From assembly GCF_005925325.1 (NCBI RefSeq), contig NZ_SRMP01000001.1:186001-250000 (forward strand): a stretch of 64,000 bases of DNA, in the 5' to 3' direction. The stretch's first letter is position 1. Each line of letters opens with the position of its first letter. The notes beneath the pieces were generated by a model, which saw only the letters and a program-made list of their open reading frames with translations, was not told the DNA's origin and did not search any database. Positions 1-64,000 of this stretch are shown here, piece by piece. The DNA comes from Pedobacter helvus. Lineage in GTDB: Bacteria > Bacteroidota > Bacteroidia > Sphingobacteriales > Sphingobacteriaceae. The translations under genes were made by a program, and so were the position numbers.

Positions 1-76
1 AAGAGTATCTAAGACTATGATTGCTCATTTTTTAGGCGTATCGAGAGAAACGCTGAGCAGACTACACAAAAAATAA
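1..76 (+). CDS. Crp/Fnr-type regulator, C-terminal tail (partial)
   Basis: The reading frame entering from the window edge ends at a TAA at 74-76 and encodes the end of a winged-helix DNA-binding domain (IAHFLGVSRETLSRLHKK), the recognition helix of Crp/Fnr-family regulators. The effector-binding domain lies outside the window, so its ligand and targets cannot be judged. It is followed by the convergent hydrolase gene at 118-975. Confidence 0.7.
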   Translation, partial: RVSKTMIAHFLGVSRETLSRLHKK

Positions 77-117
77 TTGTTCGGTATTAGAAATTGATGG
101 TACTGAACACTTCTAAT

Positions 118-975
118 TTAGGATTTCAATTTTTTCTTAAACAAATCTACAGTTCGTTGCCATGCCAAGTTAGCCGCTGCTTCATTATATCTGGTAGGCG
201 AAGTATCATTGTTAAAGGCATGATTTACGCCTTCATAAATATATAATTGATAATCGATACGATTTGTTTTTAATGCCTCCTCATACACTGGTATACCTGC
301 ATTGATACGCTCGTCTAAACCTCCGTAATGCAATAATAAACTTGCTTTGATTTTAGGCACATCTTCCACTTTTGCCTGAGAACCATAATATGCTACTGCT
401 GCATTTAAAAGCGGGTCGGCTACCGCTAACTTATTTGCCATTGCACCACCCCAACAGAAACCCACAACACCAGTTTTACCATTACCCAACGGGTGCGCTC
501 TTAAAAATTCTAATGCCTTTAAATAGTTTTGCAGATTTTTATCTGCGTCTAGTTTGCTAATCAATTCCCTGCCTTTGTTTTCGTCTTTTGGAGTGCCACC
601 AAGAGACGAAAGTGCATCAACACCTAACGCTACAAAGCCTGCTAAGGCAACCCGCTTAGTTACATCTTTAATATGTGGGGTTAAGCCTCTATTTTCGTGT
701 ATAACTACTACTGTTCCTAATTTCTTTTTATTTCCTTTTGGCATGGCAAACAGACCTTGCATCTCCCCTTCTGCTCCGGGAAAAGTTATTTCTTCACTAT
801 GTATTTCATCTGCACCTACTGTTGCAGCTGCCGCATAGTTACTTTCTAAACTTGGCAAAATAGTTAAGGCCAATGCGGAGCTGCCAGTTAAAATAGCCAA
901 TTTTTTCATAAAATCTTTACGGCTAGTCTGGCTGTGGGTGTACGAATCGTACAGGTTGATAATTTCCTGATCCAT
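118..975 (-). CDS. Dienelactone hydrolase family protein, exported
   Basis: This 285-residue alpha/beta hydrolase has the dienelactone hydrolase layout: a nucleophile-elbow Cys174 in GFCWGG, Asp221 in GGLDER, His252 in VNHAFNN and the family Glu94 in HENRG. Family members hydrolyse lactones or esters; the substrate here is unknown. Residues 17-50 carry SRKDFMKKL followed by a hydrophobic stretch and an Ala-rich region. This resembles a twin-arginine signal with RK in place of RR, so periplasmic export is inferred. It is a single-gene unit, converging on the Crp/Fnr tail and separated from the TonB receptor gene by a strong terminator. Confidence 0.85.
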   Translation of the reverse strand: MDQEIINLYDSYTHSQTSRKDFMKKLAILTGSSALALTILPSLESNYAAAATVGADEIHSEEITFPGAEGEMQGLFAMPKGNKKKLGTVVVIHENRGLTPHIKDVTKRVALAGFVALGVDALSSLGGTPKDENKGRELISKLDADKNLQNYLKALEFLRAHPLGNGKTGVVGFCWGGAMANKLAVADPLLNAAVAYYGSQAKVEDVPKIKASLLLHYGGLDERINAGIPVYEEALKTNRIDYQLYIYEGVNHAFNNDTSPTRYNEAAANLAWQRTVDLFKKKLKS

Positions 976-1020
976 GGTTTTGAATTAAGGTTTCATGTAA
1001 GGTAGTTAAAAACAAAAAAA

Positions 1021-1042
1021 TCCCCAAGCGAATGCTTGGGGA
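1021..1042 (-). terminator. Rho-independent terminator of the Oar-like receptor gene
   Basis: A perfect 9-bp stem (TCCCCAAGC/GCTTGGGGA) with a GAAT loop lies 23 bases beyond the stop of the minus-strand receptor gene. It is followed on that strand by a run of T. The plus strand also has T-rich sequence after the stem, so it may act both ways. Confidence 0.85.
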
Positions 1043-1064
1043 TTTTCTTTTGTCATATTATGAA

Positions 1065-4000
1065 TTAGAATTTGTATCTAACTCCAAATTGCATGTAGTA
1101 AGTAGAAGAAATAGTTTCTGAAGTACCAAAACTTTCTCTAATGATATCAGAACCACCACTAGCTAAACGGAAAGTTGGTTTAGTAGTAGCGCTAATAGAA
1201 CTAACATTTCTAGGAATAAGGATGTTTGCATTTCTTGCAAATTTAACTGTTCCCCAGTCGCTATTTAACAAGTTTCCGAAATTGAAGATGTCAGCTGTAA
1301 ACTCAAATGAGTTTTTAGTTTTACCAATATTTCTGAAAACCTCTTGAGTAATTCTAACGTCGAATTGGTTTCTCCATGGCAACTTAGCCCCACTACGTTC
1401 AGCATATTGTCCTTTTCTACTTTTCAAATAAGGATCTTGGTCAATAAAAGCCATAAATAAATCAGCTTGCTCAGTACCGCTATATGCTCTAGCATATCCA
1501 TTTGTTCCAGCTGGAATAGCCTCGAAAGTTAATTCAGAAGCGCTATTCGGAACATAAATCAAGTCATTATTTTGTCCATCTCTATTAAAGTCAGCGCTAT
1601 AAACGTATGAGTAACGTCCAGCAATTGCACCTTCATAAAATACAGAGATCGAAGTAGCTAAATTTTGCAACCATTCTTTTCTGTATGACAAACTACCAAT
1701 GATACGGTTAGGGCTTAAGTTATTTGAATAACTTAAATTTGCAATATTTGAGTTACCTACAGTTTGAGGAATTGACCATAAGTTTAATAATTGGTCACCG
1801 CTTTGATCACCATAGTTTCTTTGATCAGCTTTTGTATAAGCAACCATAGCTGACAAACCATTACTAAATTGCTTGCTTAATTGAGCAGTAGCCATCCAAT
1901 TGTAACCACCATCGATATTTCTCATTTTAGCAACATTTAATGCAGAAGTACCTGTTGCGCTTGGAATACCTGCACTAGTCATATTCACTGCTTGTCTACC
2001 ATTAACCGAATTTGGATAGAATAATCTTTGATCTGCGTATCCAGTTACTGTAATTGTAGGATCTTTTAAGTTTACGTTTTGTCCGTATACTGCATTTAAG
2101 TCTTTCGAATAAATACCTTCTAAAGTACCAACCACGCCAAATGGTAATTTCACATCTATACCTAAGCTAGATTTCCAAACTTGTGGGAATTTGATGTCTT
2201 TAGAAATTGAACTAATCGTTCCTGGAATACTAGAACCAGCTGCAGGAGCTGCACTTTGTAAGTTAGGAGCAATACTTGGATTAAAGAAAGGTGTATTAGC
2301 ACCACTATATACTTGAGTATATTGTAACATACCAGCATCACCCGACTGAGATACAAGCCATACAAATGGAATACGACCTGTGAAAATACCAGAACCACCA
2401 CGGATTTGAACCGATCTATCTCCTTTTACATCCCAGTTAAATCCAAATCTTGGAGAAAACATCATTCTGCTTTCTGGTAACTCGCCTGTATCAACTTTTT
2501 CGCCATTAGCAAAAGTTTGTGCCGCAACTAACGGATGTGTTTTGATCTCTGTTACGTCAGGATAAGTTGCTTGTTCTACACGCAAACCTAAAGTAACTTT
2601 GAATCTATCAGATACAGTCCACTCATCTTGGATATAACCAGAATATTGAGCAAACTTGAAGCTAGGGAATGCTTGAGAACCATCAGCAGTTAAAGGATAG
2701 GTAACTGTATATTGTAATGGTCTAGCATTATTTTTGAAGTCATTCCAAGAAGCAAAAGTATAAAAACCAGTTCCAAAACGTTGGAAACCATTTTTAGTCG
2801 TACTAAATTCAGCTTGAGCACCCAAAGTCACATTATGTCTACCTAAAGAGAATAATAATTCGTCACTATAAGTGTAGGTCTTAACATCTCTTAAGTTTCC
2901 GTAAGAAAATGGCTCATATCCAAAAGTAGTTAATACTTTACCAGCGCTTGAACTTGATTGTGTACCATCTAAAATATCTACTAAAGGAAAATCACCTCCC
3001 TCTACAGTTCTAGGATCGTTTTGGTGAGAAATAGTAAATCTAGCTACGTTAGAAACTTTATTGCTGATTTTTGAGTTTAACTCAGCAACTGCTGAATATA
3101 AATTAGCTGCTTGATAATAATTAGAGTTAGCAAAGTTTAAACCAGCATCTTGGTTAGAACCAGACCTTTGGTTGCCATAACTTAAAACACCAGTTACACC
3201 TGAGCCAGTTACAGAAGTACTTGCATTTGAAGGAGACTTGCTTTCTACTTGGTTATAACGTACACTGAATTTGTGATTTTGGTTAATGTTCCAATCTAAC
3301 CTAAAAAACATCTTCTCATTATCACTTACGTTTGGATAACCTTGGTAAACACCTGGATCATAGTTATAAGTACCTCTCAAATAAGAACGAATTTCGTCCA
3401 TCAATGAAGCTGTTACTGGAGCTACGTTTGAGAAACTGTTATAAGGACGCTCTGGAGTAGCAGCAATTCTATTATTTCCAGGTTGCGTAGTTACCTTCTT
3501 TTCATAGTTAGCAAAGAAAAACAACTTATTTTTCACTATCGGACCACCAAAAGTAAATCCAAAGTTTTTCTCATCTAACGCATTTTTAACTGCTATTTCT
3601 TTACCTAAAACCTTACTTCCTTGTTCACCATCGCCACGTTGAGTGTAAAATGCACTACCTGTGAAGTTATTAGTTCCAGAACGAGTTACGGCAGAAACCG
3701 ATCCACCAACGAAACCTGTTTGACGAACATCATAAGGAGTTACATTTATCGAAATCTGTTCTAATGCATCGATAGAAATTGGAGATCCACCTGCGGGGAT
3801 ATTTTGACCAATACCAAATTGGTTATTGAAGTTTGCACCGTCCACAGTAAAGTTATTAGAACGGTAATTACCACCACCAATGTTTGAGCCATTAGCTTGA
3901 GGAGTTAAACGAGTAATATCATTTACACTACGACTAATGGTAGGTAGAGACTGAATTTGTTGTCTAGAAACAACAGTGTTAGTACCCGTTTTATTAGAAT

Positions 4001-4397
4001 TTAAAATCGGATTAGAACCAGCACCCACTACAGTTACTGTTTGTAATGTAGAGCTATTATCCTCTAACGTAACATTCAAAACAAATGCTTCACCCAATTT
4101 AAGGTAAACATCGTCAATTTTCTGAGTTTTAAACCCAACGAAACTTACCTCAACTGAGTAAGGTCCGCCAACACGCATATTACCTATTGTAAACCGGCCT
4201 ACGCTGTTTGTAATAACTGTGTAAACAGATCCAGTAGGCGTGTGTGTGGCCTTAATACTTGCACCAGGCAAGCCGTCTTTCGAATCTTTTACGGTACCAA
4301 CCATTGATGAAGTAGTTACCTGTGCGTTCACCGAACTCACAAAGCCAACTACTACAAGAATAACCGATACAATTTTTAATAGTAAAGATTTTTTCAT
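1065..4397 (-). CDS. Oar-like TonB-dependent outer-membrane receptor
   Basis: This 1110-residue outer-membrane protein has a signal peptide (about 1-25), a CarboxypepD_reg-like beta-sandwich (about 30-110, GLPGASIKATHTPTGSVY and GRFTIGNMRVGGPY), a TonB plug (about 115-240) and a long beta-barrel ending in aromatic Phe (YMQFGVRYKF). The conserved plug sequence with NNFTVDGANFNNQFGIG resembles Oar-type receptors, which in Bacteroidota act in protein or polymer traffic rather than as SusC with a SusD partner. No SusD gene is adjacent and it forms its own transcription unit. The substrate is unknown. A TAGATTTG promoter element lies 55 bases upstream and a strong terminator follows. Confidence 0.88.
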   Translation of the reverse strand: MKKSLLLKIVSVILVVVGFVSSVNAQVTTSSMVGTVKDSKDGLPGASIKATHTPTGSVYTVITNSVGRFTIGNMRVGGPYSVEVSFVGFKTQKIDDVYLKLGEAFVLNVTLEDNSSTLQTVTVVGAGSNPILNSNKTGTNTVVSRQQIQSLPTISRSVNDITRLTPQANGSNIGGGNYRSNNFTVDGANFNNQFGIGQNIPAGGSPISIDALEQISINVTPYDVRQTGFVGGSVSAVTRSGTNNFTGSAFYTQRGDGEQGSKVLGKEIAVKNALDEKNFGFTFGGPIVKNKLFFFANYEKKVTTQPGNNRIAATPERPYNSFSNVAPVTASLMDEIRSYLRGTYNYDPGVYQGYPNVSDNEKMFFRLDWNINQNHKFSVRYNQVESKSPSNASTSVTGSGVTGVLSYGNQRSGSNQDAGLNFANSNYYQAANLYSAVAELNSKISNKVSNVARFTISHQNDPRTVEGGDFPLVDILDGTQSSSSAGKVLTTFGYEPFSYGNLRDVKTYTYSDELLFSLGRHNVTLGAQAEFSTTKNGFQRFGTGFYTFASWNDFKNNARPLQYTVTYPLTADGSQAFPSFKFAQYSGYIQDEWTVSDRFKVTLGLRVEQATYPDVTEIKTHPLVAAQTFANGEKVDTGELPESRMMFSPRFGFNWDVKGDRSVQIRGGSGIFTGRIPFVWLVSQSGDAGMLQYTQVYSGANTPFFNPSIAPNLQSAAPAAGSSIPGTISSISKDIKFPQVWKSSLGIDVKLPFGVVGTLEGIYSKDLNAVYGQNVNLKDPTITVTGYADQRLFYPNSVNGRQAVNMTSAGIPSATGTSALNVAKMRNIDGGYNWMATAQLSKQFSNGLSAMVAYTKADQRNYGDQSGDQLLNLWSIPQTVGNSNIANLSYSNNLSPNRIIGSLSYRKEWLQNLATSISVFYEGAIAGRYSYVYSADFNRDGQNNDLIYVPNSASELTFEAIPAGTNGYARAYSGTEQADLFMAFIDQDPYLKSRKGQYAERSGAKLPWRNQFDVRITQEVFRNIGKTKNSFEFTADIFNFGNLLNSDWGTVKFARNANILIPRNVSSISATTKPTFRLASGGSDIIRESFGTSETISSTYYMQFGVRYKF

Positions 4398-4451
4398 GCT
4401 CTTTTGTAAATGAATTAATTGTTTTGTTAAAATATGTTAAAAATAACGCCA

Positions 4452-4459
4452 CAAATCTA
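4452..4459 (-). promoter_or_regulatory. Candidate -7 element of the Oar-like receptor gene
   Basis: TAGATTTG on the minus strand fits the Bacteroidota TAnnTTTG -7 consensus and lies 55 bases upstream of the start codon at 4397. The 339-base divergent gap 4398-4736 otherwise holds only AT-rich sequence and the oppositely directed lpd promoter. Confidence 0.5.
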
Positions 4460-4687
4460 GGTATTAATTCGTTGCCTCCACAAATTCCAATGTTAAATAA
4501 TTATTAATTATCTTAAAACTTTTCCACACTTAACACACCTCAACCAACCTATAAACTCCAATGTCACAAGGTATTAAATCTAACTTTAACAATATTTTAA
4601 CCTATATTTTATCAATCTTTCATTACAAACGCAATTTTATTACAATTACGTAACGCTAACACATCATGATTTAATCAACATTTTTTA

Positions 4688-4695
4688 TAATTTTG
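4688..4695 (+). promoter_or_regulatory. Candidate -7 element of lpd
   Basis: TAATTTTG matches TAnnTTTG exactly and lies 41 bases before the lpd start codon. No clear TTTG -33 box is seen at the usual distance. Confidence 0.5.
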
Positions 4696-4736
4696 GCAGC
4701 AAATTATTACGTTTAATTTTCCTTATAAACAAGAAT

Positions 4737-6125
4737 ATGAACTACGATTTAGTTGTATTAGGTAGCGGTCCGGGCGGATATGTTACTGCCATCAGAGCTT
4801 CACAATTAGGAATGAAAGTTGCTATTGTAGAACGCGAATCATTAGGTGGAATTTGCCTTAACTGGGGCTGTATCCCTACCAAAGCTTTATTAAAAAGTGC
4901 ACAAGTTTTCGAATATATCAATCACGCCGCAGATTATGGAATTACTACTTCAGAAGCTAAGGCTGATTTTGACGCAGTTGTAAAACGTAGTCGTGGTGTT
5001 GCGGACGGCATGAGCAAAGGCGTTCAATTCTTGATGAAAAAGAACAAAATTGACGTGGTAATGGGTACTGGTAAAGTTAAAGCTGGTAACAAAGTTGAGG
5101 TTAAAGGTGCTGATGGTTCTCAAAAAGAACTTTCTGCTAAAAATATAGTGATTGCTACAGGTGCTCGTTCAAGAGAGTTGCCTAACCTAAAGCAAGACGG
5201 TAAAAAAATAATTGGTTACCGTCAAGCAATGGTGTTGCCGCAACAACCTAAATCTATGGTGGTAGTTGGTTCTGGTGCTATCGGTGTTGAGTTTGCTTAT
5301 TTTTACGCTACAATGGGCACAAAAGTAACCATCGTAGAATTCATGGAAAACATTGTTCCAGTTGAGGATGAAGATGTTTCAAAACAATTGCTACGTAGTT
5401 TAAAGAAAACAGGTATCGAAATCATGACTTCCTCTTCTGTAGAGTCTGTAGACACTAGCGGTGCCGGCTGTAAAGTACAAGTAAAAACTGCAAACGGCAT
5501 GCAGACAATAGAGTGCGATATCGTACTTTCTGCTGCTGGCGTAGTAGCTAACATCGAGAACATCGGCCTAGAGGAAGTTGGCATCAAAACTGATAAAGGC
5601 AAAATCGTTGTTGACGAATTTTATAATACTTCAGTAAAAGGATATTACGCTATTGGCGATGTGGTTCCTGGACAAGCTTTAGCTCACGTTGCTTCTGCAG
5701 AAGGTATCATCTGCGTAGAGAAAATTGCTGGTCAACACGTAGAGCCTTTAGATTATAACAACATCCCTGGATGTACTTACTGTTCTCCAGAAATTGCTTC
5801 TGTAGGTTACACTGAAAAAGCTGCTAAAGCTGCTGGATACGAATTGAAAATCGGAAAATTCCCATTCTCTGCTTCGGGTAAAGCAAGTGCTGCAGGTGCA
5901 AAAGATGGTTTCGTAAAATTAATTTTCGATGCTAAATACGGAGAATTATTAGGCGCACACATGATTGGTGCTAATGTAACCGAAATGATTGCAGAAATTG
6001 TAGTTGCTCGTAAATTAGAGACTACAGGTCACGAAATGATTAAATCGGTACACCCTCACCCTACCATGAGCGAAGCTATCATGGAAGCTGCCGCTGATGC
6101 ATACGGAGAAGTAATACATTTATAG
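4737..6125 (+). CDS. lpdA: Dihydrolipoyl dehydrogenase (E3)
   Basis: This 462-residue flavoprotein reoxidises dihydrolipoamide with NAD+ for 2-oxo-acid dehydrogenase complexes. It begins with the FAD-binding GSGPGG (9-14), followed by the redox-active disulfide Cys40/Cys45 in GGICLNWGCIPTK. A central NAD-binding GSGAIGVEFA, the FAD-contacting YYAIGDVV and a C-terminal dimerisation domain with the active-site pair HPHPTMSE complete the fold. Length and motifs are full and typical. No E1 or E2 genes are adjacent, so it is probably the shared housekeeping E3. It has its own promoter motif upstream and a terminator downstream. Confidence 0.95.
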   Translation: MNYDLVVLGSGPGGYVTAIRASQLGMKVAIVERESLGGICLNWGCIPTKALLKSAQVFEYINHAADYGITTSEAKADFDAVVKRSRGVADGMSKGVQFLMKKNKIDVVMGTGKVKAGNKVEVKGADGSQKELSAKNIVIATGARSRELPNLKQDGKKIIGYRQAMVLPQQPKSMVVVGSGAIGVEFAYFYATMGTKVTIVEFMENIVPVEDEDVSKQLLRSLKKTGIEIMTSSSVESVDTSGAGCKVQVKTANGMQTIECDIVLSAAGVVANIENIGLEEVGIKTDKGKIVVDEFYNTSVKGYYAIGDVVPGQALAHVASAEGIICVEKIAGQHVEPLDYNNIPGCTYCSPEIASVGYTEKAAKAAGYELKIGKFPFSASGKASAAGAKDGFVKLIFDAKYGELLGAHMIGANVTEMIAEIVVARKLETTGHEMIKSVHPHPTMSEAIMEAAADAYGEVIHL

Positions 6126-6159
6126 TTTAACCTAATCGGTTAATCGTTAAAACTGTTTA

Positions 6160-6199
6160 AATTGGTTAATTGTTACTACAATTAGCCAATTTTTGTTTT
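6160..6199 (+). terminator. Terminator after lpd
   Basis: A 13-bp stem with one G-T pair (6160-6172 with 6179-6191) and a short loop is followed by TTTGTTTT, 35 bases after the lpd stop. Confidence 0.7.
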
Positions 6200-6253
6200 A
6201 AAGCTTACTATAGAAACGATTAACCAAATCATCAATTAACCAGTTAACCAAAA

Positions 6254-7096
6254 ATGAAACTCTACACCATTAATACCGGAAATTTCAAGTTAGACGGCGG
6301 CGCTATGTTTGGCGTTGTTCCTAAGTCTATTTGGCAAAAAACCAATCCAGCTGATGTAAATAACCTATGTTCTTGGGCAATGAGATGCCTTTTAATTGAA
6401 GATGGCGGTAGGTTAATCTTGATTGACAATGGTTTAGGCAATAAGCAGGATGAAAAATTCTTTGGCCACTATTATTTGCATGGTGATGACACCTTAGATA
6501 AATCACTCGCTGCCCACGGCTTCCATAGAGATGATATTACGGATGTATTCCTGACACACCTACATTTTGATCACTGTGGCGGATCTATTGAAAGACAAGG
6601 CGACCAGCTTCGCCCTGCGTTTAAAAATGCAGTTTATTGGAGCAACCAACAACATTGGGATTGGGCGGTAACGCCAAATGCAAGAGAGAAAGCATCTTTT
6701 TTAAAAGAGAACATCCTTCCTATTCAAGAAAGTGGGCAACTGAAGTTCATTCCCACCCAACAAAATGTGCATTTTCATGATGGAATTAATATTCGCTTTG
6801 CGTATGGCCATACAGACGCCATGATGTTACCGCAATTACAGTACAAAGACAAAACCATTGTTTACATGGCAGATTTACTTCCTTCAACCGGACACATTCC
6901 CTTGCCATATGTGATGTCATACGACATGTTCCCTCTGCAAACATTAAAAGAGAAAAAAAATTTCTTAGAGGAAGCTGCCACCAATGATTACATACTTTAT
7001 TTAGAACACGATCCAATCAACGAATGCTGTACATTACAACACACAGAAAAAGGCGTTCGCTTAAAAGATGTATTTTCTTTAAGAGAAATTTTATAA
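6254..7096 (+). CDS. MBL-fold metallo-hydrolase
   Basis: This 280-residue metallo-beta-lactamase-fold enzyme carries the metal-binding signature THLHFDHCGG (His102, His104, Asp106, His107). Later metal ligands are likely His in AYGHTDAM, Asp in YMADLLPS and His in YLEHDP. This two-metal set suits hydrolysis of esters, lactones or thioesters; it resembles the quorum-quenching-lactonase/phosphonate-type branch, but the substrate cannot be told. There is no signal peptide, so it is cytosolic. It follows lpd after a terminator and seems monocistronic. Confidence 0.85.
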   Translation: MKLYTINTGNFKLDGGAMFGVVPKSIWQKTNPADVNNLCSWAMRCLLIEDGGRLILIDNGLGNKQDEKFFGHYYLHGDDTLDKSLAAHGFHRDDITDVFLTHLHFDHCGGSIERQGDQLRPAFKNAVYWSNQQHWDWAVTPNAREKASFLKENILPIQESGQLKFIPTQQNVHFHDGINIRFAYGHTDAMMLPQLQYKDKTIVYMADLLPSTGHIPLPYVMSYDMFPLQTLKEKKNFLEEAATNDYILYLEHDPINECCTLQHTEKGVRLKDVFSLREIL

Positions 7097-7147
7097 ATGT
7101 TATGACTTACTTTTACAAACGTCTTTTATAAATCTGAACATAATAGA

Positions 7148-7684
7148 CTAAATAGTTAAGTCGTTTTCTTCCCTCAATTTAGCACCTACTAAAAATATCT
7201 CTGCAATGATATATACAACTAGGCTGGTAATGAGATAACCTACAGAACCGCTCAATGTAGTTAACACTGCTTTAAACACTACTTGGCTTCCATTTTTAGA
7301 AACATAAGATATGGCTGTTAACAGATTGGACAAAAACAATATGCCAGAAAACACTAAATAAACCGTGGCAATTGTTTTAATGAATTTAACTTGTCTCAAA
7401 GAGAAAATTGCCTCTTTCAATATTGAAACTAAAACCTTCCTTATAAAAAACAAAAGAACAATAAAAAATACGAGAGGAATAACAGCTCTCAGACTTAATA
7501 AAATTGGCAGAAACCTAAATGCCAACCTCAACTTGTCAAAACTTTCCTGTTGTGGCAGACTGTCTGAAAAATTATCGAATTTCGTCATCCAGGGGCTAAG
7601 CTTTGCAAGGAAAAATACACTAATCATAAATAGTGTAACGATAGAAATATCTACCAAGACTTTTAAAATTTTAATTTTTTTCAT
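7148..7684 (-). CDS. DUF2975 membrane protein
   Basis: This 178-residue protein has four predicted membrane segments (about 9-27, 63-82, 105-123, 141-166) and ends in AEIFLVGAKLREENDLTI, the C-terminal signature of DUF2975. In most genomes a small Xre-type HTH gene follows a DUF2975 gene; none is visible here, since the next gene is the convergent MBL hydrolase. Function is unknown; a membrane sensor or regulatory partner is the usual guess. Confidence 0.75.
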   Translation of the reverse strand: MKKIKILKVLVDISIVTLFMISVFFLAKLSPWMTKFDNFSDSLPQQESFDKLRLAFRFLPILLSLRAVIPLVFFIVLLFFIRKVLVSILKEAIFSLRQVKFIKTIATVYLVFSGILFLSNLLTAISYVSKNGSQVVFKAVLTTLSGSVGYLITSLVVYIIAEIFLVGAKLREENDLTI

Positions 7685-8042
7685 TTGATTTATTTAATAT
7701 GTCGATATTTCTACACACTTTTTTACATTCCATATACTAGGTAATAATTATAAGGGCAGTAGAAAAATCTTTTTCAGTTAATTAAGAACTAACATCCTAA
7801 AACAAAACTATACATTTATTTTTAATTAGCAACATATATTTATTGAAATTCAATAAATATTAAACCTTAAACAAAAACATACAAATACTGACACATCTTA
7901 AATTTGGAATGATTTTTGTTGTAAACAAATCGTTCAAAAATACATGACAAAACACAACATTTTCAGTAATTTAAGTTTCTATTCTGCATAAAAAACGTAT
8001 TTTTGCAGAATCGAAAAAGCCAACGAGGACCAATACACATAA
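7685..8042. other. Intergenic region between DUF2975 and rpoD
   Basis: This 358-base AT-rich divergent gap holds the rpoD promoter near its right end. I see no ORF, RNA gene or strong hairpin. A loose palindrome around 7836-7862 (ATATATTTATTG/CAATAAATAT) is the only visible structure. Confidence 0.4.
7998..8005 (+). promoter_or_regulatory. Candidate -7 element of rpoD
   Basis: TATTTTTG fits TAnnTTTG and lies 37 bases upstream of the rpoD start codon, giving a leader of about 30 bases. Confidence 0.55.
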
Positions 8043-8903
8043 ATGAGACAACTCAAAATAACCCAATCCATTACCAATCGCGAAAGTCAATCTTTAGATA
8101 AGTATTTACACGAGATTGGAAAAGTAGATTTAATCACAGCTGAAGAAGAAGTAATTTTAGCTCGTAAGATTCGTGAAGGAGATCAAGCCGCCCTTGAAAG
8201 ATTAACAAAAACCAATTTACGTTTCGTAGTTTCGGTAGCTAAGCAATACCAAAACCAAGGTTTAACGCTTGGAGATTTAATTAACGAAGGAAACTTAGGT
8301 TTGATTAAAGCTGCAAAACGTTTCGATGAAACTAAGGGTTTTAAGTTTATCTCTTATGCAGTATGGTGGATCCGTCAGTCTATCTTACAAGCTATTGCAG
8401 AGCAAAGCCGTATTGTACGTTTACCTTTAAACCAAGTAGGTTCATTGAGTAAAATCAGTAAGGCTTTTTCTAAATTGGAGCAAGAATATGAACGTGAGCC
8501 ATCACCAGAAGAATTAGCAGATATTTTAGAAACTACGGTAGATAAAATTTCTGACACGTTGAGCAACTCTGGTCGTCACGTATCTATGGATGCACCTTTC
8601 GTGCAAGGTGAGGAAAATACACTGTTAGATGTATTAGAAAATCACGAACCGAATACCGATAGCAATTTGATCAACGAATCACTTTCGGAAGAGATTAAAC
8701 GTTCTTTATCTACATTAACAGAAAGAGAACGCGAAATCATCGTATTATTCTTCGGTTTGAGCACTAACCACCCGCTTTCTTTAGAAGAAATTGGTGAAAA
8801 ATTTAACTTGACCCGTGAGCGTGTGCGTCAGATCAAGGATAAGGCTTTACAACGCTTACGTCACACTTCAAGAAGCAAAATTTTGAAATCTTACTTAGGT
8901 TAA
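8043..8903 (+). CDS. rpoD: Primary sigma factor RpoD (sigma-70/SigA)
   Basis: This 286-residue sigma factor directs RNA polymerase to the TAnnTTTG promoters seen across this window. It has the short Bacteroidota primary-sigma form without the long region 1.1. Region 1.2 ([10 protein letters not shown]), region 2 with the -10-binding helix ([17 protein letters not shown]), region 3 and region 4 with the HTH ([20 protein letters not shown]) are all present. A promoter motif precedes it and a strong terminator follows, so it is monocistronic. Confidence 0.96.
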
Positions 8904-8976
8904 GACTAAAATAAAGCTTACTTAGTGTAAGTTAAACACACTGTTAGACAATAATTTACAAGAAAAATAAATAGAA

Positions 8977-9005
8977 AAAGATTGGGCACTCGCTCAATCT
9001 TTTTT
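8977..9005 (+). terminator. rpoD terminator, abutting the gap promoter
   Basis: An 11-bp stem with one G-T pair (8977-8987 with 8992-9002) and a four-base loop runs directly into a T-run. The T-run is also the upstream edge of the next gene's TACTTTTG element. Confidence 0.85.
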
Positions 9006-9012
9006 ACTTTTG
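9005..9012 (+). promoter_or_regulatory. Candidate -7 element of gap
   Basis: TACTTTTG fits TAnnTTTG and lies 30 bases before the gap start codon. It shares its first base with the rpoD terminator T-tract, so any -33 contact falls inside the terminator stem. Confidence 0.6.
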
Positions 9013-9042
9013 CAGCATTTCTAACCAAAATAATTTTCTTGT

Positions 9043-10491
9043 ATGTCTAATAAATATCAATCGGAGTTTCAAAACTGGATTGAAAAAGAAAAAAAAGCAC
9101 TTGAACTGATTAAGTGCGTAGGCCATTTATGGTTCGACAGATCTATTGAGCTGGTACTTTTTCGCAAACCGTTATTTGATGTTGGCAGTAGCGAAATTTT
9201 AGCCTATCATCAGTATGCCAAAGAAATAAGTGGGAAAGATATTTCCATTTATGAAACACTTGAACTGGCCAATACCATTGCCAAATCTAGCTTAGCTCCT
9301 TCTCGCATAGATATCGGTCGATTAGCTTCTGAGTGGCTTGATGACAGTAATACTCAATCATCGATGCACGACTTCATCATCAGCAAATTGGGCAAGCACA
9401 TTGGCAAAGACAAAATTAGTTTGAAGCCAAAGGACGTGGTCTTGTATGGATTTGGACGTATTGGTCGTATAGCAGCTAGAGAATTGATTGTACAAGCAGG
9501 AAAAGGCGAACAACTTCGTTTACGTGCCATTGTTACTCGCAGCTATAGTTCTGAAGAATTAACCAAACGAGCCGAGTTACTACGAACAGATTCTATTCAC
9601 GGTCCTTTTAATGGTACGATCATAGAAGATCATGAAAACAAAGCGTTAATCATTAACGGCCAAACTATCTATTTAATAGAAGTTAAAAATCCGGAAGATG
9701 CAGATTACACGGCATATGGCATTAAAGATGCTTTGGTGATTGATAACACTGGGGTTTTCCGTGATCGTGAAGGCTTGAGCAGACACTTAGGTGCAAAAGG
9801 CGTAAGTAAGGTTTTATTAACCGCTCCGGCAAAAGGCGATATTCCAAATATCGTTACCGGAATTAATGATAGCGATTTCGACTTTCAACAAGAAACTGTT
9901 TTCTCTAATGCGTCTTGTACTACCAATGCCATCATTCCAGTTTTAAAGATTGTGGAAGAAAGTTTCGGAATTGAAAAAGGTCATATCGAAACTGTACACT
10001 CTTACACCAACGACCAAAACCTTTTAGATAATTACCACAAGAAATATCGCAGAGGTCGTTCTGCAGCGCTAAACCTAGTAATTACTGAGACTGGAGCTGA
10101 TAAAGCCGTAGCTAAAGTACTTCCACAGCTGGCTGGCAAATTGACAGGAAATGCAGTTCGCGTACCTACACCCAACGTATCTTTGGCTATCTTAAATCTT
10201 TCATTAAACAAAGAAACAACTAAAGAAGAAGTTGAGAATGTGCTAAAGCAAGCATCATTATTTGGCGATCTTTCAGAACAACTAGAATATTCCGTTTCTA
10301 ACGAATTAGTAAGCACAGATTTAATTGGCAATAGCCACGCTTCCATCATAGATGGACCGGCCACCATTCTCTCAAAAGACGGGAAATCGGTAGTGCTTTA
10401 CGCTTGGTATGATAATGAATACGGTTATACCCGTCAAGTAATACGCCTAGCGAAAAAAGTTGCAGGCGTAGTGAGGTTAACTTACTATTAG
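9043..10491 (+). CDS. gap: Glyceraldehyde-3-phosphate dehydrogenase, long form
   Basis: This enzyme oxidises glyceraldehyde 3-phosphate to 1,3-bisphosphoglycerate in glycolysis, or the reverse in gluconeogenesis. The GAPDH core starts near residue 132 with the Rossmann motif YGFGRIGR. It has catalytic Cys292 in SNASCTTNA and His319 in HSYTNDQ, and ends with WYDNEYGYTRQV. At 482 residues it is about 140 longer than classical GAPDH; the extra part is a helical N-terminal extension seen in a Bacteroidota subgroup. Residues after the second beta strand are TRSYSS, not the acidic residue typical of strict NAD use, so cofactor preference is open. Confidence 0.93.
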   Translation: MSNKYQSEFQNWIEKEKKALELIKCVGHLWFDRSIELVLFRKPLFDVGSSEILAYHQYAKEISGKDISIYETLELANTIAKSSLAPSRIDIGRLASEWLDDSNTQSSMHDFIISKLGKHIGKDKISLKPKDVVLYGFGRIGRIAARELIVQAGKGEQLRLRAIVTRSYSSEELTKRAELLRTDSIHGPFNGTIIEDHENKALIINGQTIYLIEVKNPEDADYTAYGIKDALVIDNTGVFRDREGLSRHLGAKGVSKVLLTAPAKGDIPNIVTGINDSDFDFQQETVFSNASCTTNAIIPVLKIVEESFGIEKGHIETVHSYTNDQNLLDNYHKKYRRGRSAALNLVITETGADKAVAKVLPQLAGKLTGNAVRVPTPNVSLAILNLSLNKETTKEEVENVLKQASLFGDLSEQLEYSVSNELVSTDLIGNSHASIIDGPATILSKDGKSVVLYAWYDNEYGYTRQVIRLAKKVAGVVRLTYY

Positions 10492-10508
10492 ACCTTGCAT
10501 CTAATAAC

Positions 10509-10556
10509 AACATGGAGAGAAATCTAAATCTAATTTCTGGTATTTCTCTCTATGTT
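10509..10556. terminator. Shared hairpin between gap and crtZ
   Basis: A 15-bp stem with one G-T pair (10509-10523 with 10542-10556) lies between the convergent gap and crtZ genes. Its right arm falls inside the last codons of crtZ. T-tracts are weak on both sides, so terminator function is likely but not certain. Confidence 0.6.
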
Positions 10557-11033
10557 ATTTTGTTGCTGCATCTTCTGTTGGCGATATGCTTCTTTAAAAT
10601 ACTTAAATGGCACCCAAAGCATTCCAAAACATTCGCCATCGTGTTTACCTAAGTGTTTGTGATGCATCTTATGAGCTCTTCTAATGGCTTTTAGATAAAT
10701 GTTATTGGTATTTCTAAACCATTTAAACCTTTGATGGATGAAAATATCATGCACCATAAAATAACAGAACCCATATAATGTAATCCCCCCAGCTATGGAC
10801 ATCATGATCACATTGCCATAAACAGAACCGAAAAGAAACAAAATTATAGCTGGTGTAGCAAAAAGCACGAAAAAGAAATCATTCTTTTCAAAAACCTGTC
10901 CATCATCTTTCTTATGGTGGTCTTTGTGCAAATACCATAAAAATCCGTGCATCAGGTACTTATGCGCTAGCCAAGCCACAGATTCCATTACAATAAAAGT
11001 TCCTACTACACAAGCTATTATTATCCAAATCAT
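10530..11033 (-). CDS. crtZ: Beta-carotene hydroxylase CrtZ
   Basis: This 167-residue membrane di-iron hydroxylase adds 3-hydroxyl groups to beta-ionone rings, giving zeaxanthin. The fatty-acid-hydroxylase His boxes are all visible: HKYLMH, HKDHH, HDIFIH and HKMHHKH, between hydrophobic segments. It is the last gene of the carotenoid operon, 2 bases after the SRPBCC gene. No crtY-type cyclase is seen within the operon, so the beta-cyclase must be elsewhere or be one of the unassigned genes. Confidence 0.9.
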   Translation of the reverse strand: MIWIIIACVVGTFIVMESVAWLAHKYLMHGFLWYLHKDHHKKDDGQVFEKNDFFFVLFATPAIILFLFGSVYGNVIMMSIAGGITLYGFCYFMVHDIFIHQRFKWFRNTNNIYLKAIRRAHKMHHKHLGKHDGECFGMLWVPFKYFKEAYRQQKMQQQNNIERNTRN

Positions 11034-11035
11034 TG

Positions 11036-11500
11036 TTAATCTGCTTTAAAGATTTCCAGTATTTTTTGAGTTCTGTAGTCGAAAATCTGATTCAATTTCT
11101 TCCGAATAATTAACGTATTGGCTAACCTACCCAACACACCAAAAGGCGGTGAATAAGTCACTTTATCTTTCATCAACACTTTTCCATTTTTTTCTTCGAA
11201 GGTATGTTCATGATGCCAATAAGCGTAGGGTCCTTTCAATTGCTCGTCTACAAATGAATGTGGTGCATTTACAGCACAAATCTGGGTTTTCCATTTTAAA
11301 GGGATACCAGCCAAAGGCCTAACTACATAATCGATAATCAAGCCGTTATGAATATGCCTAGGCAATTCTTTTGAAATTACCTTAAAATCCATTTCTTCAG
11401 GTGTGATGTTCGTTAGGTTATTTGGATTGCTAAAGAAATCCCAAGCTTCTAACATGGTGGTAGATAAAACCGTCTCTCGATACAACTCGTATTTCCTCAT
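11036..11500 (-). CDS. SRPBCC-fold protein of the carotenoid operon
   Basis: This 154-residue protein has the START/SRPBCC helix-grip pattern: an N-terminal strand, FFSNPNNLTNITPEEMDF, a central GPYAYWHHEHTFEE and a C-terminal amphipathic helix. Such proteins bind hydrophobic ligands. Its place between idi (1-base overlap) and crtZ (2-base gap) suggests carotenoid or quinone handling, but no catalytic role can be read from the sequence. It lacks a signal peptide. Confidence 0.8.
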   Translation of the reverse strand: MRKYELYRETVLSTTMLEAWDFFSNPNNLTNITPEEMDFKVISKELPRHIHNGLIIDYVVRPLAGIPLKWKTQICAVNAPHSFVDEQLKGPYAYWHHEHTFEEKNGKVLMKDKVTYSPPFGVLGRLANTLIIRKKLNQIFDYRTQKILEIFKAD

Positions 11501-12027
11501 TATGCTACTTTACTCAAAATATCCTTATCCAACACCTCTGCCAAAATGATTTTGAACCAGGGCGTGTATTGATCTGGATTAACCTCTATGTCATTTTGCA
11601 ATTGAGCCAAAGTGACGTAAGCCCAATCAGACACCTCATTTTCATCAGGTTTTGGAACTCCCGAAAATCTCCCAAAAAATACATGATCAAATTCGTGTTC
11701 AAATAAACCTTCTCCTACATCTGCTTTGTAAATAAAACTGTAAATCCAATTTGTATCGCAAGCAATACCCATTTCTTCTTGCAAACGCCTATTAACCGCA
11801 GCTTGTAAAGTTTCACCGGCTCTCGGATGACTACAACAAGCATTAGTCCACATACCGCCACAATGGTATTTATTTAGAGCACGCTGCTGTAAGAGCACTT
11901 CCCCCTTATCATTTAATAAAAAAACAGAAAAAGCACGATGAAGTTTTGCTTCGCGATGCGCCTGCATCTTCTCCATCAAACCAATCTCCTTGTCTTCCCT
12001 ATCTACTAAAATTACTTCTTCTATCAT
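11500..12027 (-). CDS. idi: Isopentenyl-diphosphate delta-isomerase, type I
   Basis: This 175-residue Nudix-fold enzyme interconverts IPP and DMAPP, supplying precursors for carotenoid synthesis. The active-site segment TNACCSHPRAGE gives the catalytic Cys65 and metal ligand His67. The Nudix helix continues with AAVNRRLQEEMGI, and acidic metal ligands lie in EGLFEHEFDHV. It overlaps the upstream unknown gene by 4 bases (ATGA type) and the downstream SRPBCC gene by 1 base, indicating translational coupling. Confidence 0.95.
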   Translation of the reverse strand: MIEEVILVDREDKEIGLMEKMQAHREAKLHRAFSVFLLNDKGEVLLQQRALNKYHCGGMWTNACCSHPRAGETLQAAVNRRLQEEMGIACDTNWIYSFIYKADVGEGLFEHEFDHVFFGRFSGVPKPDENEVSDWAYVTLAQLQNDIEVNPDQYTPWFKIILAEVLDKDILSKVA

Positions 12028-12527
12028 TTGGCAGAGCCAGTTAATTGTTGTTTTTCTTCGGGTGTTAGCGCTTGTTGTTTCATAAACGAGATAATGGTAT
12101 TAGCCATTTCTTCGTCTACTTTTTGATTACTTAATCCATTTAAAATTAGTTTCTTATCCGTGTCAATATGATCATTGTAACCTAATATGGACGGGGCCGA
12201 AACTTGCGTTGCGTATCTTAAAAAGACCAATTCTATATTATTGTTATCCTTCGAGATTGCTTTGTTTAACATTTTCTTACCAGCGTTAAAGTAGTTGAGC
12301 TTAGTAAATGGATTAAAAACATGCTTTGCCATCACCATTTTTGTTGCTCCAGCATAACCGATCACAAAAGCATTTTGTTCTTGTTTTTCTAATACAGCCA
12401 ATAAATTTTGAGCAGTCTGTTTACTCTCAACCGATTTGGCATACATCGATCTGATGTTTTGCTTAGAGGTTTCGGTTGAGATAAAAAAAAGCGTCGAAAT
12501 AAATAGTAAAACTGGTTTAGCCCACAT
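12024..12527 (-). CDS. Exported protein of unknown function in the carotenoid operon
   Basis: I do not recognise this protein. The start chosen at 12527 gives 167 residues opening with a signal peptide (MWAKPVLLFISTLFFIST); a start 33 bases further up would bury it. The rest is helical and Lys-rich, with no cysteine motif or transmembrane segment, and may form TPR-like helical pairs (AKHVFNPFTKLNYFNAGKK). It overlaps crtB by 11 bases and idi by 4, so it is tightly co-translated. A role in export or localisation of carotenoids is only inference from position. Confidence 0.75.
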   Translation of the reverse strand: MWAKPVLLFISTLFFISTETSKQNIRSMYAKSVESKQTAQNLLAVLEKQEQNAFVIGYAGATKMVMAKHVFNPFTKLNYFNAGKKMLNKAISKDNNNIELVFLRYATQVSAPSILGYNDHIDTDKKLILNGLSNQKVDEEMANTIISFMKQQALTPEEKQQLTGSAK

Positions 12528-13371
12528 TTGCTGATAATCTTTCTGAACCCTGCGGCACAAAAAAGGTATTTAACATGAGTAATGCCTTTTGGAAATCGGG
12601 CACTCGCACCCTTTTTTCCATGATGTGCTTGGCAGGAATTTCCTGTATTTTCCTAAATAGTGATTTGTAGTAAATATAAGCCAAATATACACCCTTTTTA
12701 GCGCATCTTGGCAATTTTACAATACCATTCAAGGCTTCATCAAATTCTGCTTCTATCTCCTGCTCAATTATCGCCTTATCTTCTTCGGTAAAGCAATCAA
12801 AATTCATGTTAGGGAAATACATTCTGCCCAACTCGTAGTGATCTGCTTTAATATCCCTCAAAAAATTAACTTTCTGAAATGCTGATCCTAATTTCATTGC
12901 CGAATGGCGTAACTGATTGTATTCAGCTTCATCACCATTACAAAAAACTTTCAAACACATTAACCCTACAACTTCAGCAGAACCAAAAATGTACTTTTCA
13001 TAAAGTTGTTTGGTATAAACTTGCTTATCCAAATCCATCTCCATGCTATCCAAAAAAGCCTCGATCAGCTCTACATCAATTTGATATTGATGAACTGCTT
13101 TCTGAAAGCTATTGATAATTGGATTTAAGCTAATTTTATTTTCTAAGGCCGCATAAGTTTCGGATTTCAACTGGACCAATAGGCCTTTTCTGTCATAATC
13201 ATGAAAAGAATCTACTACTTCGTCTGCCAATCTCACGAAACCATAAATTGCAAAAATGGCAGGGCGAATAATTGGCGACAGAAATTTAATACCCAATGAA
13301 AAGGAAGTACTATACTTTTGGGTAGTGATTTGGCTGCATTTGGCAGAAACCTGGTCGAACAGTGCTTTCAT
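12517..13371 (-). CDS. crtB: Phytoene synthase
   Basis: This 284-residue prenyltransferase joins two geranylgeranyl diphosphates into phytoene. Both Asp-rich motifs are intact: DEVVD (50-54) and NFLRDIKADHYELGRMYFP, the second motif of the squalene/phytoene synthase family. It starts 5 bases after the crtI stop and overlaps the next gene, so it is the second gene of the carotenoid operon. Confidence 0.94.
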   Translation of the reverse strand: MKALFDQVSAKCSQITTQKYSTSFSLGIKFLSPIIRPAIFAIYGFVRLADEVVDSFHDYDRKGLLVQLKSETYAALENKISLNPIINSFQKAVHQYQIDVELIEAFLDSMEMDLDKQVYTKQLYEKYIFGSAEVVGLMCLKVFCNGDEAEYNQLRHSAMKLGSAFQKVNFLRDIKADHYELGRMYFPNMNFDCFTEEDKAIIEQEIEAEFDEALNGIVKLPRCAKKGVYLAYIYYKSLFRKIQEIPAKHIMEKRVRVPDFQKALLMLNTFFVPQGSERLSANVG

Positions 13372-13376
13372 CTGTA

Positions 13377-14861
13377 TTATTTTTGATGTTTTATGATGTA
13401 ATTGGCGACTACCTGCCCGGAAATGATGGCTGGTGGAACACCAGGGCCTGGAACAGTAAGTTGACCTGTGTAGTACAAATTATCTACTTTCTTATTTTTG
13501 ATAGATGGTTTTAAAATTGCAGTTTGCCCCAAGGTATTTGCCAACCCGTAAGCATTGCCTTTGAAAGCATTATAATCTTTCACAAAATCTGAGTAGGCAT
13601 AAGTGGTTTTGCTTACGATGTTTTCTTTAAATTTTTCGCCGCAAAAATCCTCTAGCCTGTCTACTATTTCGTTAAAATATTTCGCTTTTATTTCTTCTGT
13701 ATCTTTTAATCCAGGAGCCACAGGAATAAGCATGAATAAATTTTCCATGCCTTCTGGCGCCACCGAAGCATCTGTTTTAGAAGGACAGCAAACATAATAT
13801 AATGGGTTTTCTGGCCACTCCTGCGTTTCGTAAATGGCTTTTGCGTGAGTATCAAAATCCGTTTCGAAAAAGAGATTGTGGTGCTGTAGCTTAGGTAATT
13901 TCTTATTTACGCCAATATAATACAATAAGCAAGATGGTGCCATTACACGTTTTTCCCAATAACTTTCAGAATAGTTACTTAAAGCTTTCGGTAACAAATG
14001 TTGATCGATATGATGATAATCTCCGGCACCGATTACAAAATCAGCATTTATCTCACCATCGGAAGTAATTACCTTCTTTGCTTTGCTATTTTGCACTTCA
14101 ATCGATTTAACCTCAATGCCAGTTCTAAACTCAACTCCCTTTTCTATTGCCAATTGATGCATTGCTTCGGCTAACTTTCCAAAACCACCCATCGGGTACC
14201 ACGTTCCTAATTTGATATCGGCATAGTTCATCATGCTATACAAAGCAGGTATATTTTTAGGTACTGCCCCTAAAAACAAAACTGGAAACTCTAATAACTG
14301 CAACAACTTTGGCGATTTGAAATAACGACGGACGTGTTTTGAAAACGATTGCAACAAATCTAATTTCGAAGCTGCCTTCATCACTTTCAAATCCATAAAC
14401 TCCAATACACTTAAACCCGGTTTATGAACAAACTCGTTGATCCCAACCTCATATTTATATTGCGCCTCGGCTAAGAATTTATCCAACTGAATAGAACTCC
14501 CTGCTTCAATTTCTTCAAAAGCATCTTTTAGCGCTTGATAATCAGCAGGAACTGAAAGCACATTATCCTTACCATAAATAACTTGGTAGGAAGGATCTAA
14601 TCTTTTAAGATGAAAATAATCTGAGGTAGATTTTCCAAATTGATTAAAGAATTTCTCCATCACTTCTGGCATCCAATACCAACTAGGCCCCATATCGAAA
14701 GTAAAGCCATCTTTCTGAAAGACTCTAGCCCTTCCTCCTACCTCTGCATTTTTTTCTACAACGGTTACTTGATGACCTTTATCAGCCAAAGTAATAGCCG
14801 CACTTAAACCTGCAAAGCCTGCTCCAATTATTACGATGTGTGGGGAAGTTTTATGCATCAT
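13377..14861 (-). CDS. crtI: Phytoene desaturase
   Basis: This FAD-dependent desaturase/isomerase converts phytoene to lycopene. It opens with the dinucleotide fold IVIIGAGFAGLSAA, followed by GGRARVF, and ends with the family signature GQLTVPGPGVPPAIISGQ. The frame extends upstream to 14882, but that ATG lies inside a TATGTTTG promoter element (14876-14883). Start 14861 (the first of two adjacent ATGs) is therefore preferred, giving 494 residues and a very short leader. It is the first gene of the carotenoid operon. Confidence 0.93.
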   Translation of the reverse strand: MMHKTSPHIVIIGAGFAGLSAAITLADKGHQVTVVEKNAEVGGRARVFQKDGFTFDMGPSWYWMPEVMEKFFNQFGKSTSDYFHLKRLDPSYQVIYGKDNVLSVPADYQALKDAFEEIEAGSSIQLDKFLAEAQYKYEVGINEFVHKPGLSVLEFMDLKVMKAASKLDLLQSFSKHVRRYFKSPKLLQLLEFPVLFLGAVPKNIPALYSMMNYADIKLGTWYPMGGFGKLAEAMHQLAIEKGVEFRTGIEVKSIEVQNSKAKKVITSDGEINADFVIGAGDYHHIDQHLLPKALSNYSESYWEKRVMAPSCLLYYIGVNKKLPKLQHHNLFFETDFDTHAKAIYETQEWPENPLYYVCCPSKTDASVAPEGMENLFMLIPVAPGLKDTEEIKAKYFNEIVDRLEDFCGEKFKENIVSKTTYAYSDFVKDYNAFKGNAYGLANTLGQTAILKPSIKNKKVDNLYYTGQLTVPGPGVPPAIISGQVVANYIIKHQK

Positions 14862-14875
14862 CTCTAAGTATACAA

Positions 14876-14883
14876 CAAACATA
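14876..14883 (-). promoter_or_regulatory. Candidate -7 element of the carotenoid operon
   Basis: TATGTTTG on the minus strand matches TAnnTTTG and lies 14 bases before the preferred crtI start codon. The expected -33 region falls within the operator palindrome at 14890-14925. Confidence 0.6.
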
Positions 14884-14889
14884 CATCTA

Positions 14890-14925
14890 TTTTGTTTAAC
14901 TTTTAAATTAAAAAGATAAACAAAA
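14890..14925. promoter_or_regulatory. Operator-like palindrome in the crtI promoter
   Basis: A 36-bp near-perfect palindrome: arms TTTTGTTTA (14890-14898) and TAAACAAAA (14917-14925) are exact reverse complements, and the inner parts also pair, 16 of 18 positions matching per half. It covers the -33 region of the crtI promoter. The same arm core TTTGTTTA/TAAACAAA recurs upstream of the adjacent CarH-like gene, which makes that regulator the likely ligand. Confidence 0.65.
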
Positions 14926-14992
14926 CTAAATCATGCAACTTAGCCTTACAGATGATGGGTTAAAAAAGAAACAAAATTGATTGAAAATAGTT

Positions 14993-15874
14993 TTAAAACT
15001 CAGCAGCTAAAGCCTTTAGAGTTTCAAACAATTTGAAATTAGCGGGCAATAAGGGTTCTGCTTCGTAAATACCAGCGCTAGCGATAAACACTTTCTTACT
15101 TGAATCAACAATTCTAAGTTTATTGATAAATGAAGTAATATCACCCATCGACATCGAATTAGACACATTCAATACCAAAACATCAGGATCACTGATTTCT
15201 AAAATTCTGGGCAAATCTGTTAATGGAACGGCCTGGCCTAAATAAATAGTTCGGTAACCTTTGTTCTTAAGCAAATAATTAAGGAATAGCATCCCAAGTT
15301 CATGCAGTTCGCTCTCTGGCAAAAACAAAAGTACCTTTTTAGCCCCCGCATTTATTTTTGTAGTTGCATTATCTATAGCGGCAATCAATTTCTGTCTTAC
15401 CATATTGCTAATAAAATGTTCTTGAGCAGGATTGATTGAGTCAATTTGCCACATGATTCCTATCCTATTAAAAAATGGAAATATAATGCGATTGATGGTA
15501 TCTTCGAAACCTAACCTTGCTACTGCCTTATAAAACGCCTGATGAAATAAGGTCTCATCTAAATCGATCATACTGAGCATTAACCCATCAAAAAGATCGT
15601 CATCACCAGTTTTAACAAAGCTCAAATCTTTCACCTTATCAGTAATTTCTTCAGTGCTCATTTTAGCAATATGCGAGATTTTGATACCGTTTCGGTTAAG
15701 CACATTTACATTTAGCAACAACTTTAGATGTTCATTGCCATAATAACGAATGTTGGTTTGGGTACGTAATGGCCTGATGATTTGGTATCGCTTTTCCCAC
15801 ATCCGCAGCGTAGCCGCCCGAATGCCAGTTAGAACTTCGAGTTCTTTTATAGAATATTTAGCGACGATACCCAT
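14993..15874 (-). CDS. CarH/LitR-like MerR regulator with B12-binding domain
   Basis: This 293-residue regulator has an N-terminal MerR HTH (YSIKELEVLTGIRAATLRMW), a helical cap domain and a C-terminal cobalamin-binding Rossmann domain. Two CarH hallmarks are present: Wx9EH (Trp142, Glu152, His153) and the ExHxxG motif with lower-ligand His191 (ELHELG). CarH uses adenosylcobalamin to sense light, repressing carotenoid genes in the dark. The residue after Trp142 is Gln, whereas Thermus CarH has a His there that ligates the light state. Its position directly upstream of crtI in the same direction, with matching operators, points to light or B12 control of the carotenoid operon and of itself. 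Confidence 0.9.
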   Translation of the reverse strand: MGIVAKYSIKELEVLTGIRAATLRMWEKRYQIIRPLRTQTNIRYYGNEHLKLLLNVNVLNRNGIKISHIAKMSTEEITDKVKDLSFVKTGDDDLFDGLMLSMIDLDETLFHQAFYKAVARLGFEDTINRIIFPFFNRIGIMWQIDSINPAQEHFISNMVRQKLIAAIDNATTKINAGAKKVLLFLPESELHELGMLFLNYLLKNKGYRTIYLGQAVPLTDLPRILEISDPDVLVLNVSNSMSMGDITSFINKLRIVDSSKKVFIASAGIYEAEPLLPANFKLFETLKALAAEF

Positions 15875-15887
15875 AACGACACGGCAC

Positions 15888-15922
15888 TTTGTTTAAGTTA
15901 TAAGAATACAAATTTAAACAAA
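15888..15922. promoter_or_regulatory. Operator-like inverted repeat and -7 element of the CarH-like gene
   Basis: Arms TTTGTTTAA (15888-15896) and TTAAACAAA (15914-15922) are exact reverse complements with a 17-base spacer. The right arm overlaps a minus-strand TAAATTTG element (15909-15916), the likely -7 box of the regulator gene. The arms match those at the crtI promoter, suggesting autoregulation. Confidence 0.6.
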
Positions 15923-16074
15923 AATTGTTTTTGGCTTTGAGGATTTTAAGAAAACTAACTTTTAAGCCTTTAGAAATAAGCTTTAAAATAATCATAAAGA
16001 CATTGAGAAGGCTAAGTTTATTACAGCAAACATGCGAAACAAACGCACTTAATTTTACCTAAATTTATTATGCT

Positions 16075-16082
16075 TATTTTTG
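16075..16082 (+). promoter_or_regulatory. Candidate -7 element of the WD40 gene
   Basis: TATTTTTG matches TAnnTTTG and ends only 4 bases before the ATG at 16087. Transcription would therefore begin at or next to the start codon, giving a leaderless mRNA. Confidence 0.5.
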
Positions 16083-16086
16083 CTCC

Positions 16087-16983
16087 ATGCTGCAACACCT
16101 ACACACTTTTACAGGACACCAAAATCCAATTTATGCCTTAGTTAGATCTGATAAAGATGGTATTTTCTTTACTGCCGGAAATGACAAAGGTGTAGTCGAA
16201 TGGTCGCTAAATGAAATGACTTTTGTAACGGTGAAGTTGCCAGTTCAAAGCTCCGTTTATTACTTGCATAGTTATAACAATCAGTTATTTATAGCAGAAA
16301 GAAGTGGCGCTTTTTCTGTATTCGATTTTAGCAAACAAGAAGTTGTTGCCAGAATAAACGCACATACCAAGCCTATTTTTGGAATGGCTACAGTAGGTTA
16401 TAAAAATGAATTATTGACTAGTAGTGAAGATGGTACCGTAGCAATTTGGTCACTAAATGATTTTAAAGAACTTTACCGTTTACCTATTTCTGCAGATACG
16501 GTAAGGTGCATTGCTGTATCTCCTAATGAAGAAGAAATTGCTTTTGGCTGTAAAGATAGCACTATCCATATCTATAATTCTGAGGATTACAGTTTAAAGC
16601 TAACCCTAACTGGACATACTTTGGGAATCACTTCATTAGCTTATCATCCTACAGGGAAATATTTAATTTCGGGAAGTAGAGATGCACAACTGAAAATTTG
16701 GGGTTTACCCAACTACGAACTTAGCAAAAGTATTCCTGCGCATATGTTTGGTATCTACGATATTGTGTTCCATCCTACTTTACCCTACTTCGCTACAGGA
16801 AGTCAAGACAAGAGCATTAAACTTTGGGATGCGGAGAACTTCAAGCTCTATAAAATTGTGAGTATCGAAAAAATGGGTATTGGTCACAGTCACTCTATCA
16901 ACAAATTAGCTTGGAGCCACAATGGCAGCAAATTACTATCTACAGGTGACGATAAGAAAGTGATGGTTTGGGAATTACAGTAA
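16087..16983 (+). CDS. WD40-repeat beta-propeller protein
   Basis: This 298-residue cytosolic protein consists of about seven WD40 blades. Typical blade ends are VAIWSL, LKIWGL, IKLWD and VMVWEL, preceded by GH dipeptides such as FTGHQNPIYAL and LTGHTLGITSLAYHP. There is no signal peptide or extra domain, so it is probably a protein-interaction scaffold; the partner is unknown. It is divergent from the CarH-like gene. Confidence 0.88.
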   Translation: MLQHLHTFTGHQNPIYALVRSDKDGIFFTAGNDKGVVEWSLNEMTFVTVKLPVQSSVYYLHSYNNQLFIAERSGAFSVFDFSKQEVVARINAHTKPIFGMATVGYKNELLTSSEDGTVAIWSLNDFKELYRLPISADTVRCIAVSPNEEEIAFGCKDSTIHIYNSEDYSLKLTLTGHTLGITSLAYHPTGKYLISGSRDAQLKIWGLPNYELSKSIPAHMFGIYDIVFHPTLPYFATGSQDKSIKLWDAENFKLYKIVSIEKMGIGHSHSINKLAWSHNGSKLLSTGDDKKVMVWELQ

Positions 16984-17076
16984 TCAGGGATCAGGAACTA
17001 GGGGTCGGTTTATAGTTGGTGCAATCATCAATGAACAATTGAACTAATGAACCAATAAACTAATTATCTTTAACAC

Positions 17077-17283
17077 ATGAACCCAGAATTATTGAAAGAG
17101 CTTGTAACCATGAGAATGCCTTATGGCAAATATAAAGATTGGGTGCTGTGCGATATCCCAGAACACTATTTAGTTTGGTACCATAGCAAAGGCTTTCCTG
17201 CTGGGAAACTGGGCATGTTATTGGCTACACTTTATGAAATTAAACTAAATGGCTTAGAATATTTGTTGCAGCCGTTAAAATAG
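17077..17283 (+). CDS. DUF3820 small protein
   Basis: This 68-residue protein matches the compact DUF3820 pattern: MPYGKYKDWVLCDIPEHYLVWYHSKGFPAGKLG, described here by its PYGKYKD and PEHYLVWY elements. Relatives are annotated as putative quorum-sensing-regulated virulence factors, a name that says little about mechanism. It follows the WD40 gene by 93 bases and may be co-transcribed. Confidence 0.8.
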   Translation: MNPELLKELVTMRMPYGKYKDWVLCDIPEHYLVWYHSKGFPAGKLGMLLATLYEIKLNGLEYLLQPLK

Positions 17284-17307
17284 CGATAGCTAGCAAAATA
17301 AAATCGC

Positions 17308-17387
17308 CATTTCGAACGACGTAGGAGGAGAAATCTGTAAGTTTCTGAGACTAACTTATAGATTTCTCATCGTTCCTCCTCGAAATG
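17308..17387. repeat. Palindromic repeat, copy 1 (ATTTCGA...GAGAAATCT family)
   Basis: An imperfect 80-base palindrome: outer arms CATTTCGA/TCGAAATG and an inner 14-bp stem GAGAAATCTGTAAG/CTTATAGATTTCTC with one mismatch. It belongs to the same family as 20276-20355; the two copies flank the thiamine-type receptor gene. It may also serve as terminator between the convergent neighbours. Confidence 0.75.
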
Positions 17388-17397
17388 ACGAAGGAGA

Positions 17398-19797
17398 TTA
17401 AAACTTCAAGTTTAAGCTTAGTAAGAAGTTACGAGTTGCTTGTGGGTAAAAATACTCGTAACGACCAAAGTAACCATCTGAAAGGTACGCACCAGCTCCA
17501 CCGTTGGCTGCATAACGTACATTAAAGACGTTGTTCACCAAGAAATTTAAACCAATATTTTTAACCCCCAGCGTTTTAACATTATAAGTAAATCTTACAT
17601 CGTTAATAAAGAAAGCATCTAATACGCGAACAATTTTACCGTTTTCATCCTTTCCTCCTGTATTATCCAAATTCTGCTCTCCCACATACTTGCTTATTAA
17701 AGCAATTCCTGCATTTTTATAAGTGTATGCAAACTCATTTGAACCTATAAAACGTGGCGAGTAGGCAATATTAGTATTATTGTAATTGAAAGTGATGAAT
17801 TCGCCTTCTCTGCCTTCAGCGTCATCATAAACATATTCGGTAAAGTTTTTAATCTTACTTTGACTTAAAGTTGCCGTTGCTGTCCAAGAAAAATTCTTTA
17901 CAATTTGCCAACGAGCATCTAACTCCAAACCAATACGGTAACTATCTGGTACATTTTGACGCGTTTGTCCGCCTACTTCATTTAACTTTCCGGTATTGAT
18001 CAGCTGATCTTTATAAAGCATAGCGAAACCATTTGCGCCGATATTAAAGTCACCTTGCTGTGTACGGTAACCAAACTCAATATCTGTTAGGTTCTCGTGT
18101 TTAGGACGTGTTCCTGTGTTAGAGTCTGTAAAGTCTCTCCTATTAGGTTCTTTATTGCCAACCGCCACAGAAGCATAAACATTACTTCTATCTGTCAAAC
18201 TATAAGTTAAACCAAACTTTGGATTAAAAAACGCTAACCTAGCATTTTGCTGAGCAGAACTAGTAGCATCTACTTTTCCATAGAAAGAATAAAACACATT
18301 GCGGTACTGCAAATCAGCATAAATATTTAATTTATCTAATTGATAGTTTACTCTACCAAAAATATTGAAATCGCCTTTGAAAGCATCGTTATCGTCATAT
18401 ATATGACGTATAGAGCCAGAACCGTTATAGTTAGCGAACTGAGCCCAAATCACCTCATCAAAGTGTCTTCCTTCATAACGGTTATAAGCACCGCCTAAAG
18501 TAAAATTTAATTTATTTGATGGTGTATAAGCTAATGAATAGGTTGCGCCGTAAAAATCATTATCTAACCATAAACGACGAACTAAGTCAGATTTTGTTAT
18601 TGTTGTACCGCCAATCACTACTGGCTCGATTTTATAATCGGCCAAGGTTCTATTCTCTTTAAACTCTTCGTAATAACCTCTACCATAAGTGTAATGTAAA
18701 GCCGCGTTAGCCACTAATTGCTTACCTAAGTTACGGGTATAAAATAACTGATAATGATCTTGTTGGTAGTTATCCGTTTGGTTATCGTAAGTAAAATCGT
18801 TGTGTCTACGATTTGTTTCCATCATTTCTCTATCGATACCATTCCACGCTTGGTAGGTTTTTTCAGTACCGCTAAACACATTGGCACGTAAAATATCATT
18901 TTTACCATAGTACGCACCAGTTACAAAGAACGATTTCAAATTTGAAGAAGCTCTATCTACATAACCGTCAGATTTAATTCTTGATAAACGAGCATCGAAG
19001 CTGAATTTATTGTTAATTAACCCAGTTCCCGCACTTACCGTATTTCTCCAAGTATCAAAAGAGCCATAAGTATTGTTCAGTTCGGCGTAAGCAGAATCTC
19101 TTCTAGTAGTAGTTTGGATGTTTAAACTTGCACCAAAAGCTCCAGCACCATTAGTTGATGTACCTACACCTCGTTGAATTTGGATATTATCTACCGATGA
19201 AGCTAAGTCTGGCAAATTGATAAAGAAACTTCCCTGGCTTTCAGCATCGTTCAATGGAATACCGTTTAAAGTAACATTGATACGCGTTGCATCACTACCT
19301 CTAATTCTGATACCTGTATAACCAATACCTGCACCTGCATCAGAAGTTACCACTACCGAAGGTGTTTGGTTAAGCAAATAGGGTAAGTCTTGTCCCTGAT
19401 TGGTTTTGTCTAAATCAGCTTTGCTTAAATTCTTGTAAGTAAAGGCTGCATTTTTAGCTACCCTTGTTGCACTCACTACTACTTCATCAGCAACAAAAGA
19501 AAGCTGATCTAAGGTAAAATCGGCCGTTGCGTTAGTGCTAATTATCACATTCTTTTCTTGCGTAGCATAACCTAAATAGCTCACTACTACTGTGTAATTC
19601 CCTGCAGGCAAATTGGTGAACTCGTAAACACCGTTAGTGTTGGTTCCTGCGGTAAAGCCTTTGTTTTTTAATTTCACACCAGCTCCAGATAGTGTGTTTC
19701 CATTGGTTCCGGTAACCTTTCCCGAAATCTTGAACTGTGCTAACGCCACAAGCGGACACAGCAATGCAGCCAAAACTGCAAATCTTAATTTTTTCAA
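17398..19797 (-). CDS. TonB-dependent receptor under TPP riboswitch control (putative thiamine uptake)
   Basis: This 799-residue outer-membrane receptor has a signal peptide (1-21), a CarboxypepD_reg-like domain (about 22-100, LSGAGVKLKNKGFTAG), a plug (about 110-225, GIRIRGSDATRINVTLNGIP) and a beta-barrel ending with a terminal Phe (LLSLNLKF). It is the only gene behind a TPP riboswitch, so it most likely imports thiamine or a thiamine precursor across the outer membrane; this rests on the riboswitch, not on the protein sequence. No inner-membrane transporter is adjacent. Confidence 0.88.
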   Translation of the reverse strand: MKKLRFAVLAALLCPLVALAQFKISGKVTGTNGNTLSGAGVKLKNKGFTAGTNTNGVYEFTNLPAGNYTVVVSYLGYATQEKNVIISTNATADFTLDQLSFVADEVVVSATRVAKNAAFTYKNLSKADLDKTNQGQDLPYLLNQTPSVVVTSDAGAGIGYTGIRIRGSDATRINVTLNGIPLNDAESQGSFFINLPDLASSVDNIQIQRGVGTSTNGAGAFGASLNIQTTTRRDSAYAELNNTYGSFDTWRNTVSAGTGLINNKFSFDARLSRIKSDGYVDRASSNLKSFFVTGAYYGKNDILRANVFSGTEKTYQAWNGIDREMMETNRRHNDFTYDNQTDNYQQDHYQLFYTRNLGKQLVANAALHYTYGRGYYEEFKENRTLADYKIEPVVIGGTTITKSDLVRRLWLDNDFYGATYSLAYTPSNKLNFTLGGAYNRYEGRHFDEVIWAQFANYNGSGSIRHIYDDNDAFKGDFNIFGRVNYQLDKLNIYADLQYRNVFYSFYGKVDATSSAQQNARLAFFNPKFGLTYSLTDRSNVYASVAVGNKEPNRRDFTDSNTGTRPKHENLTDIEFGYRTQQGDFNIGANGFAMLYKDQLINTGKLNEVGGQTRQNVPDSYRIGLELDARWQIVKNFSWTATATLSQSKIKNFTEYVYDDAEGREGEFITFNYNNTNIAYSPRFIGSNEFAYTYKNAGIALISKYVGEQNLDNTGGKDENGKIVRVLDAFFINDVRFTYNVKTLGVKNIGLNFLVNNVFNVRYAANGGAGAYLSDGYFGRYEYFYPQATRNFLLSLNLKF

Positions 19798-19867
19798 CTT
19801 ATTGTTGTTTTTTAGTTAAACCCATCGGTTGTAGGGGTTACGCCCGACATTAGTTAAACTTCATAAA

Positions 19868-20047
19868 CCATCCCTACGCCAGCATTACCTGGATCAGGTG
19901 CATTTGAGATTTTAAGTTTTAAGTTCTAAGTCTTAAGTTCTACGTCTATCGACTTATTACTTATTACCTATAACTTATTACTCTACATCTCAAAATGGGT
20001 ATGATCTCAGCCTTTATTTGTGTTTTATGCAAAACAAGGCACCCCTT
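19868..20047 (-). ncRNA. TPP (THI-element) riboswitch with enlarged P3 arm
   Basis: The minus strand carries the conserved TPP aptamer segments in order: GGGGTGCC, GGCTGAGATCATACCC, and ACCTGATCCAGGTAATGC followed by TGGCGTAGGGA. They lie between the promoter and the TonB receptor start. The P3 arm is unusually long: ATTTTGAGAT pairs with ATCTCAAAT, and about 80 bases of AT-rich low-complexity sequence (AAGT/CTTA repeats) form its tip. The expected effect is repression of the receptor when TPP is abundant. Confidence 0.93.
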
Positions 20048-20057
20048 ATTGATGCTG

Positions 20058-20065
20058 CAAAGGTA
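20058..20065 (-). promoter_or_regulatory. Candidate -7 element upstream of the TPP riboswitch
   Basis: TACCTTTG on the minus strand fits TAnnTTTG and is placed so that transcription starts a few bases before the aptamer. Confidence 0.6.
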
Positions 20066-20275
20066 TTATTCTTTTTCGAAAAGTAAAATTTGATTGTAAA
20101 ACCGAGTAAAAAATTTTAAACCATTAAGAAATGAATACGCATTAAGAGTAATTCTCTAAAAAACCTAATTTATCTTAACCCCTTAATATTTAATTCTTAT
20201 TGAAAAGCAAAACCTGTGGTTCTTTTTAACCGAAAGCCCTGCTATTCGCTTCAATCTTTTTGCATTAAGCCTGCC

Positions 20276-20355
20276 GTCATTTCGACGAGGAAAGAGGAGA
20301 AATCTCCAAGCTAGAAGCACTGATGAAACAGATTTCTCTCTGCGTTCGAAATGAC
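20276..20355. repeat. Palindromic repeat, copy 2 (ATTTCGA...GAGAAATCT family)
   Basis: GTCATTTCGA and TCGAAATGAC (10-bp exact arms) enclose GAGAAATCT/AGATTTCTC. The design matches the copy at 17308-17387. The surrounding gap 19798-20432 otherwise holds the riboswitch, its promoter and AT-rich sequence. Confidence 0.75.
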
Positions 20356-20432
20356 GCTCCAAAAAGTATTTACGCTACTATCAGGTTTAGAGAACAAAAT
20401 TCCTCCTATCTTTAAATAACAAAACAACAAAA

Positions 20433-20978
20433 ATGACGAACAATTACATCGACTGTGTTAAAAAGCAATTTCAATCTTTCAAAATGCTAGGCGACAAAAC
20501 ATTCGATCAATTAACAGAAGAAGCTTTTTTTTGGCAATATAACGAAGAAAGCAACAGTATAGCCATGATTGTAGACCATCTTTCGGGCAATATGCGTTCT
20601 CGTTTTACAGATTTTCTTACTACAGATGGTGAAAAGGCATGGAGAAATCGGGATCTGGAATTTGAGCCGAAAATCATTACAAAAGCAGAAATCATACAGA
20701 AATGGGAAGATGGTTGGGCATGTTTGTTTGAGGCTATTAACCCGCTCCAAGAAGTAGACTTAAACAAGGTTGTCTACATCCGCAACGAAGAACATACCGT
20801 TATAGAAGCAATCAACAGGCAGTTGGCACATTACCCCTATCACATTGGACAAATAGTAATGCTGGGAAAAATGTTGACTAATCAGGCTTGGCAATCACTT
20901 TCTATTCCTAGAGGCCAATCAAAAGCTTTTAATGATGAAAAGTTTGCACAAACTCAACAAAAAAGCTCATTTCACTGA
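20433..20978 (+). CDS. DinB-superfamily protein, DUF1572 type
   Basis: This 181-residue four-helix-bundle protein carries the three metal-binding His positions of the DinB/YfiT fold: His49 in VDHLSGN, and His133 and His137 in AHYPYHIGQ. DUF1572 members are probable metal-dependent enzymes, possibly thiol-S-transferase-like, with unknown substrates. It is followed 29 bases later by a DUF1801 gene, with which it probably forms a two-gene unit ending at the hairpin near 21493. Confidence 0.8.
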   Translation: MTNNYIDCVKKQFQSFKMLGDKTFDQLTEEAFFWQYNEESNSIAMIVDHLSGNMRSRFTDFLTTDGEKAWRNRDLEFEPKIITKAEIIQKWEDGWACLFEAINPLQEVDLNKVVYIRNEEHTVIEAINRQLAHYPYHIGQIVMLGKMLTNQAWQSLSIPRGQSKAFNDEKFAQTQQKSSFH

Positions 20979-21007
20979 CGAACTTATTAACCAAACTGAT
21001 AAATCAA

Positions 21008-21397
21008 ATGAAGGAAGAAATCCAGGATTATAACAACAGACAATCAACTGAAGATAAGGCTATTTGTGATTTTCTTGCTCGTACAATTGATGATCAGCTG
21101 CCTGAGGCCGAAAATAAAATATGGCATGCACATCCAGTTTGGTTTTTAGACGGCAACCCCATTGTTGGTTACAGCAAGTTAAAAAACAGTGTCCGTTTGC
21201 TATTTTGGAGTGGACAATCTTTTGAGGAAGAAGCGCTACAAAACGAGGGTAAATTCAAAGCTGCCGAAGCACGTTACACTTCTGCAGAACAAATAAATAT
21301 TGAAGATATAAAGCGTTGGTTAGCAAAAGCTAGAGATATCCAATGGGATTATAAAAATATTGTTAAACGAAAAGGTAGGTTAGAAAGGTTGAAATAA
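21008..21397 (+). CDS. DUF1801 domain protein
   Basis: This 129-residue cytosolic protein has the DUF1801 features: an N-terminal helical part, IWHAHPVWFLDGNPIVGYSK and the hydrophobic strand VRLLFWSG. The function of the family is not established. It lies 29 bases downstream of the DinB-like gene and shares its orientation. Confidence 0.75.
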   Translation: MKEEIQDYNNRQSTEDKAICDFLARTIDDQLPEAENKIWHAHPVWFLDGNPIVGYSKLKNSVRLLFWSGQSFEEEALQNEGKFKAAEARYTSAEQINIEDIKRWLAKARDIQWDYKNIVKRKGRLERLK

Positions 21398-21492
21398 AAA
21401 ATTAACAAACACTTTACTGAAAGCGTCGGAAAACATTGGAAACGGAGAAAAATCCTTATATCTACAACGAAATGAAAACAATATGCATGAAA

Positions 21493-21547
21493 AACCCTAA
21501 CCATTAGTACTGTAGTTAAATTCACAGTTGGTTAGGGTTATATTTTT
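21493..21547 (+). terminator. Hairpin terminator after DUF1801
   Basis: An 11-bp exact stem (AACCCTAACCA with TGGTTAGGGTT) with a 25-base loop is followed by ATATTTTT. It ends the DUF1572-DUF1801 unit. Confidence 0.65.
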
Positions 21548-21632
21548 CTGGTCAAGCCTTTTCACAAGTTAATTGTACCAACTATGCTAAAAGGCATAGT
21601 TAAGCCCTTAACCAAACAACAAGGCTAATTAG

Positions 21633-22175
21633 TTACTTAATAGGATTTACCTTTACTACAGAAAAAACATACTTACCTAAGTCATAACCTCTAAAATCGG
21701 CTACGTTAATTAGCTTTACATCTTTGCGGCTACCTTGTCTGTACATCATTGCTTCTAACGTATATTTACCGTTTACCTTTACCTGCTGTGCGATATCAGC
21801 AGGCATAATACCGTCTACATTTACTTGGATGTAATTCAAAATAGAACCTGATGGGCGGGTGTTATCATTATATCCGGAGAAAGTACCTAACTTCACCTCC
21901 TGACCACTTACCGTAGTATCTCTAATTGATTTCAACTGCAGAGGCATGTCTTTTAAAAAGTCTTCTTCGTTACTCCAACGTTTAACTTCGTGTTGAAACT
22001 TATCGGTAATTTCTTCATTGGTATTATCACCACTTGTCCACTCGGGGTGTTGGGCAACAAACTCTGATACCTTCTGCTCTATAAAGATGTTTGAGGTAGT
22101 AGTTGCTTCTTTGGTTTCGTTGTTAGTACATGATACAGCTGCTGCAGCTACAAAAAACAGGAAAATTCTTTTCAT
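21633..22175 (-). CDS. Lipoprotein of unknown function
   Basis: This 180-residue protein starts at 22175 (MKRIFLFFVAAAAVSC), which places the lipobox Cys at residue 16; an upstream in-frame ATG at 22199 would spoil the signal. After the lipobox come a Thr-rich linker and a soluble domain with HPEWTSGDN and NYIQVNVDGIMPADIAQQ. I do not recognise the family. It is a single gene with no obvious partner. Confidence 0.75.
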   Translation of the reverse strand: MKRIFLFFVAAAAVSCTNNETKEATTTSNIFIEQKVSEFVAQHPEWTSGDNTNEEITDKFQHEVKRWSNEEDFLKDMPLQLKSIRDTTVSGQEVKLGTFSGYNDNTRPSGSILNYIQVNVDGIMPADIAQQVKVNGKYTLEAMMYRQGSRKDVKLINVADFRGYDLGKYVFSVVKVNPIK

Positions 22176-22338
22176 ACGATATACTTTTATTGGTACCATA
22201 AAGAACGTGAGTTTTGATTTAAAAAAGATGTTTTACTTGTAAAAGGGTTGATACAGGGAAAGGTTATGGATTGTATGGAGCGTTACAACTCGATAGAAGC
22301 TCGTTCTAACCCGCTCTGGCTTAACAATCAACATATAA

Positions 22339-22566
22339 AACCCTCTCTGCCCTTCGGGCATCTCTCCCTAAGAGGGAGAGAAATGCAAAGTTTCATATCA
22401 TTGCTTCGTTTACATCCCGCATTTATAAACCATGCTGATTAACAAGTTTCATTTAAACTTAACGCTACATTCTCTCCCTTTCAGGAAGAGATTAATAAAG
22501 TTACATAGGCATACCCTTACTCTCTCCCTCTTAGGGAGAGATGCCCGAAGGGCAGAGAGAGTTTAA
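22339..22566. repeat. Double-hairpin repeat pair A/C left of DUF559
   Basis: Copy A (22339-22382, forward) and copy C (22521-22564, inverted) bracket 138 bases. Each copy contains a short hairpin (TGCCCTTCGGGCA) followed by a larger one (CTCTCCCT...AGGGAGAG). A lone degraded large hairpin lies at 22471-22491 between them. This pair stands immediately left of the DUF559 gene; the gap 22176-22607 holds nothing else recognisable. Confidence 0.85.
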
Positions 22567-22607
22567 AATTAAACCTTCGAGTTCACTTTATATCTCGCAA
22601 ATTCACT

Positions 22608-22943
22608 TTATGTTAATACTTTAGTTAGATATTCCATTACAACCTCTGGATAGTTTAATACAGCATCATTTTCCAATCTTATCACTGTATATCCTTTAGC
22701 TTTTAAAAGTTCATCCCGTTCCTCATCATATAAAGACTGTCCTAGATTTTCGTGAATACCTCCGTCTAACTCTATAATTAAATTTAGTTTAGGACAATAG
22801 AAATCGACCGTATAATTACCTATCGTATGTTGTCTCCTAAATTTCAGTTTATGAAATCTGTCTGCACGAACTAAATTCCAAAATGCACTTTCAGCAGGAG
22901 TTTGATTCTTGCGAAGTTCCTTTCTAAATGATTTGGCATCCAT
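22608..22943 (-). CDS. DUF559 endonuclease-like protein
   Basis: This 111-residue protein has the DUF559 restriction-endonuclease-like (Vsr-related) fold: KFRRQHTIGNYTVDFYCP followed by LNLIIELDGGIH. The candidate catalytic acids are Asp47, Glu59 and Asp60. Proteins of this family are presumed DNases; targets are unknown. It is bracketed on both sides by inverted pairs of double-hairpin repeats, an arrangement recalling REP-associated transposases. It has no neighbours in an operon. Confidence 0.85.
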   Translation of the reverse strand: MDAKSFRKELRKNQTPAESAFWNLVRADRFHKLKFRRQHTIGNYTVDFYCPKLNLIIELDGGIHENLGQSLYDEERDELLKAKGYTVIRLENDAVLNYPEVVMEYLTKVLT

Positions 22944-23004
22944 AGGTAATTGGCCGACAGTTAAATTTACTATTAATAAATTAATTTATAAGCTTTTGTA
23001 TGAT

Positions 23005-23233
23005 AAACCCTCTCTGGCTGCGCCATCTCTCCCTGAAATGGAGAGAGTAGTATAATGTATATATAAAAATCGTCATTTCTCCGTCCTATCAAACCAGAAT
23101 TGGAAGTATTTACTGATTGTATCCCCATTTCCTATTTGTTTTCCTCTCCCTTTTATGGAGAACCATAGCACAGCAAGCTCATTGATTAAAAAAAATAAAT
23201 AAATATCAGTAAATGCTCGAAGGGCAAAGAAGA
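23005..23233. repeat. Double-hairpin repeat pair D/E right of DUF559
   Basis: Copy D (23005-23049, forward) has TGGCTGCGCCA as its small hairpin. Copy E (23141-23233, inverted) carries an extra stretch of about 50 bases between its two hairpins. The 90-base spacer between D and E resembles the spacer of the next pair F/G, so the two pairs look like tandem copies of one unit. Confidence 0.8.
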
Positions 23234-23287
23234 TAAAATTTCATATGTTTTACCATACATTTTAAATAGTTTCCTTATTGATAAAAT

Positions 23288-23466
23288 AACCCTCTCTGGT
23301 TGCACCATCTCTCCCTAGAAGGGAGAGAGTAGCATGAAGTATATATAAAATTCCCATTTCTCCGTTCTAGTAAAACCCCAAACTGGAGGTATTACTAATT
23401 GCATACCCCGTTCTTATTGGCTTTTCTCTCCCTTTCAGGGAGAGATGCCCGAAGGGCAGAGAGGGT
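23288..23466. repeat. Double-hairpin repeat pair F/G
   Basis: Copy F (23288-23330, forward) has TGGTTGCACCA as its small hairpin. Copy G (23424-23466, inverted) has TGCCCGAAGGGCA. The spacer shares AGTATATATAAAA and CATTTCTCCGT with that of pair D/E. The whole gap 22944-23634 consists of these repeats plus the valS terminator. Confidence 0.85.
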
Positions 23467-23534
23467 AATCAATATTCATTAAACCTCACCCTAGCACTCT
23501 CCTTAAAAAGGAAACGAAACTGGGACAATCCACA

Positions 23535-23566
23535 AAAAAGCCTTCCAGTAATAACTGAAAGGCTTT
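23535..23566 (-). terminator. valS terminator
   Basis: A 13-bp stem with one mismatch (23537-23549 with 23554-23566) and an AATA loop is followed on the minus strand by TTTTTT. It lies 69 bases beyond the valS stop. Confidence 0.8.
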
Positions 23567-23634
23567 GATAACTTATAGTGTCTGTTAGTAGACTATGCTT
23601 GGAAACTTAATACGTGTAACCTATAACTTAAAAC

Positions 23635-26310
23635 TTACAACGCTGCTAAACTCTCTTTAATAATCGCAATTTTAGACTCTGCATCTGCTTTTTTGTTGCG
23701 CTCGTTTTCGATGATTTCTGGTTTTGCATTTTGTACAAAACGTTCGTTGCCCAACTTCGCATCTACCGATTTCAAGAAACCTTGTAAATATGCTAACTCT
23801 TTGGTTAAGCGCTCTTTTTCTGCATCAGCATCTACATTTTGGCTCAATGGGATAAAGAACTCGTCCTTCCCTACCATAAAGCTAGCTGCGCCTACAACTT
23901 TATCACTTACAAAATCAGCTTTGCTGATGTTAGCCAGTTTATAAACAATGTTTAACCAATTGTTATAATTTAGGTCAGAATTTGCTTTGATGCTTAACTC
24001 TAGTGCTTCTTTTGGAGAAATTTGACGAGTGTTTCTTACATTCCTAATTTCCGACACCAATCCTTTCACCAACTCAGCTTCTTTCAACAAACTCTCGTTA
24101 ACAGCACCTACTATCGGATAATCTGCTACGATACAGCAATCCATTTCGCTACGTTCGCCAAACAGTTCATCGTGGTAAAGCTCTTCGGTTAAGAAAGGCA
24201 TAAACGGATGTAACAACTTCAAGATTTGCTCAAAGAAATTCACCGTAGCCGCTTTGGTAGCAGCATCAACAGGTTGTTGGTAAGCAGGTTTTACCATTTC
24301 TAGGTACCAAGCACAGAAATCGTCCCACACCAACTTATAGGTAGCCATTAAAGCTTCCGATAAACGGTACTGCTTAAAGTTATGCTCAATTTCTACCAAT
24401 GCTTCGCTAAAACGGCTTTCGAACCAAGCAATAGCCTGCTCGTTAGGGTTAGCCAAATTGGCATCAGCCTCCCATCCTTTTACCAAACGGAAAGCATTCC
24501 AGATTTTGCTGGCGAAGTTTCTTCCTTGCTCACAGTAAGCCTCATCGAACATTAAATCATTACCCGCAGGCGACGACATTAACATCCCTACCCTAACGCC
24601 ATCTGCTCCGTATTTCTCAATTAAGCCAATTGGATCTGGTGAGTTACCTAAAGATTTAGACATTTTACGACCCAACTTATCGCGAACGATACCTGTTAGA
24701 TACACGTTGGTAAAAGGTTTTTTACCGGTAAACTCACGACCAGCCATGATCATACGTGCTACCCAAAAGAACAAAATCTCTGGCGCAGTCACTAAATCGT
24801 TGGTTGGATAATAGTAGTTAAAATCTTTGTTATCAGGATTTTTAAAACCATCGAAAACCGAGATTGGCCACAACCAAGACGAAAACCAAGTATCCATTAC
24901 ATCTTCGTCTTGTTTCAGATCAGAAGGCTTAAGGTTTAAAGGTTTAGGGTCTAAGTTCTGAGCCTCAGCAAATGCTTCTTCCTGTGTTTTGGCTATCACA
25001 TAAGTTCCATCTGGTAAATACCAAGCCGGAATACGTTGTCCCCACCATAATTGACGAGAAATATTCCAATCGCGAACATTCTCCATCCAATGCTTGTAGG
25101 TGTTCTCGAATTTATTAGGAATTAAGTTTACTTCGCCATTTACCACATCATCTAACGCTGGCTGTGCAAACTCTTTCATTTTCACAAACCACTGTAAGGA
25201 TACTTTAGGCTCAATTACTGCATCGGTACGTTCAGAAAAACCAACCTGTGATTTATAATCTTCTACCTTTTCTAAATTACCTGCTTCTTCGAGCATTTTG
25301 GCAATTTTCTTGCGTGCCACAAAACGATCTTCGCCAACTAAAATTTCGGCCTTTTCGTTCAGTTTGGCATCGTCATCTAAAATATCTAAGAAAGGCGTAA
25401 GGTTATATTTCAAGCCAAGTTCGTAGTCATTGGTATCGTGTGCCGGCGTTACCTTTAAGCAGCCAGTTCCAAATTCCATGTCCACGTACTCATCTGCCAT
25501 TACCTCTATTTCACGGTTAATTAAAGGGATCAATACTTTTTTACCTACCAAGTGCTTAAAACGCTCATCGTTAGGATTTACAAAAATCGCCGCATCGGCC
25601 ATGATCGTTTCCGGACGGGTAGTTGCTATCGTTACATAGTCTGATAGTTGATGGTTGATGGTTGATGGTTGCCCCTCAGCCGTCTCGTCTTTCTGACTAA
25701 CGAAGTACTTGATGTAATATAACTTTGAGTTTACTTCCTTACGGATTACCTCTTCATCAGAAATAGCTGTTTTACCTTGTGGATCCCAGTTTACCATACG
25801 GTAACCACGGTAAATCAGTCCTTTTTTATACAGGTGGATGAAACTATCGATTACGGCGTCAGAAAGATCTTCTTCCATCGTAAAACGGGTTCTGTCCCAA
25901 TCGCAACTGGCACCCAGTTTCTTTAACTGTTCTAAAATAATGCCGCCGTACTTTTCTTTCCATTCCCAAGCATACTTTAAAAATTCCTCACGAGAAAGGT
26001 CTTTTTTGTTGATGCCTTGCTCCTTTAACATCGCTACTACCTTAGCTTCGGTAGCAATAGAAGCGTGATCGGTACCAGGTACCCAACAAGCATTTTTGCC
26101 CTGCATACGAGCCTTACGGATCAATACATCCTGAATGGTGTTGTTAAGCATGTGCCCCATGTGCAATACCCCCGTTACATTTGGTGGAGGAATGACGATG
26201 GTATAAGGCTCACGCTCGTCTGGCTCTGAATGGAAAAAACGTTTCTCCAACCAATAGCTGTACCATTTGTCTTCAGTTTCTTGTGGATTGTATTTTGTAG
26301 CTGTGCTCAT
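23635..26310 (-). CDS. valS: Valyl-tRNA synthetase
   Basis: This class I aminoacyl-tRNA synthetase of 891 residues charges tRNA-Val. The HIGH motif is HMGH (50-53), the editing (CP1) domain follows, and KMSKS is intact near residue 550 (GRKMSKSLGNS). It ends with the usual C-terminal coiled coil. Two short segments look like in-frame low-complexity insertions: about residues 205-225 (GQPSTINHQLSDY), encoded by GTTGATG repeats, and about 450-465 (NLDPKPLNLKPSDLK). Both are in surface parts. Otherwise length and motifs are normal. Confidence 0.97.
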   Translation of the reverse strand: MSTATKYNPQETEDKWYSYWLEKRFFHSEPDEREPYTIVIPPPNVTGVLHMGHMLNNTIQDVLIRKARMQGKNACWVPGTDHASIATEAKVVAMLKEQGINKKDLSREEFLKYAWEWKEKYGGIILEQLKKLGASCDWDRTRFTMEEDLSDAVIDSFIHLYKKGLIYRGYRMVNWDPQGKTAISDEEVIRKEVNSKLYYIKYFVSQKDETAEGQPSTINHQLSDYVTIATTRPETIMADAAIFVNPNDERFKHLVGKKVLIPLINREIEVMADEYVDMEFGTGCLKVTPAHDTNDYELGLKYNLTPFLDILDDDAKLNEKAEILVGEDRFVARKKIAKMLEEAGNLEKVEDYKSQVGFSERTDAVIEPKVSLQWFVKMKEFAQPALDDVVNGEVNLIPNKFENTYKHWMENVRDWNISRQLWWGQRIPAWYLPDGTYVIAKTQEEAFAEAQNLDPKPLNLKPSDLKQDEDVMDTWFSSWLWPISVFDGFKNPDNKDFNYYYPTNDLVTAPEILFFWVARMIMAGREFTGKKPFTNVYLTGIVRDKLGRKMSKSLGNSPDPIGLIEKYGADGVRVGMLMSSPAGNDLMFDEAYCEQGRNFASKIWNAFRLVKGWEADANLANPNEQAIAWFESRFSEALVEIEHNFKQYRLSEALMATYKLVWDDFCAWYLEMVKPAYQQPVDAATKAATVNFFEQILKLLHPFMPFLTEELYHDELFGERSEMDCCIVADYPIVGAVNESLLKEAELVKGLVSEIRNVRNTRQISPKEALELSIKANSDLNYNNWLNIVYKLANISKADFVSDKVVGAASFMVGKDEFFIPLSQNVDADAEKERLTKELAYLQGFLKSVDAKLGNERFVQNAKPEIIENERNKKADAESKIAIIKESLAAL

Positions 26311-26332
26311 TAATATAGGGTCAATATTTCTG

Positions 26333-26340
26333 CAAAAATA
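26333..26340 (-). promoter_or_regulatory. Candidate -7 element of valS
   Basis: TATTTTTG on the minus strand fits TAnnTTTG, 22 bases upstream of the valS start codon. Confidence 0.55.
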
Positions 26341-26430
26341 GGAAATTGTTTAACAATGGTTAATTGTTAATGGTAAATTGTTAATGGATTGGGATTAATG
26401 ATTAAGGGTTAGTTGTTAATGGATGATGTT
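26341..26430. repeat. Low-complexity TTAATGG/TTAATTG repeat upstream of valS
   Basis: Short imperfect repeats of TTAATGG, TTAATTG and TTAGTTG fill this stretch. Such tracts recur in gaps of this window and resemble the tract inserted in frame in valS. Confidence 0.55.
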
Positions 26431-26450
26431 TTCATCGAATAGTTGGTCAA

Positions 26451-26612
26451 ATCCTCTCTGGCTACGTCATCTATTGATAGGTATTTATTGTTTTTGTATC
26501 AATGAACTCGCTGTGCTTCGGTTCTCCCTAAAAGGGAGAGAATAGCGAGATGCCTATAAAACTTTAAATTCTCTCACATTTAGGGAGAGATGCCTAAAGG
26601 GCAGAGAGGGTT
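26451..26612. repeat. Double-hairpin repeat pair H/I
   Basis: Copy H (26451-26541, forward) has small hairpin TGGCTACGTCA and a 52-base insertion (about 26472-26523) between its two hairpins. Copy I (26569-26612, inverted) has TGCCTAAAGGGCA. The insertion is clearly homologous to the one in copy E. The rest of the gap 26311-26789 is low-complexity sequence. Confidence 0.8.
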
Positions 26613-26789
26613 ATTAGTGAGCCTCTCTCTAACTCTCTCCTTACAAAGAAGAGAGAACTGGAAGTGCAACCAATTAACTCTTATCCGTTCACCCTCACTT
26701 CCTTCTCCATTAATAATCCTACCACATAACAACCATCCCAATCATTAATAAATTATTATTAACAATTACTCATTAACCACTAACCATTA

Positions 26790-27410
26790 TCATTGCACCA
26801 ACCTAGACAACACCTCAGAGTTTGCCTCCTGCCCCCTCCTGCCAATAGCTTTGATACGAGCATAAATACGAGCGCCGCTGCGCAGTCCTCTAAGTGTGAA
26901 CTCCCTACTAGATGCCGGTTGTACCGTCCACTTGGTTGCTTCGGTAGGTGCTTCATCGGTGTATTCAAACAAGTAAGATACAGCGTTTAATACCCTTTTG
27001 CAGGTCAATTTTAACTCGCCAGCATTAATACCATCTAACAATCTAAATTCTGTTGGTGCAGTTATGGTGGTAGCGGTTTCGCCGTTGGCGGCAAGGTCAA
27101 ATCCACTGCTCAGTAATTTGGCTCTATCTCCATTAGCTTGCGCATCTATATCTAAAGCCAATTGTCGCATGGCTGCCAATAGTGTAGCACGAGCTTGGTT
27201 TTTCAACGCTATTTGAATACGATCTGCCGATACGGTTTTACTCAAAGCCAGGTCAAAGGCTTCTTGCAGCAAAGTAAAATCTGCCAAGCTAGGCACCGTA
27301 GTAGGAAAATTGTCATTATCGGTTAAGCCATTTTTAATGTTGATGGCCTTGACAGTCAGCGCTGCATCAGCAAGTTTGTTGTAATCGAGAATAAGTTTTT
27401 GATTTTTCAT
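26790..27410 (-). CDS. Fibronectin type III-like domain protein
   Basis: This 206-residue protein has a helical N-terminal half (about 1-110, Ala/Leu-rich) and a C-terminal beta-sandwich of FN3 type (about 118-206), with YLFEYTDEAPTEATKW and the typical GLRSGARIYARIKAIGRRG strand pair. No signal peptide is seen. Similar proteins occur as single genes in Bacteroidota; the role is unknown. Confidence 0.75.
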   Translation of the reverse strand: MKNQKLILDYNKLADAALTVKAINIKNGLTDNDNFPTTVPSLADFTLLQEAFDLALSKTVSADRIQIALKNQARATLLAAMRQLALDIDAQANGDRAKLLSSGFDLAANGETATTITAPTEFRLLDGINAGELKLTCKRVLNAVSYLFEYTDEAPTEATKWTVQPASSREFTLRGLRSGARIYARIKAIGRRGQEANSEVLSRLVQ

Positions 27411-27887
27411 AGCGGTTTAGGTTTTAAATCCGGAAACCATTTTCCGAAATACTAGAACCAAATTACCGTATTGCATTAGCTCGACAAAATGAACACGATA
27501 GCCTTTGTACAGCCTTGGGAAAACTGTAGTTAAATTGACCTAAAATGGATTAATTCTGCTAGAAACAGTACCAACGTGGGCATAAATGAGCAAAGATGAT
27601 CTAAATTGACCCATTTTTTAATACTATTGAGACAACTCTTGATAAGAAAAAGAGGAAATTTGTTACGAAACCATTTTGCTGTGTTAAACATACAGGATAC
27701 TTTACCGCACTAGAAGCCAGGCAGCAAAAGAAATAGCTATTAGATTTAACAGTAATGTGTTTGCTGTTTAAAGGAGTAAGTTATTTTCACAAAAAGACTT
27801 AACTTGGTAACTATAGTAGCCTTCTTTGTTGCACAATAAAGGCTATGGATCAAAAACAAACCAGACATTAGCCGTTGCTATGGCTAA
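27411..27887. other. Gene-poor spacer left of the recombinase region
   Basis: I see no convincing gene in these 477 bases. A short direct repeat (AAATTGACC at about 27532 and 27600) is present; it could be the worn end of an insertion sequence, but no transposase remnant can be read. Confidence 0.35.
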
Positions 27888-28088
27888 TTAAAATATGCCA
27901 TGAATTACATCTTCTAAAGGGATATGAAAATAATCTCTCACATGATAGATGGTGATGCGGACTTTCTTTTCCAATTGAAACTTAGCACGGATCTCGTTAT
28001 ATAGCCGATAATTAGTCTTGGTGCCGCCTCCGCTAAAACTCCGAAGATCTTCGGGAAAGAGGACCACTCTTAAGCGTTTTGCTTCCAT
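27888..28088 (-). CDS. Small protein of unknown function next to the recombinase
   Basis: This 66-residue basic protein reads cleanly from ATG to stop and ends in a possible helix-turn-helix-like pair (ITIYHVRDYFHIPLEDVIHG). It is divergent from the tyrosine recombinase at 28215. Position and charge would suit an excisionase or DNA-binding accessory factor, but that is inference only and no family is recognised. Confidence 0.5.
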   Translation of the reverse strand: MEAKRLRVVLFPEDLRSFSGGGTKTNYRLYNEIRAKFQLEKKVRITIYHVRDYFHIPLEDVIHGIF

Positions 28089-28150
28089 AATTTAGATGTT
28101 TGGCACATTGAATTTACAAAAGATTTATAAAAACATAATCATTTGATTAC

Positions 28151-28172
28151 AAAAACCTCACAACCTAAAAGA
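28151..28172. repeat. 22-bp direct repeat, left copy
   Basis: AAAAACCTCACAACCTAAAA followed by GA is repeated without mismatch at 59310-59331. The left copy sits 43 bases before the recombinase start codon. The two copies could be the ends of an integrated island, or just two members of a dispersed short repeat; a looser relative lies near 56661-56680. Confidence 0.5.
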
Positions 28173-28214
28173 ATAGAAATGTCGATTATAAATTCAAAAG
28201 CATAAATTGTATCG

Positions 28215-29264
28215 ATGTACAGAGCCGAATTTATCAAACACCGAGGCGCAGTGCGTATAGCTGTCTATTTTAAAAATGACGCACAGCTGATTGCTAGGTT
28301 TAAAAAATTGCAAGGCGCCAAATGGAGTGCAAGTTTAAAAGTATGGCATTTGCCCAATACTAGTGATTACCGCAAAAGGTTTAGGCTGGAAGAAACGAAC
28401 AATCTAGTTGCCAATCCTATAAACGAGGCACATGAAAAAGCAAAGGATGATTTTTATTTATGGCTAAAGAGTAAGAGATATAGCAAAAGCACCATTAAAA
28501 CCTATACAGAAGCCTTAAAAATATTTTTACTTTTTTATATCGACAAAGATTTACAACAGCTTACAAATGCAGACGTAATTTATTTTAACAACGAATACAT
28601 TTTAAAGAATAAACTTTCCTCATCCTATCAAAATCAAATTGTAAATGCCATCAAATTATTTTTTGGTACTGTACAACGTAAAAAGATTGTAATTGAACAC
28701 ATACATAGACCTAAAAAAGAGAAAACGTTGCCAAACGTACTTAGTAGAGAAGAGGTAAAAGCAATACTGGAAGCACACACCAATATCAAACATAAAGCTA
28801 TGCTTAGTCTTATTTATGCTTGTGGTTTACGCCGAAGCGAATTGTTAAACCTTAGCCCAACACACCTAGATAGTAAACGAGGTGTGTTGCTGATTAAAGA
28901 AGCTAAAGGTAAAAAAGATAGAATTGCACCCATATCTGAAAAGATATTGATATTACTTAGGAACTACTACAGAACTTATAAACCAACGAAATGGTTATTT
29001 GAGGGGCAGCTTATTGGCGAAAAGTATAGTGAAAAAAGTCTAGAAAACGTATTAAAGCAAGCCTTAACAAAAGCTAAGATTATTAAACCTGTAAGCTTGC
29101 ACTGGTTACGACATAGTTACGCTACGCATTTACTAGAAAACGGTACCGATTTACGCTATATTCAAGAACTTTTAGGACGCAAGAGCAGTCGCACTACCGA
29201 AATTTACACACATGTTAGTACTAAAAGTATTAAGAATATCAAAAGCCCTTTTGATGATTTATAA
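28215..29264 (+). CDS. Tyrosine recombinase heading the cassette array
   Basis: This 349-residue site-specific recombinase has an extra N-terminal domain (1-60, AVRIAVYFKNDAQLIARF), a SAM-like core-binding domain (about 72-165) and a catalytic domain. Visible catalytic residues are Arg206 (GLRRSE), Lys234, His296 and Arg299 (HWLRHSYATH) and the nucleophile Tyr331 (TTEIYTHV). The position usually filled by a His or Trp (LGH) is Arg322 (LGRKSS), which is odd. The IntI-specific insertion before HxxR is absent, so it is XerC/D-like rather than a classical integron integrase. It points toward the cassettes, unlike classical intI. A strong promoter motif follows its stop. Confidence 0.9.
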   Translation: MYRAEFIKHRGAVRIAVYFKNDAQLIARFKKLQGAKWSASLKVWHLPNTSDYRKRFRLEETNNLVANPINEAHEKAKDDFYLWLKSKRYSKSTIKTYTEALKIFLLFYIDKDLQQLTNADVIYFNNEYILKNKLSSSYQNQIVNAIKLFFGTVQRKKIVIEHIHRPKKEKTLPNVLSREEVKAILEAHTNIKHKAMLSLIYACGLRRSELLNLSPTHLDSKRGVLLIKEAKGKKDRIAPISEKILILLRNYYRTYKPTKWLFEGQLIGEKYSEKSLENVLKQALTKAKIIKPVSLHWLRHSYATHLLENGTDLRYIQELLGRKSSRTTEIYTHVSTKSIKNIKSPFDDL

Positions 29265-29282
29265 TTTAAAAAGATATATTTG
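29250..29282 (+). promoter_or_regulatory. Candidate cassette promoter (Pc-like)
   Basis: TTTG (29250-29253) and TATATTTG (29275-29282) are separated by 21 bases, the best -33/-7 pair in the window. The promoter overlaps the end of the recombinase gene and would start transcription at the left edge of the attI-like hairpin, reading into the cassettes. Confidence 0.6.
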
Positions 29283-29284
29283 AA

Positions 29285-29372
29285 TAACCCTAAATTCCTC
29301 ACAGCTATGGCGTAAAGCCAACACAATTTAGTTGGATTGGCGACAGTTTATGAGGGGTATAAATAAGTTACC
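29285..29372 (+). other. attI-like palindromic site at the head of the array
   Basis: This 88-base site starts with TAACCC and ends with GTTACC, the junction with cassette 1. Nested inverted repeats are CTAAATT/AATTTAG, CCTCA/TGAGG and CCAAC/GTTGG. It differs in sequence from the attC-like sites but has the same end pattern. It is the expected location for a primary integration site. Confidence 0.6.
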
Positions 29373-29404
29373 TGCTATTATAGAACGACACACCAAAACA
29401 AACA

Positions 29405-30184
29405 ATGGGACTATTTGACAAAATATTTGGAAAAAGCGACAAAATAAAAGTTCAATTCATCGACAACTTGAATGGTCTGACAATTGGTACTTCTGAAATG
29501 ACAGCAGACCAATTACCTGAAACTTTTTCCGTTGAAACAACAATGCACATACAAGATATTGATTGGACTGTTGAACAAGCGATACCTGAAAACTCAACAG
29601 AGTTCATTAAAACAAAAAGCCTTGTTTTGAAAATGAGAAAAGTTGAGAAAATGAACCCTAATGATATTTGGTTCACAACACCGACTATTTCAAACGAATT
29701 TCCTCAACTTACAGAAAAAATAAATGAAACTGAATTTGACATCCAAATTCACGAAGATGATTATAGGCAAAATGAATTTTTAAATTTATCTGCTTTACCA
29801 ATTGTTGAAATAGAAAATATTGCAATTAAAGATATTTGGGAAAATCATAGCAAAAAAAGTGATGAATATACATTATTTAAAAACTGCCACGTTAGGAACA
29901 AAATTGGTTCACCAAACTTGAAAATAAATTTTAGTGAATTGAAAAAAATACTTAAATCAAATTCTGTTGGACAAGTAATAATTAATGGAGAAGTATTGGT
30001 AAATGGTTTTGCAGTTAAGACACTAAACACAACTTACTTTGGAACCTTAAATAACGATATTGTAACTGAACTTTGTATTGCTGAATGGAATGAAAACACT
30101 ACAAACGAAATTTTAGAAATAAACAAAGCATACAATTTGATTTTTGCAAATTGGTTTCACAGTAACATAATTAAAAATGATTAG
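29405..30184 (+). CDS. Cassette 1 protein of unknown function
   Basis: I do not recognise this 259-residue protein. It begins MGLFDKIFGKSDKIKVQFID, has no signal peptide or membrane segment, and looks like a mixed alpha/beta cytosolic protein. It overlaps the kptA start by 8 bases. The two genes form one cassette bounded by GTTACCTGCT at 29367 and the left core at 30741-30750, so they probably moved together. No own promoter motif is seen. Confidence 0.75.
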   Translation: MGLFDKIFGKSDKIKVQFIDNLNGLTIGTSEMTADQLPETFSVETTMHIQDIDWTVEQAIPENSTEFIKTKSLVLKMRKVEKMNPNDIWFTTPTISNEFPQLTEKINETEFDIQIHEDDYRQNEFLNLSALPIVEIENIAIKDIWENHSKKSDEYTLFKNCHVRNKIGSPNLKINFSELKKILKSNSVGQVIINGEVLVNGFAVKTLNTTYFGTLNNDIVTELCIAEWNENTTNEILEINKAYNLIFANWFHSNIIKND

Positions 30185-30731
30185 CGAAAAGCAAATAATA
30201 CATATAAGTAAGTTTTTAAGTTTGGTATTACGACACCAACCTGAAACTATTGGCATTCAACTTGACCAAAATGGATGGACTGACGTAGACGATTTAATTG
30301 AAAAGGCAAATAATTATGGAATTAAGTTTGACAGAGAAACACTTATTCACATTGTAGCAACAAATGCCAAAAAGAGATTTGCATTTAATGACACATTTGA
30401 CAAGATAAGAGCAAGTCAAGGACATTCCATTGAAATAGAATTAGGTTATACAAACCATAAACCACCAGAAATATTATTTCACGGAACAGCCGAAAAATTT
30501 GTCAAATCAATTTTAGACACAGGACTTGAAAAGCGAAACAGACAACACGTTCATTTAAGTAGCGACTTAGAAACTGCGATTAAAGTTGGACAAAGACACG
30601 GAAAGCCATTTGTATTTGAAGTTTTTGCCAAACAAATGTACAACGACAATTTTCAGTTCTACATTTCTGACAATAGTGTTTGGTTAACTGACAATGTACC
30701 GACAAAATACTTGAAACAAAATGACAAATAA
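30177..30731 (+). CDS. kptA: RNA 2'-phosphotransferase KptA/Tpt1
   Basis: This 184-residue enzyme family removes an internal 2'-phosphate from RNA, transferring it to NAD+. It has the N-terminal winged-helix lobe with SKFLSLVLRHQPE (Arg19, His20), KKRFAF with Arg67, and the ART-like lobe with ILFHGTAEKF and RQHVHLSS. Length is typical. In bacteria, which lack tRNA ligase-type splicing, the physiological substrate is unclear. Here it is the second gene of cassette 1, overlapping its partner by 8 bases. Confidence 0.92.
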   Translation: MISEKQIIHISKFLSLVLRHQPETIGIQLDQNGWTDVDDLIEKANNYGIKFDRETLIHIVATNAKKRFAFNDTFDKIRASQGHSIEIELGYTNHKPPEILFHGTAEKFVKSILDTGLEKRNRQHVHLSSDLETAIKVGQRHGKPFVFEVFAKQMYNDNFQFYISDNSVWLTDNVPTKYLKQNDK

Positions 30732-30744
30732 AATAATAACAGCA

Positions 30745-30874
30745 GGTAACAGCAGTTTGGCAAAATGGCGGGTTCAGTGCTAAATTCAACAACAGTTCTT
30801 CGATTGAACTTTTGTGCAAAACTGAACATTTGTGCTTCGATTTCCGCCACTTCGCCAAGCTGCCAACCGTTACC
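30745..30874 (+). repeat. attC-like site 1
   Basis: GGTAAC (30745-30750) and GTTACC (30869-30874) form the outer pair, TTTGGC...GCCAA and ATGGCGG...CCGCCA the inner stem. The variable middle contains CTTCGATTGAACTTTTGTGC and TTTGTGCTTCGATTT. The ten bases at 30741-30750 are the exact reverse complement of cassette 1's first ten bases (29367-29376). Confidence 0.85.
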
Positions 30875-30901
30875 AGCAATTTAAAAACACAGCGTACCAA
30901 G

Positions 30902-31585
30902 ATGAATGAACAATTAAAAAGAATTCAAGGCAAAATTGAGCAACTGCGACAATTGGACAAAAACTTAACTCTTTTTGGCTCTAACAGACATAAATATAAC
31001 CTCAATCCAAAATTATCGGAAGAAACTCTCTTAAACTTCGAGAATACACATAATATAACTTTGCCAGAAGATTATAAAGAGTTTTTAACTAAAATCGGAA
31101 ATTGAGGTGTTGGTCCTGGTTATGGACTTGAAACATTTGAAAATGGATTATTTGATGATTTGGATTATAAACGACCGAACTCTTTACTAAATCCGAGTAA
31201 GCCTTTTCCTCGTACAAAACCTTGGAATGAAGAATTTGTATCAACAGTTAACGAAGAAGACAATGAAGAAGAATATGAAAGACAATATTCTGAGTTTAGC
31301 AAAAACCTAATGAATGGAGTTTTAGCAATCTCAAATTTTGGATGTGGAATTAGCCTAAATTTAGTTGTAAATGGAGAAGAATATGGAAATATTTGGACAG
31401 ATGACAGAGGAAATGATGGAGGAATTTATCCTTCTCACGAACTTGGGAATAAAGACAAAATTACATTTCTAAATTGGTATGAATTGTGGCTTGATAATTC
31501 ACTAAATGAAATCAAGGACAAATTAGAAAATAAAGAAATAGAGGTTAAAAATACAAACCAAAAACCCTGGTGGAAAATTTGGTAA
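30902..31585 (+). pseudogene. SMI1/KNR4-like gene with in-frame stop (cassette 2)
   Basis: The frame opens at 30902 (MNEQLKRIQGK), includes the SUKH-type segment ITLPEDYKEFLTKIGN, meets a TGA at 31103-31105, and continues in the same frame as GVGPGYGLETFENG to 31585. Relatives have IGNGGVGPGYGL here, so a single GGA-to-TGA change explains the break. SUKH proteins are often immunity proteins against polymorphic toxins. Truncation at residue 67 probably inactivates it, unless the stop is read through or is a sequencing error. Confidence 0.8.
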
Positions 31586-31599
31586 ATAAAAAAACGGCA

Positions 31600-31730
31600 G
31601 GTAACAAGGGCTTTGCAATAGTGGGGCGAAACTGCAAAGTTCAACGGTTGTTCTTCGATTTAACTTTTGTGTAAAAATTGAGGATTTGTGCTTCGTTTGC
31701 CCCACCATCGCAAAGCCCCGAAACGTTATG
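31600..31730 (+). repeat. attC-like site 2
   Basis: GGTAAC (31600-31605) and GTTATG (31725-31730) are the outer cores. GGGCTTTGC...GCAAAGCCC and AGTGGGGCGAA...TTTGCCCCACCAT form a long stem. Left core plus flank matches the start of cassette 2 as reverse complement at 8 of 10 bases. Confidence 0.85.
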
Positions 31731-31761
31731 CAACACTTTTTACGACCAAACCTTTAGACAG

Positions 31762-32295
31762 ATGGTAGACAAAGAAAGAAGACAAAAGTTAGCTTTACAT
31801 TTACGCCACCTTGCAGTTGGACTTATTTCAAACGACGAATTTGAAGACAACATTACTGACGATGTAACAAATGGTTGGCTACCTGAACAATATTACAGAG
31901 CAAAAGAAGCTAAGTTTGACGACAAAATAATTCAACCAATGCTTGAACTTTGCTGGGGACTTTACGACGACACAAGAAACCACAAGTTAATAGGTGCCGA
32001 TAGACTATCTGAAGAAGCATTAAAAGTTATTTCAAGGTGCATTTTGTTCCTAAAAAGTGACCAAGAGTATGAATGGCCGTACTTTGACCAGAACAATCCA
32101 TTGTTGAAATTTTCTTTGGGAGAAATAATCATCACAATTTTATCTTTCGGCCAGTATTACAGAGACGTCAGAAAGGAGAAAGAAAAAGCTTTTGAAGAAT
32201 TTAAAAAACTTGGAGACTTTGATATTTGGCCATTCTTAAATCAAGACGACTATCAATTTCAACTAAAACACCAACCGTTTTTTAAAATAGCATAA
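31762..32295 (+). CDS. Cassette 3 protein of unknown function
   Basis: This 177-residue acidic, mainly helical protein starts at 31762 (MVDKERRQKLALHLRHLAVG), 37 bases after the cassette junction; an upstream frame extension lies in the attC-like site. No signal peptide; one short hydrophobic stretch (LGEIIITILSFG) is too weak for a membrane segment. The family is not recognised. It is the only gene in its cassette. Confidence 0.75.
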   Translation: MVDKERRQKLALHLRHLAVGLISNDEFEDNITDDVTNGWLPEQYYRAKEAKFDDKIIQPMLELCWGLYDDTRNHKLIGADRLSEEALKVISRCILFLKSDQEYEWPYFDQNNPLLKFSLGEIIITILSFGQYYRDVRKEKEKAFEEFKKLGDFDIWPFLNQDDYQFQLKHQPFFKIA

Positions 32296-32306
32296 ATAAA
32301 AGCGTC

Positions 32307-32441
32307 GCATAACAACAGGTTTAAGTTAAGCCTCGGGCGAAGTGAGAACACAATTATTTGAAGCCATTTATTTAGCTTAGTGCTGTGGATGGTTGGTGCA
32401 AGTAAATTTTAGGCTCAACTTAAACCTGCAAAACGTTAGTG
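32307..32441 (+). repeat. attC-like site 3
   Basis: GCATAAC (32307-32313) pairs with the start of its own cassette GTTATGC (31725). The stem AACAGGTTTAAGTT/AACTTAAACCTG is well preserved, and the right core GTTAGTG is at 32435-32441. The stem sequence differs from sites 2, 4 and 8 while keeping the same architecture. Confidence 0.82.
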
Positions 32442-32464
32442 GCAATTTTTTTGAGAACCGAACA

Positions 32465-33611
32465 ATGAAACAAATTTTACTTTTATTAACGACATTTTTG
32501 ACTTTGGCTTGCAATGGACAAGAAACAAAGCCAGATGAATTTATATTGACCGTTTCGCCAATTATTGAGAAGACTGAAAAAACCAATCGGAAGATTATTG
32601 AAACATTAACAGAATTTCTGAAAACTAAAAATTCCTCTTTGACAGAAAACAAATATTGGGCTCAATCTGATTTTCAAAAATTCATTTATCCCTATCTTGA
32701 CATTTATAATATCGAAAATTCAAAATTTGGAAAAAATTTTTATTTACCAACTTTAGTTGAAATAATTCCGACCGAAAAATCAAACAGAAGAATTGTAAAA
32801 GTTGCCTTTATCGGACATAACAATGAAACAAAAGAAAATCAACTGAAATCAATTTACAATCTTGTAGCTAATATTACTCAGGACAAAGTTTTGTTTAGTA
32901 GATATTTGGATTTCTCAACAGAAGAATGGAAAACATTTAATACTGGAAGTTTGACCTACAAAGTTTCGCCCAATAAAACCATCAACGAAACTGAAATTGC
33001 TGAACAACAAAAAGATATTGATAAAATTTGCAACTTCTTTCGATGTAAACCAATGGCAATTACCTATTATTCTTGTGTAAGTCCGAAAGAACTATTTGAA
33101 ATTAAAGGTTTTTGATTATAATCCAATGATGTATGTTGACAAAACCGGCGGACTTGCCGATTACAGAAATATCATCTATTCAGGAAATAACTCTGAAATT
33201 TATACACACGAAATAATTCACATTTATACCAGTAATCTTTTTCCAAAGATTGACAAATTTATCGATGAGGGTATTGCAACATTTATGGCAGGTAGTGGAA
33301 AATACAATTACGAATGGCACAGAAACAAACTTGACAAATTCCTAAACGAAAATAAATATTTCGATTTTGCGACACATACAGACGCGTATGAAAGAATTTA
33401 TTTTGAAAAAGAAACCTCAATCCCCTATTTGACTTCTGCCTTAATTTTGGAGCGGACATTAAAATTTTACGGAAAAGAGAAGTTAATAGAATTATTAAAG
33501 TCTGAAAATGAACTTTGGACGGCCTTAAAAAAAGTAGGATTGACAAAAGAAAATATAAACCACGAATTACGAAAACAAATAAAACTGCCACTAACAGGGG
33601 TTTTGCAATAG
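32465..33611 (+). pseudogene. Lipoprotein with HExxH motif, frameshifted (cassette 4)
   Basis: The first part (32465-33115) starts with a lipoprotein signal (MKQILLLLTTFLTLACNGQ, Cys16). The second part (frame of 33096-33611) carries THEIIHIYT, a zinc-metallopeptidase HExxH motif, followed by DEGIATFMAG, a likely third-ligand region. The junction reads IKGF|DYNPMMYVDK, and an extra T in the run at about 33107-33112 explains the shift. Together they make about 380 residues of peptidase-MA-like type. The break may be real decay, slippage or a sequencing error. The stop codon lies inside attC-like site 4. Confidence 0.8.
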
Positions 33612-33720
33612 TGGGGCGAAACTGCAAAGTTCAACAGTTGTATTTCTATTGAACTTTTGTGCAAAATTGAAGATTTGTTCTTCGATTGCCCCACCATCGC
33701 AAAGCCCCGAAACGTTAGCT
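33587..33720 (+). repeat. attC-like site 4
   Basis: Left core TGCCACTAAC (33586-33595) is the exact reverse complement of cassette 4's first ten bases (32435). GGGGTTTTGC and AGTGGGGCGAA pair with GCCCCACCAT and CGCAAAGCCCC. The right core GTTAGCT is at 33714-33720. The end of the upstream gene runs into this site. Confidence 0.87.
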
Positions 33721-33751
33721 GATATTCTAAATGAGAAATACTAGAAAATAA

Positions 33752-34387
33752 ATGAATAAAATATTTCAATTTAATCGATGCCTTACAAACGGAATGGATT
33801 ATTTCATAGGTGCAGACCCATACGCTTTGTTGGATTTTAAAAAAAGAAATAACCTTGATGACGATTTGCTAACGGAATTTACAACAAACGATAGCGGGGA
33901 TAATGTTGTGACTGAAGGAATAATGATACCTCTTGAAAAATGTGCAATTGTACCGCATACTATTTACGTGAATTTTAGCGAGAAAAATCGCGTATTGACA
34001 AATGAGGAAAATGATTTTCAATTTAAAGAAGGGAGTTATCCTTTAAAGATTGTAAGTGGAATTTTTTGTGTTTTCGCAATTGACTATTTAGAAAACTTTA
34101 CAGAAGAAGCGGTAGAAAACATTATAACACTTTATCGAGACAAAAATTACGCAATAATTGATTTGGATAATGGTTGGTATTCTGTAGAAATTCTTGCCGG
34201 ACTTACTCAACAAAATTTTGAAAAATCTTCCTATCACTGGGGAGAAATTATGGATGATATGGAACCAACTTTTGAATTTTGCCTACATAAACAAGTTGAA
34301 AAACCAAAACTAACAGCAAAACTTAACCGAGAATATAAAATCGAAATTAATAAGGACATTTATAAAAACAGAAGAATTTTTAAATAG
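33752..34387 (+). CDS. Cassette 5 protein of unknown function
   Basis: This 211-residue soluble protein starts at 33752 (MNKIFQFNRCLTNGMDYFIGADPYALL). It has no signal peptide or membrane segment, and I do not recognise its family. Short beta-rich motifs such as GIMIPLEKCAIVPHTIYVNF suggest an alpha/beta fold. It is the only gene of cassette 5 and ends 12 bases before the left core of site 5. Confidence 0.75.
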   Translation: MNKIFQFNRCLTNGMDYFIGADPYALLDFKKRNNLDDDLLTEFTTNDSGDNVVTEGIMIPLEKCAIVPHTIYVNFSEKNRVLTNEENDFQFKEGSYPLKIVSGIFCVFAIDYLENFTEEAVENIITLYRDKNYAIIDLDNGWYSVEILAGLTQQNFEKSSYHWGEIMDDMEPTFEFCLHKQVEKPKLTAKLNREYKIEINKDIYKNRRIFK

Positions 34388-34399
34388 AGTATAAAGAAC

Positions 34400-34487
34400 A
34401 TCAGCTAACAAAAAGCGGGGCTGAAGTTTTTCGATTGAATTTTTGTGCTGAAAATCCCCGCCTTCGGCAAACCCCAAAACGTTAGCA
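34400..34487 (+). repeat. attC-like site 5
   Basis: This is a short form (88 bases). Left core ATCAGCTAAC (34400-34409) is the exact reverse complement of cassette 5's first ten bases (33714-33723). AAGCGGGGCTGAA pairs with AAATCCCCGCCTT; right core GTTAGCA at 34481-34487. Confidence 0.87.
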
Positions 34488-34528
34488 GTAATTTTAAGGA
34501 GCGAACGGACAACAAACAACAGACTAAT

Positions 34529-35701
34529 ATGGACAGAGAAAAACCAATAAACATTTCATTGACAAGTACAAATAGCCACATTTTTAAAATCCCACTTGGA
34601 CAAGGAAGTTTTTCAATTGGCGAAATTGGTATGGACAAAAAGAAATTTGATGTTCTTGTCGAAAAAAAGTTACCAATCAATTGGAATGCGTTCGATGAAT
34701 TTACCACACCAGCAGGTGGACATTGGCCAAGATTTTTTTATTATTATGGAAACGATATTGGTTTTATTGAATGGTCAAAAAAGAGAGCAATAGAGGATTT
34801 CTTTTGGTTCCCTACTGATGAAATTTCAATTGATTTAACTAATGTCCAAATTCGGAGCTTCTCAATTAAAGCAAACGAAAATAGAATAAAGCTGATTTTG
34901 GATAATCAAAATATTGACAAACAATTTGGTTTGAAATCACTTAACTTATCAGGGAATATCGAAAATTTTGAGATTGTATCAAATAATGCTAATCCATACA
35001 TAAGAATTAACCCCAGTACGAAAAAGGGAAAAACAGAATTGCCATATAAACTACCCGTTTTAAAAAGTTTAGATACAATTACTTCGCTTGATATAACAAT
35101 TGAGCCATTAGGCCAAGCTTTTGATTGTGAAAGTTTATTGCAATTTCCAAATCTGAAAATTTTAAACTTGTTAGGAAACATTACAAATGTGACCTATTTA
35201 CAGAACTTCAAAAACCTAGAGCATTTGGGAATAAGATATGCACCAAATTTGGAAAATTTCCCATCTCTAAATTCTTGGAACAATCTTAAATCTTTTATCG
35301 GTTGGAATATTGATGACACAACAGGAAAAAGGTTAAATACAGAATTAAAACAATTAGCAAAGACAAGAGAATTAGATTATTCTTCGGTTTCTAAATTGAG
35401 AAGTCCTATTTGGTTTGCCACAGAATATGGAATTCCATTTACAAATTGGGAAACCAAAAATGCAAAAATTGCAACTAAGGCATATAAATCAGCATTGAAA
35501 GAAATTGCAAAAGCTAAAACAGAAAACGAAGTCAAAACCTCAATTGTCGGATTTATCGAAATCATAAATAAATTACCGAACATAGAAACCGTAGAAAGAG
35601 AAGATACAGGAACTGCAATTATTCAATTGGTTGAGGCCTCAAAATTGAACATTTCACACGAAACTGCCAATAATTGGTTTGACGAAATTCGAGACTTTTA
35701 A
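34529..35701 (+). CDS. Leucine-rich-repeat-like protein (cassette 6)
   Basis: This 390-residue protein starts at 34529 (MDREKPINISLTSTNSHIFK); the longer frame would begin in the attC-like site. The middle (about 140-270) has irregular leucine-rich repeats, for example LKSLNLSGNIENFEI, LDTITSLDITIEPLG and LKILNLLGNITNVTYL. The C-terminal part is helical and Lys-rich. There is no signal peptide. A protein-binding role is likely from the repeats; the partner is unknown. A second LRR-like protein lies at 48970. Confidence 0.78.
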   Translation: MDREKPINISLTSTNSHIFKIPLGQGSFSIGEIGMDKKKFDVLVEKKLPINWNAFDEFTTPAGGHWPRFFYYYGNDIGFIEWSKKRAIEDFFWFPTDEISIDLTNVQIRSFSIKANENRIKLILDNQNIDKQFGLKSLNLSGNIENFEIVSNNANPYIRINPSTKKGKTELPYKLPVLKSLDTITSLDITIEPLGQAFDCESLLQFPNLKILNLLGNITNVTYLQNFKNLEHLGIRYAPNLENFPSLNSWNNLKSFIGWNIDDTTGKRLNTELKQLAKTRELDYSSVSKLRSPIWFATEYGIPFTNWETKNAKIATKAYKSALKEIAKAKTENEVKTSIVGFIEIINKLPNIETVEREDTGTAIIQLVEASKLNISHETANNWFDEIRDF

Positions 35702-35708
35702 AAAACTT

Positions 35709-35789
35709 CTGCTCACAAGGGTTTTGCGTCAGGCGGGCTGACTTTGTGCTCCGAAACCCGCCCGAACGCAAAGCCACAGAACGTTGGCG
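35709..35789 (+). repeat. attC-like site 6
   Basis: The shortest site (81 bases). Left core CTGCTCAC (a one-base departure from CTGCTAAC), stem GGCGGGCTGA...CCGAAACCCGCCCGAA and TTTTGCG...CGCAAAG, right core GTTGGCG at 35783-35789. Reverse complement match to cassette 6 start is 8 of 10. Confidence 0.8.
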
Positions 35790-35816
35790 GCAATATTAAA
35801 ACAAACATTCTACAAA

Positions 35817-36731
35817 ATGACAAGATTAGTAACAACATTATTCATACTTCTAATTGGACAAACAACAATTTTTGCCCAAAATCCTGAAAAAGTAACAATT
35901 GACAGTACACATTATTATTATAAACTTGTACCAAAGTCAAAACCAGTTGGGACAATTATTATTCTTCACGGTGGTTCGGAAGATGCAAAAGGAGTAATGA
36001 ATCAAATCTCTTTAGATGAAATTGCTCTTAAAAATAACTTCATTGTCGTTTTTCCAAATATTGAAGATGATGATTTTAAAATGACGATAGCACAACAAAT
36101 GTTAGACACCATAGCTAAACAAATAGTTGACAAGCACAAGGTGTCAAAAGACAAAATATTTCTTGGTGGACTTTCAGGTGGTGGAATGCTGACAATAACT
36201 TATACTGAAAGAGCGATTAGAGATAAAAATACCTATTTCACACCAAAAGCAATTTTTGCACTTGACCCACCACTTGACTATGAAAATATGTATTATCGTT
36301 ATCAACGAGAAGTGGAGAGAAATTTTTCAGAAGTTGGTGTAAACGAAGCTAAGTGGTTTTTGGAAGAAATGGAGAAAAATTTGGGAGGAAAACCTGAAAC
36401 AGCTAAGGATGAATACATCAAAAATTCAATGTTTTCATACCGACAAAAAGATGGTGGAAATGCAAAATATTTACTAAATATTCCAGTTAGAATTTATACT
36501 GAGCCAGGTGTAGAGTGGCAATTAAAAAACAGACATAGAGATTTATATGACTTGAATTGTACAGACATTTCAGCAATGATAAATTTTCTACAACTGAAAG
36601 GCAATAAAAACGCCGACATTGTAGTAACTCACGACAAAGGAGTAAGACCAGACGGAACAAAACATCCTCATTCTTGGTCAATCATGAATTCTAAAAATTG
36701 TATGACTTGGATTTTAAAACAACTGAAATAA
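35817..36731 (+). CDS. Exported alpha/beta hydrolase (cassette 7)
   Basis: This 304-residue protein starts at 35817 with a signal peptide (MTRLVTTLFILLIGQTTIFA). It has the esterase pattern: oxyanion-hole IIILHGGSED, nucleophile elbow GLSGGGM, and a late His in KHPHSWSIM. The family covers esterases, acyl-hydrolases and dipeptidyl-peptidase-like enzymes; the substrate is not predictable. Export to the periplasm or surface is expected. It is the sole gene of its cassette. Confidence 0.83.
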   Translation: MTRLVTTLFILLIGQTTIFAQNPEKVTIDSTHYYYKLVPKSKPVGTIIILHGGSEDAKGVMNQISLDEIALKNNFIVVFPNIEDDDFKMTIAQQMLDTIAKQIVDKHKVSKDKIFLGGLSGGGMLTITYTERAIRDKNTYFTPKAIFALDPPLDYENMYYRYQREVERNFSEVGVNEAKWFLEEMEKNLGGKPETAKDEYIKNSMFSYRQKDGGNAKYLLNIPVRIYTEPGVEWQLKNRHRDLYDLNCTDISAMINFLQLKGNKNADIVVTHDKGVRPDGTKHPHSWSIMNSKNCMTWILKQLK

Positions 36732-36739
36732 AAAAGACC

Positions 36740-36892
36740 GCCACCAACATCGGTTTGGCAATATGGCGGCTGAAGTGCTTCTATTGAACATTTGTGCAAG
36801 GTTCAACGGTAGTTCTTCGATTGAAATTTTGTATAAAACTGAACATTTGTGCTTCGATTTCCGCCACTTCGCCAAGCTGCAAAACGTTAGTG
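36740..36892 (+). repeat. attC-like site 7
   Basis: Left core GCCACCAAC (36740-36748), stem TCGGTTTGGCAATATGGCGG with CCGCCACTTCGCCAAGC, right core GTTAGTG at 36886-36892. It is the longest site (153 bases), and its middle repeats the TTCAACGG/CTTCGATTGAA and TTTGTGC elements. Match to cassette 7 start is 8 of 10. Confidence 0.84.
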
Positions 36893-36932
36893 GTAATGCT
36901 TGACCGACTGAAACCTGACTAAAAAACAAGAA

Positions 36933-37562
36933 ATGAAGACAGAAATTTTAGAAAAAATAAAACAACTTGGAGGAAATATTGACAACGTTAAAGGAAACTC
37001 ATTAGCGGAGGATATTCTATCAATAACTTTTAACACTGTTCTTTATCAAAAACCCGAAGACACACCTTGGCAAACAGCTGAAAATGCTGAGCCAATTTAC
37101 GGAATTGGAGGATTTATAAATGAAAATGAAGAGCTTTTCAAAACAGACAAACAAGCACTTTATGACAAAATAATTGATAAATATTTTCGCTTAACCAAAG
37201 AAGGCTACGGACAAGTATTTTGGCAACCAAGACTTTTTACACCTTTCAGAGAAGGAACAGAAGACTTTGCAGAATGGAATACTGATTTCACTGACGAAAA
37301 AGAAACTGATTTAAGTAAAATAATAAAAGTCACAAACGACAAAACGCCAGACTTTATTGAACTATTTTATAGTTATGGTTTCCCTGACAATTATTACATC
37401 TGTTTGAGCGACCCAAATCAAGAAAATCCAACTTTATTTGGAACTGACCACGAAGTATATTTCAGAGAAGTGACTAATGAAGGAAATCTTGAAGATTTTT
37501 TAAATACATTTATGACAAAAGACGAACTTTTAGAAATTGTAAAAAAACGAATTGAAAAGTAG
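36933..37562 (+). CDS. Cassette 8 protein of unknown function
   Basis: This 209-residue soluble protein starts at 36933 (MKTEILEKIKQLGGNIDNVK). The C-terminal part (FYSYGFPDNYYICLSDPN, then GTDHEVYFREVTNEGNLEDF) recalls SUKH/SMI1-type folds, but the match is too loose to name. There is no signal peptide. It is the last gene with well-preserved attC-like sites on both sides. Confidence 0.72.
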   Translation: MKTEILEKIKQLGGNIDNVKGNSLAEDILSITFNTVLYQKPEDTPWQTAENAEPIYGIGGFINENEELFKTDKQALYDKIIDKYFRLTKEGYGQVFWQPRLFTPFREGTEDFAEWNTDFTDEKETDLSKIIKVTNDKTPDFIELFYSYGFPDNYYICLSDPNQENPTLFGTDHEVYFREVTNEGNLEDFLNTFMTKDELLEIVKKRIEK

Positions 37563-37563
37563 C

Positions 37564-37697
37564 ACTACCACCAAGGGTTTTGCGATAGTGGAGCGAAACT
37601 GCAAAGTTCAACGGTAGTTCTTTGGTTCAACTTTTGTACAAAATTGAAGACATTTGCTTCGATTGCCTCACCATCGCAAAGCGCCGACACGTTAATA
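37564..37697 (+). repeat. attC-like site 8
   Basis: Stem AAGGGTTTTGCGATAGTGGA with TGCCTCACCATCGCAAAGC, right core GTTAATA at 37691-37697. The left core has changed from AAC to ACC (CACTACCACC), and it no longer pairs with the start of cassette 8. It is the last intact-looking site of the main array. Confidence 0.78.
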
Positions 37698-37960
37698 GCC
37701 ATTTTAGACGAAAGCACAGCTCGACACTAGAAAAACTCATCGGTGGACTTTCCCTAACAAACTTTTATCAGACTTTGTGCTAAACTTTGGCGACATTTCT
37801 TTTATCAACTTTTGTGCAGGCGGACAGTCCTTCGCTAACTTTTAGAAAAAAATATCACGGATAAACAATCAGCTAACACTACTGACAACGATTAAACCCA
37901 AACCCACCCACTACCCTACGTTTTTTGCCAAATGACAAATGCACGGCAGACAACAATTCC
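37698..37960. other. Non-coding tail of the array before the Crp/Fnr gene
   Basis: No gene is seen in this stretch. It contains remnants of site sequence: CTAACAAACTTTTATCAGAC, several TTTTGTGC-like elements, and ATCAGCTAAC at 37868-37877, identical to the left core of site 5. It looks like broken attC-like material joined to the upstream region of the next gene. Confidence 0.5.
37925..37938. promoter_or_regulatory. FNR-box-like palindrome upstream of the Crp/Fnr gene
   Basis: TTGCCAAATGACAA has the TTGnn-N4-nnCAA layout of FNR-type boxes. It lies 23 bases upstream of the -7 element. A near-identical copy in the other orientation stands before the aldo/keto reductase gene. Confidence 0.5.
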
Positions 37961-37968
37961 TAACTTTG
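37961..37968 (+). promoter_or_regulatory. Candidate -7 element of the Crp/Fnr gene
   Basis: TAACTTTG matches TAnnTTTG and ends 4 bases before the ATG at 37973, the same spacing as at the WD40 gene, predicting a leaderless transcript. Confidence 0.5.
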
Positions 37969-37972
37969 CAAA

Positions 37973-39588
<1,616 letters not shown>

Positions 39589-39644
39589 AAAAAAACAACA
39601 GAAATAAACAATGTAGAAATATTCATAACTGACATTCAAACTAA

Positions 39645-39818
39645 AGTATAGCCTACGCCGTTTTGTATGCGATCAGGAAAGATCACCCAGAATTGAAAAT
39701 TAATTTTAACTTTAATGAAACTGACTTACCATTTCCTTATGGACATACAATTTTAAGAACAGAGGGAGAAATAGTAAATTCAGAAAAAATATTGACAAGC
39801 GTAAAAAACACGGATTAA
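39645..39818 (+). pseudogene. Gene fragment of unknown family
   Basis: An open stretch without a start codon encodes about 57 residues (IAYAVLYAIRKDHPELK, then NETDLPFPYGHTILRTEGE) ending in TAA. It reads like the C-terminal piece of a real protein rather than random sequence. The N-terminal part is missing, consistent with rearrangement at this end of the array. Confidence 0.5.
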
Positions 39819-39864
39819 TTGTGATATCTTGGAAGACAAAGTTCTGAATATAACACTAAAATCA

Positions 39865-40470
39865 ATGGCAGAGTTTTGGGAAGAAGCATTTAAGAATAAA
39901 CAAGAAATGTGGGGCTTTGTACCTGCACAATCTGCTGTATTAACAAAAGACTTTTTTGTTCAACATAACATAAAGAATATTCTAATACCAGGAATTGGCT
40001 ATGGGCGAAATGCAAAAATTCTTATAGACAACGGAATGACAGTAACAGGAATTGAAATTTCTCAAACTGCGATTGATTTAGCCCACAAATATTTTGGAAA
40101 CGACTTGAAAATTTATCAAGGTTCAGTTACCGAAATGCCGTTTGACAATAAAATGTATGATGGAATATTTTGCTATGGCTTAATTTACTTGTTGGATAAG
40201 GATGAAAGAAAAAAGCTAATTCTAGACTGTTTTAATCAACTAACAGAAAACGGATGTATGATTTTTACGACAATAACAAAACAAGCTCAAACTTATGGAC
40301 AAGGAACTCAAATTGACAAAGACCGATTTGAAATGTTTGGCGGTGTAAAAATATTCTTCTACGACAAAGAAACTATTGAAGAAGAATTTGGTAATGCCGG
40401 ACTTTTTGAAGTGACAGAAGTTGCTGAAAATTATCCTTTTCATTTAATAAAATGTAAGAAAGCAAAATGA
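39865..40470 (+). CDS. SAM-dependent methyltransferase
   Basis: This 201-residue class I methyltransferase has motif I LIPGIGYGRNAKIL, an acidic residue after beta-2 (VTGIEIS) and the motif YDGIFCYGLIYLL. It belongs to the broad Methyltransf_11/25 and TPMT-like group; the substrate is unknown. ATG 39865 (MAEFWEEAFKNKQEMWGF) is preferred; an in-frame TTG at 39829 would add 12 residues. It is followed by a decayed attC-like site, so it was probably a cassette gene. Confidence 0.85.
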   Translation: MAEFWEEAFKNKQEMWGFVPAQSAVLTKDFFVQHNIKNILIPGIGYGRNAKILIDNGMTVTGIEISQTAIDLAHKYFGNDLKIYQGSVTEMPFDNKMYDGIFCYGLIYLLDKDERKKLILDCFNQLTENGCMIFTTITKQAQTYGQGTQIDKDRFEMFGGVKIFFYDKETIEEEFGNAGLFEVTEVAENYPFHLIKCKKAK

Positions 40471-40486
40471 CGACAAAAAAACTGTC

Positions 40487-40645
40487 GATAACAACCTATT
40501 GGCAATAATAGGACAGACAGTTTGCAAAATCAACATTTGTAATTTTATTGACCATTCGTGCAGATGCTTAGCTGACGTTTTGAAATAAATGCAAGCATTG
40601 CTCTGAAATCTCCACCTTCGGCAAGCATCGAACCATTTGTGGCAG
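40487..40645 (+). repeat. Degraded attC-like site
   Basis: GATAAC (40487-40492) with CTATTGGCAATAATAGGAC at the left, and CTCCACCTTCGGCAAGC with an altered right core (CCATTTGTGG) at the right. The architecture is recognisable, but pairing is weak. Confidence 0.55.
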
Positions 40646-40674
40646 GCTTTGTTGAACAGAACTTACAAAGACAA

Positions 40675-41172
40675 ATGACAGAGAATGTTAAGATTATACA
40701 GGCATCCGACCTAAACAAAAAGGCAAAACAACAAGTGCTCGACTTGTGGAATAACGAATACCCTGCAAATCTTTCGTACAGAAATTTGGCAGCATTTGAC
40801 AATTACCTTCAAAACTTAACTAAACTCAAACATTTTCTGTTGACAAGTGACATAGACTTAATTTTAGGTTGGGCTTTAACTTTTGAAAGAGATGGCGAAA
40901 AATGGTTTGCCATTATTCTATCTGAAAAAATCAAAGGAAAGGGTTATGGACGAAAAATGGTTGATGAATTAAAACAAATAGAGCCTATCTTGAATGGTTG
41001 GGTAATAGACCACAACAATGACAAGAAGCTTAACGGATTAACATATGTTTCTCCATTGAAGTTTTATGAAAAATGCGGATTTGACGTTCAGACTGATATT
41101 AGACTTGAACTTGACAAAATTTCGGCAGTAAAAATAAAATGGCTGAGAAAAAACAATAAAGGTTGTCATTAA
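40675..41172 (+). CDS. GNAT-family N-acetyltransferase
   Basis: This 165-residue protein starts at 40675 (MTENVKIIQASDLNKKAKQQ). Its GNAT core includes the acetyl-CoA loop EKIKGKGYGRKMVDELKQ and the late strand PLKFYEKCGFDVQ. The acceptor is unknown. It lies between decayed attC-like sites, which suggests cassette origin. Confidence 0.82.
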   Translation: MTENVKIIQASDLNKKAKQQVLDLWNNEYPANLSYRNLAAFDNYLQNLTKLKHFLLTSDIDLILGWALTFERDGEKWFAIILSEKIKGKGYGRKMVDELKQIEPILNGWVIDHNNDKKLNGLTYVSPLKFYEKCGFDVQTDIRLELDKISAVKIKWLRKNNKGCH

Positions 41173-41245
41173 CATCGGTTTGGCAATATGACGGACAAAA
41201 ACAAATAGAAATACCAGCCACCAACATCATATTGGCAATTTTTAC
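41169..41245 (+). repeat. Two attC-like left half-sites
   Basis: CATTAACATCGGTTTGGCAA followed by TATGACGG (about 41167-41195) copies the left arm of site 7. GCCACCAACATCATATTGGC (about 41217-41236) is a second left arm. No matching right arms follow, so both are truncated. Confidence 0.5.
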
Positions 41246-41282
41246 AATACTACAAGCCAAGCATTGAATTAAAAATTAAAAA

Positions 41283-41642
41283 ATGAATAAAATAAATTTG
41301 TCGGAAAAATTCCCGCTTTTTTCAGAGTATTGGTCGCCAAAAATTGTAGGCGAACTTAACGGACAAAACGTAAAACTTGCCAAATTTAAAGGAGAATTTG
41401 TATGGCACAAACACGACAACGAAGATGAAATGTTTTTTGTTGTGGACGGAACATTAAAAATTGAATTTCGGGACAAAACAATAACACTGAATAAGGACGA
41501 ATTTTTAATCGTTCCAAAAGGAGTAGAACACAAGCCTATTGCCGAAAACGAAGTTTTAGTTATGCTTTTTGAACCTGCTACAACATTAAATACAGGCGAC
41601 ACAGAAAACGAATTGACAAAGCATAAATTGGACTGGATATAA
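41283..41642 (+). CDS. Cupin-domain protein
   Basis: This 119-residue single-domain cupin has the first cupin motif VWHKHDNEDEMFFVVDGTL (metal-ligand His/His/Glu) and the second motif IVPKGVEHKPIAENE with its His. Such small cupins are metal-dependent enzymes or binding proteins of varied function. It is followed by a worn attC-like sequence (about 41648-41690), so it may be another cassette gene. Confidence 0.85.
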   Translation: MNKINLSEKFPLFSEYWSPKIVGELNGQNVKLAKFKGEFVWHKHDNEDEMFFVVDGTLKIEFRDKTITLNKDEFLIVPKGVEHKPIAENEVLVMLFEPATTLNTGDTENELTKHKLDWI

Positions 41643-41647
41643 AAACA

Positions 41648-41712
41648 AAGATTTGGCATCAGGCCGGCTGGCGTTCTTGTCCGAAATTTCATGCCTAAAA
41701 TCCTGCCAGGCA
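41648..41712 (+). repeat. Worn attC-like sequence after the cupin gene
   Basis: GATTTGGCATCAGGCCGGCTG resembles the left arm of site 6 (GTTTTGCGTCAGGCGGGCTG), and CCGAAATTTC follows as in that site. No clear right core is present. The motif is shown in two parts because only the arms are conserved. Confidence 0.4.
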
Positions 41713-41804
41713 CCAAAACCCTTACAAAATTATTACTTAGACTCTTACATCTCTCCTATTTTGGGCGAAACTTAAAGCCACAAATCGTTTAAAGCTTATT
41801 ACAA

Positions 41805-42044
41805 CTGAAAAAACATTTTTACCTATCAATAGTCATTCTTTACTTATTGGTACCTGTTTGCGAAATGGGCGCTTTTGGAACAATGGTAAATTTAAAATAC
41901 GAAGTTGATAAAGCTTACCGATTAATAGCTGATAATAATAAATTAACGACAGACCAGAAATCAAAGATAACCTACACTTTATTAACATCAAAAACTCATC
42001 GAAATATAGCGGATAATAACGCAAACCTCGCAAATGAGGAATAG
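41805..42044 (+). pseudogene. Small secreted protein gene, start codon apparently lost
   Basis: The open frame encodes KKHFYLSIVILYLLVPVCEM, a signal-peptide-like start, then KYEVDKAYRLIADNNKLTTD and a polar tail. The codon where ATG is expected (41805) is CTG. Either an alternative start is used or the gene is broken. Its last codons recur as a fragment near 46229-46283. Confidence 0.45.
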
Positions 42045-42203
42045 TAGGATTTTAGTAAAGCCTTTTTGTTAACTTGGGGTTTAGAAACATGTAATTAGCG
42101 AGAGATCATTTTGATTACATCATCTCTTGTTTATCAGCAATAGCTAAATCGTTTGTGGTAGGCAAACCATATTCGTTGAATTTGAAATAACTTTAAAAAC
42201 CGA
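42045..42203. other. Spacer with a possible attC-like right core
   Basis: No gene is seen. TCGTTTGTGGTAGGCAAACC at about 42151-42170 resembles the altered right core near 40631, so a decayed site may have stood here. Confidence 0.35.
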
Positions 42204-43418
42204 ATGAAAAAAATTACGATAATGTTAATCCTTGCTATTTCTATGCAATCTTGCAAACAAGAAAAAGAAACTTTTTGGAAAACAGAGAATATCACGAAAA
42301 TAGATAACCAACCCTTTCACGGCGTTACTTCGGCCTACATGGATATGATTGCCCAAATGAATATCCACCTATCTATCGATAACGATGAAATACAAATCGC
42401 CTATCCTTTTGAAAAAAAGCTTAAAATATCTGAATTTAAATCTTTCACCAATAGTAGAATTCCTTCAACTGGAGAACTGCTTGATAGTATTTATGACCTT
42501 AGTGTTTCGGGAGATACGCTAAAAATCAAATTCTATTACAATGGCACAGCCGATAAAGAAAAACGTTTTTCTCTTAACTTAGTGAAGTTGCAGAAGGAGG
42601 ATTACCTTGCTGAAGTAAAGCAAGTCAAAGCACAAAAATCCAAAACTTTAAATGAAATTTCTACTGTAGATCTATCAACATTTGCGCTCGTTAAAAAACC
42701 CGGATACCTTTCAGAACAAACTAATTTACTACAACTCAACCCTACACAACTGGCCGATGAATTAACAGATAACAAAAACTCTTTTCAAGTAACATCGATC
42801 ACGTTTTCACTCTCGAAAAATAACAGCCAACTAAAATATACCACTATTGGTGTATTAAACTCGGATAAAGTTGGAAAACATGTCGCTGAAGTTAGTGACA
42901 TACAATTTAACAATATAGAGTTTGTAAATAATGAGCGTACAGGTGAAGCCGATGCCGTTATCGTTTCAAAAGCCAAAATGAATAACAAAGAAATAACAAC
43001 GCTCTATAATTTCATTACTAAAAATTTGGCTTCAAACAATATGGAACAATTTGGTTTACCCAGACTTTATGCTGAAGGAGACTCTTTGGGTATCCACAAC
43101 TTTTTAGCGGTCACCTGGAAAACAAAAGATAAAGTGATAAAGTTAGCCATAGAAGATGTTCCCGATGAATTATGGGATCAACAAATTGATGGTGGTATCG
43201 CCCTAAGAGACAATTACAGTTCCAAAGATATAGATCAGGTTTTCAGGCATTACCTTCCGTTAATTGGAGCATCAACCGTTAAATTATTCATTGTTTCTAA
43301 TGATTTAGACCAAACACTTTATTCAAAAGAGAACAATCCTGGCTCTAAAACTTGGGGAAATATGTACGATTACACGTTTAAATGGCGAGCCTTACATGAC
43401 ATTTGGGAAAATGAATAA
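42204..43418 (+). CDS. Large lipoprotein of unknown function
   Basis: This 404-residue protein has a lipoprotein signal (MKKITIMLILAISMQSC, Cys17). The mature part is rich in beta strands and charged residues, with FWKTENITKIDNQPFHGVTS near the start and TWKTKDKVIKLAIEDVPDEL later. No family or catalytic motif is recognised. It is probably anchored in the outer or cytoplasmic membrane. It is the first of a long plus-strand run of small unrecognised genes. Confidence 0.78.
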   Translation: MKKITIMLILAISMQSCKQEKETFWKTENITKIDNQPFHGVTSAYMDMIAQMNIHLSIDNDEIQIAYPFEKKLKISEFKSFTNSRIPSTGELLDSIYDLSVSGDTLKIKFYYNGTADKEKRFSLNLVKLQKEDYLAEVKQVKAQKSKTLNEISTVDLSTFALVKKPGYLSEQTNLLQLNPTQLADELTDNKNSFQVTSITFSLSKNNSQLKYTTIGVLNSDKVGKHVAEVSDIQFNNIEFVNNERTGEADAVIVSKAKMNNKEITTLYNFITKNLASNNMEQFGLPRLYAEGDSLGIHNFLAVTWKTKDKVIKLAIEDVPDELWDQQIDGGIALRDNYSSKDIDQVFRHYLPLIGASTVKLFIVSNDLDQTLYSKENNPGSKTWGNMYDYTFKWRALHDIWENE

Positions 43419-43506
43419 AACCACAATAGAAATGTTAAGTAACAGCTTTTGCTATAAAATCAAACTGATTATTAGCTAATAAACTTGTAACAGCTACCAA
43501 CTAAAT

Positions 43507-44259
43507 ATGGAAACGGATACCGAATATATACATTTAGATTTTGAAGAATTTCAGCGAATTACTTCACCTCACGAAATCCACAAATTAGCTACCGAATGTT
43601 ATTTTTATATTCAGGAATGGATTGTGGAAAGTAAATTTTGTAGCGAAGCAACTGCTTTGATGTTATTTTGGGATAACAGCCCTTTCGAGCTTATCCGTAT
43701 CGGTTGGAAAACAAGAAAAGGCACAAATGACAACTTCGACCTCATTAAAACGATCGTTACGAATTTTGAAAAAGGGTTTTACCTGAAAACCGATATCAGC
43801 TACAACCCTGCTGAAAAAATTGCAAAAGCTGAAAAGATCCCACCAATTGCCTTACAACCCAGCTATGGCGAAGAATCTTTTACCTATCTAGAAGAAAAAG
43901 AAGTACACAGCTGGTTTGGCGAATATCTACACAGTCAAATTATCCGTTGCGATAGCACAATTGAATTGTATAACATCGCTGTGTTCTTAAAACATAGAGA
44001 GTTTGAGGTTTACAAACTAATCATTAATCACCAATTCTGCGATAAAGCAATTGCTTTGTTAATCTATTGGCGACTTGAAAAATATACTACTTTAAGTCTG
44101 TATGCAGAGGATTGGTTAGAAATAAAACCAATTATGGAGCAAATCATCCAAAAATTAGAAAACAAGGAATATGAAGATGTTTTAGCTTTTGATCCAAACA
44201 AAGAGATAAAGCCAATTAAATGGGAAATTCCAACGTATTTATTCAACAAGATAAATTAA
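43507..44259 (+). CDS. Tandem DUF4274-like protein
   Basis: This 250-residue soluble protein shows two copies of the same unit (about 18-100 and 145-230). Each has a helical segment followed by a pattern such as ESKFCSEATALMLFWDN and NHQFCDKAIALLIYWRL. This resembles DUF4274, whose function is unknown. There is no signal peptide. It is 15 bases upstream of the next gene, so they are probably co-transcribed. Confidence 0.72.
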   Translation: METDTEYIHLDFEEFQRITSPHEIHKLATECYFYIQEWIVESKFCSEATALMLFWDNSPFELIRIGWKTRKGTNDNFDLIKTIVTNFEKGFYLKTDISYNPAEKIAKAEKIPPIALQPSYGEESFTYLEEKEVHSWFGEYLHSQIIRCDSTIELYNIAVFLKHREFEVYKLIINHQFCDKAIALLIYWRLEKYTTLSLYAEDWLEIKPIMEQIIQKLENKEYEDVLAFDPNKEIKPIKWEIPTYLFNKIN

Positions 44260-44274
44260 CGCAAAGCGATTAAA

Positions 44275-44898
44275 ATGAAACTTAAATTCATATTTCTATT
44301 CGTGTACCTGCTTTCTGCATCGGCAATTTGCCAGGCACAATCTCAGCAAGTGGGCGATTTGATGAAATCAGATTTCGAAAAATTTTATGCTTTGCTGAAG
44401 CAAAAGGAGTTTGATAAAGCCGTAAATTATGTATCGGAAGATTACCTGAAGGCTGGCCTCTTTTCTAAAGAACAGATGAAAAACCTGCTGAAAAGCAATT
44501 TTGATAATTGGGAAACGCTACCAGATCTGAAGGTTACTTTTAAAGACGTTAATGTTCTGCCTCCCAAAAAATTAATCCAGAATGGCGATAAAACTTTTGG
44601 CGTTTTAGAAGCGGTAATGCATATTGAAATGACGATTACTGGTAATTACGACCAGGAAGAAATCGAAACTACCTTATCTGTTATTGAAGCTATAGGTAAG
44701 GGCAGGCATAAGGTTGGAAACGTGGTTAAAAAGGATGGCAGTACAACATTAGCGCTTACAGATAAAAGATTAGTTGCTGGCATTTACAATCCTACCAGCA
44801 AAAATGTTCGCTTTGCCATCGCCGAAATTGGATTGAGTTATACATTCCAGAAATTCCTCCCCAAGGAAATTGTAGCCGAGATGAAAACACAGTTGTAG
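44275..44898 (+). CDS. Exported protein of unknown function
   Basis: This 207-residue protein has a cleavable signal peptide (MKLKFIFLFVYLLSASAICQAQ). The mature part looks like a small alpha/beta domain with FDKAVNYVSEDYLKAGLFSK, reminiscent of NTF2/SnoaL-like or DUF4878 folds, but no firm match. A short piece of this gene (ACATTAGCGCTTACAGATAA) is duplicated near 45690. The 111-base spacer after it contains a right-half attC-like remnant. Confidence 0.72.
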   Translation: MKLKFIFLFVYLLSASAICQAQSQQVGDLMKSDFEKFYALLKQKEFDKAVNYVSEDYLKAGLFSKEQMKNLLKSNFDNWETLPDLKVTFKDVNVLPPKKLIQNGDKTFGVLEAVMHIEMTITGNYDQEEIETTLSVIEAIGKGRHKVGNVVKKDGSTTLALTDKRLVAGIYNPTSKNVRFAIAEIGLSYTFQKFLPKEIVAEMKTQL

Positions 44899-44922
44899 AA
44901 ATTAAGTTTGATTAAAAGAAAG

Positions 44923-44990
44923 TACAAATTAAACTTTTATGCTAAAAATCCCCACCATTGAAAAAGCCTCAAAATGTTAACGGTAATGCC
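44923..44990 (+). repeat. attC-like right half-site
   Basis: TTAAACTTTTATGCTAAAAA followed by TCCCCACCATTGAAAAAGCC and core GTTAACGG (44976) follows the right half of site 5 closely. It marks the left border of the cassette carrying the gene at 45010. Confidence 0.55.
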
Positions 44991-45009
44991 CTGGTAGTAA
45001 TTAAATAAA

Positions 45010-45609
45010 ATGGAAGAATACATAAAACATACAAAAATTAGAAGAGCTATTTTTATCATTTTGTTGATGTCTTTAGCAGTTATTGTACCTCTAGTATTTT
45101 ATATTTTTACTGTAAATGAAACGCTTTCTTTCAAGAACTTGGATGAAGAAAGATATAACAGTAGAATGAATGATAGCATTTTATATGCAATTATAATGCT
45201 TGGATGTTTATTGCTTTTAATTGGACCTTTCGTCTTTGTAATAAACAATATGTTTAAAAGATATTTAGATTTTATTACAACGCTTACTGCTAACGACACT
45301 AAAAAACTATTATCTCTAAATGAAAAAGAAAATTTTATTTATAAATATATGCCATCGTATATATTAAAAGAAAATACGGTGACATTCTTTACTATACTTC
45401 ATCAAAACACAATAAATTTTAATGATATGACTAGTATTGAAGTTAGACAAATATTTCATAAAGGATATAAGGCTTTTGTTGTAATTAAAACAGTAAACAA
45501 TAAGTATTCTTATACTTTATCCGGGAACTCATTTAAGGTTAGAAATTTAATAACCGAAGCTTTGACTGTTAATCCTAAAATAATTAATAATAAAAATTGG
45601 AATTATTAG
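45010..45609 (+). CDS. Two-TM membrane protein with PH-like tail
   Basis: This 199-residue protein has two transmembrane segments (about 13-33 and 55-77) and a cytosolic C-terminal domain with a PH/YcxB-like strand pattern (TSIEVRQIFHKGYKAFVVIK). Its function is unknown. It sits between a right half-site at 44976 and a left core at 45613-45622. The two agree as reverse complements at 11 of 15 bases, which marks it as a cassette gene in a degraded part of the array. Confidence 0.75.
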   Translation: MEEYIKHTKIRRAIFIILLMSLAVIVPLVFYIFTVNETLSFKNLDEERYNSRMNDSILYAIIMLGCLLLLIGPFVFVINNMFKRYLDFITTLTANDTKKLLSLNEKENFIYKYMPSYILKENTVTFFTILHQNTINFNDMTSIEVRQIFHKGYKAFVVIKTVNNKYSYTLSGNSFKVRNLITEALTVNPKIINNKNWNY

Positions 45610-45716
45610 CATTGCCACTAACAGGGGGTTGCGCCAGTCGACTGATTGCAAAAGTTAACAGCAGTCTCTAAATCGACTTGTGTAGTATAACATTAGCGCT
45701 TGCAGATAAAAGGCTT
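45607..45716 (+). repeat. attC-like left half-site and duplicated gene fragment
   Basis: TGCCACTAACAGGGGGTTGC at 45613-45632 is the left arm of a site like number 4. At 45688-45715, AACATTAGCGCTTGCAGATAA and AAGG repeats sequence from within the gene at 44275-44898 (about 44752-44778). The right half of the site appears to have been replaced by this duplicated piece. Confidence 0.5.
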
Positions 45717-45755
45717 ATGAAATCATACCGATTAACAATATTTTACCTCAACCAA

Positions 45756-46172
45756 ATGACCAATACAATCGACACTAAAATCACATTTGTCATCATTCTA
45801 ACTAATTTGCTTATTGGAAACGGCATACTGTTTTTAGGCGGTAAAAGTTCATTTGGAGAGAGTGTAAATTATCCATTGATGGTTGGTATGTCGATCACTT
45901 GCACCATTTTTTATCTCTTATTTTTCAAATATTCAAATTACGAAAGCTACAGTAATTTAAAACTGATTTTACTATCCATTTTAAGCTGTATGGTCATCAT
46001 CTTTTTCGGCAATGTGTTGGCTTTGTTCATTAAAGAACCCATCAGTGAGGTTTTAAATAACCTCGTGGCCACTATTTTTATGGGAATTGTAGGGAACATC
46101 ATTTTATTACCAATTTCAATAGCATTAGGACTCTTAAACTACGGAATAATTACCTTTTTAAAAACAAGGTGA
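45756..46172 (+). CDS. Four-TM membrane protein of unknown function
   Basis: This 138-residue protein starts at 45756 (MTNTIDTKITFVIILTNLL). An upstream in-frame start would add 26 residues encoded partly by the duplicated fragment. Four hydrophobic segments span most of the length, with short polar loops (GGKSSFGESVNYP). No family is recognised. It lies in the decayed cassette zone, but no intact site flanks it. Confidence 0.65.
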   Translation: MTNTIDTKITFVIILTNLLIGNGILFLGGKSSFGESVNYPLMVGMSITCTIFYLLFFKYSNYESYSNLKLILLSILSCMVIIFFGNVLALFIKEPISEVLNNLVATIFMGIVGNIILLPISIALGLLNYGIITFLKTR

Positions 46173-46228
46173 TGTTTGGCAGGCCCTCTCCTTTCTAAAC
46201 ATTTGTAGTGCATATCAACGTGTCATTC

Positions 46229-46283
46229 ATCAAAAACTCAGTAAAATATAGCGGATAATAATACAAACCCCACGAATTTTGAA
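46229..46283 (+). pseudogene. Fragment copy of the 41.8-kb small gene
   Basis: CAAAAACTCAGTAAAATATA followed by GCGGATAATAATACAAACC copies the end of the small gene at 41805-42044 with several changes, including an in-frame stop. It marks a local duplication within the gap 46173-46352. Confidence 0.5.
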
Positions 46284-46352
46284 TGACCGTCTTTTAAGCT
46301 AGGCTTATTTGTATCTTAGGATTTAGGAGATCGCTAAACTATCGTACAAAAA

Positions 46353-46790
46353 ATGAAAAAAATAACATTCAAGTATTGGTTAACAAATATTTTAATAGGC
46401 ATTATGCTCTTTATTGCTTACAGAGTGGTAATTGCCGAGAGCAACGTGGGCGACGACGGTTTTCTTGGAAGCATTATTCAAATTTTAGATGCCTTTTTGA
46501 GCATAAGTTATTCGTTTGTTTACCTCTTGGCGATTGTTTTTTGTTCGCTTACCATTTTTTTAAATCAGATAGATCGCATTAGAAATAACAATTTTCTGTC
46601 GCTTTTAACTTTTGTAGGATTACCGTTTTGCTGTGTCATTCTCATTGCAGTTATATGGCTCATTGATGGTTTGCATGTCGTAAATTCGGCAAATAACCTA
46701 CTCATTTTCTCGGCCGTTTACCTCGCGTTTTGCGCCATACAGTTTTCATTTTTTAGAAAAAGGATGGAGAAATTAAAAGCTGACAGGTAA
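46353..46790 (+). CDS. Four-TM membrane protein of unknown function
   Basis: This 145-residue protein has four predicted transmembrane segments (about 10-28, 42-67, 84-108, 112-135) and a basic C-terminal tail (RKRMEKLKADR). No family or catalytic residues are recognised. It is preceded by a fragment duplication and followed 50 bases later by a soluble unknown protein. Confidence 0.68.
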   Translation: MKKITFKYWLTNILIGIMLFIAYRVVIAESNVGDDGFLGSIIQILDAFLSISYSFVYLLAIVFCSLTIFLNQIDRIRNNNFLSLLTFVGLPFCCVILIAVIWLIDGLHVVNSANNLLIFSAVYLAFCAIQFSFFRKRMEKLKADR

Positions 46791-46840
46791 ATTTCTGTTA
46801 CGGCAAGATCGCTCGTAGTATCATTAAATAAATAGCCAAT

Positions 46841-47389
46841 ATGGACATCGTAAAACATCTTAAAAAACATACGGAGCAAATACACAGCCAGCTTCTTAAC
46901 ACATCGGTTGAGGAACGAATGCTGTTGAAAACAATAACATTACGTTTTTACTTCCTCCTACCCGATTTTGACAATATTGTTCGTAAATGCCTTAAAATTA
47001 ATATCGATAAAGACCAGTTAGTTTCTGATATTATTGACGGACACTTGGAAAAATATCAAAAGCCTGTTAAAAAAAGTAATGCAGAAATAGATGAGTACGC
47101 AGATGATTTTGAAGAAGCAGAGCAGATGGAGATTTTCATTTTAGATGCTATTGACAATGCGACTTCCAGCGTAGCTGATTTACCTAGCTTGGAAAGACTA
47201 TTTCTTGGAATTATCGATGTTTTGGATTACTACGAGAACTTTTCTGACCAGCCTGAGTATTGGAACGGTTTACTAGACAAGGAGCTTCCATTTCAAATTG
47301 AGTTTTTGAATTCGATAAAATCACCTGAAAATGTGGACAGTTTTAGCTATCAGAAACGATATGAAGATGTAGATTTCAGCGAAGTTTAA
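46841..47389 (+). CDS. Soluble acidic protein of unknown function
   Basis: This 182-residue helical protein has an acidic stretch EIDEYADDFEEAEQMEIF and no signal peptide. The family is not recognised. It lies 78 bases upstream of another acidic protein. Composition and context would suit an immunity or inhibitor protein, but nothing proves it. Confidence 0.68.
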   Translation: MDIVKHLKKHTEQIHSQLLNTSVEERMLLKTITLRFYFLLPDFDNIVRKCLKINIDKDQLVSDIIDGHLEKYQKPVKKSNAEIDEYADDFEEAEQMEIFILDAIDNATSSVADLPSLERLFLGIIDVLDYYENFSDQPEYWNGLLDKELPFQIEFLNSIKSPENVDSFSYQKRYEDVDFSEV

Positions 47390-47467
47390 GCTGTTAAAAA
47401 CGAGTTATTTAAAACATTCCCTACCCAGTTAAACACAAAAGAACCTTTTCACTTTAAATAGTAAGCT

Positions 47468-48196
47468 ATGGAAAACAACAAAACAAACTTCTGCGAAGAA
47501 GAAACTAGCGAATTGAAGACGGGTTTAACACCTTTTCCCGAAGATATATTTGTTACAGAGCAACCTTGGTTAAGTAATTATTTACTGCCTTTAATTTCTG
47601 TTGATTTAGGTTTATTGCGCAATGATTTAGCAGGTACTGTTGTACACGTCCTTAATCCTACAGAACCTGCGGAAGGAATTATTGGCGAACAAACTACCAA
47701 TTTTCATAACGAATTTTGTGCAGAAAATTGGATTGCATTAGAACTAACACCAGACAATAAATACCGTTTCCTGGGTAATGAAAACTATTTTTTATCTGCA
47801 CCGATACACAAAGATGATGTTGACGAGGATTTTACCGAGCATATTAAAACGATACACGAAAATTATCAAAAAGTAAAATCAAAATACCAGCTAAAAAAAC
47901 AGTTGTTGCCTTGGCAGGATGACAATCCGCAGTATTTTCTTGATAGATTAAGCGGAGAAATGTGGTATGGCAATTGGACCAACACCTCACCTATTCCACC
48001 AGCATTTGAGATGAATATTGACGAAGAAGGTGATGATTTGTCTAACGATGGGATTTCTATATCTTACAAAGGGAACGAATTCATTTACGTTGCCGAGGTA
48101 TCTGGCTATAACTATTGCGGAAGCGGAGCTGATAGTATCTTGATGTTTTATGAACCAATCAATCGCATTGTTTTATTCACTTATGATTGGACTTAA
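47468..48196 (+). CDS. Unknown protein, paralogue of the 51.4-kb gene
   Basis: This 242-residue protein shares a layout with the product of 51439-52119: an N-terminal LLPLISVDLGLL against FFPLLTVDLKDL, a charged middle helix, and C-terminal SGYNYCGSGADSI...YDWT against TGYNYSGFGEDEI...FNWT. No known family is recognised and no signal peptide is present. A pair of such paralogues 4 kb apart suggests local duplication. Confidence 0.72.
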   Translation: MENNKTNFCEEETSELKTGLTPFPEDIFVTEQPWLSNYLLPLISVDLGLLRNDLAGTVVHVLNPTEPAEGIIGEQTTNFHNEFCAENWIALELTPDNKYRFLGNENYFLSAPIHKDDVDEDFTEHIKTIHENYQKVKSKYQLKKQLLPWQDDNPQYFLDRLSGEMWYGNWTNTSPIPPAFEMNIDEEGDDLSNDGISISYKGNEFIYVAEVSGYNYCGSGADSILMFYEPINRIVLFTYDWT

Positions 48197-48241
48197 TTAA
48201 GCTTATTAGGAGTATCTAACCACTAATCTCACTGCATCAAC

Positions 48242-48862
48242 ATGGAAAACACAGGAAATGATTTCAGTAAGTTTATCAGTCTAGATGAAGATATCGACCT
48301 GTTTTTAAAACGAATAGATAAAATTGACTGGTTTAGTAATTGCGGAAAGAATTACGAAGCTGAGTTACATTACGATTATGTTTTAGAGGAAAATATAGCA
48401 ATTGTACAGAAGAATGTAGCGAAAACCAGTAACTATGCAGGTATCATTACCATCGACAATTTATTTCAAGAGGCCACACACAGAACCTATTCTTATCTGC
48501 ACAACAATGATAAAATTAATTTATCGGTCGAAAACTTGGAGGTAAATGATTGGGTACAGCTAAGAGAGCGAATTATAACAAAGTTGAACACCTACGATGT
48601 TGAAAAAATAGACGAAAAATGTTATCAAAGCCTTGAATTTAAAAAACCTGTTGATGGCTTTGCCTTTAAATTACTCGTATCTGCAATGATGGAAATCTAT
48701 TGCAAAAGAATGTTTCCAGAAATACCCACATTCTATGAAAAAATAATGCAGGTATATGAAGATGGCCATCTAATAACAGGTTGGAATGGGAAATTCCCTT
48801 CGCCCTATTTATTTATAGCTAAACCCATTGATAACAAAAAAGGGCAATTGAGGATTTGGTAA
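48242..48862 (+). CDS. Soluble protein of unknown function
   Basis: This 206-residue protein opens with MENTGNDFSKFISLDEDIDL and has DKIDWFSNCGKNYEAELHYD, with an alpha/beta look and no signal peptide or membrane segment. The family is not recognised. It follows the paralogue gene by 45 bases. Confidence 0.68.
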   Translation: MENTGNDFSKFISLDEDIDLFLKRIDKIDWFSNCGKNYEAELHYDYVLEENIAIVQKNVAKTSNYAGIITIDNLFQEATHRTYSYLHNNDKINLSVENLEVNDWVQLRERIITKLNTYDVEKIDEKCYQSLEFKKPVDGFAFKLLVSAMMEIYCKRMFPEIPTFYEKIMQVYEDGHLITGWNGKFPSPYLFIAKPIDNKKGQLRIW

Positions 48863-48969
48863 TCGTTTACATTGACTGTGTTGAACGGAAACTTCTACAA
48901 GTTTACACGAGATTTAAAATGAGTAGTTTTACTATTAAAAGGTGGTAAAACAAGGAAAATAAAGTACTT

Positions 48970-49734
48970 ATGAAATTAGAAGAAATAAAAAATATTCAGG
49001 ATTTTCAAACGTTTCTTACTGGGCAAAAAAATGAAAATTTTGTTCAGCCGAACGATCCTGAGTATACTAAAACCATTTGTGGAACGAATTTGCAATCTGA
49101 AATCCTGTATGTTCTACCAGCGGCTGAAACGTTGGAAAACATCCAGTTCTATCATCATTTAAAGTTCATCACCATCAATAACTACAAAGTTGATAGCAAG
49201 AAAATTGCAGTATTAAAAAAGTACGCGGATAAGTTAGCAAACGTTACGCACTTGCATATTTGGAACATTAAACAAAGCGATTTGAGCCTGCTTTCCTTAT
49301 TCCCCAATCTTACACATCTACTCATTTCACACCTAAAAAAGGCTGATTTTTCATTTGACAGCTTAGATGGAGTGAAAAAACTCAACACATTATGTCTGCT
49401 AGCTTTTAACAAAATGGCAGATCTAAGTTTCATCCCTACTTCTTCGCAGAAAAGGTTGAAAAGCCTATCAATAACTTATGCACAAAACCTAAAAAGTTTA
49501 AAGGGCATTGATCAGTTCGAAAATCTTGAGAATTTATCCCTGTTTGCATCTACAATGGAAAGCAACAAAAAAGTTGACCTCGAAGATTTATCAGGTATTG
49601 AAAGATTAACCAAACTTCGAAGTTTTGAAATTGGTTATTTTAGGTTTGGCATTGCAGAAATGCAGGAGCGACTTTCATTTTTGAAGGAATTAAAATCGTT
49701 TTCGATAGATAATGTTAGCTACGAAAACAAATAA
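48970..49734 (+). CDS. Leucine-rich-repeat-like protein
   Basis: This 254-residue protein consists of irregular leucine-rich repeats of about 22-25 residues from residue 70 on, for example LANVTHLHIWNIKQSDLSLL, LFPNLTHLLISHLKKADFSF and LENLSLFASTME. It has no signal peptide. It resembles the cassette 6 protein in repeat type, but is shorter. A binding role is inferred; the partner is unknown. Confidence 0.75.
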   Translation: MKLEEIKNIQDFQTFLTGQKNENFVQPNDPEYTKTICGTNLQSEILYVLPAAETLENIQFYHHLKFITINNYKVDSKKIAVLKKYADKLANVTHLHIWNIKQSDLSLLSLFPNLTHLLISHLKKADFSFDSLDGVKKLNTLCLLAFNKMADLSFIPTSSQKRLKSLSITYAQNLKSLKGIDQFENLENLSLFASTMESNKKVDLEDLSGIERLTKLRSFEIGYFRFGIAEMQERLSFLKELKSFSIDNVSYENK

Positions 49735-49768
49735 TAGCGCAACAACAAACCCATAAAAACTACTGAAT

Positions 49769-50206
49769 ATGAATATCTATCTAGGCAGTGAAAACATCAG
49801 TATTGGTGGAAAAGTTGAATTCATCAAATGTTCAGCATGCAATTTCGATAGTTTTAGGCTAGAACTTTCTGCTGATACCGATATGGTTTACCAAGATGTA
49901 ATTGGCTTTGTAAACAAAGAGCACAAGGAATTGCTTTTAACGCATTTATCAGATGAAGAATTTCATAATTTTAGTAACTACAGCGGAAATCAATTGAGCG
50001 AAAGGGTAAACACCGTTTTTAAAGGAAATGGCTTTACCTTTTATAAATCGAAGCACTTTACCGACCAGAATGACGAAGAATATTGGGCACCTGTATGCCC
50101 TAAATGCGAAAGCAGTTTTCAAACCGAACGAAAAATAAGTTTGGAGGATTTTATCAAGGAAGGCGGAAAAGTGATCACGTACAGTTTGTACGACAAATTT
50201 TATTGA
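49769..50206 (+). CDS. Small protein with zinc-ribbon-like cysteines
   Basis: This 145-residue protein has two CxxC pairs, KCSACNFDS (21-24) and CPKCESS near residue 110, which could jointly bind a zinc ion. The intervening part is about 85 residues, so the ribbon would be formed by distant knuckles. The family is not recognised. It starts 35 bases after the LRR gene and probably belongs to the same transcript. Confidence 0.68.
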   Translation: MNIYLGSENISIGGKVEFIKCSACNFDSFRLELSADTDMVYQDVIGFVNKEHKELLLTHLSDEEFHNFSNYSGNQLSERVNTVFKGNGFTFYKSKHFTDQNDEEYWAPVCPKCESSFQTERKISLEDFIKEGGKVITYSLYDKFY

Positions 50207-50249
50207 TCAAAAGTCGATGGCGTGAACTGATGACATAAAGACTAATGAA

Positions 50250-50918
50250 ATGACAACACCAAGTTTTTACATAGATATCAAACAAAGTATCGAGGAGCAT
50301 TTCAGTTTCCTCGAAGCGTTTGGTTTTACAACATTTGAAGAAAAACAATTGGCCTATGAATTTCATTTTGAAGCCAAGAACGATGCTGTTTTAATTGATA
50401 TCTGGTTTGAAGCTACTGCATCTACCCCAATTTGGATGACTATAAATGGCTATTATGTAGATCACCTGGAACCGGAAAACCTGAAATTAAAAGCTTATCA
50501 GGTTGCGCTAAAAGAAAACTACAACAAATCGTTTGAGCAATATCTGGAAACCAATCAAACTGTTTTTTTAAATCAAATTGCAGAACAATATGCTGTAAAC
50601 GGGAAAGAAATCAACAATAGTTATTTAAAAGAACTTAGCGAAATCATCAAAAGAAACATCACGATATTAAATGGAAATCTCGAAGTTTTAAAATCGAATA
50701 CCGAAGTTATACAAAAGGATTTTGAGGTCGAAAAAGCTAAAGAACGCATCAAAAATAGGACTTACACGCTCGAATATCAATGTTTTAGTGCAGATGAATA
50801 CGATGCTTATGAAGAATTTACCAGCTTAGAAGCGCTTGAAAAATATTTAGCCGAGCGGAAAGAAATCGAGAAATACAGGGTTTTGGATTGTTATATGCAC
50901 GAAATCTATTCAAAATAA
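50250..50918 (+). CDS. Protein with central coiled coil, unknown function
   Basis: This 222-residue protein has an N-terminal alpha/beta part (about 1-80, VLIDIWFEATASTPIWMTIN), a long helical or coiled-coil middle (about 115-165, LKELSEIIKRNITILNGNLE) and a C-terminal acidic tail. No signal peptide or known family. It is 44 bases downstream of the zinc-ribbon-like gene. Confidence 0.68.
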   Translation: MTTPSFYIDIKQSIEEHFSFLEAFGFTTFEEKQLAYEFHFEAKNDAVLIDIWFEATASTPIWMTINGYYVDHLEPENLKLKAYQVALKENYNKSFEQYLETNQTVFLNQIAEQYAVNGKEINNSYLKELSEIIKRNITILNGNLEVLKSNTEVIQKDFEVEKAKERIKNRTYTLEYQCFSADEYDAYEEFTSLEALEKYLAERKEIEKYRVLDCYMHEIYSK

Positions 50919-50930
50919 AAACAACAAACT

Positions 50931-50996
50931 ATGAAAGAACAGACCATCAAAAACATCGTCGATACTTATTGTGATAAAGAAGAAACAAATGGATAA
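50931..50996 (+). CDS. Very short ORF, possible truncated gene
   Basis: A 21-codon frame (MKEQTIKNIVDTYCDKEETN) with normal spacing from the preceding gene ends in a TAA that overlaps the ATG of the next gene (ATGGATAA). It may be the remains of a larger gene or a coupling leader. Coding status is uncertain. Confidence 0.3.
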   Translation: MKEQTIKNIVDTYCDKEETNG

Positions 50997-51423
50997 TAAA
51001 CTAAAACCTTACTGCACAATTATTGGAGAAACAATAGTTACCGTTGTTGTCTTTGGAGACGAACTGGCCGATTTGTATGGATATGAGATGGATGCAGGCG
51101 ACCCATTTTGGTACATATCTGGCACAGATGCCTGGTTCGAAAAACAAGATGTAAACGACGAAACGTTCCTGGTTGCCAAAACTTACAACAAAGATTATTT
51201 CAGTGTGCCTGTAGACCAGAAAGCACTTGATTTATTGGCGGTTAAAAATGGCGTACTGGTGCTTTTGCCGAATGCGCCATTGAAAGCGGAAGACATTAAA
51301 CAAACGACTGATTTAGAAGAGTTAAGGGAATGGATGAATACCGAAATTGGCGAGGATGAAATTGAGGGCGTAATCTACTGTTTCTACACAGAAGAAGACA
51401 AAAAGAAATATCACGAGCAATAA
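50989..51423 (+). CDS. Soluble protein of unknown function
   Basis: This 144-residue protein starts at 50989 (MDNKLKPYCTIIGETIVTVV); an in-frame GTG at 50971 is a weaker choice. It is acidic, with a strand-rich N-terminal half (GDPFWYISGTDAWFEKQD) and a C-terminal helix. The family is not recognised. It ends 15 bases before the paralogue gene at 51439. Confidence 0.66.
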   Translation: MDNKLKPYCTIIGETIVTVVVFGDELADLYGYEMDAGDPFWYISGTDAWFEKQDVNDETFLVAKTYNKDYFSVPVDQKALDLLAVKNGVLVLLPNAPLKAEDIKQTTDLEELREWMNTEIGEDEIEGVIYCFYTEEDKKKYHEQ

Positions 51424-51438
51424 ACTAAAACTTGTTTT

Positions 51439-52119
51439 ATGAAATTATATACAACAATTGATGAGGTTTTTGAAGCACCAATGACTGTTTTCAAAACCAT
51501 ATTCTTTCCGCTATTGACAGTTGACTTAAAGGACCTGAACAAAGGCGAAGGTAAAGTTCATTTTGTAACTGTTTGGGGAAATGGCGATCCTGACCTAAAT
51601 TTCAAAGATGAGTTGTTTGGTTTTAATTTTATCAAATTCGATTGGACAGGTGAAAAATATAAGTTTAATGGAGACTTAAGCAGTATTGAAACGTTTGATA
51701 AGTTGAGCGACTGGTACGCAGAAGCTGAGAAAGAATACGAAGAAAACAAGGCCGATTATCTGACACAAAAAGCCTACGAGGAAGTTAAGAAAAGTCATTT
51801 TGCGATACAGAACGAGCGTAGAAGGAAGATTTCTTTTGAATATTATCATTATGTGAAAGGGCTTATCAATTATTGGATAACGAGAGATAAATATCTGGAA
51901 ACCGGATTATTTATTCAGGGTGGAGCCTATACCGACTGTGACAGTAACCACGAGCGAAAAATTTATGAAAAACTAAGCGCTACAGGTGCTACAACACGAA
52001 ACAACGAGTTAATCGGAAAACTTACAGGTTATAATTATAGCGGTTTCGGAGAAGATGAGATCAGTTTATATATTGATAGAAAACAACAACAAGTATTTCA
52101 AAAATTTAATTGGACCTAA
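51439..52119 (+). CDS. Unknown protein, paralogue of the 47.5-kb gene
   Basis: This 226-residue soluble protein shares its N-terminal (FFPLLTVDLKDL) and C-terminal (TGYNYSGFGEDEISLYI, then FNWT) patterns with the product of 47468-48196. The middle differs, with a charged helix (SDWYAEAEKEYEENKADY). No known family or catalytic motif is seen. It lies 23 bases upstream of the SMI1/KNR4 gene. Confidence 0.72.
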   Translation: MKLYTTIDEVFEAPMTVFKTIFFPLLTVDLKDLNKGEGKVHFVTVWGNGDPDLNFKDELFGFNFIKFDWTGEKYKFNGDLSSIETFDKLSDWYAEAEKEYEENKADYLTQKAYEEVKKSHFAIQNERRRKISFEYYHYVKGLINYWITRDKYLETGLFIQGGAYTDCDSNHERKIYEKLSATGATTRNNELIGKLTGYNYSGFGEDEISLYIDRKQQQVFQKFNWT

Positions 52120-52142
52120 ACTATTAACTAAAAAATACGAAA

Positions 52143-53015
52143 ATGCCATTTCCAATTGATCTCAAATACATCGAAGAAACTGAAAAAGAGCTTGGACTTA
52201 CGTTTCCCGACAGTTTCAAAAACAAAATGCGCAAAGAAAACGGTGGAGCTTTAAGCACCAAAGAAGATGACTGGCAACTTTTCCCATTTTTTGACCAAGC
52301 AGACCAAAAGCGAATAAGCAGGACTTCCAATCATATCGTTTTAGAAACCAAACTAGCCAGAAATTGGGGCAATTTTCCAGTCGATGGAATAGCAATTGCA
52401 TCAAACGGATCTGCCGATTACTTGATCTTATTAACAACAAAAGAAAACGATAAACTGTTAGACGATAAGATTTTTTCGTGGCTTCACGAAACGGGAGAAG
52501 TAAAAGAAATTGCTAAAAGTATTGATGAAATTACCTCAATTACTTTAAAAGCTAAAAGCAAGAAGCAAGTTCAGAAACAGAAATTAAACACCCTAAAAAC
52601 AGATGATGGATTTAGTATCGATAGCATTCCCTCACCTTGGATATTAACAGAAACAACTCCTCACAACAAGCCGCCATTTTATACTTTTCAAATTGGTAAA
52701 GGAACTGATTGTTTGGTAAGTTTAGAAACAGCTTTCCCGACAGATAAACTTAATGCCGACAAGTATTGGCTCGACCAATGGAAGAAAGAAACGGGATTAA
52801 AACCCAACAAGAATGATTTGTTCATACAACGAAATGACTTAGAAGATTATTCCTGCATTATTGTAAGATGTAAAAATAGCACACCTGTTTATTATTGGAT
52901 CAAAAGTAAGCAAACCGAAAAGTGGCACTTAAAAATGAAAACCACTGCAAGCAGACATAACGGAGATTTTAAGGAATTTACCAAATTGCTCAATAGTATT
53001 TTGGTTGATAAATAA
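52143..53015 (+). CDS. SMI1/KNR4 (SUKH) family protein
   Basis: This 290-residue protein has an N-terminal SUKH domain (about 1-130): IEETEKELGLTFPDSFKNKM, RKENGGAL and GIAIASNGSADYLILL are typical. A second C-terminal domain of about 140 residues (TFQIGKGTDCLVSLETAFP) is not recognised. SUKH proteins often neutralise toxins of polymorphic or contact-dependent systems, but no toxin is visible here. Confidence 0.85.
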   Translation: MPFPIDLKYIEETEKELGLTFPDSFKNKMRKENGGALSTKEDDWQLFPFFDQADQKRISRTSNHIVLETKLARNWGNFPVDGIAIASNGSADYLILLTTKENDKLLDDKIFSWLHETGEVKEIAKSIDEITSITLKAKSKKQVQKQKLNTLKTDDGFSIDSIPSPWILTETTPHNKPPFYTFQIGKGTDCLVSLETAFPTDKLNADKYWLDQWKKETGLKPNKNDLFIQRNDLEDYSCIIVRCKNSTPVYYWIKSKQTEKWHLKMKTTASRHNGDFKEFTKLLNSILVDK

Positions 53016-53050
53016 CGGTCAAACAACACCACTTAGAAAGATATAGCGCA

Positions 53051-53560
53051 ATGACTTTTCCGATCTTAATTAGCGAAAAACTAACACTTCGGCAATTATC
53101 AATCGATGATCAGGATGCTATTTTAGCTTTGCGTAGCGATCCAAAAGTCAATCGATATTTAGATAGAGCACCTACCAAAACAGTAGACAATGCCATCAAT
53201 TTCATCAACAAAATAAATGAAAATATAGAAAAAGGCATTTCACTCTACTGGGCAATTACGCAAACGGAAACAAATACGTTTGTGGGTACCATTTGCCTAT
53301 TCTATTTTTCAACAGAGAAGAAAAATTGTGAAATTGGCTATGAATTGATGACCGAGTTTCGAGGGCAAGGCATCATGAGCGAAGCAGTGCAGATGGTTAT
53401 CAACTTTGCTTTCAAAAATTTGCATTTTAAAGAAATTTCAGCTTTTAGCCATAAAGAAAATCAGCCTTCGCTCAGCCTGTTAAGCAAATTCAACTTTGTT
53501 AAATCAAGCGTAGCAGATACTGAAAACCCTCATTTAGTGCTGTTTTCTTTAAAGCAATAA
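53051..53560 (+). CDS. GNAT-family acetyltransferase (RimJ/RimL type)
   Basis: This 169-residue protein opens with ISEKLTLRQLSIDDQDAILA and has the RimJ/RimL-type acetyl-CoA pattern CEIGYELMTEFRGQGIMSEA, then NQPSLSLLSKFNF. Members acetylate protein N-termini or small amines; the substrate is unknown. It follows the SMI1/KNR4 gene by 36 bases. Confidence 0.87.
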   Translation: MTFPILISEKLTLRQLSIDDQDAILALRSDPKVNRYLDRAPTKTVDNAINFINKINENIEKGISLYWAITQTETNTFVGTICLFYFSTEKKNCEIGYELMTEFRGQGIMSEAVQMVINFAFKNLHFKEISAFSHKENQPSLSLLSKFNFVKSSVADTENPHLVLFSLKQ

Positions 53561-53697
53561 ATAAACTTCCTGCTCTTTTTCAGTCAACGAATAATAAACC
53601 TAGCCTAGCGGAAACTTATTTATCTACAACGGATGACAATAATGGATTTTTCTTTTCAGTATTAGCGTTATTTTTATTGGGTAAAACAACCAACTGC

Positions 53698-54114
53698 ATG
53701 ACAGCCAAAACCAGTAAGATAACTTTTACTCCACGAGAACTCGTAAGAAAACCATCAACTATCATTATCCTGGTCTTGTTGATACTCTTTTTTAGCAATG
53801 TTTTTACCATGTGGACCGAGGCTTTTGCCGGTAATACACCTTATGGTTCGTCAGAAGATTTCCAAACCTTAGATGGTGGGTTTAAATACACTTTGGTACT
53901 ATCTAAATTTACCACTGCCGATGAGGAAATAGCAATACTGAATGAAGCATTTGACAAATTCAAAAAAGAATATCCTAAGCACATAAACAATACGTTGTAC
54001 AGAACAAGCGACTATTACAACATCAATGCTTGGATGTTTTGGAAATGGTACAGATTTTTCGAAACCGGCCATATTAGAGCATATCCTCATTTAGATACGG
54101 CACCAGTAAAATAA
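53698..54114 (+). CDS. Single-TM membrane protein of unknown function
   Basis: This 138-residue protein starts at 53698 (MTAKTSKITFTPRELVRKPS); an upstream TTG is a weaker start. One transmembrane segment (about 22-40, TIIILVLLILFFSNVF) is followed by an extracytoplasmic domain with YNINAWMFWKWYRFFETGH. No family is recognised. Confidence 0.65.
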   Translation: MTAKTSKITFTPRELVRKPSTIIILVLLILFFSNVFTMWTEAFAGNTPYGSSEDFQTLDGGFKYTLVLSKFTTADEEIAILNEAFDKFKKEYPKHINNTLYRTSDYYNINAWMFWKWYRFFETGHIRAYPHLDTAPVK

Positions 54115-54261
54115 ATGCCTGTTGTACGAAAAACAGTTAAAACTTAACGAAAATCATTCTATCGACAGAAATAAAAAAGCTTGATTTAACCGAACTTGAA
54201 AACTTAGCTTAGCAATTGCACATCAAAAGCAAAATCTAGCTAAATTATTAAACAGATTTAA

Positions 54262-54693
54262 ATGCTCTTTATGAAACTGAAACTGAAACTACGGAATCTT
54301 CTATTCTTATCGCTACTAACTACATTAGTTGGCTTAGTACTTTCTTTTCTATTTCTACCTGAAAATTCTGGCTACGCAGGATTGTTTTTTATCGCTATCA
54401 GTCCTATCTTTTTTATCATCTTCATCATCTGGACGCTGATATTGGTACCAGTAACCGAAAAGAAAGAAGGATTTATTAAATCGTTAATTACCTTTCTGTC
54501 GACTGTAATGCTTCAATATCTCGCAATTATTACTGCCATGTCGATACTGAGTAGTGATAACCAGGGTTACAATTTGGATACTTTTTTTACGGATTGTGCC
54601 GACTTGTTTAATGAGCTTCCAGTACTACTGTTTACGCTGGCTGTGGCTGCTGTGTATACATTCTTGCTAAGCTTCAGCTCAAAAAAGAAATAG
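54262..54693 (+). CDS. Four-TM membrane protein of unknown function
   Basis: This 143-residue protein has four hydrophobic segments (about 12-30, 40-62, 76-95, 118-137) and a Lys-rich end (FSSKKK). The start could be either of two close ATGs (54262 or 54271). The family is not recognised. It is followed 10 bases later by the next membrane protein gene. Confidence 0.66.
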   Translation: MLFMKLKLKLRNLLFLSLLTTLVGLVLSFLFLPENSGYAGLFFIAISPIFFIIFIIWTLILVPVTEKKEGFIKSLITFLSTVMLQYLAIITAMSILSSDNQGYNLDTFFTDCADLFNELPVLLFTLAVAAVYTFLLSFSSKKK

Positions 54694-54703
54694 AAATTCA
54701 ATA

Positions 54704-55255
54704 ATGCTATTAGAAAACACAAATCCAAAAATGAACCTAATAGATCGAAATAGATTTGCGCTGATCTTGCTGTTTATACTTGGCATATTCATCATCTATT
54801 TCGCACTTGTAATTACCTATCAAGAGCAAATCATTGCTTTGATGACAGATTTATTTGGCTATCGCTACAACGTTCGTTCAAAGGCTTTTGCAGGATTTAC
54901 TATTTTTCCATTTATTCTTGGCGCTTCCATCATAATAGCATTATGGACACATTATCAAGGCAAAATATCAGCTTTCGAATTTGCCCCTACACAGATCAAA
55001 ATACAAACCAAAAAACTAATTATCATTGAGAAGCTACAGGTACAAAAAATTATCATCGTGCAAAAAAAACAGACCGCAGTGGAAATGGAAATCAAAACCA
55101 AGACCAGCAGTTATTCAATTTATCACTTTGATGATACTTTCTTAAATATGATTACGGCATACTTCCAGCTACAAAAAGCAGATAAACATGAAAAGAATTA
55201 CAAAACAAAAACGGAGAAAAAAATATTTGAATTGAATAAAAACATCAGCTTATGA
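54704..55255 (+). CDS. Two-TM membrane protein with PH-like tail
   Basis: This 183-residue protein may start at 54704 or at ATG 54731 (MNLIDRNRFALILLFILG). Two transmembrane segments (about 18-38 and 65-82) are followed by a cytosolic beta-rich domain (APTQIKIQTKKLIIIEKL) like those of the proteins at 45010 and 57671. It overlaps the next gene by 4 bases, indicating coupling. Confidence 0.68.
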   Translation: MLLENTNPKMNLIDRNRFALILLFILGIFIIYFALVITYQEQIIALMTDLFGYRYNVRSKAFAGFTIFPFILGASIIIALWTHYQGKISAFEFAPTQIKIQTKKLIIIEKLQVQKIIIVQKKQTAVEMEIKTKTSSYSIYHFDDTFLNMITAYFQLQKADKHEKNYKTKTEKKIFELNKNISL

Positions 55256-55602
55256 AAATCATTAAAACAGTAAAGATAATTGTGGGTGCCGCTGGACTGT
55301 TGCTGATTTTTAGGCTCATCAACCCAGATCTCACTAAAAAAATCACCATACTAGATTGCGAAAGCACCTATAAAAAATCGGTATTCGGAAAAGAATACGA
55401 GGGCTACAATTATCACAATGCCAAAATGGATATTGCCAAATGTTTATCAGAAAAATTCTTGGCTACCAAAAACCAAAAATATGAAATCGAAATCCGTAAG
55501 ATATTAAACGAATTTGAAGCCTACGATGAAATCAAGAAAGATCCGATTGAAAACATCTGTAAAGACAGGGAAACGATATTTATCTACTGGTACTATGAAT
55601 AG
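55252..55602 (+). CDS. Small exported or membrane-anchored protein
   Basis: This 116-residue protein begins with an uncleaved-type hydrophobic segment (IIVGAAGLLLIFRLI) followed by a soluble part with two cysteines (LDCESTYK and IAKCLSEK) and a third near the end (ENICKDRE). The family is not recognised. It overlaps the preceding gene by 4 bases (ATGA). Confidence 0.66.
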   Translation: MKIIKTVKIIVGAAGLLLIFRLINPDLTKKITILDCESTYKKSVFGKEYEGYNYHNAKMDIAKCLSEKFLATKNQKYEIEIRKILNEFEAYDEIKKDPIENICKDRETIFIYWYYE

Positions 55603-55639
55603 GAAATCAAACACAACTATAATCAATCTAAAATTGAAA

Positions 55640-56611
55640 ATGAAATATTTTTGTATCGTCTTAATAATTACGCTTGCTTCGTGTGGCCAAACAAGCAGCA
55701 CTACCGATGAAAGTGAAGTGATAAGCGCTGATACAGTAAAGGGAAATGAAAACAACATACCTGCAAAATCAACAGATAGAACGGTAAAGTTTCTATGGCG
55801 TGACAAAAACAGCGCTATGATCATCGATAAAGAGTTTTGTAAAACGATTACGACTCCCGAAAAAGCTGCTTTAGGTTACGTGGCTACTTTTATAGGTAAC
55901 GAATGTAGTTGGGATGGCGCATATACCGAAAACAGAAGTAATTTAAAATGCGAAATACTAACTGCTTTAGGTTTGGGCTATCAATGTTCTGAAAAGCATT
56001 TGGGCTTTCTTAGAAATTGGTTTCGGGATGATGCAAAATCTTTAAAAGAGCTTGAGAATTGTCCAACTACGCCCAATACCGCTACAATACAAGATACGTT
56101 TGACGAAATTACAATAACGACAAAAGGAAATAAAATTTCGATATTCTTTAAAGCAAACGGGGTTAATTTACGTGAAGAAACCAGTTGGAGCTGGTCGGAG
56201 ACTAATGATTTTGAAGTTACTGGCGATAAGATTAAACTGGTTAAAAAAGATAAGTCAGCCATAGATCAGCAAACCTTCGGCATAGATAAGCATCAACCCA
56301 AAGAGAGAGATTTTAGCAAGATGAAAAACCAATCTCTTGTAATCAGTTGTGGATCGGGTTGCGCCATGACTTATAACGTAAAAGCCATCAAGGAAATCAA
56401 TTCAGCTTCTATCAAAGTAACTTTTGAAGTAGATCTGTACGAAAATCAGAAGTTAACCGAAAATTATCCGGAAACTTATATTTTTCATTATGGAAATATC
56501 AATACCATTGAAAGAGTAAATGATACTGGAAAAAATGAAAACATAGCAGATACGTTTATGCCGGCTGCATTAGAAACTTTTCGAGAATTTGGCAAAAAGT
56601 TAATACAGTAG
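55640..56611 (+). CDS. Lipoprotein of unknown function
   Basis: This 323-residue protein starts at 55640 (MKYFCIVLIITLASCGQ, lipobox Cys15); in-frame starts further up would lengthen the signal abnormally. The mature part has several cysteines (GNECSWDGAY, LKCEILTALGLGYQC, SCGSGCAMTYNVKA), which may form disulfides outside the cytoplasm. No family is recognised. A 236-base gap without a visible gene follows. Confidence 0.73.
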   Translation: MKYFCIVLIITLASCGQTSSTTDESEVISADTVKGNENNIPAKSTDRTVKFLWRDKNSAMIIDKEFCKTITTPEKAALGYVATFIGNECSWDGAYTENRSNLKCEILTALGLGYQCSEKHLGFLRNWFRDDAKSLKELENCPTTPNTATIQDTFDEITITTKGNKISIFFKANGVNLREETSWSWSETNDFEVTGDKIKLVKKDKSAIDQQTFGIDKHQPKERDFSKMKNQSLVISCGSGCAMTYNVKAIKEINSASIKVTFEVDLYENQKLTENYPETYIFHYGNINTIERVNDTGKNENIADTFMPAALETFREFGKKLIQ

Positions 56612-56847
56612 TTTGCTGATTAACCAATACAAATTCGCAAGCCTAAAAATAACATCTAAATCTTCACAACCTTAAAGATTAAAATGAGAAAACTAAATAA
56701 ACCATTATTATTTTGGTGCAAAGATTAATAATAAAATGACGATCTCAATTCATTCAGCAGAGCAAACAAAGCAATGCAACACAACGTTACTATTGAACTA
56801 AAAAACAAACACTTAAACCAAATTACTCACTAAATTGACAAAATCAT

Positions 56848-57639
56848 ATGGGATTTGATATCAGCTACCACCCAATAAAAAAAGAAGAAATAAAAGAATG
56901 GTATTTCGATGCTTTAAAAGATGCTTCTTCAATTTCAAAAACTGCTCAGCAGTTTAATATTGATGATTTTTACCAACAAAAATACATCGATATTATTCAA
57001 ATAGCGTTGCAAACGCAACCGAGCGAAACCTTCGAGACAACACATGGCTATTACATTGCCAATATTCAAGGTATTTGCAGAACCTATTTTTACACTAGAG
57101 GCTCCGCCTACTCTTTCCTAATTAGCGAAAAACCTTATTTCAAAAATTACACAACAGATTTAAAAGCGCTATTTTCTGATAGTTTTGAAAACCCAATCTC
57201 TAATAGCATCACCACTAATTATAGTTCGGGCGTTTATGTTTCAGAAGAGCAAGTAGCTAAGCTTCTACATGACTACCAAACAGATGAAAATGTTAAAAAC
57301 GATCTGGATACTTTCTACTCTCACGGCCGTATCGAGATATTTTTAAAGGCCTTGCAATATGCGAAAGAAAATGGCTTAGGTGTGTTAGAAGCTACAGAAG
57401 TTGTAGAACCAAACCCTATGGATCTCAATCAATCCAAATGCTACTCTAACCTTTTCAATTGTGATAGAGATGGAGCCTTACTGTACCGCGAAGCTGCTAT
57501 GGAACAAATTAGAGCCATAGAAGAACAAAACAATATACAAAGTGGGGAAATTGCAAATAAAGCAGCATATGTAACAACACAAGTTCCGGAGACTGAACAA
57601 AAAGAGAAAAAAGGATTTTGGAAACACCTTTTTGGATAA
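56848..57639 (+). CDS. Conserved Bacteroidota protein of unknown function
   Basis: This 263-residue soluble protein opens with MGFDISYHPIKKEEIKEWYF, a start seen in a family of hypothetical proteins of this phylum (recognition from memory, family name not known). It has a C-terminal charged helix and no signal peptide. It lies 31 bases upstream of the next gene. Confidence 0.7.
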   Translation: MGFDISYHPIKKEEIKEWYFDALKDASSISKTAQQFNIDDFYQQKYIDIIQIALQTQPSETFETTHGYYIANIQGICRTYFYTRGSAYSFLISEKPYFKNYTTDLKALFSDSFENPISNSITTNYSSGVYVSEEQVAKLLHDYQTDENVKNDLDTFYSHGRIEIFLKALQYAKENGLGVLEATEVVEPNPMDLNQSKCYSNLFNCDRDGALLYREAAMEQIRAIEEQNNIQSGEIANKAAYVTTQVPETEQKEKKGFWKHLFG

Positions 57640-57670
57640 ATTTTCTTCACAAAAAAAAATCATAGATATT

Positions 57671-58189
57671 ATGGAAAAAATTGAATTTAAACAGAATGAT
57701 CTAAAGCGAGGTGTACCATTCGCCGTTGGTTATCTCGTTTTAGTATTTGGTTTCTGCTTCTTCAAATTCGGTGGAGTACTTGGCATGGCTGATGCTGTAG
57801 ACAATTTAGGGAGTTCAAAAGGTGCTGCTTTTTTAATTGGATTGGCTGTTTTAATTCCATTTTTCATCATTTTAAATGTGATTATGCCGAAAGTGAGTAT
57901 AGAACTACATTCGGATAAGATCATCTTCACCGCCAATAAGAAAGAGCAAAAAGTGATCGCTTACAATGATATTTCTAAACTACAGCTTCACATCAGCAAT
58001 TTGAACAGGTTAGATATTGTAGATCAACACCAAAACATTTTATACCATATACAGCCACAAAATAAACCTGAAATCTTAAATAAAATCATCTCTGAAATTT
58101 CAAAACATATCGACTTTACTAAACAGGTAGGTAATAAGAGTTATTTTGGAAAAAATATTGAAGCAGTAATCTATTATAGAAAAATGTAA
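57671..58189 (+). CDS. Two-TM membrane protein with PH-like tail
   Basis: This 172-residue protein starts at 57671 (MEKIEFKQNDLKRGVPFAVG). Two transmembrane segments (about 17-37 and 54-75) are followed by a cytosolic domain with VSIELHSDKIIFTANKKEQK, a PH/YcxB-like strand pattern. It is the third protein of this layout in the accessory region (with 45010 and 54704). The function is unknown. Confidence 0.7.
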   Translation: MEKIEFKQNDLKRGVPFAVGYLVLVFGFCFFKFGGVLGMADAVDNLGSSKGAAFLIGLAVLIPFFIILNVIMPKVSIELHSDKIIFTANKKEQKVIAYNDISKLQLHISNLNRLDIVDQHQNILYHIQPQNKPEILNKIISEISKHIDFTKQVGNKSYFGKNIEAVIYYRKM

Positions 58190-58249
58190 TAAGCCATCTA
58201 GGCTTTGGTTTACTTATATTTATAGTATAAACGATCGAAAATTATCAGC

Positions 58250-58675
58250 ATGGCAGTTATCAATCCGCACATTAACTTTAATGGAAATGCCGAAGAGGCA
58301 TTTAATTTTTATAAATCAGTATTTGGTGGAGAGTTTCTAAAGGTCATTAGATTTAAAGATATCGCAACCGACGAACATCCTATACCGGAAAACGAAGCCG
58401 AGAACATCATGCACATCGCCTTACCTATTGGCAACAATACGTTAATGGGAAATGATGTTCCACAGTTTATGGGGCGAGTTAATGAAAGTGAAAACAGATC
58501 CAAAATAGCGGTTACTGCACAAAGTCGTGACGAGGCAAACAAACTGTTCAATGGTCTTTCGGTAGGTGGAAATGTTGAAGTACATAGTGCCGAGAGCGCA
58601 GATGGTTCTTACTTTGCCATGTTTAGAGACCAATTTGGTATTGAGTGGATGATCAACTTTGAACCGCAATCATAG
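58250..58675 (+). CDS. VOC-family protein, PhnB-like
   Basis: This 141-residue protein has the PhnB/glyoxalase-like layout: NPHINFNGNAEEAFNFYKSV, GGEFLKVIRFKD, and the late DQFGIEWMINF. PhnB-like VOC proteins are common and mostly of unknown activity; metal-ligand positions are only partly preserved in the group. It is cytosolic and monocistronic as far as can be seen. Confidence 0.88.
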   Translation: MAVINPHINFNGNAEEAFNFYKSVFGGEFLKVIRFKDIATDEHPIPENEAENIMHIALPIGNNTLMGNDVPQFMGRVNESENRSKIAVTAQSRDEANKLFNGLSVGGNVEVHSAESADGSYFAMFRDQFGIEWMINFEPQS

Positions 58676-58718
58676 TTAAGTTACCAACTACATCTATGAG
58701 AAATCATTATTAAAAACC

Positions 58719-59123
58719 ATGAAGCATTTACCTCTTTCGCTAGTTTTCTTATTCACCAAATTGTGTTTTGCACAAAGTGAAATTCCTCAAAATATTAAAA
58801 CCTCCTTCACAGGAACATGGTTTTATGAGGATAATTTTCATACCAATACAATCATCATCATGTTCGAAAAAGGCAAAGACTATGCGACATTTAAAGATAT
58901 TGGAACAGGTGAAGCACCGACAGAAACTTTAAGGGCAAAAGTGAAAGGCCATTTATTGGTTGTGCCTGCGCAGCGTGAAAAAAATGATGAAATTGAAATG
59001 GAAATCGTGAAGGGGAAATTGCATTTGCGCACACGTCCAGCTATTTGGGGCAGAGATGGAACTATTTTAAATAACAAAAGCGATCATTGGGCTAAGAGGA
59101 TTTTTAAGCGAGTAAAAAATTAA
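58719..59123 (+). CDS. Small exported protein of unknown function
   Basis: This 134-residue protein has a signal peptide (MKHLPLSLVFLFTKLCFA) and a beta-rich mature part with SFTGTWFYEDNFHTNTIIIM, resembling lipocalin-like or DUF-type small barrels. No firm family. It follows the VOC gene by 43 bases. Confidence 0.7.
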   Translation: MKHLPLSLVFLFTKLCFAQSEIPQNIKTSFTGTWFYEDNFHTNTIIIMFEKGKDYATFKDIGTGEAPTETLRAKVKGHLLVVPAQREKNDEIEMEIVKGKLHLRTRPAIWGRDGTILNNKSDHWAKRIFKRVKN

Positions 59124-59438
59124 GATATCTATATGATTTAAAAAGCTTGATAAAAAATTTGGATTGACCTAAACCATGAAAAACAGCAAGCTTTAATTAA
59201 TAGGCATGGCTTAAGCTAAAACTCAGAAAAGAGATAAAGCTTACTTTTACTCAAAACACCTAACAAGCTAAAATTCAAAACATTGCCATTCACGCAAAAA
59301 TCTTCTCAAAAAAACCTCACAACCTAAAAGATTAAAAACAACAAGCTATTCAATTGCTGCTTACATTAGTATAAAGATAGCGTTACTTTTAAATCTCCCG
59401 CACTTTTATCAGTAAGGCTACGAGACGATTCTAAGGTA
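59124..59438. other. Gene-free gap holding the right 22-bp direct repeat
   Basis: No gene is seen in these 315 bases. The exact copy of the 22-bp repeat lies at 59310-59331. The following 100 bases include the upstream region of the AraC-type gene, without a clear TAnnTTTG element. Confidence 0.4.
59310..59331. repeat. 22-bp direct repeat, right copy
   Basis: Same sequence and orientation as 28151-28172. It lies at the right edge of the run of unrecognised genes, just before the AraC-SDR operon. It could be the right end of the accessory block. Confidence 0.5.
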
Positions 59439-59813
59439 ATGAGCGTAACGAACCAAGATATCAAAAGAAGCAAGGAAATTACCCAAAGCTATTTTCGGTT
59501 TTTGGATAAACACATTTTGGACGTAGCTTCTGGAAAAGCAACTGATTTTATGGAGATCAATCAGATTGCGGGCGAGCTTTTTGTTTCTCACAAGCACCTA
59601 ACAGATACCGTACAGAGAGAAACGGGAAATCACCCATGTTACTTTTACGATCTTAAAATCATTGAGCAGGCAAAAAAAATGCTCGTCAATACAAACCAAT
59701 CTATTGCAGAAATTGCCAGGACACTTACTTATGATCCATCGAATTTTCTAAAGTTTTTTAAAAAGCAGGAAGGAAAAACGCCGGGGCAGTTCCGAAAGGA
59801 AAACAAAATATAA
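59439..59813 (+). CDS. Stand-alone AraC-type DNA-binding regulator
   Basis: This 124-residue protein consists only of an AraC/XylS double-HTH domain: FVSHKHLTDTVQRETGNHP in the first HTH and SIAEIARTLTYDPSNFLKFF, then KTPGQFRK, in the second. There is no ligand-binding domain. It sits directly upstream of an SDR gene, the usual target arrangement for this regulator type. Confidence 0.87.
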   Translation: MSVTNQDIKRSKEITQSYFRFLDKHILDVASGKATDFMEINQIAGELFVSHKHLTDTVQRETGNHPCYFYDLKIIEQAKKMLVNTNQSIAEIARTLTYDPSNFLKFFKKQEGKTPGQFRKENKI

Positions 59814-59898
59814 CTTCCGAAAAGTTCACCACGATAGTGCTTTTTGGAATAAACATCTTTACAAAATAATTAATATCTAACTAGAAAAATCAAAAAAA

Positions 59899-60654
59899 AT
59901 GAGTAGAAACGATGTAAAAGGAAAAGTAGTTCTTATTGCCGGTGGCGGTAAAAACTTGGGCGCATTGTTAAGCAAAGACTTTGCTGCAAAGGGTGCAAAA
60001 CTAGCTATACACTTCAATAGTGAAAGCTCTAAAGCCGAAAGCGAGAAAACATTATCAGAAGTAAAAGCTTTAGGTGCGGAGGCTTTTTTATTTCAAGGCG
60101 ACTTAACTAAAGTAGAGAACATTTCTAAACTATTTGATGAAACTATAGCCAAATTTGGCGGTATCGACATTGCTATAAATACAGTAGGAATGGTATTAAA
60201 GAAGCCATTTACAGAAACTACAGAAGCAGAATATGATGTAATGTTCGGTGTAAACTCAAAATCAGCTTATTTCTTCTTACAAGAAGCTGGGAAAAAAATA
60301 AACGACAACGGGAAAATTTGTACCATTGTAACTTCACTTTTAGCGGCTTATACGGGTTTATATTCTACTTACGCTGGTGCAAAAGCACCTGTAGAGCACT
60401 TTACCAGGGCAGCGTCTAAAGAATTTGGTGCAAGAGGTATTTCAGTAACAGCGGTAGCTCCTGGACCAATGGATACGCCTTTCTTCTACGGTCAGGAGAG
60501 CGATGATGCAGTTGCCTACCATAAATCAGCTTCGGCCCTGGGCGGCTTAACCGATATTAAAGACATTGCTCCTTTAGTAGAGTTTTTAGTAACAGAAGGT
60601 TGGTGGATTACAGGACAGACCATCTTCGCAAACGGCGGCTACACCACTAGATAA
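59899..60654 (+). CDS. Short-chain dehydrogenase/reductase
   Basis: This 251-residue SDR has the cofactor motif VLIAGGGKNLGALLS (a GxxxGxG variant), the NAG-like motif NTVG, catalytic Ser in VTSLLAAYTG and the YxxxK pair in YAGAK. The substrate is unknown. It is 85 bases downstream of the AraC-type gene and leads a three-gene unit with the DoxX-like and SnoaL-like genes that ends at the terminator near 61532. Confidence 0.9.
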   Translation: MSRNDVKGKVVLIAGGGKNLGALLSKDFAAKGAKLAIHFNSESSKAESEKTLSEVKALGAEAFLFQGDLTKVENISKLFDETIAKFGGIDIAINTVGMVLKKPFTETTEAEYDVMFGVNSKSAYFFLQEAGKKINDNGKICTIVTSLLAAYTGLYSTYAGAKAPVEHFTRAASKEFGARGISVTAVAPGPMDTPFFYGQESDDAVAYHKSASALGGLTDIKDIAPLVEFLVTEGWWITGQTIFANGGYTTR

Positions 60655-60727
60655 CATTTAACACATCCTATGAAACGAAAAGGCAAGCAGCTTCGGTTGT
60701 TTGCCTTTTCTGATAAACCAACAAACG

Positions 60728-61078
60728 ATGACGATCAAAATATTAAACTCCATTTTAATACTCGTAGCAGTATTTATGGGATTGAAACAAGGCTGGGCAA
60801 TGCTATCTGGAAAACCAGAAATGCTACTAATGTTCAGCAAATGGAATTTCTCAAAAACAGCAATCATGGTTAATGGAGCAATTACCATTATTGCGGCATT
60901 ACTCATCTTGTTTCCTAAAACTTTTGTTTGGGGAAACCTGCTCATGGCGGCGGGAATTTTAATGATCCTTGGCTTACAACTGTTAATTAAGGACTTGAAA
61001 GGCGCAGCAATGGAACTTCCGTTTTTGTTACTCAATCTTATCATTATTTATCTACAATACCCTTTAAAAAGCAATTAA
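60728..61078 (+). CDS. DoxX-like small membrane protein
   Basis: This 116-residue protein starts at 60728 (MTIKILNSILILVAVFMGLK) and has four transmembrane segments arranged as in DoxX-like proteins, with KQGWAMLSGKPEMLLMFSKW in the first loop. The function is unknown. It ends 2 bases before the SnoaL-like gene, so the two are translationally linked. Confidence 0.72.
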   Translation: MTIKILNSILILVAVFMGLKQGWAMLSGKPEMLLMFSKWNFSKTAIMVNGAITIIAALLILFPKTFVWGNLLMAAGILMILGLQLLIKDLKGAAMELPFLLLNLIIIYLQYPLKSN

Positions 61079-61080
61079 AA

Positions 61081-61503
61081 ATGAAAGTCTTAGTCATGTT
61101 ATTGATGTCATCTATATTGGCATTAACTGCTTATGGACAATCTAACAAAAAATCATCACCTAAAACAGCACAAAAAATGGAACTCACAAAAATTACAAAT
61201 GAAAAAGTAAGAAAGGCTATTGAAGCTTTGCAGGCCAATGATAAAAAGACTTGGTACAGCTATTTCACAAATGATGCTGTTTTCACAGACGATGGCAGAA
61301 CTTTGTCATTCAAATCTTTCTTCGATAATGCTTTCGATAAAAAGGAGAAATTTTTGGATATCGACAAGATCGAAAACGATGGAAAAGACATTTATGGCCA
61401 ATTCCAAGCTGGTCAATGGGGAACTTTCCGTGTGTTCTTTAAATTTCACCAAAATGCCGAAGGAAAATTTAACAGGTTAGATATTGGGCAAGCGGCAAAA
61501 TAA
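61081..61503 (+). CDS. Exported SnoaL/NTF2-like protein
   Basis: This 140-residue protein has a signal peptide (MKVLVMLLMSSILALTAYGQ) and a SnoaL-like cone fold (KAIEALQANDKKTWYSYFTN, then DAVFTDDG). Members bind or convert small hydrophobic ligands. It is the last gene of the SDR unit and is followed by a terminator. Confidence 0.8.
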   Translation: MKVLVMLLMSSILALTAYGQSNKKSSPKTAQKMELTKITNEKVRKAIEALQANDKKTWYSYFTNDAVFTDDGRTLSFKSFFDNAFDKKEKFLDIDKIENDGKDIYGQFQAGQWGTFRVFFKFHQNAEGKFNRLDIGQAAK

Positions 61504-61531
61504 ACTGTGCCTATCCTATTTAATTAATACT

Positions 61532-61559
61532 GCCAATGCCATCTGCATTGGCTTTTTTT
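61532..61559 (+). terminator. Terminator of the SDR-DoxX-SnoaL unit
   Basis: Perfect 8-bp stem GCCAATGC/GCATTGGC (61532-61539 with 61545-61552), a five-base loop and seven T. Confidence 0.88.
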
Positions 61560-61604
61560 GTTAGATTAGCATAAGTGAAGAGTGATTAATAGAGAAACTA
61601 GCCA

Positions 61605-62081
61605 ATGATTAAAACTGAAAAATTCGAATTGACGAGTAAAGCGTATATGTCGATCGTTTTACGAGTGTTATTAAAGAAAAAGTGGTGGCTTTTCATACTC
61701 ATGTGGTTATGTAGTTTAGTAATTTTCTTATCGGATGAACGAGATGCATTGATGACGTTTTTAATGTATTTTGCGATTTTCTATCCCGTTCTTGTTATCA
61801 TAACCTATTGGAGATTTACAACTTCTAAACAAAATAAATTGCTTTTTACAGAACGAGAGCACGAGATTTATAATGAAAAAATTGTATCGAATCTGCAAAA
61901 TGGCTCTACCAGTACCATTTTTATAGACAGTTTTGTTAAAACATTTGAAATCAAAGATGCCTATCTCTTGTATATCTCAAAAAATCAAAGTATGATTTTT
62001 CCAAAACGACATTTTAAAAGTAAGGAAGATGAGAATTGGTTTAGGAAGGAAATTTTCTTACGAATAAAACATAGCAGATAA
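61605..62081 (+). CDS. YcxB-like membrane protein
   Basis: This 158-residue protein has two transmembrane segments (about 27-45 and 50-67) and a C-terminal YcxB-like domain (TSTIFIDSFVKTFEIKDAYL, then PKRHF). The layout is that of the YcxB family, of unknown function. It is preceded by a terminator and followed by a 192-base spacer without visible genes. Confidence 0.78.
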   Translation: MIKTEKFELTSKAYMSIVLRVLLKKKWWLFILMWLCSLVIFLSDERDALMTFLMYFAIFYPVLVIITYWRFTTSKQNKLLFTEREHEIYNEKIVSNLQNGSTSTIFIDSFVKTFEIKDAYLLYISKNQSMIFPKRHFKSKEDENWFRKEIFLRIKHSR

Positions 62082-62273
62082 ATACGCAAGCAAAAAAAAC
62101 TTATAATCCACTCAATATCTATATCTTAAATTAATAATGATATTCAAAATAGTGATGTATCTATCAACGGGCGTGCAATACTTTACTGAAACTATTACTG
62201 TAAAAATAAAATAATGTTGCTAAAAACTTTGATTTGACTTTATTTTAGTCGTTATTAAAAGAAAATCTAAATT

Positions 62274-62738
62274 ATGACGATTATTGAACTCATAGAAAGG
62301 CCAGATATTGCTACCGATTTTAAGCTAAACAATTTATATCTCCAGTTTGGATCGCTATTAAATGAACTAAGGAAAAAGCAACTTTCTCAAGATACTATCG
62401 ACTTTATTAATCTAAGTGTAGAAAGGATCAACCTTTCTTCATTTGTTGGAAATGAGTTAAGGAAGCTCATTAAGCAAGAGCAAACGCTATTGTTGAAACA
62501 AGTAGAAAAAGCACATAAAATCGCTCCTAAAAACTATTACCGCAATCTTTGGATGTTGCTAGGTTTTACCGCCTTTGGTTTGCCAATTGGTTTATTATTT
62601 GGATTAAGCATTGGCAACACTGGCTTAATGGGTGTTGGCCTACCAATTGGAATGGCTATTGGCGCCGGCATTGGCAGTTCTATGGATAAAAAAGCTTTTA
62701 ACGATGGCAGACAACTAGCTATCGAAGTTAAGTACTAA
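62274..62738 (+). CDS. Protein with C-terminal glycine-zipper segment
   Basis: This 154-residue protein has a soluble helical N-terminal part (about 1-90) and a Gly-rich hydrophobic hairpin (LPIGLLFGLSIGNTGLMGVG, then GLPIGMAIGAGIG), typical of glycine-zipper membrane segments. No family is named. It lies 5 bases upstream of the GNAT gene. Confidence 0.7.
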   Translation: MTIIELIERPDIATDFKLNNLYLQFGSLLNELRKKQLSQDTIDFINLSVERINLSSFVGNELRKLIKQEQTLLLKQVEKAHKIAPKNYYRNLWMLLGFTAFGLPIGLLFGLSIGNTGLMGVGLPIGMAIGAGIGSSMDKKAFNDGRQLAIEVKY

Positions 62739-62743
62739 GCGAA

Positions 62744-63190
62744 ATGGATTTTCAAATCATAAAGTATCAGCCTCAATATAAGAATCAAGTCATTTCTGTT
62801 TGGGAGAAATCTGTATTAGCCACACATCATTTCCTTATTGGAAAGGATTTTCTTGAAATAAAAGCACTATTGCATGACTATGATTTTGAAGTTCTGGAAA
62901 TGTTTTGCCTTATAGCCGACCATAAGATTATTGGTTTTATTGGAATATATCAATCTAAAATAGAGATGCTATTTTTAGATCCAGACCATATAGGGAAAGG
63001 CCTAGGACGACAATTGATTGATTTCGCAGTTACTAAACAAGGTGCCAGATTGGTTGATGTGAATGAGCAAAATACCTACGCTAAAACCTTCTATGAAAAA
63101 GCAGGGTTTCAAGTCTATGAAAGAACGGAAAAAGATGATTTTGGTAAAGACTATCCACTCTTGCGAATGAAACTATCAGAAAGTAGTTAG
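62744..63190 (+). CDS. GNAT-family acetyltransferase
   Basis: This 148-residue protein has the acetyl-CoA-binding pattern FLDPDHIGKGLGRQLIDFAV and the late AKTFYEKAGFQVYER. It resembles PA4866/YafP-like small acetyltransferases. The acceptor is unknown. It is 5 bases downstream of the glycine-zipper gene, so both are probably co-transcribed. Confidence 0.87.
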   Translation: MDFQIIKYQPQYKNQVISVWEKSVLATHHFLIGKDFLEIKALLHDYDFEVLEMFCLIADHKIIGFIGIYQSKIEMLFLDPDHIGKGLGRQLIDFAVTKQGARLVDVNEQNTYAKTFYEKAGFQVYERTEKDDFGKDYPLLRMKLSESS

Positions 63191-63242
63191 CTGTTAAAAC
63201 TAAATATCTTTAGATTTCATTAACCATCTAAATCCCTAAAAC

Positions 63243-63440
63243 ATGACTTTAATAGCCATTTTTTTCCCGTTTATTTCGTTTCTACTTCGTGGAAGAATAC
63301 TCACTGGAATTATCTGTTTGATTTTACAAATCACCTTAATAGGTTGGATACCCGCAGCCGTTTGGGCAGTAATTTCTTTACAGAATGCAAGAGCAGACAA
63401 ACGTAACAGAAAATTAATCAGAGCGATGAAATCAAAATAA
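63243..63440 (+). CDS. Pmp3/YqaE-like small membrane protein
   Basis: This 65-residue protein has two hydrophobic segments separated by a polar turn (FPFISFLLRGRILTGIICL, then ITLIGWIPAAVWAVISL), as in the Pmp3/YqaE stress-response peptide family. The C-terminal tail is strongly basic. The family is thought to affect membrane potential under stress. Confidence 0.78.
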   Translation: MTLIAIFFPFISFLLRGRILTGIICLILQITLIGWIPAAVWAVISLQNARADKRNRKLIRAMKSK

Positions 63441-63478
63441 GAAAAGTTTGTATTGAGCTTCAAATTCGTGGTTTTTCT

Positions 63479-63486
63479 TAATTTTG
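63479..63486 (+). promoter_or_regulatory. Candidate -7 element of the last gene
   Basis: TAATTTTG matches TAnnTTTG and ends 7 bases before the ATG at 63494, again predicting a very short or absent leader. Confidence 0.5.
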
Positions 63487-63493
63487 CTTTATC

Positions 63494-64000
63494 ATGAAAA
63501 ATAAAATTACCGCAGCTATTACACTACTCTGCTTAGCATTTTCTACCCCTGTATCTAGTCAAGAAAAAGAACTCAACTTCGATAAAAGCTACATCAAAGC
63601 CAATGATAAAAAAACAACTATCGAGATCAATGAGATGCAAGAGTTGGTTTACATCATTCTATCGATTACCGAAAATGGGAAAAATCCAAATATGGTAAAC
63701 CAAAAAACGGATTACTATAAAGATGTTCAGCAATACTTTACTCCCTATGCAACACTTCCCGTAGTTCAAAAATTCAATTCGTTATTAACCGAAAATATTA
63801 TCAATTATTTCATTCTAGCTGGCAATGCGTATGGCTTTAAGTTCGATCAAAATAAAATAGTACCTACGCAAGTTTATAACTTTCCAGCTAAAGGAGTCGG
63901 TAAATTCGAAGTAAAAGTAAATCCTATCCTTACTTATATTAAAGATTTGGAGGAGTTTGTTGAAAGATCTAACTACAGGAAATTTTATCATGAACATCTT
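63494..64000 (+). CDS. Exported DUF4932-like protein (cut by window end)
   Basis: The first 169 residues are in the window: a signal peptide (MKNKITAAITLLCLAFSTPV) and a mature part with MQELVYIILSITENGKNPNM, DYYKDVQQYFTPYATLPVVQ and NYFILAGNAYGFKFDQNK. This resembles DUF4932, whose function is unknown. The frame is open to the edge, so the C-terminal part is missing. Confidence 0.7.
   Translation, partial: MKNKITAAITLLCLAFSTPVSSQEKELNFDKSYIKANDKKTTIEINEMQELVYIILSITENGKNPNMVNQKTDYYKDVQQYFTPYATLPVVQKFNSLLTENIINYFILAGNAYGFKFDQNKIVPTQVYNFPAKGVGKFEVKVNPILTYIKDLEEFVERSNYRKFYHEHL

Follow-up and report, generated by a model that had tools for sequence, protein, structure and literature searches.

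We analysed 64,000 nt of Pedobacter helvus (contig NZ_SRMP01000001.1, positions 186,001–250,000, assembly GCF_005925325.1; hereafter the window), in which a tyrosine recombinase gene is followed by an array of small gene cassettes. The array very probably represents a cassette-capturing, integron-like element run by a recombinase which is related to XerA and IntI and has no IntI-specific insertion (I2). Comparison across loci brought out cassettes with sharp left edges at GTT, interchangeable positions behind attI and attC, and a mark of passage through circles. As judged from these sequence comparisons, the system is integron-like in its working yet no IntI integron, that is, a new I2-less variant, and no description of it was found in the literature searched.

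RESULTS AND DISCUSSION

A recombinase gene heads an array of eight cassettes

The earlier note on this DNA had described a recombinase followed by eight imperfect palindromes and eight cassettes on the same strand, and all of them were confirmed (Table 1). The right cores of sites 1–8 begin at GTT 30869, 31725, 32435, 33714, 34481, 35783, 36886 and 37691, with core-to-core lengths of 132, 133, 135, 132, 85, 80, 151 and 129 respectively. A covariance model trained on 23 sites, of which the window contributed two, recovered all eight (E values from 2.7e-17 to 1.1e-6) and, in addition, a single reverse-strand echo of site 1. R2 replaced an earlier model, R1, which had trimmed loops and performed too weakly on long sites; a simple pattern for the left end was rejected, as it gave 41 matches compared with 56 for the reversed control. 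The Rfam search returned no match. In an alignment of seven window sites, from which short site 5 was left out, 14 of the 25 stem pairs were changed on both sides, compared with 1–4 when slid and a mean of 7.2 when shuffled. The bottom strand folded better than the top strand in all eight window sites, and in 30 of the 39 sites of a set that included two from the window. Degenerate site remnants were seen by eye beyond the array end.

Table 1 Features of the recombinase locus, numbered from the first nucleotide of the window
Feature	Position	Strand	Remarks
I2-less tyrosine recombinase (XerA/IntI-like)	28215..29264	+	ORF, 349 aa
Candidate Pc	29250..29282	+	Bacteroidota-type promoter motif TTTG-N-TAnnTTTG; overlaps 3' end of recombinase gene
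attI-like region	29265..29369	+	ends TATAAATAA followed by GTT at 29367
Cassette 1	29368..30869	+	protein without assigned function 29405–30184; KptA 30177–30731
attC-like site 1	30745..30874	+	core comparison, covariance model
Cassette 2	30870..31725	+	SUKH-like by first reading; in-frame stop 31103–31105
attC-like site 2	31600..31730	+	core comparison, covariance model
Cassette 3	31726..32435	+	product without assignment
attC-like site 3	32308..32440	+	core comparison, covariance model
Cassette 4	32436..33714	+	peptidase-like by first reading; frame change near 33100
attC-like site 4	33590..33719	+	core comparison, covariance model
Cassette 5	33715..34481	+	product without assignment
attC-like site 5, short variant	34394..34486	+	core comparison, covariance model
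Cassette 6	34482..35783	+	LRR-like, below cut-off
attC-like site 6, short variant	35711..35788	+	core comparison, covariance model
Cassette 7	35784..36886	+	alpha/beta-hydrolase-like, below cut-off
attC-like site 7	36743..36891	+	core comparison, covariance model
Cassette 8	36887..37691	+	product without assignment
attC-like site 8	37567..37696	+	core comparison, covariance model

As in an integron, an attI-like site lies next to the recombinase gene, and its core pairs with the first attC of the window. Five UKL13-3 attI copies were 98% identical across 106 nt until GTT and 39% identical beyond it. The strict promoter motif, scored as a motif match alone, was detected at 20 of 62 recombinase ends (and thus missing at 42), in three of 1240 random windows and at none of 116 cassette starts.

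All of the cassette genes named in the earlier note do lie on the plus strand. Among the labels that it had given them, KptA was upheld (PF01885, 172.7 bits; NF002014, 254.6 against a cut-off of 239), the LRR and hydrolase matches stayed below cut-off, and the SUKH and peptidase labels found no family match, the scan of the SUKH-like gene covering the part after its stop. The SUKH-like and peptidase-like genes both look broken. PADLOC gave no match on nine cassette-gene stretches. Across the arrays the longest ORF was on the plus strand in 107 of the 114 cassettes with closed ends and a length below 2.5 kb (from 164), the co-orientation expected of an integron.

The recombinase is related to XerA and has no I2

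In sequence, model and fold, the best matches of the window recombinase were XerA/XerC-like archaeal recombinases (5hxy, 4a8e; NF040815). NF040815 (XerA-type site-specific recombinase/integron integrase) was the top model matched, yet at 203.3 it was below its cut-off of 220. The protein also failed the integron-integrase model TIGR02249 (185.4 bits compared with a cut-off of 265) and the XerC/XerD models TIGR02225 and TIGR02224 (182.6 compared with 329.6, and 172.2 compared with 335.15, respectively). The extra N-terminal domain noticed previously is present at residues 1–57, though it is not common to all array-bearing relatives; the matches of these relatives often begin near residue 60–79. 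DUF5710 (E 0.02) and HARP (E 0.15) matched this domain only below cut-off, and we do not ascribe a HARP-like role to it. The gene is indeed oriented into the array.

The absence of the IntI-specific insertion, also claimed before, was borne out by the alignments. None of 59 IntI-only (I2) columns was filled in the window protein, the insertion was likewise absent from it in a second alignment with 39 such columns, and at the insertion position IntI4 has 64 residues compared with 22. In the trees the IntI rows, which come solely from Bacteroidota, formed one clade that excluded the window recombinase with a support of 100. In a smaller quick tree all I2-less rows grouped together and left IntI outside (89), in two later ones IntI fell among the I2-less rows, and AU tests rejected neither placement. 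Of the 85 I2-less rows in one tree, 33 had an array, 28 had none and 24 were unclear. Tentatively, the I2-less array-bearing recombinases of Bacteroidota could be a stem group of canonical IntI, with cassette capture older than I2, a reading that we regard as possible rather than probable; alternatively, they may constitute a second integron system of independent origin, which would be equally new.

Residue 322, the His of the catalytic pentad and nearly invariant elsewhere, is Arg in the window recombinase; its activity is therefore doubtful, and this copy may be impaired. Compatible with our best explanation, and to our judgement evenly balanced, is the view that the system is real and the window copy a fossil, with an impaired recombinase and a decaying array. 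The stop and the frame change in two cassettes and the remnants beyond the array fit such decay; against it, the recombinase gene has an open frame and shares 98% identity with a copy that has the His, and the eight sites are still recognisable.

The sites bear the mark of circular cassettes

In the window, the left cores pair with the start of their own cassette at 50 of 64 positions, compared with 27 of 64 for their own right core, and only two of 200,000 permutations reached as high. For 70 cassettes at 69 loci, circular pairing averaged 5.8, compared with 2.76, of 8, and a pairing of six or more was obtained in 54 compared with three. In integrons, too, R'' matches the beginning of the cassette to which it belongs; a left core of this kind marks units passing through circles.

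We then compared site architecture. Among 98 cassettes selected by pairing at R box positions 5–10, position 11 was A in all 98 and unpaired in 97, and positions 12–15, which were unused in the selection, paired in 77–90%. In the L stem, position 14 is a mispaired A that hardly varies. The site span had a median of 118 across loci (interquartile range 117–119). Stem covariation at the comparison loci is partly built in, because the stem scorer picked sites by arm pairing; the edges, span and circular signature are independent of that selection. The canonical attC core consensus, RYYYAAC/GTTRRRY, was matched by 11 and 17 of 118 sites respectively, and was dropped as a discriminator because the IntI-associated sites of the phylum fail it too (3/19 and 2/19).

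The arrays recur across Bacteroidota

At 69 recombinase loci (window included), 118 same-strand sites were found downstream in 565 kb and three upstream in 287 kb, with 12 on the opposite strand, and no site was found at 13 of the 55 loci for which 1 kb or more of downstream sequence was available. First-order resampled sequence gave the stem scorer one match, and none of 115–121 nt. Two Chryseobacterium plasmids also carry the recombinase, one with three sites of 118–119 nt and the other with a single 180-nt match only.

Near-identical cassettes followed attI in one array but a site in another, their left edges falling at GTT; the order of cassettes varies between arrays, contrary to one finding by which the earlier note would have abandoned its reading. 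The other, that the palindromes occur mostly away from the recombinase clade, holds in the raw count and not in enrichment. With at most 12 candidates scored per genome and a relative defined by E≤1e-45, 137 of 395 phylum genomes had one or more site matches, and of these 102 are without the close clade and 58 without a relative; however, sites occurred in 35 of 38 close-clade genomes, in 44 of 77 genomes that have other relatives and in 58 of 280 that lack both, besides lying downstream on the recombinase strand at the loci. Moreover, 29 of the 33 genomes with four or more site matches carry the recombinase or a relative. The comparison across loci thus supports the proposal that recombinases of this kind move the cassettes.

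The cassettes might instead be mobilised by host XerC/XerD, in the manner known from CTX-type phages, leaving the adjacent recombinase a passenger. The genome of the window has a XerD (L168, above cut-off) and a XerC-like gene (L193, a label assigned here), and XerCD integrate phage as a single-strand hairpin (PMC4792948 and PMC7790495). This is very unlikely, given that the sites lie directly 3' of one recombinase lineage, on the same strand and after a conserved attI, recur in nearly every close-clade genome, and were found in the minority of phylum genomes counted above, whereas a XerD-type match was present in 13 of 13 near relatives.

It is highly improbable that the palindromes are canonical attC sites on which an IntI from another locus acts in trans. 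Model R2 does weakly match apparent canonical attC near IntI (best 23.7 bits), and in six of the 14 successive pairs that these form, circular pairing reaches six or more. However, no IntI above cut-off was found in the window's genome, and the stem scorer gave three matches beside 20 canonical IntI genes, none of them of 115–121 nt. The arms differ as well: in a comparison that demanded circular support, the mean left excess, a measure of the one-sided extrahelical bases that I2 recognises, was −0.03 for our sites (n=75; at least 2 in nine) and 2.12 for IntI-associated sites (n=25; at least 2 in 17). An earlier scan with gapped arms was too noisy, because palindromes score on either strand, and was discarded. 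It is scarcely credible that passive repeats, such as terminators or REP-like elements, separate the genes by chance here. Palindromic, intergenic, same-strand sites would all be compatible with terminators, but the left cores match the start of their own cassettes, cassettes with exact left edges take different positions, and the mispairs and the 118-nt span are conserved.

A possible mechanism of cassette exchange

In the mechanism that we propose for the I2-less system, the recombinase would join attI, as a double strand, to attC, as a folded bottom strand, between the G and TT of GTT, inserting or releasing cassettes, and could join attC to attC at the same point. The first cassette would be read from a promoter located where the recombinase gene ends. 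In the circle, the site would have an R box of ~15 positions in which the A at 11 is mispaired, an internal loop of unequal sides, an L stem of 20 bp in which the A at 14 is mispaired, and a ~72-nt loop. In the least certain step, these two mispaired A residues, together with the unequal loop, might stand in for the extrahelical bases and the I2 helix in strand choice.

Comparison with known systems

With canonical integrons the system shares arrays, attI, palindromic sites with a circular R box, co-oriented genes that mostly appear to have no promoters of their own, probable exchange at GTT (the canonical exchange point) and folding that favours the bottom strand. It differs in the absence of the IntI insertion and of one-sided extrahelical bases in the sites, in an R box of ~15 positions (~7 bp in canonical sites), in a recombinase oriented into the array and in the extra N-terminal domain. 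The XerA/XerC-like archaeal recombinases (5hxy, 4a8e) are likewise without the insertion; their function is of the dimer-resolution type, and we know of no cassette arrays or attI for them. The reverse-oriented integrons of Spirochaetota, compared by description only, share the integrase orientation into the array, but their integrases are IntI and carry the insertion. This orientation has a precedent, as typical Spirochaetota IntI are generally reverse-oriented (PMC9668308). CTX phage and IMEX that use XerCD also insert a folded single strand without I2 (PMC4792948 and PMC7790495), but, unlike the window system, have no recombinase of their own and no cassette arrays.

According to PMC7790495, IntI needs I2 to capture cassettes and IntI1 loses its function when I2 is deleted; the helix, said to occur in no other protein, is held to have enabled a double-strand recombinase to use single-strand hairpins as substrates. 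The origin of I2 and attC without each other has been termed a chicken-egg paradox (PMC4792948). Natural arrays without I2 and without one-sided extrahelical bases make this question directly testable. A cassette pool is indicated in a phylum where IntegronFinder 2.0 gave one complete integron, in Salinibacter ruber (PMC9024848). Many Bacteroidota appear to collect and swap small cassettes via an integron-like system, and a cassette system without I2 may help to show how integrons first arose.

An integron-like array behind an I2-less recombinase

Eight palindromic sites and eight cassettes behind the recombinase, all on the plus strand, had been described in an earlier note, and all of them were found. 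The window sites were 80-151 nt long from core to core, and each was recovered by a covariance model trained on 23 sites, of which the window supplied two. Seven sites were used for covariation (site 5 was dropped), and both sides had changed in 14 of the 25 stem pairs; sliding the partner strand left 1-4. Past the array and beyond several further plus-strand genes, degenerate or half sites were observed (see the Table), which suggests an older, decaying tail of the array. One further site-like match was detected elsewhere in the window's genome, using the covariance model with trimmed loops (R1).

The left core (R'') of a site and the start of its own cassette come together only in the excised circle, so in a linear array these are the two stretches expected to pair. 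At positions 5-12, R'' in the window matched its own cassette start at 50/64 positions and the site's own right core (R') at 27/64; 2 of 200,000 permutations reached 50. For 70 cassettes at 69 loci, the corresponding means were 5.8 and 2.76 of 8, with six or more positions paired in 54 and three cassettes respectively. In 98 cassettes selected for pairing at R-box positions 5-10, positions 12-15, which lie outside this criterion, were paired in 77-90%; position 10 was paired in 57%, and position 11 was an A in all 98 and unpaired in 97. Passive repeats would not be expected to show these features.

Table. Positions of the recombinase gene, sites and inserted elements
Feature	Sequence	Position	Strand	Remark
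Recombinase gene	window	28215-29264	+	heads the array
Codon of recombinase residue 322	window	29178-29180		Arg
Degenerate or half sites	window	40490-40640; about 41170		read by eye
Further site-like match	G000:C9 (contig of the window's genome)	146547-146673	-	E 1.2e-4
IS110-family transposase/group II intron	L218	19244-20850; 21705-23710; 28030-28780	opposite to cassettes	read by eye
Non-coding element behind attI and sites	L218	18241; about 20700		read by eye

Recurrence across Bacteroidota

The 69 loci comprised the window and relatives of its recombinase, at 28 loci from genome contigs and in 40 regions from further genomes of the phylum. Downstream of the recombinase and on its strand, 118 sites were found in 565 kb. 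Upstream there were three in 287 kb, and the opposite strand carried 12 in 913 kb, part of these 12 (for example those of the window) being the same palindromes read backwards. The R''-to-R' span had a median of 118 (interquartile range 117-119), and resampled downstream sequence gave one match, none of 115-121 nt. Where at least 1 kb of downstream sequence was available (55 loci), a site was present in 42 and absent from 13. Twenty regions with more distant recombinases contained 30 downstream sites in 269 kb, one upstream and four opposite. At one locus with a related recombinase (L125, G312:C9), four downstream matches of identical score and 115-nt span were without circular support and may be a different kind of repeat.

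In a survey of 395 genomes (E<=0.001, with no more than 12 candidates per genome being scored), site matches were present in 137. Sites occurred in 35/38 genomes with the close clade (the nearest relatives of the recombinase); in raw count, 102 of the 137 site-bearing genomes were without it. Sites were also found in 44/77 genomes with more distant relatives and in 58/280 with neither, where they may be orphan arrays, belong to recombinases that went undetected, or be spurious. Four or more matches were seen in 33 genomes, 16 of them with the close clade and 29 with the close clade or a relative.

Probable cassette movement and the attI-like site

The longest ORF was on the plus strand in 107 of 114 cassettes, chosen from 164 for closed ends and a length under 2.5 kb. 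Three cassette pairs, L106/L109 (same genus, 99.3% identity), L029/L032 (two arrays in one chromosome, 99.4%) and L087/L096 (78%), had their left edge at the G of GTT, with one member behind attI and the other behind a site; in the first two, the alignment extended some 20 nt beyond the last GTT. For L079/L132 (different families, 99.3%), the right edge was exactly GTT and the left alignment ran 23 nt into a similar site arm. L115 and L122 had their first cassette in common (99.25%) behind two different recombinases, and this pair was dropped as proof of movement because the flanks were also alike (91% over 1.3 kb). L079/L092 was likewise dropped, and the L082 and L094 pairs each lay within one locus and partly overlapped themselves.

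In a Chryseobacterium plasmid (L218, NZ_CP041688.1), sites appear to be interrupted by an IS110-family transposase and by a group II intron, each lying between R'' and the left stem, as such elements do in canonical attC. An approx. 200-bp non-coding element of the same array, starting with GTTGGG, was located behind attI and at least two sites.

Most loci had a conserved end like TATAAAnnA|GTT about 69-132 nt past the last recombinase codon. For the 43 close loci that had a site, the GTTR that paired best within 450 nt was compared with R'' of the first site: 33 showed pairing at six or seven of the eight positions and 10 did not. For five copies in the UKL13-3 chromosome, identity was 98% across 106 nt up to the GTT and 39% beyond it. 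As a motif match only, TTTG-N17-22-TAnnTTTG, the promoter consensus of Bacteroidota, overlapped the recombinase 3' end in 20/62 loci and in the window; it occurred in 3/1240 random windows and 0/116 cassette starts. At L044, L045 and L048, only the last 55, 49 and 20 residues of a recombinase were matched despite the presence of upstream sequence, with an attI-like stretch after them, perhaps retained because a promoter overlaps the recombinase end.

Comparison with canonical attC

Canonical IntI exceeded the cut-off in 57/198 genomes of the phylum, one marked as the same class as the window's genome, and the surroundings of 20 of 64 listed IntI places were compared. The separate arm-pairing search gave three matches there, none of 115-121 nt. 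R2, the model that replaced R1, gave 19 weak matches (E of 1 or less; the best scored 23.7 bits) at 5/20 loci, on one strand each, which we read as canonical attC sites of those loci; at 20 I2-less loci, some of which had given training sites, it gave 151 matches, opposite-strand echoes among them, with scores as high as 85 bits.

When one gapped scorer requiring circular support was applied to both sets, the mean left-arm excess was -0.03 nt for I2-less sites (n=75, 25 loci; at least 2 in nine, no bulge in 17), compared with 2.12 nt for sites associated with IntI when read on the strand opposite to intI (n=25, 10 loci; 17 sites with at least 2, all bulged) and -1.38 when read on the other strand (n=16). 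Thus the absence of I2, the IntI-specific insertion, coincides with the absence of one-sided extrahelical bases. The bottom strand folded more stably in 8/8 window sites and in 30/39 of a wider set (two from the window). In five arrays at canonical IntI (L205, L209, L212, L215 and L200), sites were mostly 120-130 nt, the left arm exceeding the right by about 2-3 nt, and their cores were also off the RYYYAAC/GTTRRRY consensus.

The recombinase and its relation to IntI

The window recombinase scored below the cut-offs of both the XerA-type model (203.3; cut-off 220) and the integron-integrase model (185.4; cut-off 265), and far under those for XerD/XerC. A fold search with a structure model (pLDDT 80, pTM 0.51) ranked XerA, an archaeal Xer and IntI4 at the top. 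I2 was missing, as the earlier note had stated: 0/59 IntI-only columns were filled, and 0-5 of 59 in groups B, C and D of other I2-less recombinases. Residue 322, a catalytic-pentad position with a nearly invariant His (in at least 90% of 35 aligned proteins, and in a protein 98% identical to the window copy), was Arg in the window copy, and two window cassettes had a stop or frame change. This copy may be decaying; the comparative evidence bears on the family.

IntI rows, all from Bacteroidota, formed one clade excluding the window recombinase (support 100). With fewer rows, all I2-less rows grouped together with IntI outside (support 89); in two trees with more rows, IntI was placed among I2-less, partly array-bearing groups, in one of them with group D (99/99). 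The AU test rejected neither a single I2-less clade (p 0.215) nor a clade of all array-bearing groups plus IntI (p 0.391). Of 85 I2-less rows, 33 had an array, 28 had none and 24 were unclear.

A literature search found no account of such a system; preprints and most subscription journals lay outside its scope, so one may exist. Related literature includes PMC9668308, PMC2426708, PMC8138268, PMC9024848, PMC8352920, PMC8618304, PMC4792948 and PMC7790495. Taken together, sequence evidence suggests a system that works like an integron and has most integron anatomy in common, although, unlike canonical integrons, it lacks both the defining IntI features and the attC extrahelical bases. The smaller tree speaks against, and so lowers the odds of, an ancestral reading that we regard as possible but somewhat doubtful: cassette capture would predate I2, and the I2-less array-bearing recombinases would be the stem group of canonical IntI.
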